Source: an uncultured Bacteroidales bacterium
GTDB lineage: Bacteria; Bacteroidota; Bacteroidia; Bacteroidales; WCHB1-69
Direction: 5' to 3'
Assembly (NCBI GenBank): GCA_946413585.1
Contig: CAMKLG010000024.1
Location: 1-42,995 of the forward strand
DNA length: 42,995 bases
Below, piece after piece: positions 1-42,995 of the stretch (position 1 is its first letter; every line of letters begins with the position of its first letter). The notes under the pieces were generated by a model, which was not told where the DNA came from, searched no databases, and saw nothing but the letters and a program-made list of their open reading frames with translations. A program made the translations under genes and the position numbers.

Positions 1-55
1 CTAAACCATAACCCCTAAACCATAACCCCTAAACTATAACCCCTAAACCATAACC
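1..55. repeat. heptamer-period tandem repeat, four 14-base units
   Basis: Four copies of the 14-mer CTAAACCATAACCC (1-14, 15-28, 29-42 with one change, 43-55 lacking the last base). Each 14-mer is two related heptamers, CTAAACC and ATAACCC. The array stops five bases before the methyltransferase start codon and runs off the left edge, so its full length is unknown. It belongs to the set of seven-base-period arrays seen at ten places in this window. Confidence 0.9.
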
Positions 56-60
56 AATAC

Positions 61-804
61 ATGATCAGCAAAAACCGCATATCTCAAATCCGTAAGTTGC
101 ATGCGAAAAAGTTCCGCGATGAGGAAGGGCTCTTTCTCGTGGAGGGTTACAAATGTGCGGAGATGCTGTGCGATTCCGATTTTGTGGTGGAAGAAGTCTT
201 TGCTACCGAGAATGCTATCCGAGAAAACGAAACATGGCTGCCGAAACAAAAAGTGACCGTAGTCACCAAAGAGGAGATGTCGCGCATCAGCACGATGCAG
301 ACCCCACCTGAACTGCTGGCCATTGCGCAGCAACAAACGAACCTTCCCGACATTCCCACTGACCAGCGCGTGCTCGCCCTTGACCACATCTCCGACCCCG
401 GCAACCTCGGCACCATCATCCGTACCGCCGACTGGTTTGACATTCGGCATATTGTCTGTTCCCCCGACTGCGTGGAATTCTACAATCCGAAGGTCATTCA
501 GGCCACGATGGGTTCCTTTGCGCACGTGTATGTGCATAGTCGGCCGTTGGCAGCGTTCTTACGCGAAGAGAGTGATCGCCGTCGCATCCTCGGCACCTTC
601 CTGAACGGCACTGACATACGCACACTGGAGTTCCGTTCCTCCGACATTGTGGTCATCGGCAACGAATCGAACGGAATTTCCGACGAGGTGTCCAAGGCTG
701 TCACACAACGCATCACGATTCCTGCTTCCGCACAAGGCCGCGAAACCGCCGAATCGCTCAACGCCGCTATCGCCGCCGCACTGGTGATGTTCGCTTGGCG
801 GTAA
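61..804 (+). CDS. SpoU/TrmH-family RNA 2'-O-ribose methyltransferase
   Basis: A 247-residue protein that should transfer a methyl group from S-adenosylmethionine to a ribose 2'-OH in rRNA or tRNA. Residues 1-95 form the substrate-binding N-domain seen in RlmB/TsnR-type enzymes (basic start, LFLVEGYK near 24-31). The SPOUT knot motifs are all present: motif 1 around 108-124 (DPGNLGTIIRTADW, with Asn115 and Arg121), motif 2 at 198-207 (VIGNESNGIS) and motif 3 at 218-240 (IPASAQGRETAESLNAA). Length and motif order are normal for the family. The ATG at 61 follows the tandem repeat by five bases, and no Shine-Dalgarno is seen. The exact RNA target cannot be read from sequence; an rlmB-like role is possible. 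Confidence 0.92.
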   Translation: MISKNRISQIRKLHAKKFRDEEGLFLVEGYKCAEMLCDSDFVVEEVFATENAIRENETWLPKQKVTVVTKEEMSRISTMQTPPELLAIAQQQTNLPDIPTDQRVLALDHISDPGNLGTIIRTADWFDIRHIVCSPDCVEFYNPKVIQATMGSFAHVYVHSRPLAAFLREESDRRRILGTFLNGTDIRTLEFRSSDIVVIGNESNGISDEVSKAVTQRITIPASAQGRETAESLNAAIAAALVMFAWR

Positions 805-855
805 CTTGCTTGCCTCTTAATGTGCCCCTACTGAGCTGAATTTGAGAAATAAAAA

Positions 856-884
856 AAGAAGCCCAAAAGATTTTCAGGCTTCTT
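856..884 (-). terminator. rho-independent terminator of the two-lipoprotein unit
   Basis: The arms AAGAAGCC (856-863) and GGCTTCTT (877-884) are perfectly complementary around a 13-base loop. On the minus strand the stem runs into a T-rich tract (complement of 850-857). It lies 24 bases after the stop of the minus-strand lipoprotein gene, as expected for an intrinsic terminator. Confidence 0.75.
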
Positions 885-907
885 CATCATTATTACTACA
901 AATTCGG

Positions 908-1402
908 TTAGAAGGTGTGCTCGACTTTGAATTGCATTTTCTCCGGATGCGAGGCAGCGTATTCCAGGAATTTCTCCTTGGTGGTGAAATGGCCAGTCAC
1001 ATCGTTGTCGTAGATAACCCGATTACCGTCTTTAAGAACGCAAATATTAGGAGCAGCGCCGAAGGAGATGGGACCATCAGGAAGTTCATTTTCATTGAAA
1101 ACGATGGTACCCTCGATTCTGGCAGTGAATGGAGGCTTCACCTCAAAAGAGGGCAATGTCCAGGGGGCTGTGACATCGTTTACCTCTACCGTTTTACCCG
1201 TAGCATCCACATATTTGATATTATAACGGAAACCTGGAGAAATCTGAACGGTTTCACTGTTAAATTTGTAGGTTTCTGACATTTTGTATTGAACAGTGAT
1301 GTTGGAGCCAGTGTTGCCACCACCGCCGTTCTCGCGGTTGCAAGAAACGACCGTCAAACCACCAATACAGATTGCCAGTAAAAATAAAATGTGTTTTTTC
1401 AT
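908..1402 (-). CDS. small surface/periplasmic lipoprotein, unknown function
   Basis: A 164-residue protein starting MKKHILFLLA. It has a short basic N-region, a hydrophobic core and a lipobox (TVVSC) with Cys21 as the lipidated residue. A Gly/Asn-rich linker follows (about 24-33), then a beta-rich soluble region of about 130 residues with no family I recognise. The ATG at 1402 is chosen over the TTG at 1411 because it gives a canonical signal. It lies 36 bases downstream of another minus-strand lipoprotein gene and just upstream of a terminator, so the two probably form a transcription unit. The function is unknown. Confidence 0.82.
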   Translation of the reverse strand: MKKHILFLLAICIGGLTVVSCNRENGGGGNTGSNITVQYKMSETYKFNSETVQISPGFRYNIKYVDATGKTVEVNDVTAPWTLPSFEVKPPFTARIEGTIVFNENELPDGPISFGAAPNICVLKDGNRVIYDNDVTGHFTTKEKFLEYAASHPEKMQFKVEHTF

Positions 1403-1438
1403 AGGAAGCAAAAACGATTAATGTAGCAATGGAAGGGA

Positions 1439-1855
1439 TTACTCTTTTAAAGTACGGCTATAAACCACTTCTTCCTTGTTGGTGTCGCGGTTCGTACGGA
1501 GCAGGTTGACTTTGATACCACCTAAAATGATGAGTTGGTTGTAACCTTCTCTGCTTTCCACTTTGGTAATGGCTTTGTTGAAAGATTCTTCTGCTCTTTT
1601 GGCCACCTCTTTTTTCTCACCTCTGAAAATAAAAATACGAGAGCTTTCGGTGTAACTGTCGGCATCAGCTTTCATGCTTTCAGCGATGGTCGGGTAAGCG
1701 AACACCTCGAAATTGTTCTGCAAAGCATCTTCGGTACTCGGGTCCACCTTAACAGCATAGATCCAGTCGCCATCCTCTCTAGGCTTACAAGAGGAGAAGA
1801 TACCCGTCACTGCCACAAGGCAGCAAATGATTGCGACAGAAAATACTTTTTTCAT
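1439..1855 (-). CDS. small lipoprotein, unknown function
   Basis: A 138-residue protein. MKKVFSVAII begins a lipoprotein signal ending at the lipobox IFSSC (Cys23). The mature part (24-138) is mixed alpha/beta with a charged helix around 75-95; I recognise no domain. The start at 1855 is fixed by a -7 promoter element at 1925-1932: an extended reading to 1927 would begin inside the promoter. It is the first gene of a likely two-gene unit with the lipoprotein gene at 908-1402. Confidence 0.82.
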   Translation of the reverse strand: MKKVFSVAIICCLVAVTGIFSSCKPREDGDWIYAVKVDPSTEDALQNNFEVFAYPTIAESMKADADSYTESSRIFIFRGEKKEVAKRAEESFNKAITKVESREGYNQLIILGGIKVNLLRTNRDTNKEEVVYSRTLKE

Positions 1856-1924
1856 TTTGATTAAATTTTGGTGAATAAATATGTGATTAACAAAAAGAAT
1901 TTCATAAAGACAATTTCGCAATGG

Positions 1925-1932
1925 CAAAAATA
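1925..1932 (-). promoter_or_regulatory. Bacteroidetes -7 promoter element for the lipoprotein pair
   Basis: The minus strand reads TATTTTTG, matching the TAnnTTTG consensus. It lies about 70 bases upstream of the ATG at 1855. A clear -33 TTTG box at the usual spacing is not obvious. Confidence 0.6.
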
Positions 1933-2030
1933 CAATTTTTTCAGATTATTTGCAAAAAAAAATATATTTTTCAACCCGTACAACTTTTTGCATTTTTTGC
2001 ATCCTAGTAATATGCCAATATCAAAATGTG

Positions 2031-2038
2031 TATTTTTG
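2031..2038 (+). promoter_or_regulatory. Bacteroidetes -7 promoter element before a small ORF
   Basis: TATTTTTG lies 25 bases upstream of the ATG at 2063. The stretch from 1856 to 2062 is very AT-rich and otherwise holds only the divergent promoter of the lipoprotein pair. Confidence 0.5.
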
Positions 2039-2062
2039 CATCTTAAAAATAATCGAACCGTT

Positions 2063-2176
2063 ATGAAACAGCTTATCGTCACAATCCTCATGCAGAATCG
2101 TAATCTCTCGAAATTCAGCCTGTTGATGAAGGCTTATCGCTACGTTTTGTGGCACCGTGAGGCGTTTGGGATTTAG
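2063..2176 (+). CDS. possible small protein, 37 residues
   Basis: An ATG at 2063 opens a 37-residue reading frame that starts MKQLIVTILM and ends VLWHREAFGI. It contains no signal peptide or transmembrane segment; it is basic, with a hydrophobic N-terminus and an aromatic C-terminal third. Support for reality: a good -7 promoter element 25 bases upstream, and an abrupt rise in GC content exactly at the ATG after about 200 bases of AT-rich DNA. A weak GC hairpin (GGGC/GCCC) follows the stop. I do not recognise it. It could also be the 5' remnant of a lost gene. Confidence 0.42.
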   Translation: MKQLIVTILMQNRNLSKFSLLMKAYRYVLWHREAFGI

Positions 2177-2220
2177 GAGGGCACTCGACGCCCGTTCACC
2201 GATTCGTTTCATTCATTGAT

Positions 2221-2243
2221 AATACGTCATTACATGACGTATT
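2221..2243. repeat. perfect 10-bp inverted repeat with 3-base loop
   Basis: AATACGTCAT and ATGACGTATT flank TAC. The element abuts the palindromic dispersed repeat that follows. It has no T-tract on the plus strand and only a weak one on the minus strand, so a terminator role for the MBOAT operon is possible but unproven. Confidence 0.8.
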
Positions 2244-2244
2244 T

Positions 2245-2300
2245 GGGGTCCAGGGTGAGCGACAGCGAGCCCTGGGAGGGACAGAGCGAAGCGTCGGCCC
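2245..2300. repeat. palindromic dispersed repeat, family B copy 1
   Basis: The core is CCAGGGTGAGCG then ACA then GCGAGCCCTGG, with CCAGGG/CCCTGG as outer arms. The same core occurs in inverted orientation, with one base difference, at about 38725-38751. It fills the gap between a palindrome and the stop codon of the MBOAT gene. Confidence 0.8.
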
Positions 2301-4160
2301 CTAGAACTGGAAGTAAATAAACGGCTGCAAATCCGCAGTGACGAACTGGTAGAGCACGAAGACGACCGCGACCACGATGAGACCCATCAGCCAGAGCGGG
2401 AGCATGGCGAAGTTGATGCGGTACCAACGCTTCCAACGGTCTGGCAACCAATGGATAATCATGCCCAACACGAACATGATGAAGACACCGCGGTAGTTGG
2501 CGATGATGTCGGGGATGGCCGCCACGTTCCACTGTCCGCCGATGCTGTTGACCATCGCCTTCGCGGTCTCCCACGCCGTTTCATTGGCGGTGGCCGGATC
2601 GAGGTTGGAGCCAGAACGGAAGAACAACCGCGTGAAGCTGATGAAGACAAAAGTTTGGAAGATGCCCCACGTTTTGTCGAGCCACTCCACCGTCTTTTCG
2701 GGCTTGACGAGCGTGAAGACCGTCTTGATGAGCGTGCCCGCGAACCAGATGCCCGTCCACACCACGCCGATCATCAACGCTGGATGAGGCCACAAATGAT
2801 TGGTGATCAAGAAAGTGACGAAGAACACCGTGGCGATGGTACTGCGCACGAGCATATTGCAGTGACGCCAAATCTTGTACGACAAAATGCCGATGCCGTT
2901 CAAGCCGCCCCAAATCATGAAATTCCAAGAAGCTCCGTGCCAAAGACCGCCTAACAGCATGGTATTCATCATATTGAGGTTGGTGCTGATTTTCAGCCGC
3001 GCCTTCTTGCTGACTAACGAGGCCACAAGCAACCCAAATGCGATACCGCCGATGATGCTGGTCACCACCGCACTCTTGGTGAGCAGGATGATGACTCCCG
3101 CAATGAGCGAGATACAGAAATAGGTGCCGAAAGTGGCGTTGCGGTTGCCGCCGAGCGGGATGTAGAGGTAGTCTTTCAGCCAGTTGGAAAGGGAAATGTG
3201 CCACCGTTTCCAGAAGTTGCCCGGGTTGGTGGCCTTGTACGGCGAGTTGAAGTTCTTGGGCAGGTAGAAGCCCATCAGCATGGCCACGCCGATGGCAATG
3301 TCGGTATAGCCGGAAAAGTCGGCATAGACCTGCAACGAATAGACGAACAGGGCCGACAGGTTCTCGAAAGCAGTGAACAAAGAGGGGTTGTTGAAGACCC
3401 TATCCACAAAGTTGACTGCTAAATAGTCGCTCATAATCAGTTTCTTGGCCAATCCGTTGAGGATCCAAAAAACCGCGATACCGAACTGACGGCGCGTGAG
3501 GAAAAACTTCTTATATAGCTGCGGCACAAACTGGTCGGCACGAACGATAGGACCAGCCACCAACTGCGGGAAGAACGACACGTAAAACCCGAAATCGAGG
3601 ATATTGGAGACGTGCGCGATTTTTCGCTTATAAACATCCACCAAGTAGCTGATATTCTGGAAAGTATAGAACGAAATACCCACAGGAAGCAGAATCTTGG
3701 AGGCATCGAAGTAGTCGGTTCCCGACCACTCGTTGGCCCACTGCGCGAGCCAGTTGATGACCTCGTGTTCGCTGCCCACGATGGTGTTGTAGGCATCAGT
3801 GCAGAAGTAGGCGTACTTGAAGTAGAAGAGTACCAGCAAGTTGATGACCACACCGGAAATCATGAAAGTTTTGCGCAGACCGTTGCGCTGCGACTTGTCC
3901 ATGAAGATGCCGAGGAAGTAGTCTAAGAAGGTGTCAAACAGCAAGATAAGGACGAAAAGTCCGGAAGTTTTATAGTAGAAAAGCAAGCTGACAAAAAAGA
4001 GGAACGTGTTGCGCAACAGCCTTTTGCGATGGAGTAGCGCAAAGAGGGCGAACACGATGGCAAAGAAAGCCCAGAAGTTGAACTGTGTGAACAGCAACGG
4101 ATGCGTCTCGTCGAACGAGAACAGGTTAATCAAGAATTGTGAAATATTCTCCCAAGTCAT
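2301..4160 (-). CDS. MBOAT-family membrane O-acyltransferase (AlgI/DltB-like)
   Basis: A 619-residue polytopic protein with about a dozen hydrophobic segments. MBOAT hallmarks are visible: PVGISFYTFQNISY (159-172), the DFSGYTDIAIG stretch (281-291), FWKRWHISLSNWLKDYLYIPLGG (about 316-338), and the catalytic histidine in GGLWHGASWNF (His408). Family members move acyl groups, usually acetyl, across the inner membrane onto extracytoplasmic polymers (alginate AlgI, teichoic acid DltB, peptidoglycan PatA). It is the last gene of a minus-strand operon. Its ATG overlaps the stop of the upstream SGNH gene by four bases, implying translational coupling. The polymer acylated is not known. Confidence 0.93.
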   Translation of the reverse strand: MTWENISQFLINLFSFDETHPLLFTQFNFWAFFAIVFALFALLHRKRLLRNTFLFFVSLLFYYKTSGLFVLILLFDTFLDYFLGIFMDKSQRNGLRKTFMISGVVINLLVLFYFKYAYFCTDAYNTIVGSEHEVINWLAQWANEWSGTDYFDASKILLPVGISFYTFQNISYLVDVYKRKIAHVSNILDFGFYVSFFPQLVAGPIVRADQFVPQLYKKFFLTRRQFGIAVFWILNGLAKKLIMSDYLAVNFVDRVFNNPSLFTAFENLSALFVYSLQVYADFSGYTDIAIGVAMLMGFYLPKNFNSPYKATNPGNFWKRWHISLSNWLKDYLYIPLGGNRNATFGTYFCISLIAGVIILLTKSAVVTSIIGGIAFGLLVASLVSKKARLKISTNLNMMNTMLLGGLWHGASWNFMIWGGLNGIGILSYKIWRHCNMLVRSTIATVFFVTFLITNHLWPHPALMIGVVWTGIWFAGTLIKTVFTLVKPEKTVEWLDKTWGIFQTFVFISFTRLFFRSGSNLDPATANETAWETAKAMVNSIGGQWNVAAIPDIIANYRGVFIMFVLGMIIHWLPDRWKRWYRINFAMLPLWLMGLIVVAVVFVLYQFVTADLQPFIYFQF

Positions 4161-5467
4161 GGTTGCAGGTTTTTAAGTGGTTGAACAAAAGCGTGCCAGA
4201 AGAGGTCGCCGATGAGATTGTAGCCATTCACGGTGAAGTGGACGCGATCTTTCTGCGCCAGCCCTTTGGCCTGCCATTTGGCCATGGAGCCGAGCCCGCC
4301 CATCACTTCGAACTGGTCCCAGCAGGCACCGCCCGTGAGGTCGGCCAAGCGCTTCATCGTCTCACTCACTTGCGGACCGGTCTGGTTCACCGTGTAGCGT
4401 CCCCGTCTTACCTTCTTCCAAGTGTCGTTGTTCGACAGGAAGATAAATGCGCATTCGGGATTGGCCTCGCGAATGCGACCGATAAGCTGTAAATAGTTGT
4501 TTTTGAATATAGTAGAATCAAAATCGTTACCAAAAGCGTCGTTCACACCAATACCGAAAATCACCAAATCAGGCGGGAAGGCCTTCAGGTCTCGGGTGAA
4601 ATTCTTACAACGCAAATAAGAGGGTACCGCCGCGCCGTTAACGCCTATGGACGTGAACGTTACGCCCGGTTTGCCGTTCTTCAGCCACAGCCCGTTCACA
4701 AAAAACGTATCCAGAGTGCCACAGGGGAAGTAGAAGGTGAACTCCTGCAACGGACGGTCGAGGTAATAATAGAAACGGTCGTTCACAGTGTCGGTTTCGT
4801 CCGCGAAACGCCAAATAGTGTCGTATTTCAGAATCGGATCGACATAGTGGCCGTTGGAGCGTCCGAAGAGGACGAGCGTGTCGGTGGCGAAATCGTAGTC
4901 CGGCTCGTTCATCGTAAATTTGATGGACTGCACGGCGTGCGTGCAATAGACCGAAATGCCCGACATGCCCAACGGGGAGGGATACTCCTTATAGACGTTG
5001 CGAATCAGCGAGAAGACATCCGAGCGGGTGATTTTGTAATCGCGGGGATTGTTACATGCGTTGGCCGCCGAGTAAGGAAAGATGAGCCCGCGGTCGGCGG
5101 GTTCACCGCCATATTCCGCCAACACGTGCCGACGGATGCGGTTCGACATAGTGCCCGCCTGCACGTGCGAGCCACCGATGTGCATGATGTGGACGTTGCC
5201 CCGCTTGTTTTGGATCACGTCATTCCATTTTTGGTAAAAACGCACCAGTTTCATGCTGTCTTTGCCCCAATAGAGCGTGTCGTCGTTGAATTGGATAAAG
5301 GAAAACGTGGAATCGTAGTCGGAAAACAATTCGGGAAGCACCCACACAGCAGAGGTGTCCGACTGCATCTCCAACGCCACGCTGTCGGTGGTTTCGTCGG
5401 TCTGTGCAAAAGACTGCATCACACAGAATATCAATGGGATAAGTATCAGTTTTCGGCGGCCTCCCAT
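4157..5467 (-). CDS. exported SGNH-hydrolase-like protein (acyl transfer partner of MBOAT)
   Basis: A 436-residue protein with an N-terminal signal peptide (about 1-21, ending SFAQ). SGNH blocks can be followed. Block I is around MHIGGSHVQAG (Ser in the usual nucleophile place, the canonical GDS replaced by GGS). Block III is FGIGVNDAFG, and block V is DRVHFTVNGY near the C-terminus, with Asp and His of the triad. The C-terminal segment, with VMGG..SM..W..KG, closely matches the upstream paralogue. AlgJ/AlgX/PatB-type proteins of this fold accept acetyl groups exported by an MBOAT and pass them to the polymer. It overlaps the upstream gene by 22 bases and the MBOAT gene by four. Confidence 0.85.
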   Translation of the reverse strand: MGGRRKLILIPLIFCVMQSFAQTDETTDSVALEMQSDTSAVWVLPELFSDYDSTFSFIQFNDDTLYWGKDSMKLVRFYQKWNDVIQNKRGNVHIMHIGGSHVQAGTMSNRIRRHVLAEYGGEPADRGLIFPYSAANACNNPRDYKITRSDVFSLIRNVYKEYPSPLGMSGISVYCTHAVQSIKFTMNEPDYDFATDTLVLFGRSNGHYVDPILKYDTIWRFADETDTVNDRFYYYLDRPLQEFTFYFPCGTLDTFFVNGLWLKNGKPGVTFTSIGVNGAAVPSYLRCKNFTRDLKAFPPDLVIFGIGVNDAFGNDFDSTIFKNNYLQLIGRIREANPECAFIFLSNNDTWKKVRRGRYTVNQTGPQVSETMKRLADLTGGACWDQFEVMGGLGSMAKWQAKGLAQKDRVHFTVNGYNLIGDLFWHAFVQPLKNLQP

Positions 5468-6957
5468 AGATTGTCGAATTGTTGTTCACCCATCTTGCGA
5501 CGGGTGAGGTAAAGTTCATACAGGGTCGCGAAATTCTCGGACAACGTCTTGCCCACGTAGTTCGCTCCGACGGGAGTGAAATGCACATAGTCGGGACCCG
5601 CCCAGCCTTTCTTCACCCAAGCCACCATGGAGTTTCGACCGCCCATCACCTCATACAAATCCCAGTAAGCCACATGGTTGCGCAGACACATATTGCGCAA
5701 GCTGTCAATCATGGCGGGTAAGAATTTGTAAGTCTGCAGAGAGCCGCTATAAGAGTGGCTCATGTCGGAAGGGCCAATAAAGAGGATGGTGGCGTTGGGG
5801 CACACACTCTTCACGCGGCGTATCTGCTTCTGCATCTGGGCACAATAGTCATTGATGGACTTGGTGCTATAGACCGAAGGCACCGTGTTGCCACCGAACT
5901 GCATGATGATCATCCCGACGTTGGAAAGCTGATAGCACTTGCGCAGGATGGTGTCGGTGACGAGAGTGAACTGGTTGCCGGAGGAGCTTCGCAGAGGGAT
6001 GTTATCGACGCTCACGCCCGGGCCGTTGTCGATCATGATGCCGTAGATATCGGCGGTGCCTTGCATGTTGATACGCAACGAGGCAGTGGAAGAATCTGTC
6101 TGCCAGCGGAATGCGTGGATGCCAGCGCCCGAGCTGACACAAGTAGAGTCGTAACCGTGTTTGCGGTCGCTGAGGGAAGCGCGGAACTTGCCGTCGTGGT
6201 CGTTATAGAGCAGTGTGACTCGGGAGAACCGTTTCACGCGACTGTCGGTGCGTTTGTTGGAAGTGGCGTTGGCAGTGAAGGTGCCGCCGCCAGTCAGTCG
6301 GTAACATTTGAGCATGTGACCGTAGTTACCCTTTGCCCGCGCTCCATCGCCGTAGGTCGAATAGAGGGTGAACGGGCCGGAGGCCGACTGGCTCACCGCG
6401 TAGGAGGCAACAGTCTGTACAGCAGGCAGTAAGCCCGGACCGCCACCACCGAACTTCGACTGGAAGTAGGCGCGCAGATTACCCGAAATGCGGTCCATTT
6501 CAATCTGCGAGTCACCGTAGTGCAACACGCGCAACACTTCACCTCTTCCCTTTGCAGCGGCTGCCTTCTCAAAGAATTTGTCAAAATAGGTGACATCGCC
6601 GTCAGGCAGGTAGAAATGGCCTTCCGAAGCGAGGGTGGTCTTGAAATGTTCGAGTGTGTCTAATTGTTCTGCCACACGCTTTTGCTTGATGGAATCCTCC
6701 TTGGCGATCTCCGCGATAATGGCCTCGCGCTTCTTGCGGTTGAAAAGCGTGGCTCTAGGGATGCGCTTGTCGCGTGAAAGGCTGTCGCCAGGCAGGTCTG
6801 GAAGGTCGGCATCAGGATCGGCCAGCACATTTTCGATAGAGGGGAAGTTAATCGTGTGTTTGGCCAGCGTAACACCGTCCTCGGGAAAGAAAAAGCTGAT
6901 AATCCCTAAACAGGTGATTATCAAAATGATAAATAACGCAATTTGCCAAGGTTTCAT
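5446..6957 (-). CDS. membrane-anchored SGNH-hydrolase-like protein, paralogue
   Basis: A 503-residue protein with an N-terminal membrane anchor (about residues 5-24) and a charged linker (70-110). An SGNH domain follows: block I VLHYGDSQIEMDRI (true GDS), block III MQFGGNTVPS, and block V PDYVHFTPVGANYVG. Between blocks I and III lies a beta-rich insert of about 180 residues that could bind carbohydrate. It is the first gene of the three-gene operon with a second SGNH protein and the MBOAT. The promoter is the minus-strand TACCTTTG at 6987-6994, about 30 bases upstream of the ATG at 6957. A role as periplasmic acetyltransferase or acetylesterase is inferred from family and context. Confidence 0.86.
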   Translation of the reverse strand: MKPWQIALFIILIITCLGIISFFFPEDGVTLAKHTINFPSIENVLADPDADLPDLPGDSLSRDKRIPRATLFNRKKREAIIAEIAKEDSIKQKRVAEQLDTLEHFKTTLASEGHFYLPDGDVTYFDKFFEKAAAAKGRGEVLRVLHYGDSQIEMDRISGNLRAYFQSKFGGGGPGLLPAVQTVASYAVSQSASGPFTLYSTYGDGARAKGNYGHMLKCYRLTGGGTFTANATSNKRTDSRVKRFSRVTLLYNDHDGKFRASLSDRKHGYDSTCVSSGAGIHAFRWQTDSSTASLRINMQGTADIYGIMIDNGPGVSVDNIPLRSSSGNQFTLVTDTILRKCYQLSNVGMIIMQFGGNTVPSVYSTKSINDYCAQMQKQIRRVKSVCPNATILFIGPSDMSHSYSGSLQTYKFLPAMIDSLRNMCLRNHVAYWDLYEVMGGRNSMVAWVKKGWAGPDYVHFTPVGANYVGKTLSENFATLYELYLTRRKMGEQQFDNLWEAAEN

Positions 6958-6986
6958 ATACTTTTCTGCCCGATTTTTTGAGGGCG

Positions 6987-7015
6987 CAAAGGTACACTTT
7001 TTTTGTGTACTTTTG
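6987..7015. promoter_or_regulatory. back-to-back divergent promoters with shared palindrome
   Basis: The minus-strand -7 element TACCTTTG (plus-strand CAAAGGTA, 6987-6994) and the plus-strand element TACTTTTG (7008-7015) face away from each other. Between and overlapping them is the inverted repeat GTACAC-T7-GTGTAC (6992-7010). Both promoters therefore share a symmetric site, suggesting either mutual exclusion or one regulator acting on the SGNH/MBOAT operon and the alpha/beta hydrolase gene. Confidence 0.7.
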
Positions 7016-7039
7016 CCGTTACAAAAATACTGTTGAGCT

Positions 7040-7783
7040 ATGGAATTTCACACCTACGGAAACCCTACAAAACCGACCCTCCTGCTGCTACCCGGATTGG
7101 GAGTGTCGCACGAGATTTTCCTTCCTTTGGTGGCATTACTGAAGGAGAACTTCCACATTGTCACGGCGGATATTGACGGATTCCTGCTCGGCAAGCCCTC
7201 GCGATTCACCTCCGTCGATGACCAGGCCGCACAAGTCAACCGTTACATTCAAGAGCATTTCGACGGGGCATTAGACGTGGCCTACGGTCTGTCGTTGGGC
7301 GGGAAAATCCTCTCGCGGATGATGGAGCGCAACGAAATCGCCATCAGCCACGCCATTATGGACGCCGCACCGCTGCTGCCACTGCCGAAATGGAGCGTGG
7401 GACCGCTGCGCTACTACCAAGCCCTTAATGTCTGGACCTGCTACCACTGGACCGGATTTTGGCGGTGGTTGTTCCATTCGCACTACTTCGACGTGCTTTT
7501 GGAGGAGGTGAAGAAGGTGTTCCCCTCAGACGGCACACGCGCCGTGCGAGAAGGATACAAATCCGTCTATACCAACAAATTGGAATCCATCGTCGGTTCC
7601 GACATCCACTATTGGTACGGCACCAAAGAGGCCTTTGTCGCCAAACCGCAGGCCAAGCACCTGCTGTCGCTCTGTCCCAGTGTACATGTGGAGATCTTTG
7701 ACAAGATGAACCACGGGCAGCTGCTGGTGGACCACCCGGAGAAGGTGGCGAAGCGGATAGAGGCAATAGGCAACAGGCAATAG
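7040..7783 (+). CDS. alpha/beta-fold hydrolase
   Basis: A 247-residue cytoplasmic protein. The oxyanion region LLLPGLG lies at 15-21, the nucleophile elbow is GLSLGG with Ser85, and the C-terminal catalytic histidine is probably His225 (MNHGQ). A Trp/Tyr-rich cap is at about 118-150. No signal peptide is visible and the substrate is unknown. The promoter TACTTTTG at 7008-7015 places a short leader before the ATG. The last residues (about 241-247, EAIGNRQ) and the stop codon TAG are encoded by a GGCAATA heptamer array, so the natural C-terminus may have been replaced when the repeat arose. Confidence 0.85.
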   Translation: MEFHTYGNPTKPTLLLLPGLGVSHEIFLPLVALLKENFHIVTADIDGFLLGKPSRFTSVDDQAAQVNRYIQEHFDGALDVAYGLSLGGKILSRMMERNEIAISHAIMDAAPLLPLPKWSVGPLRYYQALNVWTCYHWTGFWRWLFHSHYFDVLLEEVKKVFPSDGTRAVREGYKSVYTNKLESIVGSDIHYWYGTKEAFVAKPQAKHLLSLCPSVHVEIFDKMNHGQLLVDHPEKVAKRIEAIGNRQ

Positions 7784-7790
7784 GCAATAG
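7762..7790. repeat. heptamer tandem repeat over a stop codon
   Basis: GGCAATA, GGCAACA, GGCAATA, GGCAATA in direct tandem. The TAG stop codon of the alpha/beta hydrolase gene (7781-7783) lies inside the array. Confidence 0.9.
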
Positions 7791-7817
7791 AACGAACAAC
7801 ATTGTTTGTTAAATAAT

Positions 7818-7937
7818 ATTCCTTGAGCAGCCTCGGAGAGGCAAAATGCACGAAGTGCAATTAACCCCACATAAGGCGCAAGCCGCAATGTGGGGCTGAC
7901 ACAGGCGACGAAGGAGCGCAGTGTGGTGCCTGTCGAA
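7818..7937. repeat. hairpin-rich dispersed repeat, family A copy 1 (long form)
   Basis: Begins ATTCCTTGAGCAGCC and contains four successive small inverted repeats: GCCTC/GAGGC with loop GGA; TGCAC/GTGCA with loop GAA; CCCCACAT/ATGTGGGG enclosing GGC/GCC; and ACAGGC/GCCTGT. The first half is almost identical to 15947-16001. It occupies most of the gap before the flavodoxin lipoprotein gene and may form structured RNA if transcribed. Confidence 0.85.
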
Positions 7938-7968
7938 GAAGTCAAAACAACAAAAAAACGTAATAAAA

Positions 7969-8814
7969 ATGAGAAACATCAACCTTTTGCTGGTCCTCGT
8001 GACCGTGACCCTGACCGCCGTCTCCTGCGGTTCGAAGAAAGAAGCCCCCAAGGAGGAGACCCCGAAGATGCTGGTGCTCTACTACTCCCAAACCGGCAAC
8101 ACCAAAGCCGTGGCGAACGAGATTGCCACGAAGTTGGGCGCCGACATCGAGGAGATTGTGGCGGTGAACCCCTACGATGGCGACTTCCAAGCCACCATCG
8201 AACGCTGCAAACAGGAGCACGAGCAGGGCAACATCCCTGACATTCAACCGATTAAAGCCGACCTTGCCAGTTACGACATCATCTTCATCGGCTATCCTGT
8301 CTGGTTCGGCACATACGCACCTCCCGTGCAAAAATTCCTTCTCGGCGCCGATTTGAGCGGCAAGAAGATCGTTCCTTTCTGCACCTTCGGCAGCGGCGGT
8401 CTGGAGTCCAGTGTGCGAGACATTATGCAGGCTGAGCCCAATGCAGAAGTGATGCCCGGCTACGGTGTCCGTGCCGCCCGCATGGACGCAATGCCCAAGG
8501 AGGTCGATCAGTTCCTGAAAGCCAACGGTTATCTCGAAGGCGAGTTCGTGAAGTTGGAGGAATTTCCTGCTCAACACGAAGTGAGCGAAGAGGAAGCCGC
8601 CATTTTCGACGCTGCTGTCGGTGACTACCCGATGCTACACGCCAAGGCCAAAACGGTGGCTGCGCGCACCCTCCCCGACGGTATGGAGTACCTCTTCACC
8701 GCCGAGGATCTTCCCCGCGAGAACAAACCGAACATGCCGCCTGCCGGCGAGTTGAAGGTTTATGTAACCGTTGAGAACGGACAAGCCCCGGTGTTCACCA
8801 AAGTAATCCGCTAA
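7969..8814 (+). CDS. flavodoxin-domain lipoprotein
   Basis: A 281-residue protein. MRNINLLLVL leads to a lipobox LTAVSC (Cys20). A flavodoxin domain starts near 33, with the FMN phosphate loop SQTGNT (40-45), the FMN-contacting YPVWFGTYAPP segment (about 107-117) and FGSGG near 138. An extra C-terminal segment (about 200-281) has no family I recognise. Exported flavodoxin-like lipoproteins are common in Bacteroidetes and presumably carry electrons outside the cytoplasm. The ATG at 7969 gives a proper signal; readings starting further upstream enter the repeat. The next gene begins one base after its stop, so they are probably cotranscribed. Confidence 0.88.
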   Translation: MRNINLLLVLVTVTLTAVSCGSKKEAPKEETPKMLVLYYSQTGNTKAVANEIATKLGADIEEIVAVNPYDGDFQATIERCKQEHEQGNIPDIQPIKADLASYDIIFIGYPVWFGTYAPPVQKFLLGADLSGKKIVPFCTFGSGGLESSVRDIMQAEPNAEVMPGYGVRAARMDAMPKEVDQFLKANGYLEGEFVKLEEFPAQHEVSEEEAAIFDAAVGDYPMLHAKAKTVAARTLPDGMEYLFTAEDLPRENKPNMPPAGELKVYVTVENGQAPVFTKVIR

Positions 8815-8815
8815 G

Positions 8816-9919
8816 ATGAACAAACTGAAAGAAACTTTCGGTTACGCGCTCGGATTTGTACTGTTTGTGGTACTGCTCCCTGTGATTATGTGGCTCTGCT
8901 CCTGTCGGCCTGTGCTTACGGAAGTCAGCGCCGTGCAAGTCGTTATTGCGTTGTTACTCGCAGTGGCAGGCATAGTCTTGAGCATTTGGGCCATTGTCTA
9001 TATGCGCCGCGTGGGCGACGGCAACCCGATGGACGCCTTCGGGCACGAGGTCGCCCCGCGCACCAAACACCTGATGACCGACGGTCCCTACCGTCTCAGC
9101 CGCAACCCGATGCTCACTGGCATATTCGTCTATCTGATAGGTTGTTGCATCTGGCTGTGGACCTGGCAATCGGTGGTGGTCTTCATAGTTTTCGTCGCCA
9201 TCATGCTCGTCCAAGTCCGCACCGAAGAATCCCGCCTCCGCCGCGACTTCGGGGAGGAGTATGAGGAGTATTGCAGGAAGGTGGGGAGGTTTTGCCGAGT
9301 AATTGGAAGTGATTTCTTCTTTTCCAAACGTATGAAACAACTATCATTCATCTTCTTCCTATTGTGTCTTTCCGTGACTGTCGTTCATTCGCAACGTTAC
9401 TGGCCGGTTTCTTGTTCTGAATCAGGTTTGAAGGGAAAGGTGCATGAAGTGGTCACAATGACGCACTTTCCCGCAGATTCAACTGGGCTTGGTTTGAAGA
9501 TGGTGGTTGAAACCCGTTTGTTCTCACCCGAAGGACTTCTCACTAACATTTTTGAGTCAAATCCTGGAAACGACTACTCCACAGAATTTGTATATAATGG
9601 CGAACTACTGACAGATGCATATTTTTATGCAGATGCAAAATATCACTACCAATATTATTATTCTTCAGATGGCAAGCCGTCCCTGATTGTCGTTTCTGCC
9701 ATTCAAGGCGAAACTATTTGGCCCAATGACACCATAAATGTTTCATACGAGAATGGAAAACTTGTTTTTAACAATGCTGAAATTCCCCCACTCGATTCTT
9801 TTACTCAAAGTATCATCTTAACCGATAATGAATTGGAGTCAGAGTACGACGAGGTTGGCAATTGGATCTATTGTAAACGGAGCAAATATGTGCAAACCAG
9901 GCATATTGTTTATTGGTAA
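8816..9919 (+). CDS. isoprenylcysteine methyltransferase-like protein fused to a secreted domain
   Basis: A 367-residue frame with two unlike parts. Residues 1-165 are a membrane methyltransferase of the ICMT/PEMT type: three or four hydrophobic segments, GPYRLSRNPMLTG (90-102) and the C-terminal EESRLRRDFGEEYEEYCRKV motif that binds S-adenosylmethionine. After a short linker, residue 173 is a Met followed by a textbook signal peptide (MKQLSFIFFL to VHSQ), then about 175 residues of secreted beta-rich sequence ending in an EYDEVGNWIYC motif. Two separate genes joined in frame is the simplest reading; an internal start at 9332 could still make the secreted half alone. The gene follows the flavodoxin gene by one base. 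Confidence 0.8.
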   Translation: MNKLKETFGYALGFVLFVVLLPVIMWLCSCRPVLTEVSAVQVVIALLLAVAGIVLSIWAIVYMRRVGDGNPMDAFGHEVAPRTKHLMTDGPYRLSRNPMLTGIFVYLIGCCIWLWTWQSVVVFIVFVAIMLVQVRTEESRLRRDFGEEYEEYCRKVGRFCRVIGSDFFFSKRMKQLSFIFFLLCLSVTVVHSQRYWPVSCSESGLKGKVHEVVTMTHFPADSTGLGLKMVVETRLFSPEGLLTNIFESNPGNDYSTEFVYNGELLTDAYFYADAKYHYQYYYSSDGKPSLIVVSAIQGETIWPNDTINVSYENGKLVFNNAEIPPLDSFTQSIILTDNELESEYDEVGNWIYCKRSKYVQTRHIVYW

Positions 9920-9928
9920 TAACAAACA

Positions 9929-10729
9929 ATGATTCTCGAAATGAGCCCAACAATTTCCGCCCCCGACACCATCGCCTATCTCGAATCCCTGCGAAATGAG
10001 AAGCAGCGGGCGGTGCTGATGCGGTTCTTTAAGACGGGACCGGGGCAGTATGGCGAGGGCGATGAGTTCCTCGGGCTGAAGGTGCCGCAGACGCGCGAGG
10101 TGGTGAAGGCCGTTGCCAAGGATTTCCCGCTCGACGAGGTGCCCGAACTGCTGATGTCGAAATGGCATGAGGTGCGGCTCTGCGGTCTGCTGATTCTCGT
10201 TTCGAAGTTCGAGAAACTGGCCACGAAACGGTTGGCGAACAATGCGGATTCGGCACACAAGCGGGACGAAATACTCACGATGTATCTACAATACGCCGAA
10301 CAGGCCAACAACTGGGATCTGGTCGATTTATCCACTCATAAAATACTGGGTAACTGGCTGTTACTGCCCACTTTCCTCGGAGGTGACGAATTAGCCATGC
10401 ACGAGGACTACAAGGTACAAGTGATGGACGAGCTGGCCGCCAGTCCTTGCCTCTGGAAACAGCGCATGAGCATGGTCTGCACGTGGAAAACCCTGCAGCA
10501 GGGCGACTATTGGTGGTGCCTGCGCTATGCGGAAGTACACCTGCACCACCCGCACGACCTGATGCAGAAGGCGGTGGGCTGGATGCTTCGCGAAATGGGA
10601 AAACACATCAGTATGGATATGCTGCGCGAGTTCCTTCAACTACATGCACACGAAATGCCTCGCACCGCCCTCCGCTACGCCATCGAACAGATGGATGACG
10701 AGGAGCGGAAGATGTGGTTAAACATGTAG
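9929..10729 (+). CDS. AlkD-like DNA alkylation repair glycosylase
   Basis: A 266-residue all-helical HEAT-like protein. AlkD signatures are the N-terminal MRFFKTGPGQYGEGDEFLGL (31-50), NNWDLVDLS (127-135, with Trp129 and Asp133 in the places of the catalytic Trp and Asp of AlkD), QKAVGWMLREMG near 218 and MPRTALRYAIE near 247. AlkD removes N3- and N7-alkylpurines without flipping the base. ATGs at 9929 and 9941 are both plausible starts. It ends six bases from the convergent FMN reductase gene. Confidence 0.92.
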   Translation: MILEMSPTISAPDTIAYLESLRNEKQRAVLMRFFKTGPGQYGEGDEFLGLKVPQTREVVKAVAKDFPLDEVPELLMSKWHEVRLCGLLILVSKFEKLATKRLANNADSAHKRDEILTMYLQYAEQANNWDLVDLSTHKILGNWLLLPTFLGGDELAMHEDYKVQVMDELAASPCLWKQRMSMVCTWKTLQQGDYWWCLRYAEVHLHHPHDLMQKAVGWMLREMGKHISMDMLREFLQLHAHEMPRTALRYAIEQMDDEERKMWLNM

Positions 10730-10735
10730 AGAGGT

Positions 10736-11290
10736 TTATTCGTTCACAAACGCCGCGAACCTCTCCGCCTGCGCCTTCAATTGCGCAACCTGCTCGTCGG
10801 TGAGGTTGAACTCTCCTTTGGTCCAGGCTTCCACGCCGAGGGTGATGCCCGTCTGCGGCTCTTTCATCACCTGCATCTTCATGAACTCCAACAGGTCGTT
10901 CAATTTGGCGCGACATGAGGCGGTCTGGTTGGCACCGCCGGCACCGCTCGCGGTCACCTTCTTGCCGACTGCCGCTGTGGGGTTGGTGAAGTCGCTGATG
11001 TCCATCGGACGGGAGAGCCAGTCTAACAGGTTCTTGAGCAGACCGGGATAGCTGTAGTTATACTCGGGCGTGAAAATCCAGATGCCGTCGGCGGCGAGGA
11101 CCTCCTTCCGTACACGCGCCACAGGAGCGGGCGTGTTCGCTTCCAAATCTTGATTCATCAACGGAACATCTTCAAAATCAAGATATTGAATATTGAACTG
11201 ACCTTCCAACATTTTTTCGGCCATACCAGCCAACTGACGGTTAAACGACTGTTTGCGCAGGGAACCCACGATAAAGAGGATATTTTTCAT
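10736..11290 (-). CDS. NADPH-dependent FMN reductase family protein
   Basis: A 184-residue flavodoxin-like protein. The FMN phosphate-binding motif GSLRKQSFNRQL is at 9-20, and the family signature TPEYNYSYPGLLKNLLDW at 74-91. It probably reduces FMN, azo dyes, quinones or chromate with NAD(P)H in the cytoplasm. The ATG at 11290 is preferred to upstream codons because a -7 promoter element (11337-11344) lies between them. Confidence 0.92.
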   Translation of the reverse strand: MKNILFIVGSLRKQSFNRQLAGMAEKMLEGQFNIQYLDFEDVPLMNQDLEANTPAPVARVRKEVLAADGIWIFTPEYNYSYPGLLKNLLDWLSRPMDISDFTNPTAAVGKKVTASGAGGANQTASCRAKLNDLLEFMKMQVMKEPQTGITLGVEAWTKGEFNLTDEQVAQLKAQAERFAAFVNE

Positions 11291-11336
11291 AACGGTGATT
11301 TTTATAATAAATGATTTGATTCTTGATTTGTCGCTG

Positions 11337-11344
11337 CAAAGATA
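11337..11344 (-). promoter_or_regulatory. Bacteroidetes -7 element for the FMN reductase gene
   Basis: The minus strand reads TATCTTTG, 46 bases upstream of the ATG at 11290. It also sets the start of that gene. Confidence 0.65.
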
Positions 11345-11362
11345 CACAATAATCAAACAGGC

Positions 11363-12802
11363 TCAATAATACCGAATCTTGCAACGACTGTACAGTTTTC
11401 CTTTCTCGTAACGGTGCGTCCAGTTTCCGTACTTATCATAGCGGTAGCTGAACAACGTTTTATTATAGTCAAACGTGTCCAACCGCTTCGAACAGCAGCG
11501 GCCAAGTATGTCACCCTGGGCGTTCAGCACGGTGGCATCTAAAAATCCATCCCCCTGATACTCATAAAATACGTTGCGCTCGTCATCATAAACGGTGACC
11601 TGGCAATGTTCTACCGTGTAGCCGTCTCCGGAATCAATCCAAAGCACCTCACGACCAAGACTGTCATATTGCAGCAAAGAACATCCCCTTCGAAAAGTGG
11701 CCAGACGCTCTCCTTCGGGGGAGAGTACCACATGGCAACTGGATGCAGCCATGTTAACGGTGTCGCACCCGACCGCAAGCGTATTCCATACCCGACCTTC
11801 AAAATAGAATTCCTGACAATGACAGGGGTCTGAAAAACGATAAAGCGTGACACTATGGAGCGTGTCGTTCCTATAGACAACTTCCCGTGAAACGCGGCCT
11901 TGGGCGTATTCATAGTGCTCGTCAACGTAAACTTTCTGGCCATCTTGACGTATTCGATGATGCTGAAAGCGGGCAATGGTGCTGTCAGGGTTAAAACTGA
12001 TTTTCACTTTTTCTTTGTCAACATACTTGATTTTCAGATTTTTGACCCGTCCATTGGGATTACGCCTGTAGTATATGTCAACAGCGGATCTGACAAGCTC
12101 ATCCTTTATGGGTGCCCGTCGCGGTTCACGGTTCAGACTCTGCTCCATCAAGCGCAACTCTTCCGCAATCGAATCGCCATAATTGCGCAAATAGACCTGA
12201 ACTCCCGTCACGCTGTCGGCCACAAACGGAAGATGCAGAAACGCTTCGTTTTCTTTCTCAGACAAAGAATCCACTTCGCTATCGCAACTATAACGCCACT
12301 CATACTCCCACCGTTCTTTTGACTTTTGACGATTTTTCTCATTCTCCTTCACCCATTGCTTCTCTTTATGTCGTTCTTCCCGCAATAATCTCTGATAATT
12401 CACCTTCTCGCCCCGAATGTAATGATAATAGCAGCGTAAAATCACCCCCGACATGTCATCGGGATGGTGAATTTCCTGTTCATCGAAGTATGTTGCCAGA
12501 TGAGAACCAGCCCAAAGCCCCCAATTGTTGCGTATCCATATACCCAACGCAAGATGTGTTCTGGCCAAGAAATCCTTTTCCTCCACAGAAAGTATCCATT
12601 CCTTGTTTTCCGGTGTCAGAATGGAATCCAACTGCCGCATGCAATCGGGCAAATCCACCGGAATATAGACCGTTACCAACGAATCTGCCTGCTGATCAGT
12701 ATTTTGCGCCGCCCCAAACATCGGAATTGCCATCATGAAAAGCAATATTGCTCGAAATTTGACGGGGTGAAATATATTGCGAAGGGGTGAATGGGCGTTC
12801 AT
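11363..12802 (-). CDS. secreted protein with charged helical middle and RHS-like C-terminus
   Basis: A 479-residue protein with a signal peptide (hydrophobic core about 17-30, ending FGAAQ). There is a highly charged helical section (about 140-200, rich in Lys, Glu and Arg) and then a beta-rich second half with repeated Y-x-x-x-G-R/x-E-V strands. It ends in YDKYGNWTHRYEKGKLYSR. That C-terminal pattern resembles the end of the secreted half of the fused gene at 8816-9919 and is reminiscent of YD/RHS-type beta repeats; I recognise no named family. The start is set by the signal peptide and by the -7 element at 12823-12830. An in-frame extension to 13234 would run through dgkA in antisense and is rejected. 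Confidence 0.8.
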   Translation of the reverse strand: MNAHSPLRNIFHPVKFRAILLFMMAIPMFGAAQNTDQQADSLVTVYIPVDLPDCMRQLDSILTPENKEWILSVEEKDFLARTHLALGIWIRNNWGLWAGSHLATYFDEQEIHHPDDMSGVILRCYYHYIRGEKVNYQRLLREERHKEKQWVKENEKNRQKSKERWEYEWRYSCDSEVDSLSEKENEAFLHLPFVADSVTGVQVYLRNYGDSIAEELRLMEQSLNREPRRAPIKDELVRSAVDIYYRRNPNGRVKNLKIKYVDKEKVKISFNPDSTIARFQHHRIRQDGQKVYVDEHYEYAQGRVSREVVYRNDTLHSVTLYRFSDPCHCQEFYFEGRVWNTLAVGCDTVNMAASSCHVVLSPEGERLATFRRGCSLLQYDSLGREVLWIDSGDGYTVEHCQVTVYDDERNVFYEYQGDGFLDATVLNAQGDILGRCCSKRLDTFDYNKTLFSYRYDKYGNWTHRYEKGKLYSRCKIRYY

Positions 12803-12822
12803 CGTTAAAAATTTAGATTCCG

Positions 12823-12847
12823 CAAAGATACAAAAATTGTACTTTTG
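12823..12847. promoter_or_regulatory. divergent promoter pair
   Basis: The minus-strand TATCTTTG (plus-strand CAAAGATA, 12823-12830) and plus-strand TACTTTTG (12840-12847) are separated by nine bases. The stretch TACAAAAATTGTA between and into them is nearly symmetric. The layout is like the one at 6987-7015. It drives the secreted-protein gene (minus) and dgkA (plus). Confidence 0.65.
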
Positions 12848-12866
12848 CCCCCTCAAAAATTGCGGA

Positions 12867-13247
12867 ATGAAAAAGCAAGAGAAATTTTCGATAGCGAAAC
12901 GGCTGAAAAGCTTCACATACGCGTTCAACGGGCTGAAGGTGCTCCTCCAAGAGGAACACAACAGCCGGATACATCTGTTCGCGACCGTCTGCGTCGTCAT
13001 CGCGGGCGCGCTGCTCAAACTGTCGCTGCTGGAATGGGCGGCCGTCGCCTTTGCCGTCGGGTTGGTCTTCAGCGGCGAAATCTTCAACTCGGCCATCGAG
13101 GATCTCTCCGATGTGGTCTGCCCCGAACGCGACGACCGCATCAAGAAGGTCAAAGACCTGGCCGCCGCCGCTGTTCTGGTGAACGCCATCGCCGCCGCCG
13201 TTATCGGTTTGCTGGTGTTTGTCCCGAAAATCATTCAATTGTTCTAG
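12867..13247 (+). CDS. dgkA: diacylglycerol/undecaprenol kinase (DgkA family)
   Basis: A 126-residue membrane protein with three hydrophobic helices (about 38-54, 56-70, 100-122) and an N-terminal amphipathic region. The family core GEIFNSAIEDLSD holds Glu71, Asn74 and Glu78, equivalent to the catalytic and metal-binding residues of DgkA. IKKVKDLAAAAVL is the second conserved block. Members phosphorylate diacylglycerol or, in many bacteria, undecaprenol. The ATG at 12867 lies 19 bases after the -7 element; in-frame codons further upstream precede the promoter. The exact lipid substrate is not certain. Confidence 0.9.
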   Translation: MKKQEKFSIAKRLKSFTYAFNGLKVLLQEEHNSRIHLFATVCVVIAGALLKLSLLEWAAVAFAVGLVFSGEIFNSAIEDLSDVVCPERDDRIKKVKDLAAAAVLVNAIAAAVIGLLVFVPKIIQLF

Positions 13248-13270
13248 ATGTTGACTGGTGTTTGTCATCC

Positions 13271-13318
13271 GAAATGCTACCGAGCTCTTGCCCCTAACGG
13301 GGCTGCTTAAGGAATTAT
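13271..13318. repeat. hairpin-rich dispersed repeat, family A copy 2 (short form, inverted)
   Basis: On the minus strand it reads ATTCCTTAAGCAGCCCCG, then TTAGGGGCAAGAGCTCGGTAG. CCCC and GGGG form a small stem. It matches 17181-17220 through its right half and 15947-15960 through its left end. It lies directly before a heptamer array. Confidence 0.82.
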
Positions 13319-13331
13319 ATTTCAAATCAAA

Positions 13332-13387
13332 CCTTAAACCTTAAACTCTAAACTCTAAACTCTAAACCCTAAACCTTAAACCCTACC
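13332..13387. repeat. heptamer tandem repeat ending two bases before a start codon
   Basis: Eight contiguous heptamers: CCTTAAA twice, CTCTAAA three times, CCCTAAA, CCTTAAA, CCCTACC. The ATG of the EamA-family gene follows two bases later, so the array occupies the whole ribosome-binding region. Confidence 0.92.
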
Positions 13388-13389
13388 CC

Positions 13390-14370
13390 ATGTTCCTCGG
13401 TGAGATAATCTCCCTGTTTGTCGCCCTTTCGTGGACCGCCACCGCCCTCTTCGCGGAGGTGGGCTCGAAGCGTATGGGCTCGCTGCCGTTCAACACGATA
13501 CGGATGACGATGTCGCTGTGTTTCCTCGTACTCACCCTATGGCTGGTGATGGGCGTGCCGTACCCGCGCTACGCCGACGGCGGCACATGGGGCTGGCTGT
13601 TGCTCTCGGGCGTGGTCGGCTACGTCATCGGCGACTACTGTCTGATGCAGGGCTACATCCACATCGGGTCGCGCTTCGGACAGCTCTTCATGACGCTTTC
13701 GGCACCCACGGCAGCCCTCACGGGACGAATCCTCCTTGGCGAGCAAATGCGCCCGGTCGCCATCCTCGGCATGGTCGTCACCCTGAGCGGTATCGCCCTG
13801 TCGATTCTCTCGAAAAGCGATGATTCGGAGCATCACGGACTACATTTCAAGCTGCCCGCGAAGGGTATCTTCTACGCGGCGATGGCCGGCATCTGCCAAG
13901 GTTTCGGGCTGGTGCTCAGCAAGATGGGACTCCAGCACTACGATGCGGCACTCACGGCACTCAACATTTCCCAAGACGCGGTCTTCGAGGGGGCGTTGCT
14001 GCCGTTGCCGGTCAGCATCTGCGTGCCCTTCGCCGCCACCACCATCCGCGCCTACATCGGACTGGCGGGCTTTTTCCTCTCGTTGATGCTGTTCAGCAAG
14101 GACGGTTTGGCGAAGTTGCGCAACGCCGTCCGCGACCGCAAGGCGATGTGGTGCGTGTTCGCCTCCACCATCTTCGGCCCATTCATCGGGGTCAGCGCGT
14201 CGCTGTTGGCCACGATGTACACCTCCGCGGGCATCGCACAGACCATCTTCGCCCTCACGCCCATCCTCATCATCGCCCCAGCCGCTTTCCTATTCCATCA
14301 GAAAGTCACTGTACGTGAGGTGATTGGCGCAGTAATCAGCGTCATTGGCGTCTGTCTTTTCTTCGTGTAA
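13390..14370 (+). CDS. EamA/DMT-superfamily transporter
   Basis: A 326-residue inner-membrane protein with about ten hydrophobic helices in two halves, each an EamA repeat. The first half carries YVIGDYCLMQGYIHIGSRFG and LLGEQMRPVAILGM; the second ends APAAFLFHQKVTVREVIGAV. Such proteins export or exchange small metabolites; the substrate cannot be inferred. The ATG at 13390 lies immediately after a heptamer array and no promoter is visible between dgkA and this gene, so readthrough from dgkA is possible. Confidence 0.87.
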   Translation: MFLGEIISLFVALSWTATALFAEVGSKRMGSLPFNTIRMTMSLCFLVLTLWLVMGVPYPRYADGGTWGWLLLSGVVGYVIGDYCLMQGYIHIGSRFGQLFMTLSAPTAALTGRILLGEQMRPVAILGMVVTLSGIALSILSKSDDSEHHGLHFKLPAKGIFYAAMAGICQGFGLVLSKMGLQHYDAALTALNISQDAVFEGALLPLPVSICVPFAATTIRAYIGLAGFFLSLMLFSKDGLAKLRNAVRDRKAMWCVFASTIFGPFIGVSASLLATMYTSAGIAQTIFALTPILIIAPAAFLFHQKVTVREVIGAVISVIGVCLFFV

Positions 14371-14433
14371 AAGCAGGTTTCGTTTACCCTTAACGGAAAT
14401 CTTACGCAACATGTGTACTTTTTACACACAAAC

Positions 14434-14465
14434 CCTTGTTTTTTTCATTGAATTTAGTATTTTTG
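14434..14465 (+). promoter_or_regulatory. Bacteroidetes promoter for the efflux operon
   Basis: TTG at 14434-14436 (-33 region) and TATTTTTG at 14458-14465 (-7) are 21 bases apart, a good fit to the consensus. The leader to the TolC ATG is about 70 bases. Just upstream, TGTGTA and TACACA (about 14411-14427) form a small inverted repeat that could be an operator. Confidence 0.65.
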
Positions 14466-14538
14466 CCGCCTCATCCATCTAAGGTATGGATAAATATAAA
14501 TATTTGATTATCAGTTTAATAAAAGCAAATAAAGATAG

Positions 14539-15876
14539 ATGATTAGCGTTGGAAAGTTTAGCATGAAAAGTCTTGCACTGATTTTATGCACACTGTTATT
14601 CGGTTGCGGACAGTTGTTCGCACAAGATTCCATACATATTGATTTGAAGAAAGCCATTGACATCGCCCTGTCAGAGTCGCCCACAATGCGCATCGCCGAC
14701 CGCGAAGTGCAAATCAAGCAGGTATATAAGAAAGAACAGATCGTATCGCTGTTCCCCGATGTCTCCCTGGCATCCAACTACAACCGCACGTTGTTGAAGC
14801 AGACCATGTCGATGGACATGGGCGGACAGACGATGAACATCAAGGTAGGTCGTGACAACACCTACTCCATGGGCGCGAACCTGAGTCTCCCGATTGTGGC
14901 CCCCGCCATCTGGTCGAGCCTTAAACTCAGCGCGATGGACATCGACTTGGCGGTCGAATCGGCACGTTCTTCCAAGCTGGATCTCATCAACCAGGTAAAA
15001 CAGGCCTACTTCACTCTCCTACTGGCCAAAGAGTCCTACAACGTGCTGTTGCAAAGTTATGCGAACCTCGAGGTCAGCAACCAGATTGTCACCAACTCCT
15101 ACAACCAGGGTTTGGTTTCCGAATTCGAGAAACTGCGTTCCGACGTGACCCTGCAGAACCAGCGTCCCACCCTCAACACGGCGGCCAACGGTGTGCGACT
15201 GGCGGCCATGCGACTGAAAGTCCTCTTGGGCATGGATATTGCGGAACCGGTCATTTTCGATGGCAACATCTCTGATTATGAGCAATCCGTGTTAGCTGCG
15301 GGCATCCCTTCCACCGAGGATATGAGCCTGGCATACAACTCCGCGCTGCGCCAGTTGGACCTCGGCATTGAGGAACTGGAGCAGTCGAAGAAAATCGTTC
15401 GCGGAGCCTCCTTGCCGATGCTCGCATTGGCCGGCGCGTTCCAATATTCCGGCATGGGCGACGACCGCAGTACCTTCACCAACTATCCCTACTCATACAT
15501 CGCCTTGTCCCTGCAGGTCCCCATTGTCGGCTGGGCATCCACGCATTACAAACTGAAACAGTCGGATCTGAATATCGAAAACATGCGCGACCAGCGGCTG
15601 GATGTCGAGCGCAACCTCCGTTTGGGCGTGCAGAGCTATATCGACAACATGCAGCAGGCCCTCGACGAGCTGGAAGCCGACCAGCAGACATTGAACCAAG
15701 CCCAGAAGGCCTACGAAATCGCCCAAAAGCAGTACGAAGTGGGCATGAACACTTGGCTCGACCTCATGTCCGCCGAGCTCTCCCTCACCAACACTCGCCT
15801 CTCCTTCTGCCAAGCAATTTTCAACTACCTGACGGCGAAAGCAAACTTGGATGCTACATTGGGCGTGGAGAATTAG
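14539..15876 (+). CDS. TolC-family outer-membrane efflux protein
   Basis: A 445-residue protein with a signal peptide (hydrophobic core after MKSLALILC, ending LFAQ) and two long helical hairpin repeats of the outer-membrane factor family. Examples are the heptad-like IDIALSESPTMRIADREV near the start, QVKQAYFTLLLAKESYNVLLQSYANLEVSN in the first repeat and AQKAYEIAQKQYEVGMNTWLDLMSAELSLTNTR in the second. It should form the trimeric exit duct of the tripartite pump encoded with the next two genes. The ATG at 14563 is an equally good start that leaves a cleaner signal peptide. Confidence 0.92.
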   Translation: MISVGKFSMKSLALILCTLLFGCGQLFAQDSIHIDLKKAIDIALSESPTMRIADREVQIKQVYKKEQIVSLFPDVSLASNYNRTLLKQTMSMDMGGQTMNIKVGRDNTYSMGANLSLPIVAPAIWSSLKLSAMDIDLAVESARSSKLDLINQVKQAYFTLLLAKESYNVLLQSYANLEVSNQIVTNSYNQGLVSEFEKLRSDVTLQNQRPTLNTAANGVRLAAMRLKVLLGMDIAEPVIFDGNISDYEQSVLAAGIPSTEDMSLAYNSALRQLDLGIEELEQSKKIVRGASLPMLALAGAFQYSGMGDDRSTFTNYPYSYIALSLQVPIVGWASTHYKLKQSDLNIENMRDQRLDVERNLRLGVQSYIDNMQQALDELEADQQTLNQAQKAYEIAQKQYEVGMNTWLDLMSAELSLTNTRLSFCQAIFNYLTAKANLDATLGVEN

Positions 15877-15904
15877 TTTAAGGTTTAAGGTTTAGAGTTT
15901 AGGG
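15877..15904. repeat. heptamer tandem repeat starting on the base after a stop codon
   Basis: TTTAAGG, TTTAAGG, TTTAGAG, TTTAGGG directly follow the TAG of the TolC gene with no gap. The units are close to the reverse complement of those at 13332-13387. The rest of the gap to 15946 is purine-rich (GATGA runs). Confidence 0.9.
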
Positions 15905-15946
15905 TGGGAGATGATGAGATGAGATGATGAAATATATAATGAACAT

Positions 15947-16053
15947 AATTCCTTAAGCAGCCTCGGAGAGGCAAGACGCACGAAGTGCAATTAACCCTAC
16001 ACAAGCAAAGCGCAGTGTAGGGACCCAGCCCACAAGCAAAGCGCAGTGTGGGA
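15947..16053. repeat. hairpin-rich dispersed repeat, family A copy 3 (long form)
   Basis: Starts ATTCCTTAAGCAGCC, then GCCTC/GAGGC and GCAC/GTGC hairpins as in copy 1. Two further hairpins follow: CCCTACA/TGTAGGG (15995-16022) and CCCACA/TGTGGG (16029-16052). Both enclose the same core, AAGCAAAGCGCAG. Same core with differently paired stems suggests selection for the fold. It separates the TolC and membrane-fusion genes of the efflux operon. Confidence 0.87.
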
Positions 16054-16079
16054 ATCAATCGAAAATAAAAATTCCAAAT

Positions 16080-17093
16080 ATGAAGAGAAACATCACCATT
16101 TTATTGGCAATCACCATGTTCGTGTTTGCCGGTTGCAAAAAGAAAGAGACCGTCACCGTCGGAGGTGATCAGAAGTTCACCATCCGCACGCAGCAGGTGC
16201 ACACCCAAGAGGTGGAGCAAACCTACGAATACACCGCCATCGTGGAGGCCAACGCGGTGAACAACATCGCGCCGCTAACAGGCGGACGTATCGACAAGAT
16301 CTACGTGGAGGTCGGCGACCGCGTGAACAAAGGCAAAGTCCTCGTGCAGATGAACGAGAACAGCCTGAAACAGTCAAAATCGCAGCTTGACAACCTTAAA
16401 GCCAGCTTCAAGCGCATCGACGAGCTCTACAAGGTCGGCGGATGCTCCAAGTCCGACTGGGATGCCATGAAGACCCAACTCGATGTCGCGCAGACCACTT
16501 ACGACAACCTGATGGAAAACACGCAGTTGGTGAGCCCGATTTCCGGTGTCATCACCCAAAGAAACTACGACAGCGGTGACCTTTTCGGCGGTCTGCCTGT
16601 GGTGCAAGTGCAGCAAATCACCCCTGTGAAGATGAACATCAACCTTTCCGAGAACCTGTTCAAGAAGGTGAAGGTCGGCACACCCGTGAGCATCAAGGTG
16701 GATGCCTACGGCGACGAGGAGTTCAAGGGCAGGATCAGCCTGATCTACCCGACTATGGACGGCGCCACGCACACATTCCCCGTGGAGGTGCAGCTGGCCA
16801 ACACCGACAGCCGCGTGCGCCCTGGCATGTACGCCCGCGTGACCATCAACTTCGGCACGGAGAAGCACGTGGTGGTTCCCGACGAAGCCATCTTCCGTCA
16901 GCAAGGCTCCGGCAACCGCTATGTTTATGTCTATAAGGACGGTAAGGTTTCCTTCTATCAGGTGGAGGTCGGTCGCCACTTGGACAAATCCTACGAACTG
17001 CTCTCCGGCAACGTGCAGGACGGCGATATGGTGGCCACCACGGGACTTGCGCGCCTGAAGGACGGTTTGGAAGTCAATGTGGAGAAGAAGTAA
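16080..17093 (+). CDS. RND efflux periplasmic adaptor (membrane-fusion lipoprotein)
   Basis: A 337-residue protein. MKRNITILLA leads to lipobox VFAGC with Cys19, so it is anchored to the inner membrane by lipid. The lipoyl-like halves flank a helical hairpin: IAPLTGGRIDKIYVEVGDRVNKGKVL (about 62-87) and QLVSPISGVITQRNYDSGDL (about 147-166). The beta-barrel (about 180-260) and membrane-proximal domains follow, with RPGMYARVTI and VPDEAIFRQ. It bridges the RND pump and the TolC channel encoded on either side. The start at 16080 is set by the signal peptide. Confidence 0.93.
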   Translation: MKRNITILLAITMFVFAGCKKKETVTVGGDQKFTIRTQQVHTQEVEQTYEYTAIVEANAVNNIAPLTGGRIDKIYVEVGDRVNKGKVLVQMNENSLKQSKSQLDNLKASFKRIDELYKVGGCSKSDWDAMKTQLDVAQTTYDNLMENTQLVSPISGVITQRNYDSGDLFGGLPVVQVQQITPVKMNINLSENLFKKVKVGTPVSIKVDAYGDEEFKGRISLIYPTMDGATHTFPVEVQLANTDSRVRPGMYARVTINFGTEKHVVVPDEAIFRQQGSGNRYVYVYKDGKVSFYQVEVGRHLDKSYELLSGNVQDGDMVATTGLARLKDGLEVNVEKK

Positions 17094-17100
17094 TGGTCTA

Positions 17101-17121
17101 GGTTATTGGTCATTGGTTATT
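17101..17121. repeat. heptamer tandem repeat after the adaptor gene
   Basis: GGTTATT, GGTCATT, GGTTATT, preceded by a partial unit (TGGTCTA, 17094-17100) that abuts the TAA stop codon. Confidence 0.8.
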
Positions 17122-17180
17122 GAAACTGAGTTAAGGTGAAACAGGGTTAGCATTAATAATCAATGTTAGGTAAATAAAAA

Positions 17181-17220
17181 ATCATTGAGCAGCCCCGATA
17201 GGGGCAAGAGCTCGGTAGAA
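17181..17220. repeat. hairpin-rich dispersed repeat, family A copy 4 (short form)
   Basis: ATCATTGAGCAGCCCCG then ATAGGGGCAAGAGCTCGGTAG. The CCCC/GGGG stem and GAGCTC are shared with copy 2. It lies 15 bases before the RND pump start codon. Confidence 0.85.
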
Positions 17221-17235
17221 CAGATAAATCGAAAT

Positions 17236-20200
17236 ATGAGTTTATACCAGAAATCAGTCGAACGACCTATCATGACAGGGTTGATTTACATTGCCGTCAT
17301 CATCATCGGCATCTTCTCCCTGTCCAAGCTTCCGGTGGATCTCTTCCCCCACATGGACAGCAATACCATCATGGTGCTCACCGTCTATGGCGGTGCCAGC
17401 GCGGAAGACATCGAGGACAACGTGTCCAAACCCATTGAGAACGTGCTCAATACGTTGAGCGACCTCAAACACATCACCTCCAACTCCAAGGAGAACTATT
17501 CCATTGTCTATCTGGAGTTTGAGTACGGTGTGGATATCGAACAGAAAACCAACGACGTGCGCGACAAGTTGGATATGGTGAAATCGGCGTTGCCCGACGG
17601 CGCCAACCAGCCCTACCTGTTCAAGTTCAGTGCCGACGACATGCCCATTATGATGTTGTCGGTGCAGTCGGGACAGAGCACGCAAGCGTTGTACAAGATT
17701 TTGGACGACAAGGTTTCCTCCCCGTTGTCACGTGTCAGCGGTGTGGGTGCAGTCTCTATCGCCGGTGCCCCGCAACGAGAAATCCAGGTCTATTGCGACC
17801 CCTACAAGCTGGAAAGTTACAACCTCACCATCGAGACCATCGCCTCCATTTTGGGCGCGGAGAACCGCAACGTCTCCCTCGGTGTCATGGATGTGGGTTC
17901 CAAGACCTACTCCATGCGTGTGGATGGCGAGTTCAACAATGCGGACGAGATGGAAGATGTGGTTGTTGGCAGCTACAACAACAAGAATGTCTATCTGAAG
18001 GACGTGGCGGTGGTGCGCGACACACTACAGGAACGTATGCAGGAGTCCTACACTGACGGTGAACGCGGTGCCATGGTCATCATCCAAAAGCAGACCGGTG
18101 CCAATACGGTGCAGATCTGTAAGAAAGTGTTAAAGGAACTGCCAGACATTCAACGTTCCCTGCCTGCCGACGTGAAGTTGAACGTGCTGGTGGATAACTC
18201 CGACAACATCACTAACACCATTGATAGTTTGGAGGAAACCATCCTCATCATCCTGTTGTTGGTGGTCATTGTGGTCCTCTTCTTCTTGGGAAGATGGCGC
18301 GCCACCATCATCATCGCCATAGTGGTGCCCGTCTCCTTGATTGCGGCATTCATTTACTTGTTGGCTACAGGTAACACACTGAATATCATTTCACTGTCAT
18401 CTATCTCCATCGCCATTGGTCTGGTGGTCGATGACTCCATCGTGGTGTTGGAGAACATCACCACGCATATCGAGCGAGGGTCGAAGCCCAAGGCGGCGGC
18501 CGTGTTCGCCACCAGTGAGGTGTCCCTCTCCATTATCGCTTCCACCTTGGTGATTATCGCCGTGTTCTTGCCGCTGACCTTCCTTACCGGTATGGCCGGC
18601 GTGCTCTTCAAACAGTTGGGCTGGATTGTCACCATTGTGATTGCCGTCTCCTTGGCGGCCGCTATGACGCTGACCCCGATGCTCTGCTCCCTTTTGCTGA
18701 AGAAAAATCCGAAAAAGAGCAAATGGTTCGCCAAAGTGTATGGTCCTATCGAGCGATTCCTCATCCGCTTGGACGAGGGCTATGCCAAGCTGCTCCGTTG
18801 GTGTGTCAACCACCGGAAAACGGTCGTGGGTCTTGCCTCCGTCATCTTCCTGGCCAGCCTTTCGCTGCTGTTGGTCATCCCCACCGAATTCTTCCCGACA
18901 CAGGATAACGCCCGTCTGAGCGTCACCGTGAAGCTGCCGCAGGGTACCCGCGTGGAGACCACCAAGGCGTTGGGCGACCAGATTGTGAATGAAATTCGGG
19001 AAAAATATCCGAATGAAATCAAGACCATCAACTACTCCGTGGGTATGCCCGACGAGGACAACACCTTCAGTTTGATGCGGGAGAACGGCACACACCTGCT
19101 CTCCTTCAACATCCGTTTGGTGAAGAAAACCGAGCGTGACAAGTTCATCACGGAGATTTCCGACGGCATCCGCGAACTGTTGCGGCAGCATATCGAAATC
19201 GTCTCCTCCACGGTCAGCACCGGCCAGGGCAACATGGGCGGACAATCGACCGTCGATATCGAGCTCTACTGTTACGACTTCAACACCACCGACCAGTTCG
19301 CCGCCGACCTCGCCGCGCGTATGCGGCAGGTGGAGGGCTGCTCCGAGGTGGTGATCAGCCGTGACGAATATACGCCCGAATTGGAAGTGGTCTTCGACCG
19401 TCAGAAGTTAGCTGAGAACGGGCTCAACTCCACAACGGCGGCCGGTTACGTGCGCAACCGCTTCAACGGCTACACGGCATCGCAGTTCCGTGAGGATGGT
19501 GACGAGTACAACATCCGTGTGCGTTACGCGCCCGAGTTCCGTAACGACATCCACGCTATTGAGAACATCCTGATGTACAACAACATGGGCAAAGGCATCC
19601 GCGTGGGTGATGTGGCCACGGTGGAAGAAACCTTCACCCCGCCGACCATCGTCCGTAAGGACCGTGAGCGTATGGTCAAGGTCTCCTGCGTGGTGGCCAA
19701 AGGTGCCGTGTTGAGCGAGTTGGTGGAATCCGCACAGAAGGAACTTGACCAGATGGATGTTCCCGCCACCCTCGACTATAAGATCGGTGGCACGTGGGAA
19801 GACCAGCAGGACGCTTTCGGCGACATGTTCGTCTTGATGGCCCTGATCGTTATGTTGGTCTATGTTGTGATGGCTGCCCAGTTCGAATCGTTTAGTTATC
19901 CGTTCGTCATCATGGGCTCCATCCTCTTCGCCCTCACCGGTGTGTTGATCGGTTTGGCCGTCACACGCACAGCCTTGGGTATCATGGCGTTGATTGGCGT
20001 GATGATGTTGATCGGTATTGTGGTGAAGAACGGTATCGTGCTGATTGACTACACCAGTTTGTGTGTCGAGCGCGGCATGAGCATCAAAGACGCTGTTGTC
20101 GCCGGCGGCCGTTCCCGTCTGCGTCCCATCTTGATGACCACCCTGACCACGGTTTTGGGCATGATCCCGTTGGCCGTCGATAAGGGCGAAGGCGCCGAGA

Positions 20201-20373
20201 TGTGGAACTCCATGGGTATGGTCGTGGCTTGGGGTCTCACCTTTTCCACGATGGTCACCTTGATTCTCATCCCAATCCTCTTCAGCAAGTTCGCCGAATG
20301 GAACGCTCGTGGTGCGGCCCGCCGTCGCGCCCGCCGCGAACGCAACAAAGCATTAGGTGTCAACGAGGTGTAA
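17236..20373 (+). CDS. RND-family efflux pump (AcrB/HAE1-like)
   Basis: A 1045-residue inner-membrane transporter with twelve predicted helices and two large periplasmic loops, the full family length. Helix 1 follows SVERPIMTGLIYIAV. Helix 4 carries the proton-relay Asp pair (Asp399-Asp400 in GLVVDDSIV), and helix 10 carries the conserved Lys in GIVVKNGIVLIDY. The two-fold repeat is clear, with matching regions near FPTQDNARLSV in the second half. It exports hydrophobic compounds through the adaptor and TolC protein encoded upstream. The ATG at 17236 is chosen because upstream in-frame codons are part of a dispersed repeat. The substrate range is unknown. Confidence 0.95.
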   Translation: MSLYQKSVERPIMTGLIYIAVIIIGIFSLSKLPVDLFPHMDSNTIMVLTVYGGASAEDIEDNVSKPIENVLNTLSDLKHITSNSKENYSIVYLEFEYGVDIEQKTNDVRDKLDMVKSALPDGANQPYLFKFSADDMPIMMLSVQSGQSTQALYKILDDKVSSPLSRVSGVGAVSIAGAPQREIQVYCDPYKLESYNLTIETIASILGAENRNVSLGVMDVGSKTYSMRVDGEFNNADEMEDVVVGSYNNKNVYLKDVAVVRDTLQERMQESYTDGERGAMVIIQKQTGANTVQICKKVLKELPDIQRSLPADVKLNVLVDNSDNITNTIDSLEETILIILLLVVIVVLFFLGRWRATIIIAIVVPVSLIAAFIYLLATGNTLNIISLSSISIAIGLVVDDSIVVLENITTHIERGSKPKAAAVFATSEVSLSIIASTLVIIAVFLPLTFLTGMAGVLFKQLGWIVTIVIAVSLAAAMTLTPMLCSLLLKKNPKKSKWFAKVYGPIERFLIRLDEGYAKLLRWCVNHRKTVVGLASVIFLASLSLLLVIPTEFFPTQDNARLSVTVKLPQGTRVETTKALGDQIVNEIREKYPNEIKTINYSVGMPDEDNTFSLMRENGTHLLSFNIRLVKKTERDKFITEISDGIRELLRQHIEIVSSTVSTGQGNMGGQSTVDIELYCYDFNTTDQFAADLAARMRQVEGCSEVVISRDEYTPELEVVFDRQKLAENGLNSTTAAGYVRNRFNGYTASQFREDGDEYNIRVRYAPEFRNDIHAIENILMYNNMGKGIRVGDVATVEETFTPPTIVRKDRERMVKVSCVVAKGAVLSELVESAQKELDQMDVPATLDYKIGGTWEDQQDAFGDMFVLMALIVMLVYVVMAAQFESFSYPFVIMGSILFALTGVLIGLAVTRTALGIMALIGVMMLIGIVVKNGIVLIDYTSLCVERGMSIKDAVVAGGRSRLRPILMTTLTTVLGMIPLAVDKGEGAEMWNSMGMVVAWGLTFSTMVTLILIPILFSKFAEWNARGAARRRARRERNKALGVNEV

Positions 20374-20374
20374 C

Positions 20375-20402
20375 CTTTAACCCTTAAACTTTAACCCTTA
20401 AA
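20375..20402. repeat. heptamer-period tandem repeat before a start codon
   Basis: Two exact tandem copies of the 14-mer CTTTAACCCTTAAA, each two related heptamers. The array begins one base after the RND stop codon and ends five bases before the ATG of the PII-like gene. Confidence 0.9.
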
Positions 20403-20407
20403 CTATT

Positions 20408-20713
20408 ATGAAAGCAGTCTTCATATCCCTATATCAAGCCTTCTACGAGGAGGTAATGGAAATCTTAGACAAGAACGAAATCCGCGGATTCACCTACTGG
20501 AACGAGGTGCAGGGCCGTGGCAGCGACAACGGTGAGCCGCACTACGGCACACACGCCTGGCCGACCCTGAACTCCGCCATTCTGGCCTTCATGCCAGATG
20601 AAAAGGTGGCACCGCTGCTCCACGACATCCACGAGCTCGACCTCTCCGCCGAGCAGCAGGGGTTGCGCGCCTTCGTGCTCAACGCCGAGGAGGTGACGGA
20701 CAAGACAGTGTAG
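20408..20713 (+). CDS. small PII-like protein at the end of the efflux operon
   Basis: A 101-residue cytoplasmic protein with an alternating beta-alpha-beta-beta-alpha-beta pattern that fits a PII/CutA-like ferredoxin fold. MKAVFISLYQAFYEEVMEIL forms the first strand and helix, FTYWNEVQGRG the second strand and T-loop base, and LRAFVLNAEEV the last strand. I recall similar small proteins next to RND efflux genes in Bacteroidetes, annotated as PII-like or hypothetical; this is from memory. The position suggests a sensor or regulator of the pump, but no ligand or partner can be read from the sequence. The start is five bases after the tandem repeat. Confidence 0.78.
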   Translation: MKAVFISLYQAFYEEVMEILDKNEIRGFTYWNEVQGRGSDNGEPHYGTHAWPTLNSAILAFMPDEKVAPLLHDIHELDLSAEQQGLRAFVLNAEEVTDKTV

Positions 20714-20781
20714 AGACGGTACTTGCACCATTTTCACACCCAACCGGCGAATTACACTCGCCAGCGTACTAATATATTTTT

Positions 20782-20789
20782 TACTTTTG
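20782..20789 (+). promoter_or_regulatory. Bacteroidetes -7 element for the purine permease gene
   Basis: TACTTTTG lies 22 bases before the ATG at 20812. The gap 20714-20781 holds nothing else recognised. Confidence 0.6.
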
Positions 20790-20811
20790 CACCGTCATTA
20801 ATTTCCTCGGT

Positions 20812-22110
20812 ATGTTACAAAGACTCTTTGGGTTTGACCCCAAAAAACATAGTATCAAGACGGAAATTGTGGCGGGCATCACCACTTTCCTGACGATGGC
20901 CTACATTCTGGCTGTCAACCCTAGTGTTTTCAGCGCTCTGGACGAGCAAGGGATGCCTACCGCATCGGTGTTCACCACCACCGCGCTGGCGGCCATCATT
21001 GGCACCTTGATTATGGCGATTTACGCCAAGAAACCTTTCGCCCTCGCCCCCGGCATGGGACTGAACGCCTTCTTCGTCTTCACAGTCTGCCTCTCCATGG
21101 GCTACTCGTGGCAGTTCGCCCTTACTGGCATCCTACTGGAAGGCATCCTTTTCATCATTCTCACCATCACTAACATCCGGCAAGCTATTGTGGATGCCAT
21201 TCCTGCCTCACTGAAATACGCCATCGGGGCAGGCATCGGACTCTTCATCGCGTTCATCGGTCTGCACAATGCCGGCATCATCATCGACGACCCCGCAACG
21301 CTCGTCGCCCTCAGTGACGCCAAAAACGGTCCCGTCCTCCTCTTCATCATCGGAATGGCTATCACCTCTATTCTCGTGGTCATGAAGGTGAAAGGCGGTA
21401 TCCTGTTCGGTATGCTGGCCACTACCGTTATCGGCATCTTTTTCGGGACAACCCATATCGACCACGCTGTGTCGATGCCCGCTTCCATAGCCCCCATTTT
21501 CTGTCAGTTCGAATGGTCGAACATCTTCACTTGGGACATGATCGTCGTGGTACTCACCTTCCTTTTCCTCGATTTGTTCGACACCCTCGGCACCGTCATT
21601 GGCGTTTCGGTGAAAGCCAATATGATCGACAAAGAGGGGCGTGTGGACGGTCTCAACCGCATTCTCATGACCGATGCCATCGCCACTACGGTTGGCGCGT
21701 GTTTAGGTTCTTGCACCACGACCACTTACGTTGAAAGCGCTTCCGGCGTGGCCGAAGGCGGGCGCACAGGACTGACAGCCTTTGTGGTGGCCATCGGGTT
21801 TGTCTTCGCACTGTTCTTGAGCCCCATTTTCCTTGCCATCCCGGCGGCCGCCACCGGCGCCGTGCTGGTCATCGTCGGCGTGATCATGATGTCGCCCATC
21901 GCCAAAATCGACTGGAACGACTATCGCGAAGCCATCCCCGCGTTCCTCACTTCCGTACTGATGCCCCTAACTTATAGCATCTCCCACGGCATCATGATAG
22001 GCACCATCTCCTATGTGATCATCAATGCATGCACAGGCAAAGCGAAGAAAACAAACATTGTGTTATGGGTTCTTGCGATTCTTTTTGTATTGAGATATAT
22101 TTTTTTGTAA
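20812..22110 (+). CDS. NCS2-family nucleobase permease (AzgA-like)
   Basis: A 432-residue inner-membrane protein with 12-14 hydrophobic segments. AzgA-branch features are the N-terminal GFDPKKHSIKTEIVAGITTFLTMAYI, APGMGLNAFF near 82-91, FLFLDLFDTLGTVIGV with the conserved substrate-binding acidic residues, and SCTTTTYVESASGVAEGGRTGLTA. The AzgA branch imports adenine, guanine and hypoxanthine by proton symport. A monocistronic gene is likely, given its own -7 element and the following 68-base gap. Confidence 0.92.
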   Translation: MLQRLFGFDPKKHSIKTEIVAGITTFLTMAYILAVNPSVFSALDEQGMPTASVFTTTALAAIIGTLIMAIYAKKPFALAPGMGLNAFFVFTVCLSMGYSWQFALTGILLEGILFIILTITNIRQAIVDAIPASLKYAIGAGIGLFIAFIGLHNAGIIIDDPATLVALSDAKNGPVLLFIIGMAITSILVVMKVKGGILFGMLATTVIGIFFGTTHIDHAVSMPASIAPIFCQFEWSNIFTWDMIVVVLTFLFLDLFDTLGTVIGVSVKANMIDKEGRVDGLNRILMTDAIATTVGACLGSCTTTTYVESASGVAEGGRTGLTAFVVAIGFVFALFLSPIFLAIPAAATGAVLVIVGVIMMSPIAKIDWNDYREAIPAFLTSVLMPLTYSISHGIMIGTISYVIINACTGKAKKTNIVLWVLAILFVLRYIFL

Positions 22111-22178
22111 CCAAAAACAGCATTTTTCCGTATTCTTCGTTAATCATTCATTGATATAAACTCCATAGTGAATCCGTT

Positions 22179-23291
22179 ATGAAAAAGCGTGTGTCTAATA
22201 TTATCCTATTGCTTTTAGCCTTTGTCTATAGCTCCTGTGCTCAAATTCAGCATTTCACCTGGCAGGGCAAGCAACGTGAATATCTTTTTTATACACCGAC
22301 TAATCATGACGGATCGATGCCCATTTTGTTTTTCTTGCACGGTCTGGGTGACATTATCACTGGATGTGACGAGGAGTTTAACTTCGGACAGTTGGCCGAG
22401 GATTTCAGTTGGGCAATTGTGGTACCACAAGCCCTCACCCAAGGCATTTTCGGCACTATGTGGAATGCGGGACTGCTGAGCAGCTCGATCGACGATGCCG
22501 GCTTCCTGCTGGCACTTCTCGATTCGCTGACGGCGGAGCATCAACTCGACCCCGACAGCGTATTCTTCACAGGCTTCTCCATGGGCGGCTTCATGACCTA
22601 TCGCATGGCTATTGAGCATGGCGACCGCATCACGGCCTGTGCACCCGTCAGCGGATTGATTTCCACAGTAGATGCCACTAAAACACCTATTACACCCGTC
22701 CGTATTCTCCACATCCATGGCACTAACGACAACATTGTTGGCTATAACGGGGTTTCTTACGGCTCAACGCTCGGTCTCGGGGTCGATGCCATCCTGGATT
22801 ATTGGCAAAACACTAACGGTTGCAACAGCGAACCTGCCATTGACACACTACCCAACCTCAAGATCGACGGACTGCGTTTCATCCGCTACACCTACCCTTG
22901 CGACACTGATTTGCAGCATTTGAAGGTGGTGGGCGGCACACACAAATGGTATCACAATGCTGACCTGTATGATGTTGGATATGAAGATGTTATTTACGAA
23001 TTTTTCACGGGACACAATGCCCCGTCAAGAACTCCTACTCGTGAGAGAGCACATATCGTGGTTTATCCGAATCCAACCACCGACATCTTCAATGTCCAAT
23101 TATTTGAATGCGACTCCCCTACTATCGATATTCGAGTGTATGATATGTACGGAAAATTGGTGAATGTTGTAAAGACAATGTGTACTTCATCTCTGCAAAC
23201 TGTGCAAATCGACCTGTCATGCCACCCCAGCGGCGTTTACTTTGTGTACGAACAGAGCGGCGCGGTGGCGAAGGTGGTGGTGACCCATTAA
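22179..23291 (+). CDS. secreted CE1/PHB-depolymerase-type esterase with T9SS sorting domain
   Basis: A 370-residue protein. An N-terminal signal peptide (about 1-22) precedes an alpha/beta hydrolase of the LpqC/feruloyl-esterase group (24-280). The oxyanion motif is FFLHGLGD (51-58), the nucleophile elbow GFSMGG (Ser134), the probable Asp184 in HIHGTNDNIV and His255 in GGTHKWYH. The C-terminus (about 292-370) is a type-A T9SS sorting domain: YPNPTTDIFNV, then RVYDMYGKLV, and a final PSGVYFVYEQSGAVAKVVVTH pattern. It should be exported by type IX secretion and anchored or released at the cell surface to cut ester links in polysaccharide or polyester. Cys20 sits in a lipobox-like SSC, an ambiguity. 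Confidence 0.9.
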   Translation: MKKRVSNIILLLLAFVYSSCAQIQHFTWQGKQREYLFYTPTNHDGSMPILFFLHGLGDIITGCDEEFNFGQLAEDFSWAIVVPQALTQGIFGTMWNAGLLSSSIDDAGFLLALLDSLTAEHQLDPDSVFFTGFSMGGFMTYRMAIEHGDRITACAPVSGLISTVDATKTPITPVRILHIHGTNDNIVGYNGVSYGSTLGLGVDAILDYWQNTNGCNSEPAIDTLPNLKIDGLRFIRYTYPCDTDLQHLKVVGGTHKWYHNADLYDVGYEDVIYEFFTGHNAPSRTPTRERAHIVVYPNPTTDIFNVQLFECDSPTIDIRVYDMYGKLVNVVKTMCTSSLQTVQIDLSCHPSGVYFVYEQSGAVAKVVVTH

Positions 23292-23304
23292 TGCTGACAC
23301 ACCG

Positions 23305-24048
23305 CTAAATCATCATCTTCCCCAATCTCGTCCAATCGATTTCCGGGCGAGGCTGGAAATATTTGTCATGCCTTTTGGAACGGTATAGCATGGTGTCTTC
23401 GGGATTGATGTTCCATTGCGTTTCGTCTTCAGTGATGGCGACTAACAAATCTTCCGCCCCGAAACAGAGGTACAGCCATTCTCCAATGTGCTTTTTGAAC
23501 AGTTCCGGTTGGCACCACGCCTGAACAGTACAGGAGCAAAAACACCATATATCGTCCGCCAGATCGCAAAGTACCTGTCGTGACACACCGCACGGGAACG
23601 TGATGGCATATCTGCCTTCACCACGTTTCCAAAGTAACGGCACATTTTCAAGAGTACTCTCGTAACCTGTCATACTGTCCAAAATCAGTTTCTCCAGCTG
23701 CCCGTAATCGGTTACGTTATCTAACAGGATAACGGTGGTGGTGTCTATGGGGTTGCGAAACCGCTCCTCTTGAATGGCAGCCAACTCTTTGAGTTGTTTC
23801 TGTTTGAGCATCCGGTCTTGTAATTCCCATTTGCGTTTTATCCGATTGAAAAACAGGGTGAAATAGAGCATGTACAGCGAACCACCAATCATCAAAGCTA
23901 TAACGAAATAAGCAAAGAAGCCGGGCGACCATGAAGGGTCCGACAATTTTTCTTTAATGAAAAGAAACGGTACATAAGCGAAAACCAGCGCCTGGATGAA
24001 AGCAGCTATCCTAAAAAATGCATTACCGTATTTTTCGAAAAACAACAT
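23305..24048 (-). CDS. membrane protein of unknown function
   Basis: A 247-residue protein with two transmembrane segments (about 12-31 and 44-66), then a charged helix (about 70-95) and a cytoplasmic or periplasmic domain of about 150 residues. The domain has a Cys cluster (CDLADDIWCFCSCTVQAWC, about 159-177) and several Trp. I recognise no family. It begins 39 bases after dapA on the same strand with no promoter between, so it is probably the third gene of that operon. It converges on the esterase gene with a 13-base gap. Confidence 0.75.
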   Translation of the reverse strand: MLFFEKYGNAFFRIAAFIQALVFAYVPFLFIKEKLSDPSWSPGFFAYFVIALMIGGSLYMLYFTLFFNRIKRKWELQDRMLKQKQLKELAAIQEERFRNPIDTTTVILLDNVTDYGQLEKLILDSMTGYESTLENVPLLWKRGEGRYAITFPCGVSRQVLCDLADDIWCFCSCTVQAWCQPELFKKHIGEWLYLCFGAEDLLVAITEDETQWNINPEDTMLYRSKRHDKYFQPRPEIDWTRLGKMMI

Positions 24049-24087
24049 GACACAGCGGTTCTGATAGAGACATAGTGTACTACATTC

Positions 24088-24975
24088 CTACTGCGCTACC
24101 AATTTCTCAATCTCTTCTTGCAGTTTCTCCGACACGGGTACTAACGGCAATCGTAATGCATTGTCAATCAATCCCATGGCAGACATGATGGCTTTCACGC
24201 CGGCGGGACTGCCCTCTTTGAAGCAATCGACAGTGAGCGGCACCAACTGCTGGTGGATTTTGCGCGCCTCGTCCAATTCCTGATCCATGATATGGTGCAC
24301 CATGTCGGCCACTTTTGCGGGGAACGCATTGGCCATCACGGAGATAAGTCCGTCGGCACCGGCGGCCATGAGCGGCAGCGTAAGCAGGTCGTCACCGGAA
24401 ATCACCAAGAATCCATCGGGACGTTTGGCAAGCAGCTGCAGAATCTGCTTCATCATGCCGGAAGCCTCCTTGATGCCCACCACATTCGGACACTCCTCGA
24501 TGATGCGCAGTGTGGTGGCCGCCTCCAAGTTACAGGAGGTGCGACCCGGCACATTGTAGAGGAACACGGGCATATCCGTAGCAGAGGTAAACGCCTTGTA
24601 GTGAGCAATTAATCCCGCTTGCGACGGTTTGTTGTAGTAAGGGGTAACCGTCAGGATGGCATCCACATCAAACTCGGCCAGATGCTCCAGCTTGCGAATC
24701 ATGAACTGCGTATTGGGCCCGCCCAGTCCGACCATCACGGGCAGACGGTTGGCGTTAGTGTCTAATATACAGCGTAATACATCATCTTTTTCGGGCGGCG
24801 CAAGTGTAGGATATTCGCTGGTAGTACCCATGGCGAGCAGGTAATCTACCCCTTCGCCGATCACCTTGTTGACCAGCTGTTCCAATCGCGGAAAGTCGAT
24901 TTGTCCATCTTCTTTGAAGGGCGTGATCAGCGCAACGCCCAAACCTTTGAATGACTGTTGGATATTCGTTCTCAT
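24088..24975 (-). CDS. dapA: 4-hydroxy-tetrahydrodipicolinate synthase
   Basis: A 295-residue TIM-barrel aldolase, the normal length for DapA, condensing pyruvate with aspartate semialdehyde in the lysine/diaminopimelate pathway. Visible catalytic residues: Lys169 (Schiff base, VVGIKEASG), Tyr140 and Arg145 (LYNVPGRTS), Thr51-Thr52 and Tyr114 (TPYYNKPS). The usual GTTGE is GTTSE here. The ATG at 24975 overlaps the upstream gene by four bases; a longer reading to 25083 would extend into that gene. Coupled translation with the upstream gene is likely. Confidence 0.94.
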   Translation of the reverse strand: MRTNIQQSFKGLGVALITPFKEDGQIDFPRLEQLVNKVIGEGVDYLLAMGTTSEYPTLAPPEKDDVLRCILDTNANRLPVMVGLGGPNTQFMIRKLEHLAEFDVDAILTVTPYYNKPSQAGLIAHYKAFTSATDMPVFLYNVPGRTSCNLEAATTLRIIEECPNVVGIKEASGMMKQILQLLAKRPDGFLVISGDDLLTLPLMAAGADGLISVMANAFPAKVADMVHHIMDQELDEARKIHQQLVPLTVDCFKEGSPAGVKAIMSAMGLIDNALRLPLVPVSEKLQEEIEKLVAQ

Positions 24976-25502
24976 TTTCCTGCAAGTTTTTGGGTGTAGT
25001 TGAAAGTGGATGCTAAAAATTGGCTGTAATTGCCACTGGGGGTCTGTATCGTAAGATCGTAAAGTTCTTGGTAATCGGCGCAACTGCCAATAATGAAATG
25101 TGCGTGTGAAGTGACTAAAATGGTCTCAATAGGTGCGTGATAGCGATAGTTGAAATCCAAAAGGACATCAAAATCGCGATTGATGAAGTCCGAGACCTGA
25201 ATCATATTAGGCTCGCCGCACCAAGTGAGCTGTTTTTTGCAAAAATAATCAGCGGAAAGCTGTTGGAGACAGTAAAAAGGCACAAATTTTTCGTCAATAT
25301 AGCCAATAAGATGCACAATCTTATTGTTTTGTTGCAGTTGGGAGAAGATTTTGAAGATGGCCTTATAGGAATCCTCATCGGTGATTTCGCAAAGCACACC
25401 GATGGTGTTGGCACGCTCCAACGCGCAAACTTCCCTTATTTTGTCAGGCCTTTTCGCATTGATGCGCTTATGAAGAAAGTATCTTTTTATTTTGTCAAGC
25501 AT
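24972..25502 (-). CDS. DUF6913-like conserved Bacteroidetes protein
   Basis: A 176-residue soluble protein: a basic N-terminus (IKRYFLHKRINAKRPDK), then an alternating alpha/beta body with GVLCEITDEDSYKAIFKIF, IVHLIGYID and FINRDFDVLLDFNY, ending with a TFNYTQKLAGK tail. The gene position directly before dapA and the sequence pattern match what I remember as DUF6913 proteins of Bacteroidetes; the function is unknown. The ATG at 25502 lies 25 bases after the -7 element TATTTTTG (minus, 25528-25535). It overlaps dapA by four bases. Confidence 0.8.
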   Translation of the reverse strand: MLDKIKRYFLHKRINAKRPDKIREVCALERANTIGVLCEITDEDSYKAIFKIFSQLQQNNKIVHLIGYIDEKFVPFYCLQQLSADYFCKKQLTWCGEPNMIQVSDFINRDFDVLLDFNYRYHAPIETILVTSHAHFIIGSCADYQELYDLTIQTPSGNYSQFLASTFNYTQKLAGK

Positions 25503-25524
25503 AATAATCTGACTTTACTAAAAT

Positions 25525-25568
25525 CGGCAAAAATACAAAAATTGTTTGAAAAAACCGTATTTTTGCCG
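25525..25568. promoter_or_regulatory. divergent promoter pair inside a 12-bp inverted repeat
   Basis: CGGCAAAAATAC (25525-25536) and GTATTTTTGCCG (25557-25568) are perfect inverse copies, 20 bases apart. Each arm contains a -7 element (TATTTTTG on its own strand), driving the DUF6913/dapA operon leftwards and the phosphodiester glycosidase gene rightwards. Confidence 0.72.
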
Positions 25569-25587
25569 CGATAAGTTAAGTAATGTT

Positions 25588-26544
25588 ATGATGTTTTGTT
25601 TTAGAAAAATAGAAAAAAAGGGTCCTCGTATAACCTCTCTCAGAAGTGAGAGACAGTTTTTCGCTAGAATTGTCTTGATTTTTCTCCATATTGGTTGTTT
25701 TTCACTCCTTTTTGCGCAAAACGACTCCATTTCGTTTGTAAATGGCCCGTGGCAACGCGACACTCTCGACGGCCTTATCCTGCACCGCTGCCATTTTGAC
25801 AATCATCAGCTTTTTTCGTCCAATCAAATGTTATTCGTATTGGAAATATCTGACCAACAAGTATATAATCTTCAATTTGCGCATGAGAAGAAACGCACAA
25901 AAACCTCAGAAATGGCGCAAAAGCATGGTGCTGTGGCAGCTGTAAACGGTTCCTTTTTCGATATGGACAAGCATTTTCCAATATGCTATTTGCGCATAAA
26001 TGGCGTTAATATTGGCGAAAACACACCCGGAAAAGACACGGTAAACCGAAAATATTACCAATACGGCACGCTTTGCATGGAAAAAGATAGCGTTTTGATT
26101 CTCAAAACAGACTCTTCCCGCCGTTGGGAGGACGCGCTCCCCTACCCTGACATCATGACAGCCGGCCCTCTGCTGATTTACCACGATACGTTACAACACA
26201 TGCGCGATGACCGTACGTTCGTGACGCAACGTCACAACCGCACAGCCGTGGGTATTCGCGAAGACGGCACCATCCTGCTTCTCGTGGCTGACGGACGATT
26301 CAAGGAAGCAGAAGGCCTCTCCCTGACCGAACTTCAGCAGATTTTGCGATGGCTCGGCTGCCGCGATGCCCTCAACCTCGACGGCGGAGGATCCACCACT
26401 ATGTTTTTGAAAAGCAATGAATTACAAGGAGTTCTCAACTACCCCTCCGACAACGGTCACTTCGACCACGCCGGAGAACGAGCGGTATCGAATGCCGTGA
26501 TAGTAATGATGAATGATGAATTAAGAATTAAGAATGATAAATGA
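25588..26544 (+). CDS. phosphodiester glycosidase family protein (NAGPA domain)
   Basis: A 318-residue exported protein. A basic N-terminus and hydrophobic segment (about residues 26-42, ending LFAQ) precede a NAGPA/phosphodiester-glycosidase domain. Family landmarks are AAVNGSFFDM near 117, ITAGPLL-like MTAGPLLIY, HNRTAVGI near 213 and DALNLDGGGSTTMFL near 268. Members cleave sugar-phosphodiester links, for example uncovering capped sugars or processing glycopolymers. The ATG at 25588 is preferred because the reading starting at 25546 lies over the promoter. The last eleven residues are encoded by a heptamer array containing the stop codon. Confidence 0.87.
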   Translation: MMFCFRKIEKKGPRITSLRSERQFFARIVLIFLHIGCFSLLFAQNDSISFVNGPWQRDTLDGLILHRCHFDNHQLFSSNQMLFVLEISDQQVYNLQFAHEKKRTKTSEMAQKHGAVAAVNGSFFDMDKHFPICYLRINGVNIGENTPGKDTVNRKYYQYGTLCMEKDSVLILKTDSSRRWEDALPYPDIMTAGPLLIYHDTLQHMRDDRTFVTQRHNRTAVGIREDGTILLLVADGRFKEAEGLSLTELQQILRWLGCRDALNLDGGGSTTMFLKSNELQGVLNYPSDNGHFDHAGERAVSNAVIVMMNDELRIKNDK

Positions 26545-26547
26545 TGA
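26506..26547. repeat. heptamer tandem repeat covering a gene's 3' end
   Basis: Six heptamers: ATGATGA twice, ATTAAGA twice, ATGATAA, ATGATGA. They encode the tail of the phosphodiester glycosidase and contain its TGA stop (26542-26544). Confidence 0.9.
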
Positions 26548-26602
26548 ATATATTTTCTTCATTGAATTGCCTGTTGATAGAAAAAAAAATAGTTGCAGAA
26601 AA

Positions 26603-26632
26603 AAAGGCTTAGAAAAAAACTTCTAAGCCTTT
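26603..26632 (-). terminator. rho-independent terminator downstream of recQ unit
   Basis: AAAGGCTTAGAA (26603-26614) pairs perfectly with TTCTAAGCCTTT (26621-26632) around a six-base loop. The minus strand continues with a run of T residues, so it ends minus-strand transcription. It may also stop plus-strand transcripts of the glycosidase gene. Confidence 0.85.
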
Positions 26633-26657
26633 ATTATACGTGGCAAATCTTAAACGC

Positions 26658-26735
26658 TTATTTTTTCTTAAACAGAGATATAATAAAGAGCAAGACCACT
26701 GCGCCGATAACGGAAACGATGAGTTCCCATAATAT
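26658..26735 (-). CDS. possible single-pass small membrane protein (start codon unclear)
   Basis: Between the recQ stop and the terminator, the minus strand encodes W-E-L-I-V-S-V-I-G-A, then V-V-L-L-F-I-I-S-L-F-K-K-K and a stop: a transmembrane helix with a basic Lys-rich end. An in-frame stop precedes it, and the only codons before the Trp are ATA and TTA, so no standard start is visible; an ATG is present one frame off, overlapping the Trp codon. It could be a gene damaged by the adjacent heptamer array, one with a non-standard start, or an assembly error of one base. Its position just before a strong terminator supports a real small gene. Confidence 0.4.
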   Translation of the reverse strand: MLWELIVSVIGAVVLLFIISLFKKK

Positions 26736-26765
26736 TCACCATTCACTATTCACCATTCACTATTC
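26734..26765. repeat. heptamer tandem repeat over the recQ stop codon
   Basis: ATTCACC, ATTCACT, ATTCACC, ATTCACT, ATTC. The recQ stop (minus-strand TGA at 26750-26752) lies inside; the last few RecQ residues (NSEW) are repeat-encoded. Confidence 0.9.
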
Positions 26766-28660
26766 TTAAATCCCCCATCCATCATCCACCTCATCACTTC
26801 CACAATCTGCGGTTCTTCATGTTTTTTTGATAGTTCAGACAGTATCTCTTTTCCTGTCTTTCCCTGTTGCTGTAATGCTTTTATCTCTTTGGAAATCAGT
26901 TCAAAATCCTTGTTTCGTACGCTATGGATCTGACGTTTGCGGCAGACATCGCATTCGCCGCAAGGAGTGCTGGTCCATTCTCCAAAATATTGTAATAGCA
27001 ACTGACTTCGGCAGACATTATCCGTTTTGACGTAATTTTCCACCGCGGCGAGCCGTTCTTCTGCCTTTTCTTTGCGAAAATCGTAGATTTTTTTGTCGAA
27101 GTAGAGGTACTTTTCGTCAATTCTGTCTTTTAAGAAAACGAGCAGCGGGATATGACTTTGAGGTTGATAGGAAAGAATTTTTTCGGAACGAAGTTGCTTA
27201 AGTTGCTCTATAACAGACTGTTCCGTAGTTTCCAAGCGCATAGCAATCACCTTTTCGTCTATATCGGTAAACTGCGCAAAAACACCCGTATATGAACGCA
27301 ATATCAAGGTGATAATCGGCTCGTATTCAGGCTTTTCTTTTTGATATTTCAGCAACTGATCGCCATTGAGACGAAACTGCAGTTGAGATTTCTCGCGCAA
27401 ATGCTCCGACACAAGAATCACCCCGATGTTGTTGAGCAGTTTCAAGGCGTTAAAGTACTGAGCAGCATTCATGTTTACGCTTCGCGCGTGTTCTTCCATC
27501 GAAAACGGGAAGACCTTGTTCTGTCCAGTGCCGATCTCAATGTGAAAGAATTGGCAGAGCTCCCGATAGACCTCACGCACGCGATCCAACGTAGGGAATG
27601 TGAAGGTGAAATTGCGTTTGAGTTGCGCCACATCGTAGTTGTCGTACAACAAGATAGCCACGGCAGGTTGCTCGTCGCGCCCCGCGCGGCCCGCCTCCTG
27701 GAAGTACGCTTCTAACGTGTCGGGAAGGTCAATGTGTACCACAAAACGCACGTCCGGCTTGTCAATGCCCATGCCAAAAGCGTTAGTGGAGACCATCACG
27801 CGAGTTGTCCCCTTCATCCAGCTTTGCTGCTTGCGGTCGCGTTCGCGAGGCTCCAAACCTGCATGGTAATAGTCTGCAGAAATGCCATTATTGCGCAAGA
27901 AATCTGCTGTTTCCGCCGTTTTCTTGCGATTACGCACATACACGATACCCGAACCAGGATAACGGTTCATAATGCGCAACATTCTACTGTTCTTATCCTC
28001 TTCATTCACAACAAAATAGGTAAGATTCGAACGCTTGAAACTTTTCTGGAAAACATTCTCGGCATTGAATGCCAGACGAAACTGGATATCCTTCACCACC
28101 TCCGGCGTGGCGGTGGCCGTAAGAGCAAGCACCGGCACTTGAGGGAAAACCTTACGAATCTGTGCGATTTCAAGATAGGGCGGACGGAAATCGTAACCCC
28201 ATTGGGAGATGCAATGCGCCTCATCCACCGCAATCATGGAGACTGGCATTCGCTGGAAATTGGCCTTAAAGCTCTCCGTTTGAAGGCGTTCTGGAGATAC
28301 GTAAAGAAAACGGTATTCGGGGTCAAACAGCACATTATCCACCATCGATTGGATTTCGCTCACGCGCATCCCCGAGTAGATCGCACCCGCCTTGATGCCT
28401 CGTGCGCGAAGGTGCTCTACCTGATCCTTCATCAGCGCAATGAGCGGCGAAATCACAATGCAAAGTCCGCCTTTGACGAGCGCGGGCACCTGAAAACAGA
28501 TGGACTTGCCACCGCCCGTGGGCAGCAACGCCAACGTGTCGCGATTCTCCAACACCGACAGGATAATGTCCTCCTGCAGTGGTCGAAACGCATCATAGCC
28601 CCAGAATTGCTTCAGAACTGCACGACTGCGTTGACGTAAAAACTCTGTTCTCTCTACCAT
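26750..28660 (-). CDS. recQ: ATP-dependent DNA helicase RecQ
   Basis: A 636-residue superfamily-2 helicase. Walker A is PTGGGKS (47-53), DEAH at 146-149, followed by the RecQ aromatic loop region CISQWGYDFRPPY, then GMGIDKPDVRFVVH and the arginine finger QEAGRAGRDEQPA. The zinc-binding RecQ-Ct has four Cys (VCRSQLL, then CGECDVC), with a winged-helix region around it. The C-terminal about 70 residues look helical (KTGKEILSELSKKHEEPQIVEVMRWM) and may be an HRDC-like or helix-turn-helix end. RecQ works in recombination repair; recO lies directly upstream. A -7 element sits only eight bases before the ATG, so the message may be nearly leaderless. Confidence 0.95.
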   Translation of the reverse strand: MVERTEFLRQRSRAVLKQFWGYDAFRPLQEDIILSVLENRDTLALLPTGGGKSICFQVPALVKGGLCIVISPLIALMKDQVEHLRARGIKAGAIYSGMRVSEIQSMVDNVLFDPEYRFLYVSPERLQTESFKANFQRMPVSMIAVDEAHCISQWGYDFRPPYLEIAQIRKVFPQVPVLALTATATPEVVKDIQFRLAFNAENVFQKSFKRSNLTYFVVNEEDKNSRMLRIMNRYPGSGIVYVRNRKKTAETADFLRNNGISADYYHAGLEPRERDRKQQSWMKGTTRVMVSTNAFGMGIDKPDVRFVVHIDLPDTLEAYFQEAGRAGRDEQPAVAILLYDNYDVAQLKRNFTFTFPTLDRVREVYRELCQFFHIEIGTGQNKVFPFSMEEHARSVNMNAAQYFNALKLLNNIGVILVSEHLREKSQLQFRLNGDQLLKYQKEKPEYEPIITLILRSYTGVFAQFTDIDEKVIAMRLETTEQSVIEQLKQLRSEKILSYQPQSHIPLLVFLKDRIDEKYLYFDKKIYDFRKEKAEERLAAVENYVKTDNVCRSQLLLQYFGEWTSTPCGECDVCRKRQIHSVRNKDFELISKEIKALQQQGKTGKEILSELSKKHEEPQIVEVMRWMMDGGFKNSEW

Positions 28661-28668
28661 AACAGCCG

Positions 28669-28676
28669 CAAAAGTA
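28669..28676 (-). promoter_or_regulatory. -7 element eight bases upstream of recQ
   Basis: The minus strand reads TACTTTTG, lying in the 40-base recO-recQ gap. With the usual few-base distance to the transcription start, the transcript would begin at or next to the recQ ATG. Confidence 0.55.
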
Positions 28677-28700
28677 CATAATATTTGAACATCTCAGAAT

Positions 28701-29414
28701 CTAGTGAAGTACTGCCGACAGTATCTCCAAAGAATCAATCTTGTGAATCTGTTCGTTGTGCATTTGAAAATAGGAGACCAACTGTTTGAGCAACGCCACG
28801 CGCAGGCCCCGCGAAGCGGTCACCGGCGCGTGCTGACTCAACAACTGATGCAGATAACGGCTCTCCGAAGCAGTCAAAAAGCCGGCATCTTCTACAAAAA
28901 AATGCTGGAAACGGCACTCTTGCAACGAAAAATAGGCATTTTCGGGAGAATAATTGTCTTCTGGAAAATAACCCATCACCATACTGAGACGCAACAGGAA
29001 GCGCAAAGGCAGTTCTGCCAAATTCTCCGTAGCACTATGCACCTTCCCAATCTCTTCCTGCAAAAAATCAAACAGCACCTCATCCTCACCTGAATCCATC
29101 AGCAGTTTATACAATATCTCATTATAAAACAACAAGATAGAACTTTTCGCCGGGTCGTAATAAAGGGGATTAGAGGAACGGTGCGGCGCAATATCTTTCA
29201 AATATTTCAGTGAACTTTTGCTATGGTCATCATATGAGATATCCATCATGGCCAGCGGCGTAAAATAGGAAGCCGCAAAACGATTGTTCTTACGAAAGGC
29301 GTTCTTAATGATAAACGACTGATTCCCTTGCTGTTGCGTAAATATTTTCACAATCAGCGAGGTGTCGCCATACTTGGTAGCATGCATCACAATACCTGGC
29401 GTCGAAACAATCAT
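28701..29414 (-). CDS. recO: DNA repair protein RecO
   Basis: A 237-residue protein matching the RecO layout: an N-terminal OB fold (VSTPGIVMHATKYGDTSLIVKIFTQQQG) and then an all-helical domain (YYDPAKSSILLFYNEILYKLL and onwards). RecO works with RecR to load RecA on SSB-coated DNA. The CxxC zinc finger of many RecO proteins is not seen; the equivalent region is QECRFQHFFVEDAGF, as I expect for Bacteroidetes RecO. It lies 12 bases after porZ in the same direction. Confidence 0.9.
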   Translation of the reverse strand: MIVSTPGIVMHATKYGDTSLIVKIFTQQQGNQSFIIKNAFRKNNRFAASYFTPLAMMDISYDDHSKSSLKYLKDIAPHRSSNPLYYDPAKSSILLFYNEILYKLLMDSGEDEVLFDFLQEEIGKVHSATENLAELPLRFLLRLSMVMGYFPEDNYSPENAYFSLQECRFQHFFVEDAGFLTASESRYLHQLLSQHAPVTASRGLRVALLKQLVSYFQMHNEQIHKIDSLEILSAVLH

Positions 29415-29426
29415 ATTGCCATTTAA

Positions 29427-31766
29427 CTAATTGATAAACACAAACTTCGTGACAATTTTTTCCTTCCCGTTCTCATCGGAAGCCATCACATAATAAACCC
29501 CTGTGGCAGGACGGTTGCCATAGTGGTCTTTCCCATCCCAAACCAACTGTCCACCGTTGCTATAACCCTGCCAAACCAATTTTCCAGAGCTGTCCGTAAT
29601 CTTGCATAACGAATTGGCTTTCAAACCATTGACAGACACAACTCCTGCATATCCATGAGGTACAGGATTCGGAAAGACTGGCAAATCCTCGTAGGTTTCA
29701 AACCCCGCCGTAGCAGTTCCACGATAACTCACCAACCCCTTGGCGGTAGCAAAAAACACTTCACCCGTCAATTGATCGATATTAATATCCACTATCTGGT
29801 TGGAAAACAACGGGTTATCTTCAGCAGTAAAATGGAGCAACTGTTCTTGCCCATTCTCGCTCATCAGGAAAACACCAGCTTTGCCAGTACCTATCCATTT
29901 ACGGTTGGCACCATCTACCGCAATAGCCGTAACTTCCTCATATTCAAACAATACAGAAACATATCCATCCTGTTCCAACAGAATGTTGCGAGGATAAACC
30001 CCACCATTGAAAATCTTTCCAGGATAGTAAATGACCTTCACCCCCTTGTCGGTGCCAATCCAAATTTCGCCATCCAAATCCTCGGCCATGCAATAAACCG
30101 TAGTGGAATTGACCTCAGCCGCTGCGTTCATGTCAATACGGGCCAATCGGTCATCCCCGGTATTGTCGTAAGTGCCATTCTCCGAGAAAGCGATAAGATG
30201 GTAAGTGATGCCAGCACGCGGGAAATTCACCCATTTGTATCCGCGAGAATCAATCAGCAAATTCTCCGCAACAACCTCATCTATGTCATTCACACCCGCA
30301 TTCGCCGTAATGTTATAGGAATGCCATGTACCGTTCGGTTCCATCATTTTCAACATCTTAGGACAATAACTGTTGGTCATCCACAAATTGCCTTTGGAAT
30401 CATATTTTACAGATGAAACCGCTGTATTTCCATTGCTTGTCGAATCCAATGCAGAATTTGTCCCGTTGAAATAGGCCACTGGCTTATGGTTTTTGCATTT
30501 GACGATACCGTTAGTCCACGAGGCGACACACCATTCCGTCTCGTCTTTCGGATTAATGGCTATATCCGTAAAATCCGTAGTCGTATGATAGGGGTCAACA
30601 TTCAGGAAATCAGAACTATTGAATTGCCATTCCTGATTTTGAAACCAGCTGATAGCCGGATAGTGATAGCCTGGAGCGTAAGCCGTCGAGCCCCTGCGAG
30701 AGCCGTGCACCGCAGCCACTATACCATCCTTCGACGTCGCTTTTTCGACATAATCCATGAAAGGACCCGATGCCGTGAAAAAACGATGGAAGAAATAGGT
30801 CATGTTATTCTGTACCAAACCATACACATTATCTGCGGCCCAAATATTGTTGTCATCAAGCACACAATCACGCACGTCAGGATAAGGAGAGCCCTCATAC
30901 CAAACGGCCAAAAAGAGGCGATTGATATTGTCGTCCAGCAGTTCCACTCCATCCCAATTAGCAATCAACAGCTTGTCATCCTGTGCGTTCATAGCCTGCA
31001 CCTTTTGATAACTGTGTTCTGTCTCCTGCCATCCTTCCGAAGTCTTCTTCATCAACTGATCACCTACATTGCCTTCGGAAGCTTTTCTGATAGCAAATAC
31101 TTTATCATTCGCAACCGCCAAATGCGAAACATTCGTCGTGTCCTCTTCGTCCCACTGTCCGAAATCGGAAAGCATCGAAGAAGAAAGCAACATGCTGAAT
31201 ATGCCTTCCGTAGTGGAAATATAATACCGCTGACTGTTTTTAGCGATATCCGTGGCATTCAGCTGCTCGTGTGCACGCTTGGTAAACCATGTATCCAGAA
31301 TAATCATCTGCTCTAAATCCAAGACCACCACGCCAAAAGGATACACCATAAAGGCTTTCCCATCGTAAAAACGACAATTCTGAATCTGCTTGGAGGCGCT
31401 GATAGACTTGTCCATCACATCGCGGATATTGACTAATTTATCATTTCGTATAAGGTCAATATTACCATTTAAGTAACAAATTATCAACGAATTATATTTA
31501 TCTTCATGATAAATTCTGACAATATCAATATCTGAAAGGCCTTCCACTTTCGACCATACAGAGATGTCCGGATTTCCCTCATAAGCAGAGACTTTGTCGA
31601 GAAGCATCACACCATTCGCTGAGGCAGCATACAGTGTATTTTCATCCACAGCAACGGAAATAAATCCATGCATGGAGATATGCGAACGGAAATCGCCCAC
31701 GGCAACCTGCGCAAAGGCCGATAAAAAGCCTAAAGCAGAGAATATTAACAAGATATATTTTTTCAT
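29427..31766 (-). CDS. porZ: type IX secretion protein PorZ
   Basis: A 779-residue protein, close to the known PorZ length. A signal peptide (about 1-19, ending AFAQ) precedes two beta-propellers with repeated two-component-regulator-propeller strands (ISTTEGIF, IWIGTDKGVKVIYY, FATAKGLVSY, KWIGTGKAGVFLM). There is a C-terminal T9SS-type domain (about 697-779: FPNPVPHGYAGVVSVNGL, then SSGKLVWQG, ATGVYYVMAS). PorZ is a surface component of the T9SS attachment complex that delivers A-LPS to the sortase PorU. It overlaps the upstream permease gene by four bases and is followed by recO, an order I recall from other Bacteroidetes. Confidence 0.92.
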   Translation of the reverse strand: MKKYILLIFSALGFLSAFAQVAVGDFRSHISMHGFISVAVDENTLYAASANGVMLLDKVSAYEGNPDISVWSKVEGLSDIDIVRIYHEDKYNSLIICYLNGNIDLIRNDKLVNIRDVMDKSISASKQIQNCRFYDGKAFMVYPFGVVVLDLEQMIILDTWFTKRAHEQLNATDIAKNSQRYYISTTEGIFSMLLSSSMLSDFGQWDEEDTTNVSHLAVANDKVFAIRKASEGNVGDQLMKKTSEGWQETEHSYQKVQAMNAQDDKLLIANWDGVELLDDNINRLFLAVWYEGSPYPDVRDCVLDDNNIWAADNVYGLVQNNMTYFFHRFFTASGPFMDYVEKATSKDGIVAAVHGSRRGSTAYAPGYHYPAISWFQNQEWQFNSSDFLNVDPYHTTTDFTDIAINPKDETEWCVASWTNGIVKCKNHKPVAYFNGTNSALDSTSNGNTAVSSVKYDSKGNLWMTNSYCPKMLKMMEPNGTWHSYNITANAGVNDIDEVVAENLLIDSRGYKWVNFPRAGITYHLIAFSENGTYDNTGDDRLARIDMNAAAEVNSTTVYCMAEDLDGEIWIGTDKGVKVIYYPGKIFNGGVYPRNILLEQDGYVSVLFEYEEVTAIAVDGANRKWIGTGKAGVFLMSENGQEQLLHFTAEDNPLFSNQIVDINIDQLTGEVFFATAKGLVSYRGTATAGFETYEDLPVFPNPVPHGYAGVVSVNGLKANSLCKITDSSGKLVWQGYSNGGQLVWDGKDHYGNRPATGVYYVMASDENGKEKIVTKFVFIN

Positions 31767-33010
31767 AATGCTGTATTTCTATACAAGTTCGACTTTTTCA
31801 AGTTATAAGCGGGGATCAATGACGTTATAAAACTGATTATCAATATAGTAGCCAACACTATCAACAAATCGCTGAAACGCATTTGCACAGGATAATAGGG
31901 GATGATGTAGTGGGCACCGCCGCCACCCAATTTCACAATGTGGAACGTCTGCTGGAGCAGGCATATCAGCGCACCCAGAATGGTGCCGGCCACTCCGCCC
32001 AAAGCGGAAACCATCAGTCCTTCATACACGAACACACGTTGTATCAACGACTTAGAAGCTCCCATACTAAACAAGACAGCCGTATCGGTCTTCTTCTCCA
32101 AAATCAGCATACCTAATGCGCCAATGATATTGAACGCCGCCAAAATAAGAATGAAAGCGAGAATCAAGTAGATGACGAATTTTTCCGATTTCATCGTTCG
32201 ATAGAGCGATTCTTCTTGCTCGTATTTATCTCTAACACAGTACTTTTCACCCAAAATATTTTCGATTTTGGATCTTAGTTTTGTTGCATTCACCCCCTCG
32301 TTGAGCTGGATTTCCACAGAAGTCACTTCGTCCTCATAATGCATCAGTTCGCGCACAAAAGCGATGGGACAGAAGATATAGTTATCGTCATAATTGGTAT
32401 TGGTGCTGATCACGCCATTTGGCATAAGATAGTGAGTATTAAAGGCATCCGCAGCATTCGCGAAGTTTTTCTTAGTTCGTTTGGGGTAATAGAGCTTGAG
32501 CAAATCATAGCTGAGCAGGTTGACTTGCAGTCGGCCTGCCACGCCAGAGCCCATAATGGCACACGGCTGCCGCATCTTCCACAAAGCGGTGTCGCCATCA
32601 ATCAGCATACTCTCAAAGTGATTATCACGGAGGTAGTTATCAGGAACACCTTTGATGTAGAGCAGTTCTTGCCGGTCTTCGTAATTAGCTAAGGACAAGT
32701 CACCTACAATCTCATTGACCGCTTTCACCTCAGGAAGATTCCGCAATTGGTCGATTGGGAAACTGTCGATTGGGAAAGACTTTCCCTCATGCAGGGTCAC
32801 CTCAAAATCAGCATGTAGTGCATTGAACCAGCTGCCGATGATGTCGGACATGCCGTTGAATACGGAAAGCACGACCACAAATGCAGCCGTGCTCACCATG
32901 ATTCCAATCATGGAGATTCCGGAGATGACGTTGATGATATTATGCTCTTTTTTGGAAAAAAGGTAACGCCACGCCAGAAAAACAGCCGTTTTATGCGCTT
33001 TTTGAGCCAC
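31763..33010 (-). CDS. ABC transporter permease, LolC/LolE (FtsX-type)
   Basis: A 415-residue inner-membrane protein with four transmembrane helices, one near the N-terminus (about 28-50) and three at the C-terminus (about 278-300, 325-355, 380-400), around a large periplasmic domain. That is the MacB/LolE layout. Landmarks are LAWRYLFSKKEHNIINVISGISMIGI at the start and ILEKKTDTAVLFSMGASKSLIQRVFVYEGL after the second helix. It probably extracts lipoproteins from the inner membrane with a LolD ATPase encoded elsewhere. The start codon is GTG at 33010, sharing one base with the rbfA stop (TAGTG). It overlaps porZ by four bases at its end. Confidence 0.9.
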   Translation of the reverse strand: MAQKAHKTAVFLAWRYLFSKKEHNIINVISGISMIGIMVSTAAFVVVLSVFNGMSDIIGSWFNALHADFEVTLHEGKSFPIDSFPIDQLRNLPEVKAVNEIVGDLSLANYEDRQELLYIKGVPDNYLRDNHFESMLIDGDTALWKMRQPCAIMGSGVAGRLQVNLLSYDLLKLYYPKRTKKNFANAADAFNTHYLMPNGVISTNTNYDDNYIFCPIAFVRELMHYEDEVTSVEIQLNEGVNATKLRSKIENILGEKYCVRDKYEQEESLYRTMKSEKFVIYLILAFILILAAFNIIGALGMLILEKKTDTAVLFSMGASKSLIQRVFVYEGLMVSALGGVAGTILGALICLLQQTFHIVKLGGGGAHYIIPYYPVQMRFSDLLIVLATILIISFITSLIPAYNLKKSNLYRNTAL

Positions 33011-33345
33011 TATTTCTTCAAAAGTTCGTCAATATGTTCCAAATAATCGAGAGTATCATCCAAGAAGAACTCCAACGTCGGCACCACGCGCATCTGATTG
33101 CGGATTTTTTGTCCGAGGCGGTAGCGAATATCCTTCGTATTCTCTTTTATCATATTGATTATCACTTCCTTATCTTGCGTATTATAGATACTCAGATAAG
33201 CCCTTGCAATGGACAAATCGGAGGTAATGGTCACGTTCGTCACCGTAATCATGCACTTATAAAGATTCCGGCTGTCCTGCAGGAAGATATTGGCCAATTC
33301 ACGTTGCAGCATCGCTGCGATTTTCTGTTGTCTTGTCGTATTCAT
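33010..33345 (-). CDS. rbfA: 30S ribosome-binding factor RbfA
   Basis: A 111-residue KH-like protein. The N-terminal helix QQKIAAMLQRELANIFLQ and the signature IRYRLGQKIRNQMRVVPTLEFFLDDTLDY (about 77-105) are typical of RbfA, which helps mature the 16S rRNA 5' end and is important in cold growth. It is the first gene of the rbfA, LolE-type permease, porZ and recO chain, with a -7 element 19 bases upstream. Confidence 0.93.
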   Translation of the reverse strand: MNTTRQQKIAAMLQRELANIFLQDSRNLYKCMITVTNVTITSDLSIARAYLSIYNTQDKEVIINMIKENTKDIRYRLGQKIRNQMRVVPTLEFFLDDTLDYLEHIDELLKK

Positions 33346-33364
33346 CGTTCAGAATTTTGGACGG

Positions 33365-33372
33365 CAAAGGTA
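33365..33372 (-). promoter_or_regulatory. -7 element for the rbfA-porZ-recO operon
   Basis: The minus strand reads TACCTTTG, 19 bases before the rbfA ATG at 33345. Because the genes downstream overlap or nearly touch, this promoter probably drives all four. Confidence 0.65.
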
Positions 33373-33438
33373 CATAAAATACCAATACGCACAGAAAAGG
33401 ATATCTCCCGTTTAGAGACGGGGAGAATCGCGATTCCA

Positions 33439-34290
33439 CTACGAGGCGTTGTCGCGGATATGCACATCTACCTGATTGAACGGTATCTCCAGACCTTCGG
33501 CGCGGAAGGCGTTGTAAATACCCTCGTTGAGTGTAAAGATGGCGTTCCAATAGTTCTCAGGGAGCGTCCATGCATAAAGACGCATGTTGAGTGCGCTGTC
33601 GCCGAATTTCTCCAACGTGGCGAGTGGGGCTTTCGGTTCGCTGAGCACCAATGGGTTCTCCGCCGCCACCCGCAGCATCACTTCTTTGGCCTTCTCTACC
33701 GACATGCCGTACGCCAGCCCCACATCAATGGCCACGCGCCGTTGCGGCAGGTTGAAATGGTTCACCAACGACTTGGTAGCCAACTCCGTATTCGGCACAA
33801 TAATCTTTCGGGCATCATACGTGCGCAAGGTGGTGTTGAAAATCTGGATGCTATCCACAATGCCAGCATACGAACCCTGCTCGATGTAATCTCCAACCCT
33901 GAACGGTTTGAGCAACAGGATGATAACCCCGCCGGCAAAGTTCTGTAACGTACCCTGCAAACCCATACCAATGGCGACACCCGCCGCGCCCAGAATAGCG
34001 ATGAACGAGGTCATTTGGATACCCATGATGCCCATCGCCGTGAGCACCAACAACACCTTTAAGATGATGTCTATCAGCGAGTGCAAGAATTGCTGCAAAG
34101 ACGGATCAACCTTGTGGCGCTCGTAAGCCCTTTGCATGATTTTATCCAGCAATTTGATGAGCTTCCAGCCCACAAAGAGCACAATGGCAGCCATAATCAA
34201 CTTCGGCACATACTGGAACACAACATCATTCAAAAACTGTTTCGCCCCGATAGCGAAAGAATCCCACGTGGTTACGTTTAGTTTTTCCAT
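33439..34290 (-). CDS. MscS-family mechanosensitive channel
   Basis: A 283-residue protein with three N-terminal helices (about 25-47, 67-88, 95-130), the last lining the pore. The MscS core is GMGLQGTLQNFAGGVIILLLKPFRVGDYIE (108-137). A beta domain with VPNTEL-type motif (IIVPNTELATKSLVNHF) and an alpha/beta C-terminus follow, ending in a short VDVHIRDNAS tail. Size and topology match small-conductance MscS, which releases solutes on hypo-osmotic shock. The ATG at 34290 gives the normal N-terminus; a longer reading to 34464 crosses the promoter. Confidence 0.93.
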   Translation of the reverse strand: MEKLNVTTWDSFAIGAKQFLNDVVFQYVPKLIMAAIVLFVGWKLIKLLDKIMQRAYERHKVDPSLQQFLHSLIDIILKVLLVLTAMGIMGIQMTSFIAILGAAGVAIGMGLQGTLQNFAGGVIILLLKPFRVGDYIEQGSYAGIVDSIQIFNTTLRTYDARKIIVPNTELATKSLVNHFNLPQRRVAIDVGLAYGMSVEKAKEVMLRVAAENPLVLSEPKAPLATLEKFGDSALNMRLYAWTLPENYWNAIFTLNEGIYNAFRAEGLEIPFNQVDVHIRDNAS

Positions 34291-34396
34291 ATTTTTAAGC
34301 TTATAAACAACTTTAACTATTTCGTTTGCTGCAAGTTTCGTCGTCATCTTTGGCGATGTTTTACACAACAGGGACGACGCGCTTCCTATGCCGCTG

Positions 34397-34481
34397 CAAA
34401 AATAGTATTTTTTGATTGCATCCCCCTTTTTCGTTTTCGCAAAAAAAGTTTTCAACTCTTTCAATAAATTCCGTATTTTTG
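34397..34481. promoter_or_regulatory. divergent promoter region for mscS-like and small lipoprotein genes
   Basis: The minus-strand TATTTTTG (34397-34404) serves the channel gene, leaving a leader of about 100 bases. That leader contains the inverted repeat CGTCGTC (34339-34345)/GACGACG (34373-34379) and may be structured. The plus-strand TATTTTTG (34474-34481) lies 24 bases before the small lipoprotein ATG at 34506. The rest of 34291-34505 is AT-rich with no other feature. Confidence 0.62.
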
Positions 34482-34505
34482 CCGTTTGATTAAAAACGTA
34501 AAAAA

Positions 34506-34646
34506 ATGAAAAAGATTATTGTTTTAGGAATTCTGTTTTTAGGTTCAGTAATGGTTTTTTCTGCTTGCGACACCCAGAAGCGTTGCGCTGCTTACGGCCA
34601 TTATTCTTACAACATGCCGTCTGAAACCCCCAACAACATCGACTAA
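34506..34646 (+). CDS. 46-residue lipoprotein
   Basis: A short gene that reads MKKIIVLGILFLGSVMVF then SAC, a canonical lipobox with Cys21. The mature part has only 26 residues (DTQKRCAAYGHYSY, a second Cys, then NMPSETPNNID). A -7 promoter element 24 bases upstream and an OMP gene 11 bases downstream support it. Tiny lipoproteins with a Cys and aromatic residues occur in Bacteroidetes, but I cannot name this one. It probably starts a four-gene run with an outer-membrane protein, a processing protease and an O-antigen ligase. Confidence 0.8.
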   Translation: MKKIIVLGILFLGSVMVFSACDTQKRCAAYGHYSYNMPSETPNNID

Positions 34647-34657
34647 ACCACGCATAC

Positions 34658-35434
34658 ATGCGGGAAGTGGGGACCATGCGGATATTCACCAAAAAAGTGC
34701 TACTGGCTATATTGCTGGCAGGTGCTTTTTGTGTGTCTTTTGCCCAAGAAGTCGGGGAATATTACCACGATGTAACCGAGAAGGAGTGGGATTTCCAGAT
34801 TTTTGTGCACACCGCTGGCTTCGGCATTGGCTACCAACACGGTCGCACCCCCGACCTTTACAACAAACATTTCTGGGAGATTCAGTTGATGTACAACCAG
34901 CACCCCAAGTCGGTGCGTTCCATCAATTCCTTCTATGCCAACGTGCGACCGATTCGCTATGGTCAGTTGTACACAACATACTTTCTGCAAGGCGGTTACG
35001 GTTACCAACGCACTCTACACCAGAAACCCTATTGGGGTGGCGTGCAAATCAACTACCATTTGTCAGCAGGTCCGGCATTGTGCATCGCCATTCCCAATTA
35101 CGTAGAGGTTCTGAACTACAACACCGGTTTCTCCGAGATTGTGCGCTATAACCCAGAAATCCATAATCTCAACAACATTCTCGGAGGCGCAGGCATGTTC
35201 ACCGGCATATCAGAAACCACTGCCCGACCAGGTTTCTACGCCAAAACCGGACTTAGCTTCGACTTCGCAAAGAGCGACTATAAGCTGCGCTCTCTTGAAA
35301 TCGGTGCGCAAATCCAAATGGTATTCCCTTTTATCCAACAAATGGCCTTCAACAAAGCTAAACCTTTCTACCTTACCGGCTATCTATCCTTCAATTTCGG
35401 CAAGAAGATCGGCCGACAACAAATCAAACGTTAA
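34658..35434 (+). CDS. outer-membrane beta-barrel-like protein, unknown function
   Basis: A 258-residue protein with a signal peptide (core FTKKVLLAILLAGAFCVSFAQ; cleavage near residue 30 from the first ATG). Its body is of amphipathic beta strands rich in Tyr, Gly and Phe (YGQLYTTYFLQGGYGYQRTLHQ, YAKTGLSFDFAK, LTGYLSFNFGK). The last strand ends with an aromatic residue near the C-terminus. I recognise no named family. A second ATG at 34676 leaves a shorter, cleaner signal and may be the true start. It is followed by the protease gene after three bases. Confidence 0.78.
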   Translation: MREVGTMRIFTKKVLLAILLAGAFCVSFAQEVGEYYHDVTEKEWDFQIFVHTAGFGIGYQHGRTPDLYNKHFWEIQLMYNQHPKSVRSINSFYANVRPIRYGQLYTTYFLQGGYGYQRTLHQKPYWGGVQINYHLSAGPALCIAIPNYVEVLNYNTGFSEIVRYNPEIHNLNNILGGAGMFTGISETTARPGFYAKTGLSFDFAKSDYKLRSLEIGAQIQMVFPFIQQMAFNKAKPFYLTGYLSFNFGKKIGRQQIKR

Positions 35435-35437
35435 AAC

Positions 35438-37081
35438 ATGAAAAAAACAGCAATATTCATTCTCGCCATCATTTTTCTTGGGCTTTCTCCACGCATTTCC
35501 GCCCAAAACGATTTCGAGATCGTCAAAAATGTGGATATTTTCATCAGCATCCTCAATGAGCTGAACGATAAATACGCCGACGAAATTTCACCTGGCGAAC
35601 TCACCCAAACCGCCATCAAGGCCATGCTCAAAAGCTTGGACCCCTACACCGTCTATTATCCTGAAGCGGATATCGAAGACTATCGTATGTTGATGACGGG
35701 CGACCACAGCGACGTGGATGTTTCCATCCAAAATATTGACGGTAAGATGGTTATCACCGATATCATGGAAGACAGCCCCTCCGCAAAAGCGGGCCTGCGT
35801 GTGGGAGACCAGATTCTAAAAGTGAACACACAGAGTGCCTCCAACAGTACAGTGGAAGGAATGAAAATCGCCATGCGCGGCCAACCCGGCTCCACGTACG
35901 ACATCGATATCTACCGCCCCACTGACAACAAAAACCTGAGTTTCAAAGTTAAACGCGAAAAAATCAAACAGCCCAACATTCCGTATTCTGGCGTTCTTGG
36001 CGACAAGGTGGGCTACATCAAGCTCAACCAATTCCTGGAAAATGCGGGAAAGGAGATTCACGATTCATTCGACAAGCTCAAGGAAGAAGGCATAGAATAT
36101 CTCATCATTGATTTGCGCGACAACGGCGGAGGTCTGCTCGGCGAGGCCGTCAACATCATCGATCTCTTTGTAGGCCAAGACATTGCAGTTGTGGAAACAA
36201 AAGGAAAGATTGAAGAGATGAACCGCATTTACAAGACGCACAACCCAGCGGTAGATGCCAACATCCCTATTGTAGTACTGGTGAATGAACACAGTGCCTC
36301 CGCTTCTGAGATCGTCTCCGGCACCTTACAGGACCTTGACCGTGCTGTCATCGTTGGAAAAAAATCCTTCGGTAAAGGTCTGGTACAGAAAGTGTTCCCG
36401 ATGGATTACAACACCAGCATGAAAATCACCGTATCCAAATACTACATTCCCAGCGGCCGCTGCGTGCAAAACATCGAATATTTCGACCGCGACACGACCA
36501 AAGGCGGATACAAAATCCCTGATTCTCTGGCGGTGGCGTATAAAACCAAGAATGGTAGAATCGTCTATGACAAAGGCGGTGTGGAACCCGACGTACCCGT
36601 TTCCGACGAAATGGTGCCCGACATCTTATCCTCCCTCATCGAAGCTCGTGCTATCTTCGACTTTGCCAACGACTACCGCGCAAAACACGAAACCATTGCC
36701 GAAGCCGAAAAGTTCACCGTGGATGATGCCATTTATAATGAATTTTTGAAGTATTTGAAAGAAAAACAATATGATTACGCCTCTTCTTTGGAAGAAACAC
36801 TTGCTGAATTGAAAGAAAAAGCCGAAAATGAAAAATCATTTTCAAACATACAAACGGCTTATAATCAGTTGAAAACGCAGTTGGAGAACCTCAAGACAGA
36901 AGATTTGACCACCCACAAAGCGGAAATCAGTCGCGCTTTGACCCAGGAAATTGTTTCGCGCTACTACTATAGCACCGGCAAGCTCATCAACAGCCTTCAC
37001 CACGATGCCTACATTGACGCGGCAAAAAGTGTGCTACTCAACAAAAATCGTTACCAATCCATTTTGTCGCCGAGAACCTAG
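35438..37081 (+). CDS. C-terminal processing peptidase (S41 family, CtpA-like)
   Basis: A 547-residue exported protease. The signal peptide is about 1-23 (RISAQ). An N-terminal helical part leads to a PDZ domain (about 90-170, with GLRVGDQILKVN) and the S41 catalytic domain (about 190-390). The catalytic Ser288 in SASASE and Lys313 in SFGKGLVQ are 25 residues apart, as in Tsp/Prc, with Glu291 also conserved. A long helical C-terminus follows (about 400-547). It trims the C-termini of periplasmic or outer-membrane proteins. It lies between the OMP gene and an O-antigen ligase gene, with gaps of three bases each. Confidence 0.94.
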   Translation: MKKTAIFILAIIFLGLSPRISAQNDFEIVKNVDIFISILNELNDKYADEISPGELTQTAIKAMLKSLDPYTVYYPEADIEDYRMLMTGDHSDVDVSIQNIDGKMVITDIMEDSPSAKAGLRVGDQILKVNTQSASNSTVEGMKIAMRGQPGSTYDIDIYRPTDNKNLSFKVKREKIKQPNIPYSGVLGDKVGYIKLNQFLENAGKEIHDSFDKLKEEGIEYLIIDLRDNGGGLLGEAVNIIDLFVGQDIAVVETKGKIEEMNRIYKTHNPAVDANIPIVVLVNEHSASASEIVSGTLQDLDRAVIVGKKSFGKGLVQKVFPMDYNTSMKITVSKYYIPSGRCVQNIEYFDRDTTKGGYKIPDSLAVAYKTKNGRIVYDKGGVEPDVPVSDEMVPDILSSLIEARAIFDFANDYRAKHETIAEAEKFTVDDAIYNEFLKYLKEKQYDYASSLEETLAELKEKAENEKSFSNIQTAYNQLKTQLENLKTEDLTTHKAEISRALTQEIVSRYYYSTGKLINSLHHDAYIDAAKSVLLNKNRYQSILSPRT

Positions 37082-37084
37082 CGC

Positions 37085-38617
37085 ATGAACCGACGACAAT
37101 CCTTTCACAAAACGTTCTATTTGCTCGGCCTCATTGCGGTGGCAGTGGCTATGCCTTTGTCGCATTTCTTGATGGGGCTGGCCTGTTTCCTGCTGTTTCT
37201 CAATTGGCTATTCGAATGGAACTGGGAAGAAAAGCGACGTTTGGCTTCACAAAACCGCGAAGGGATATGGTTCTCTCTTTTCTATCTGATTTATGCCATC
37301 GGATTGGTAAACGTCACCGACTGGGGAGCGGCGGGCAAAGAGATGCTTAGCAAACTCCCGTTCCTACTAGCCCCACTTATCATTCTTACTTCCAAACAAC
37401 TAAAAGACAAACAGTTACAACTAATCTTCAGCTCATTCATTTTGGCCACTTTAGCAGGATGCCTCTTGAATTTCATCTATGCGAAAACGCATGAAATCGG
37501 TAATTTTCGCGAAATGTCGCGTTTCATCGACCACATCCGTTTCGGCCTCTGTGTTGTGCTGTCTATCGTTTTCTGCATCCATTATTGGATTCATCCTTCC
37601 GTCAGATTCATTCCTTATAAGCATATCTATCCCATAATCAGCATTTTACTACTTCTCTATCTCTTTTACTCTCAAACTCTTTCCGGTATTTTCATCTTGA
37701 TTGCCATTACCTTATGCTATATCGTCTATCTTATTGTCAATCAAAACAATACAAAATTAAAATGGACAGCCGGAGGATTAGTTGGACTATTCTTTATAGC
37801 ATCCGCCTCATACATAGCATACATTTCGTACGATTATTTCCATGTGAAAGATGCTGAGCCTGATCGCACGGCGTTGACCGCCTCTGGCCATCCTTATACC
37901 TTCGATGACAATTCCATCATAGAAAACGGTCACTACATTGATCATTATGTATGCAAAAGTGAGTTACAGACCGCTTGGAACATGCGTTCCGACTCGGTTT
38001 ACGACGAACTAATTTCCGCGACGCTTATTCGCTACCTCAATTCGACAGGTTCGCGTAAGGACTCCGCCGCTGTGATGCAGCTTAGCGAGGAGGACATTCA
38101 CAATATTGAGAACAAAACCGCAAATGTTTACTACGTACAGGGGAACATTCGCCGAGCGCTCTACGAGACCTTTTTCGGCATTTCCCTATACAAGAAACAC
38201 GGCATTGTGAACGAATCTTCTTTGCTTGAGCGCTTGGAATTGTGGCATGCTTCATGGAACATCATACAAGATCACTGGTTTTTAGGAGTCGGCATCGGGC
38301 AGCAACGCGCCGCCTTAGATCAGCAATTAACCAAACAACATTCGCCTCTTATTGTAAAAGAAAAACTCCGTACCTGTCACAATCAGTTCCTCACTTATTG
38401 GCTCACCGCCGGCATCATTCCTCTACTATACTTCTGCTTGCTACTGTTTTTCCCATTTGTGAGCATGTCAAAACGCATCACGTTCGTCTATTTTGCACTC
38501 ATGCTGATGCTGTTCCTCTCCATGCTGGCGGAAGACACCCTTGACGCGCAAACCGGCCGGATGCTGTTTACGATTTTCGTGCCACTGCTGCTGTTTAATA
38601 AAACCGCTGAACATTAA
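37085..38617 (+). CDS. O-antigen ligase/polymerase (WaaL/Wzy-type membrane protein)
   Basis: A 510-residue inner-membrane protein with about 12 hydrophobic helices and one large periplasmic loop (about 255-385). The loop and its end carry the Wzy_C signature: LELWHASWNIIQDHWFLGVGIGQ followed by CHNQFLTYWLTAGIIPLLYF, with a conserved His in each. Such enzymes join O-polysaccharide to lipid A-core or polymerise repeat units. With porZ in the same window, a role in the A-LPS used by T9SS is an attractive but unproven idea. It begins three bases after the protease stop. The TAA stop lies inside a heptamer array. Confidence 0.88.
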   Translation: MNRRQSFHKTFYLLGLIAVAVAMPLSHFLMGLACFLLFLNWLFEWNWEEKRRLASQNREGIWFSLFYLIYAIGLVNVTDWGAAGKEMLSKLPFLLAPLIILTSKQLKDKQLQLIFSSFILATLAGCLLNFIYAKTHEIGNFREMSRFIDHIRFGLCVVLSIVFCIHYWIHPSVRFIPYKHIYPIISILLLLYLFYSQTLSGIFILIAITLCYIVYLIVNQNNTKLKWTAGGLVGLFFIASASYIAYISYDYFHVKDAEPDRTALTASGHPYTFDDNSIIENGHYIDHYVCKSELQTAWNMRSDSVYDELISATLIRYLNSTGSRKDSAAVMQLSEEDIHNIENKTANVYYVQGNIRRALYETFFGISLYKKHGIVNESSLLERLELWHASWNIIQDHWFLGVGIGQQRAALDQQLTKQHSPLIVKEKLRTCHNQFLTYWLTAGIIPLLYFCLLLFFPFVSMSKRITFVYFALMLMLFLSMLAEDTLDAQTGRMLFTIFVPLLLFNKTAEH

Positions 38618-38717
38618 CCATTAACCGTTAACCATTAACCGTTAACCATTAACCATTAAACATTAAACATTAACCGTTAACCATTAACCGTTAAACATTA
38701 AACATTAACCATTAACC
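38613..38717. repeat. longest heptamer array, 15 units
   Basis: Fifteen contiguous heptamers, mainly ATTAACC and GTTAACC with some ATTAAAC and GTTAAAC. The O-antigen ligase stop codon (TAA, 38615-38617) is in the first unit. The non-coding gap 38618-38950 is filled by this array, the palindromic family B element, a second array at 38812-38850 and about 100 further bases without a recognised feature. Confidence 0.95.
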
Positions 38718-38722
38718 ATCGC

Positions 38723-38779
38723 CCCCAGGGCTCGCTATCGCTCACCCTGGGCTGACACGTGTCGGGCCTTCAGCCCTAT
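38723..38779. repeat. palindromic dispersed repeat, family B copy 2
   Basis: CCCAGGG/CCCTGGG arms (about 38725-38752) match copy 1 at 2245-2300 in the opposite orientation. These are followed by GGGCTGA and TTCAGCCC arms enclosing the palindrome GACACGTGTC, making a nested hairpin structure. Confidence 0.85.
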
Positions 38780-38811
38780 TTGGAAGTTGTTTATACAATC
38801 TCGTAACCCCT

Positions 38812-38850
38812 TAACTACTAACTACTAACTACTAACTGCTAACTGCTAAC
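38812..38850. repeat. heptamer tandem repeat, second array in this gap
   Basis: TAACTAC three times, TAACTGC twice, and TAAC. The unit sequence differs from that of the array only 95 bases away, but the period is the same. Confidence 0.92.
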
Positions 38851-38950
38851 TTTTTTCGCACCCCATGTCACCTTTCCCCCACCTCATCCGTTTAACAGTT
38901 GAATCGATTCGGTAATGAACGGAAAAATATAACCTTAAAAATTAATAGTC

Positions 38951-39406
38951 ATGGAAGAAATCTTTGAAGTATTAATGTTAGTCATCGTGGTAATCGGCTG
39001 TTGCGTGGTACTGCCGCTGATGATTGTGTGGCTGACCAACAAACGCAAGAACCACGAAATCGACAAACAGACGGAAATATTGATGGCGATGATGGAGAAA
39101 CACCCCGACCTCGATCCTGCCGAGGTGATGAAGAAGCTGAATGTGTCAAGCAAATCGCATAAAACCATCAAACAGAAACTGTTAGACAACGTCCTCACCG
39201 GCGGTTTCATGACGTTGATGGGACTTGCGGTCCTCATTCCTCACCTCTGCGGAATGGTCTTTTTCGGCAACAAAGAAAACGGTATCTTCTGCGGCGGAAT
39301 CATGTTGGCCGTGGGCTTGGCGTTCCTCATCCACTACTTGGTGTCGAAAAAACAGCTGAGCGTTGAGATAGAGGCCGAAGAGAAACAGTTGAAAGAACAG
39401 CAATAA
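38951..39406 (+). CDS. DUF6249-like membrane protein
   Basis: A 151-residue protein: a transmembrane helix (about 8-29), a charged cytoplasmic stretch (IDKQTEILMAMMEKHPDLDPAEVMKKL, about 37-64), two further helices (about 83-103 and 114-134) and a Glu/Lys-rich tail. The pattern of one helix, an EKNPDLD-like helix pair, then two helices resembles DUF6249 of Bacteroidetes as I remember it. The ECF sigma gene begins eight bases later. It may be part of a sigma/anti-sigma signalling group. Confidence 0.8.
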   Translation: MEEIFEVLMLVIVVIGCCVVLPLMIVWLTNKRKNHEIDKQTEILMAMMEKHPDLDPAEVMKKLNVSSKSHKTIKQKLLDNVLTGGFMTLMGLAVLIPHLCGMVFFGNKENGIFCGGIMLAVGLAFLIHYLVSKKQLSVEIEAEEKQLKEQQ

Positions 39407-39414
39407 TCGCACTG

Positions 39415-39894
39415 ATGAAGCGAGAACAATTCATAGCCTTAATTTCGGAGGAGCAGGAGTCTTTGCGAAGATTCCTGCTTGCCCTGTGTGAGGGCGACCG
39501 GATGGAGGCGGAGGACATCGCGCAGGAGGCGATGGTGAAGGCGTACATCGCGATGGAGCGGTTCGTGGAGCGGGCCAAGTTCGCCACGTGGCTCTTCAAG
39601 ATCGCCTACAACACCTTCCTCGACCACCAGCGGTCGGGGTGGAACCGCCGGACGGACTTGGACGCGGCGGAGCAGATGCCGGGCGGTCCGGGTGCCGACG
39701 ACGCCTTCCAATACCAGGAGCTGTACGAGGCTATCGGCACGCTGCCGCTGAAGGAGAAGAGCGCCATCCTGCTGTTCTACGTCAGCGGCTACTCCGTGAA
39801 GGAGATTGCGAAAATCACGGGAAGTTCCCAATTGGCTGTGAAACAGCAGCTTTCAAGAGGGAGAGTTAAACTTAGACAAATTTTGGAACGATGA
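39415..39894 (+). CDS. ECF-type RNA polymerase sigma factor
   Basis: A 159-residue sigma-70 family protein with region 2 (about 22-70: DIAQEAMVKAYIAMERFVERAKFATWLFKIAYNTFLDHQR) and region 4 (about 108-157: LPLKEKSAILLFYVSGYSVKEIAKITGSSQLAVKQQLSRGRVKLRQIL). Regions 1.1 and 3 are missing, as in extracytoplasmic-function sigmas. It lies between a membrane protein and a second membrane protein whose ATG overlaps its stop by four bases, a layout common to ECF sigma/anti-sigma pairs. Confidence 0.93.
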   Translation: MKREQFIALISEEQESLRRFLLALCEGDRMEAEDIAQEAMVKAYIAMERFVERAKFATWLFKIAYNTFLDHQRSGWNRRTDLDAAEQMPGGPGADDAFQYQELYEAIGTLPLKEKSAILLFYVSGYSVKEIAKITGSSQLAVKQQLSRGRVKLRQILER

Positions 39895-40274
39895 AAGAGA
39901 AAACCACCATAGAAGACCTTTTCGCCCAATACCAGCCGAATTTGGGCGACCGCAACGAATATTTAGAGAAGCTTTCCAAGAAGTTAGAGGCGGCGGAATA
40001 CGCGAAACGGTATCGTGAGGCGCAGACGAAGCGTTACCGCCGGATGATGGTGGCCGTGTTCATCTCGGGCATCGTCACGGGCGCCATCGGCATCGTGCTC
40101 GTGCTGTCGCACCCGCAATGGCTGATACCTACGCAGACCGCCTCCGTCGATGTGCCCTTCCCCGCGTTCTCGCTGCTCCCGAAAGTACTGCTGCTGCTGG
40201 CTGTATGCTTTGTAAGCTTGTGTATCACGGGGTTAGTGCGGAAAATCTGTGATCGCGGCGAAGCGACGTGGTGA
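39891..40274 (+). CDS. membrane protein coupled to the sigma factor, possible anti-sigma
   Basis: A 127-residue protein with a charged N-terminal cytoplasmic half (about 1-50, YLEKLSKKLEAAEYAKRYREAQTKRYRR), then two hydrophobic helices (about 52-74 and 91-115). I recognise no anti-sigma family. Its ATG overlaps the sigma-factor stop (ATGA), the usual sign of a co-translated partner, and an N-terminal cytoplasmic region followed by a helix is the common anti-sigma layout. The role is therefore inferred from context only. Confidence 0.78.
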   Translation: MKEKTTIEDLFAQYQPNLGDRNEYLEKLSKKLEAAEYAKRYREAQTKRYRRMMVAVFISGIVTGAIGIVLVLSHPQWLIPTQTASVDVPFPAFSLLPKVLLLLAVCFVSLCITGLVRKICDRGEATW

Positions 40275-40370
40275 CGGACAGAGCCACCACGCACTAAAGA
40301 CGGTGCCATTCGCAAAGAAATGTCCAACAGTAGAAACGCACTGACACCCACCAAGGGAATCCGACACTAT

Positions 40371-40415
40371 AAAAAAACTTTTGCCCGACATTCAGTGCCG
40401 GGCAAAAGTTTTTTT
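40371..40415. terminator. strong bidirectional terminator with 17-bp perfect stem
   Basis: The arms 40371-40387 and 40399-40415 are exact inverse complements: seven A, CTTTTGCCCG, and the inverse ending in seven T. The loop is 11 bases. It sits between the convergent sigma-factor operon (plus) and ferritin gene (minus), and the A/T runs serve both directions. Confidence 0.9.
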
Positions 40416-40435
40416 GTGGAACATTTTTCGGGCAG

Positions 40436-40921
40436 TTAGCGTTTGGAGAGGCTTTTGTCGAACATAAAGAAGGCAGCCTTGTCATCGCCGACGCACTTCA
40501 TCGCATCGATGAGTTCCTGGGCGTTCTCCTCCTCCTCAACCTGCTCGGTCACATACCATTGCAGGAAGATGGTGGTGGCATAGTCTTTCTCCTTGGTAGC
40601 CAGGGCATAGAGGTCGTGGATGAGACCGGTCACGACTTTCTCGTGCTTGAGGGTCTCCTCGAACATGTCGAGCGGCGACTCCCACGAGGTCGGGAACTTG
40701 TCGATGGCTTTGAGTTCCACCCGGGCCTGTTGGCTTTCAAGGTAGTGGATGAACTTGAATGCATGCTCCATTTCCTCATCGTACTGTTTGTGGAACCAGT
40801 GGGCGATGCCCTTGTATCCTTTGTTCGAAGCGTCCATGGACATGGCCAGGTAGAGATAAGCGGACCACATTTCCGCGTTGATTTGGGCGTTGATAGCCTC
40901 TTGCATTTTCACACTAATCAT
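40436..40921 (-). CDS. ftnA: bacterial ferritin (FtnA-type)
   Basis: A 161-residue four-helix-bundle protein. The ferroxidase site residues Glu17, Glu50, His53, Glu94, Gln127 and Glu130 all fall in the E. coli FtnA positions, with Tyr24 also in place. It oxidises Fe(II) and stores iron as a mineral in a 24-subunit shell. The -7 element TATCTTTG (minus, 40978-40985) lies about 56 bases upstream. It ends at a strong terminator. Confidence 0.95.
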   Translation of the reverse strand: MISVKMQEAINAQINAEMWSAYLYLAMSMDASNKGYKGIAHWFHKQYDEEMEHAFKFIHYLESQQARVELKAIDKFPTSWESPLDMFEETLKHEKVVTGLIHDLYALATKEKDYATTIFLQWYVTEQVEEEENAQELIDAMKCVGDDKAAFFMFDKSLSKR

Positions 40922-40977
40922 GATAATAATATTTAATTGTTTGACTATAAATAAATTGTATTTAATATAGTAGTCTG

Positions 40978-40985
40978 CAAAGATA
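40978..40985 (-). promoter_or_regulatory. -7 element of the ferritin gene
   Basis: The minus strand reads TATCTTTG. The 50-base leader to the ferritin ATG is AT-rich. No clear Fur-like palindrome was seen in it. Confidence 0.6.
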
Positions 40986-41101
40986 TTCTTTTTTTGGTGA
41001 TAGACCTCCTGTCGTGAAATTTTTTTTGAAACTGTGCCGCATCATGGGAGAATTATTCAAGTTGTGTAACTGTCGGTTTCACATCAATCGTTGTTTTGCT
41101 G

Positions 41102-41150
41102 TTTTATTTTTCTGCAAAGACACAAAAATATCAATTGCAGAAAAATAAAA
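41102..41150. repeat. perfect 16-bp inverted repeat in a non-coding gap
   Basis: TTTTATTTTTCTGCAA (41102-41117) and its exact inverse complement (41135-41150) flank 17 bases. The gap 40986-41374 otherwise shows only AT-rich sequence, a small CCGCA/TGCGG hairpin (41273-41286) and a -7 element at 41298-41305. The repeat has no T-tract beyond the stem, so it may be an operator, a weak terminator or a mobile-element end. Confidence 0.75.
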
Positions 41151-41297
41151 GCATACTTTTATATGTTAAAGTTTCTGGAATGATAATTTTACCATAAATC
41201 AGACGACCCGCACATTTGAGCATCGTGGAGAGATTTAGTGAGTGTCAGTGCGGTGAAAATAAGTTTTATTCGCCGCATTTTTGCGGAGAATATTATG

Positions 41298-41305
41298 TAT
41301 TTTTG
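41298..41305 (+). promoter_or_regulatory. -7 element facing a 23-residue ORF
   Basis: TATTTTTG is followed four bases later by an ATG at 41310 (MKERRAIYIGV..., stop at 41379-41381). The small frame overlaps the end of the opposite Bro-N fragment by seven bases. It may be the broken 5' end of a gene whose remainder was deleted, or chance. Confidence 0.35.
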
Positions 41306-41374
41306 CCGCATGAAAGAAAGAAGAGCAATTTATATAGGGGTTACTCATTGTTGTTCTCACTTAATTCTTGCTCA

Positions 41375-41668
41375 TCACTGAGGGATGGACTGGATGATGC
41401 GGAAAATTTGCTCCACATTAGCGACATCCGTAAGTCGTTGTTTTCCATCTTCTGCTTGCATTTTCAAACGGCTACAATTTGTAGCCGTTTCATTTCCCTC
41501 TTTTTTCAAACGTGTTTTTAGAACACTCCAATATTTTCGTGGATTGTCGCTCTCGGTTAATACACCAACGACATCAACCACAGAAAAGTACCACTTCTCT
41601 TGTTTGTCGTCCCAAACGGTACGGACTTTTTTTTCTTCAAATAGTTGGATAGCATGTTTTTGAGTCAT
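41375..41668 (-). pseudogene. truncated Bro-N/phage-antirepressor-like gene
   Basis: The 97-residue product begins MTQKHAIQLFEEKKVRTVWDD and continues KWYFSVVDVVGVLTES, NPRKYWSVLKTRLK, KQRLTDVANVEQIFRIIQSIPQ, all matching the N-terminal Bro-N domain of a family usually about 270 residues long. It stops (two TGA codons) right after the IQSIP block, where full-length members go on. None of the three frames beyond restores the family sequence, so the 3' part is missing rather than shifted. A -7 element lies at 41717-41724. It may be an inert remnant or a short DNA-binding protein. Confidence 0.75.
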
Positions 41669-41716
41669 AGTTTTTGTTATTTGATATTTGAATTATAGTA
41701 AAATATTTCAGTCCGC

Positions 41717-41724
41717 AAAGATAC
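41717..41724 (-). promoter_or_regulatory. -7 element for the truncated Bro-N gene
   Basis: The minus strand reads TATCTTTG, 48 bases upstream of the ATG at 41668. It suggests the fragment is still transcribed. Confidence 0.55.
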
Positions 41725-41796
41725 AAAAAAGCAAAATACAAAAACAAGGGAAAACAATAAAAACGGACTATCCATGCTTATTTTATGCCACGTGTA

Positions 41797-42995
41797 TTAG
41801 TTTTTACGAATGGGCAACGGCACGCTGATTTTGTAAAAATTGCGAAACCATTTGATTTCAGAACATTGTGACAGCAATGTGTCTTGTAGGAAAGATTTTA
41901 CAACTTTGCAATCGCTGTCGGCCTCTTTGTCATCTTCATCAGACTTCAATTTCTCCGGTTCGGGGTAAACAATCACACATTTAATCTCATTCTGTTCCTT
42001 ATCACCTCCTAATTGTTTCAATATCCGCCTGTCACGAGCATATCCGCTTATTTCCCTAATATCATCCAAGATACCACGATTAGAATCTTCATAATGTGGC
42101 TTATATTTGGCATCCAGAATGATTTTTTCATCCTTTTTGATAAAATCGACAGCCGTTTTACAATGGCCCTGTACTTGAAACTCAATTTGTTTAGGGTAGG
42201 CGGCCACCAGCTTTCCCCACACCCACATCTCATACAGCCGCGCCATGTCAATCCAAAACGGCGGGGTGGACCGTTGTTCGGAAGCGGCTTCACGGATGGA
42301 ATAGTCGAAACGGCGCAGAATCATCTTCGCCACCTTTATCGCCTCTTTATATCCTTTGAACAAGTTATTGGATGACAACTTCTGCACCTGATACGGTTCA
42401 ATATCATCGGATATATGGCTGAATGAGGCCTTCAAACGATTCAATCGCAACTGGAGGTCAGGGTATTGGGACTGTCTTTTCAGACTATCACATCTGTCGA
42501 GGATGCGTTCGGAAAAGAGCAGGGCCTTTTTCAACAGGCGGTTTTCAGGAATGTCGTCCGTATAATCCTGATATTGGCAATACATTCGATCACTACGTTG
42601 CTGGAACACATTGGCTTTGAGGTGCTTGCCGAACAGAATCCGTCCTTTGACCTTGGCTTTCAGATTCTCTTCGTGAAGGAGATAGTCCTTCTTCAAACCA
42701 TGCTTCAGCAACCGTTCCAATAAGGAGATAAAATGCAACACCAACAGGGGTGTCAGTTGATTGAGTTCTTCGTGGGTTTCGATTTGAGGTTCATCGAACT
42801 GAATGCCGTAGCATTGGGCAAAATAGTTTGATTCTTTTTGCGTATCGATTTCCAAAGCCGACAAGAACATCTGAATGAAATCGATGTCTGGCACTTTCGG
42901 TGTAACCACCACCGCCAGCTCCTTCTCAACGAGCCATGCAGCCCCGATGAAATAGGAAGCGGTCCAATCGTTGATTCCCAGATATTTCGGTTCTT
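41797..42995 (-). CDS. McrC-like subunit of a McrBC modification-dependent restriction system (5' end outside the window)
   Basis: The reading frame stays open to the right edge, so the N-terminus is missing; about 398 residues are in view. The edge reads EPKYLGINDWTASYFIG, typical of the McrC N-domain. The C-terminal half holds the PD-(D/E)xK nuclease core: WIDMARLYEMWVWGKL, FQVQGHCKTAVDF with the metal-binding Asp, and IILDAKYKP with the catalytic Asp and Lys (about 260-275 from the GTG at 42912). McrC is the nuclease partner of the GTPase McrB and cuts modified foreign DNA. McrB should lie upstream, beyond the window. The GTG at 42912 is not taken as the start because homology continues past it. 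Confidence 0.87.
   Translation of the reverse strand, partial: EPKYLGINDWTASYFIGAAWLVEKELAVVVTPKVPDIDFIQMFLSALEIDTQKESNYFAQCYGIQFDEPQIETHEELNQLTPLLVLHFISLLERLLKHGLKKDYLLHEENLKAKVKGRILFGKHLKANVFQQRSDRMYCQYQDYTDDIPENRLLKKALLFSERILDRCDSLKRQSQYPDLQLRLNRLKASFSHISDDIEPYQVQKLSSNNLFKGYKEAIKVAKMILRRFDYSIREAASEQRSTPPFWIDMARLYEMWVWGKLVAAYPKQIEFQVQGHCKTAVDFIKKDEKIILDAKYKPHYEDSNRGILDDIREISGYARDRRILKQLGGDKEQNEIKCVIVYPEPEKLKSDEDDKEADSDCKVVKSFLQDTLLSQCSEIKWFRNFYKISVPLPIRKN

Follow-up and report, generated by a model that had tools for sequence, protein, structure and literature searches.

The intergenic DNA of a lineage of rumen Bacteroidales carries numerous tandem arrays with a repeat period of seven nucleotides, and these arrays are a strong, extreme form of a known phenomenon, that of intergenic heptamer repeats. 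In the current work, the arrays were analysed in a stretch of 42,995 nucleotides (referred to as the window), in the draft genome from which it derives (125 contigs, 88% complete; 443 of 2,980 kb read, besides 3-kb loci taken in around one pattern) and in related genomes. The explanation that we favour, with a probability of about 0.48, is that the period is mainly inherited, the arrays being copied between loci and species, growing locally and being filtered at gene boundaries. In this view, the arrays would form a single population of intergenic heptamers specific to the lineage, in which arrays related by descent would be copied among intergenic sites, and between species by recombination, would drift by substitution, mostly at tolerant positions of the unit, and would change in length by whole units. 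Selection would retain arrays at coding boundaries, directly after stops and directly before starts, in the strand sense least harmful to expression.

Ten heptamer arrays had been proposed for the window by a first-pass annotation, and each is present within a few bases of where it was placed. An array test, involving 21 consecutive lag comparisons of which at least 18 had to match, was passed at a fixed lag by nine of these, seven at period 7 and two at period 14 (1-55 and 20371-20404), and a scan of periods 2 to 30 across the 43 kb of the window retrieved arrays at 7, 14, 21 and 28 only. The array at positions 1-55 (plus strand), composed of two heptamers, CTAAACCATAACCC, touches the start of the contig and contains no G on the strand shown. 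An AGGCAAT array (7761-7790, minus strand) overlaps the stop of the ORF at 7040-7783 (plus strand), while an AAACCCT-family array (13329-13385, plus strand) ends 4 nt ahead of the ATG at 13390. The GTTTAAG array (15876-15905, minus strand) begins at the stop of the ORF at 14563-15876 (plus strand), and just past the stop at 17093 lies a short GGTTATT array (17101-17122, minus strand), which with 3.1 copies falls below the threshold of the lag test. The second period-14 array, TAAACTTTAACCCT (20371-20404, plus strand), is situated between the stop at 20373 and the ATG at 20408. Two arrays stand head-to-head: an AATGATG/AATTAAG array (26505-26549, minus strand), which covers the 3' end of a phosphodiester glycosidase-like ORF (25912-26544, plus strand) and whose site holds different units in the sister species L034, and an ATTCACC/ATTCACT array (26733-26765, plus strand), which overlaps the stop of a recQ-like ORF (26750-28660, minus strand). 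By eye, a small GlsB-like gene was seen between arrays in the sister species (L034:1130-1395), and an apparent remnant of the 3' end of the GlsB-like gene lies at about 26620-26720 of the window.

The main array of the window, ATTAACC/GTTAACC with 15.4 units (38612-38719, plus strand), overlaps the stop of an O-antigen ligase-like ORF (37085-38617), and a TAACTAC/TAACTGC array (38812-38851, plus strand) was retrieved by the lag test. Between these two arrays, an Acido-Lenti-1 RNA motif (RF01687; 38724-38777, plus strand) scores 37.6 bits, the gathering threshold being 37, and similar sequences were seen by eye in L034, in L027 and twice in L031. This palindromic motif was rejected as a general partner of the arrays: in a search of 41 stretches with short sub-motifs, its full form was found elsewhere only at the orthologous site of L034, besides scattered partial matches.

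The dominance of period 7 that had been claimed for the whole genome was borne out. In a sample of 400 kb (the first 20 kb of each of the contigs C1 to C20), the same lag test retrieved 47 arrays at period 7 and 32, 22 and 12 at periods 14, 21 and 28, as against at most five at any of the remaining periods up to 30. Intergenic DNA contains 116 exact tandem dimers of period 7, compared with 8.8 expected under a first-order Markov model; periods 6 (40 versus 28.7) and 8 (5 versus 3.7) are near expectation, and a small excess occurs at period 11 (10 versus 0.15). Relatives were found by means of a window protein and are mostly drafts of rumen Bacteroidales; in 20 of their loci (361 kb), 32 arrays have period 7 and seven have period 8, the runner-up among non-multiples. 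The strict copying step of seven bases that had been put forward is not supported, as 13 arrays of period 8 and seven of period 6 stand beside 148 of period 7, and six of the 13 period-8 arrays share a TAACC or TAAACC core, one 8-mer array with such a core occupying the locus of the window's main array. These soft periods and shared-core 8-mers favour inheritance over a ruler, and the relatedness of the units, described next, likewise speaks against a strict 7-nt ruler.

The 54 arrays of the genome comprise 32 circular units, and the earlier statement that units differ by locus is correct to that extent; it fails in that 46 pairs of arrays have identical units, whereas 30 random sets gave 2.6 such pairs on average and 9 at most. 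When units are joined by single substitutions, 26 of the 32 fall into one component (null mean 8.9, maximum 24), as do 58 of 62 units from all species (null mean 35.9, maximum 54), and none of 300 letter-shuffled sets, letter shuffling being the only null, matched the connectivity of either network. This recurrence and connectedness supports an inherited period and, with family abundance varying by species, speaks against the proposal that unrelated units grew locally and independently, although a shared sequence preference could also mimic a connected network. The G and C residues of a unit lie on one strand in 79 of 129 units with at least two G/C (49 expected), and the units of 51 of the 54 arrays contain a stop codon on at least one strand, compared with 55% of random units. 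Stops in all frames were rejected as the reason for seven, any period indivisible by 3 being equally good.

Variation within units is concentrated at one or two positions in four of five families. In ATAACC-N, the core shows one change in 630 sites (27 arrays, 105 units, with at most one mismatch admitted per unit), while the seventh position is A in 53, C in 31, T in 16 and G in 5 units, that is, non-A in 52 of 105. Most of the variation in TTTAGGG falls on positions five and six and most of that in GGCTATT on position five, TAACTAC varies at position six, and AATGATG, with four variable positions, is the exception. Such position-specific variation is not expected of neutral slippage and mutation and points to constraint; the constancy of ATAACC-N outside N was counted in favour of an inherited period.

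Per 100 kb, the source genome has 12.2 arrays. Two array-rich congeners reach 16.4 (over 220 kb) and 20.0 (over 55 kb), further array-rich congeners have 6.0 (10 arrays in 167 kb) and the remaining congeners 1.1 (4 in 363 kb), while sampling across the order gave 0.4 (2 in 547 kb, comprising 38 readable stretches from as many families). Genomes were classed as array-rich when the pattern search for TAACTRC or for the CAATAACC element gave more than 10 matches (17 of 40 genus genomes), a split which was set after the pattern searches were seen and which uses counts of overlapping matches and not of arrays. A TAACTRC 19-mer occurs in 21 of the 40 genus genomes (1 to 396 matches, 53 in the source genome) and is absent from 19, its reversed control giving zero matches in all 40. 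The CAATAACC...ATAACCATT element is likewise found in 21 of the 40, of which 19 are shared with TAACTRC, and its reversed control yields single matches in two genomes. An 18-mer of TTTAGGG has 37 matches in the source genome, none in three congeners, and is present in four of 295 genomes of the order. The trait is hence enriched in one lineage and not unique to it within the order. A reversed control (an ATTTGGG-type array) gave 10-14 matches in G047, G192, G200 and G263, which belong to other families; because of these matches, further heptamer-rich lineages probably exist in the order. The dispersed, lineage-specific TAACTRC and CAATAACC families support the inherited-period explanation, and the dense and sparse close species offer a natural comparison for locating the responsible gene or process.

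The same gene end may carry different arrays in different species. After the O-antigen ligase-like gene, seven relatives share the gene that follows, and of these four carry a stop-side array and three have none: at the site of 38612-38719, ATTAACC is found in L034, GTTAACC in L027, AATAACC in L031 and the 8-mer GCATAACC in L026, with no array in L028, L029 and L035. At the site of 38812-38851, TAACTAC is present with varying copies in L034, L026 and L031, is reduced in L027 and is absent as an array from the same three species. In agreement with what had been predicted, copy number at one locus thus differs between relatives, as do the units. By eye, L035 was seen to contain about five copies of a unit of approximately 51 bp, comprising a CCCTGTCGGGAC hairpin and a T-run (L035:13180-13480), in the place of the heptamer arrays of its sister species.

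Two further gene ends, named pckA and ABC transporter by eye from translations, were compared across species. For the 3' end of pckA, 30 loci were returned, of which 12 represent close species (97-100% protein identity, complete 3' end; one incomplete locus and the fragment G314 are omitted). The best period in the 3' gap is 7 in all 12, with 16-21 of 21 matches, other periods from 5 to 10 scoring at most 15, and nine reach the array threshold of 18. Six unit families occupy this gap, GGTTATN in seven species and ACTTGAG, ATCACTA, AAACCTT, GGCAAYA and GACGTAT in one species each, and three inverted, hairpin-capable pairs were seen by eye. Of 17 more distant species, six reach at least 16 at period 7, their units being different ones, and the other 11 stay at 14 or below. 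Inverted repeats such as GTAGAGACGCG...CGCGTCTCTAC were noted in the pckA 3' gaps of L172, L187, L190, L193 and L195 (one array-rich species and four others); their GTAG ends are REP-like. Of the 28 ABC-transporter loci listed, eight have the CAATAACC element or a variant close to it immediately ahead of the start, in upstream sequences which by eye are of at least four kinds, and four have an ATTCTAC-type array. A gap between conserved genes can in this way be replaced whole while the coding ends stay put.

Conversely, a gap of about 110 nt including its array is shared without change, apart from a difference in A-run length, by three species which pairwise are 76-84% identical at third codon positions. 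Both this tract and the six families in the pckA 3' gap support an inherited period. Since blocks of identity were found in coding DNA too, exchange between species is general and not specific to gaps. In the 5' half of pckA, six successive 60-column windows are fully identical between L167 and L168, the rest being about 92% identical; these blocks indicate mosaic recombination between rumen species.

Within the inherited-period explanation, we infer that arrays are copied from one locus to another, that some agent does the copying and that selection accounts for where arrays lie. Several points were counted against this explanation. No copying event was observed, and an unsystematic look at arrays from different loci noticed no common flanks besides those of the CAATAACC element. 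Variation at set positions and identity of coding tracts also weigh on this side, as does weak internal lag structure: of 21 long arrays, some have elevated identity at lag two and only one passes an all-lag test, so that the evidence for local growth is weak. Reverse transcriptase, loss of mismatch repair and RAYT-type transposases were tested as explanations of the copying, and none was found to explain it. All 40 genomes contain a MutS_V domain, which gives a strong match in the source genome; the strongest class of match is missing from the drafts G296, G298, G307 and G327, of which G298 is array-rich and 68% complete. Y1_Tnp occurs in 36 of the 40 genomes; none of the 17 array-rich genomes lacks it, but neither do 19 of the 23 others.

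A rather unlikely alternative is DNA polymerase slippage with a preferred step of 7 nt, a hypothesis ascribed to Mrazek et al. 2007, by which arrays would arise from local untranslated sequence and the footprint of the polymerase would set the period. It agrees with the finding that 61 of the 116 period-7 dimers are repeats of fewer than 2.5 copies, 8.8 dimers being expected in all, which places the excess at seven already in the shortest repeats. The six families at the pckA end, each with its best score at period 7, and the prevalence of heptamers in other phyla (PMC4692102, PMC4679880) also accord with slippage, and given the MutS_V domain in every genome it would not need a loss of mismatch repair. 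The recurrence and network of units, the preference of variation for set positions and the expansion of 8-mers with a shared core all count against it. Replisomes are conserved, and the near-absence of the trait from the stretches sampled across the order, together with its low density in the remaining congeners, therefore tells against slippage as well.

Genes were called by our own codon-based method, according to which 49 of 54 arrays are intergenic, as had been claimed; the other five lie at a gene end (four) or a called gene start (one). For the analysis of polarity, 146 arrays were each oriented on the G-poor strand, arrays with equal numbers of G and C having been dropped beforehand and orthologous arrays from several species being entered separately. 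At most 15 nt from a coding boundary lies the 3' end of 77 arrays and the 5' end of 24, both ends doing so in eight (69 versus 16 without the latter), and by the nearer end the polarity is 93 versus 40; in other words, the 5' end of the G-rich strand lies nearest the ORF. Among 24 pairs of neighbours in the same gap, 13 are co-oriented and 11 have the G-rich array followed by the C-rich one, with none in the reverse order, and two of 12 arrays between divergent gene pairs hug a gene. The bias before starts is 20 versus 3. On the stop side, non-overlapping arrays at 0-25 nt are balanced (13 versus 12), the bias being confined to stop-overlapping arrays, and polarity there arises in part from these arrays and from the strand on which stop codons occur. 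The polarity is not accounted for by the base composition next to genes.

The arrays might be imagined as functional punctuation, that is, selected protein-binding, leader, terminator or insulator sites in which the spacing of seven and a core with a free position would be recognised. This possibility, which we judge unlikely, is kept alive by the core constraint and by the number of units in the CAATAACC element, whose mode is four (33 of 49, the search pattern having admitted only 2-6 units). Such elements end at most 12 nt from a gene boundary in 30 of 49 cases (18 starts, 12 stops), and their position before the ABC-transporter start within different upstream sequences, as well as the persistence of period 7 after pckA with its inverted pairs, would be consistent with a function. 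However, one protein cannot bind six different sequences at one site, and the CAATAACC element lies on opposite RNA strands before starts and after stops. Few arrays have a complementary partner: among 61 arrays, six are inverted and three direct when at least 13 of 14 matches are required, and eight and nine, respectively, at 12 or more. Hairpin terminators formed by inverted arrays would thus involve a minority of arrays only, and the genes beside arrays in four stretches are, by eye, ordinary housekeeping genes.

It is quite improbable that the polarised arrays of Bacteroidales, Xanthomonas and Nostoc are one general phenomenon, in which a sequence-tolerant replication or repair process would extend the G-rich strand from coding boundaries outwards in steps of 7 nt. 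Such a process would need neither quadruplexes nor a reverse transcriptase, and a fresh unit family would rebuild a gap on the time-scale of species.

Telomerase-like end-healing, in which the G-rich strand would be extended outwards from coding-side ends that are then joined, is very improbable. On both sides of coding DNA, the 5' to 3' direction of the G-rich strand tends to point away from it, the inverted pairs are all G-then-C (11 versus 0), and TTTA(G/A)(G/A)G resembles degenerate telomere repeats. Against this, no reverse transcriptase domain was found in the source genome (88% complete), and the domain, present in nine of 40 genomes (6 of 17 array-rich, 3 of 23 others), is not required; its absence from 10 of the 16 other array-rich genomes too led us to reject synthesis by reverse transcriptase, and on the stop side the bias is restricted to stop-overlapping arrays. 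The G-quadruplex elements that have been suggested for Xanthomonas and Nostoc have a similarly small chance of explaining the arrays. For G-rich heptamers, Rehm et al. 2015 report a matching geometry, discussed as quadruplexes, and the present arrays agree with the consulted sections of that article (PMC4692102) in their polarity, in a mode of four units, in the inverted pairs and in lying between genes, the TTTAGGG family also having runs of three Gs. However, 73 of the 146 arrays have no GG in their consensus unit and keep the polarity (30 versus 7), and because of this the link to quadruplexes is not needed for the polarity; polarity without G-runs speaks against quadruplexes. Phase-variation repeats at hypermutable contingency loci are the hardest of all to credit, as the arrays are numerous, the adjoining genes in four stretches ordinary by eye and one array identical in three diverged species, even though copy number varies between relatives at some sites, each species being represented by one genome.

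The arrays were also compared with known repeats. The heptanucleotide repeats of cyanobacteria are named STRR. The arrays had been put forward as a candidate for an undescribed system, which is not supported, since arrays of heptamers, cases in Bacteroidetes and the idea of a 7-nt polymerase contact appear in PMC4679880 and the prevalence of heptamers in PMC4692102. The former attributes to Mrazek et al. 2007 both the polymerase-contact idea and the observation that, in most genomes, no long unit is commoner than the heptamer, and the latter cites a 2007 reference for both points. Heptamer arrays are known from Beggiatoaceae, cyanobacteria, some Bacteroidetes, Xanthomonas and Nostoc (PMC4679880, PMC4692102), and a 2025 survey reports that a subset of 6-9 bp repeats is highly enriched in prokaryotic phyla (PMC12699852); in the consulted sections of PMC4060949 nothing on heptamers was found. 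The corresponding sections of PMC4679880 and PMC4692102 leave the cause and function of intergenic heptamer repeats open, and in the literature searched we saw no description of the present lineage, of networks among units or of a polarity that does without G-runs.

With the cyanobacterial heptamers and long simple sequence repeats, as cited in PMC4679880 and PMC4692102, the present arrays share heptamers as the commonest long unit, and like the STRR and LSSR kinds they show an excess at period 7 and are mostly non-coding; placement, polarity and unit relatedness were measured here, the originals being known second-hand. The TAACTGA repeats of Beggiatoaceae, cyanobacteria and five Bacteroidetes (MacGregor 2015; consulted sections of PMC4679880) are likewise intergenic, patchy heptamer arrays, which often adjoin start codons and in some Bacteroidetes occur as several heptamers together, whereas in the present lineage TAACTAC/TAACTGC stands beside many other families and arrays on the stop side predominate. 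The closest likeness is to GGGNATC and GGGGAYT of Xanthomonas and Nostoc, which in the sections of PMC4692102 drawn upon also have period 7, are intergenic and dispersed, possess a variable unit position and inverted pairs, prefer four units (here four is the mode of the CAATAACC element within the 2-6 units searched, and the TTTAGGG family shows no such preference) and have the G-rich 5' end nearer the ORF whatever its direction. In contrast to these, only two of the 12 arrays that lie here in gaps between divergent genes are close to a gene, quadruplex-capable G-runs do not characterise the units as a whole, many families coexist with half of the arrays lacking GG, the polarity exists without G-runs, and the families swap between close species.
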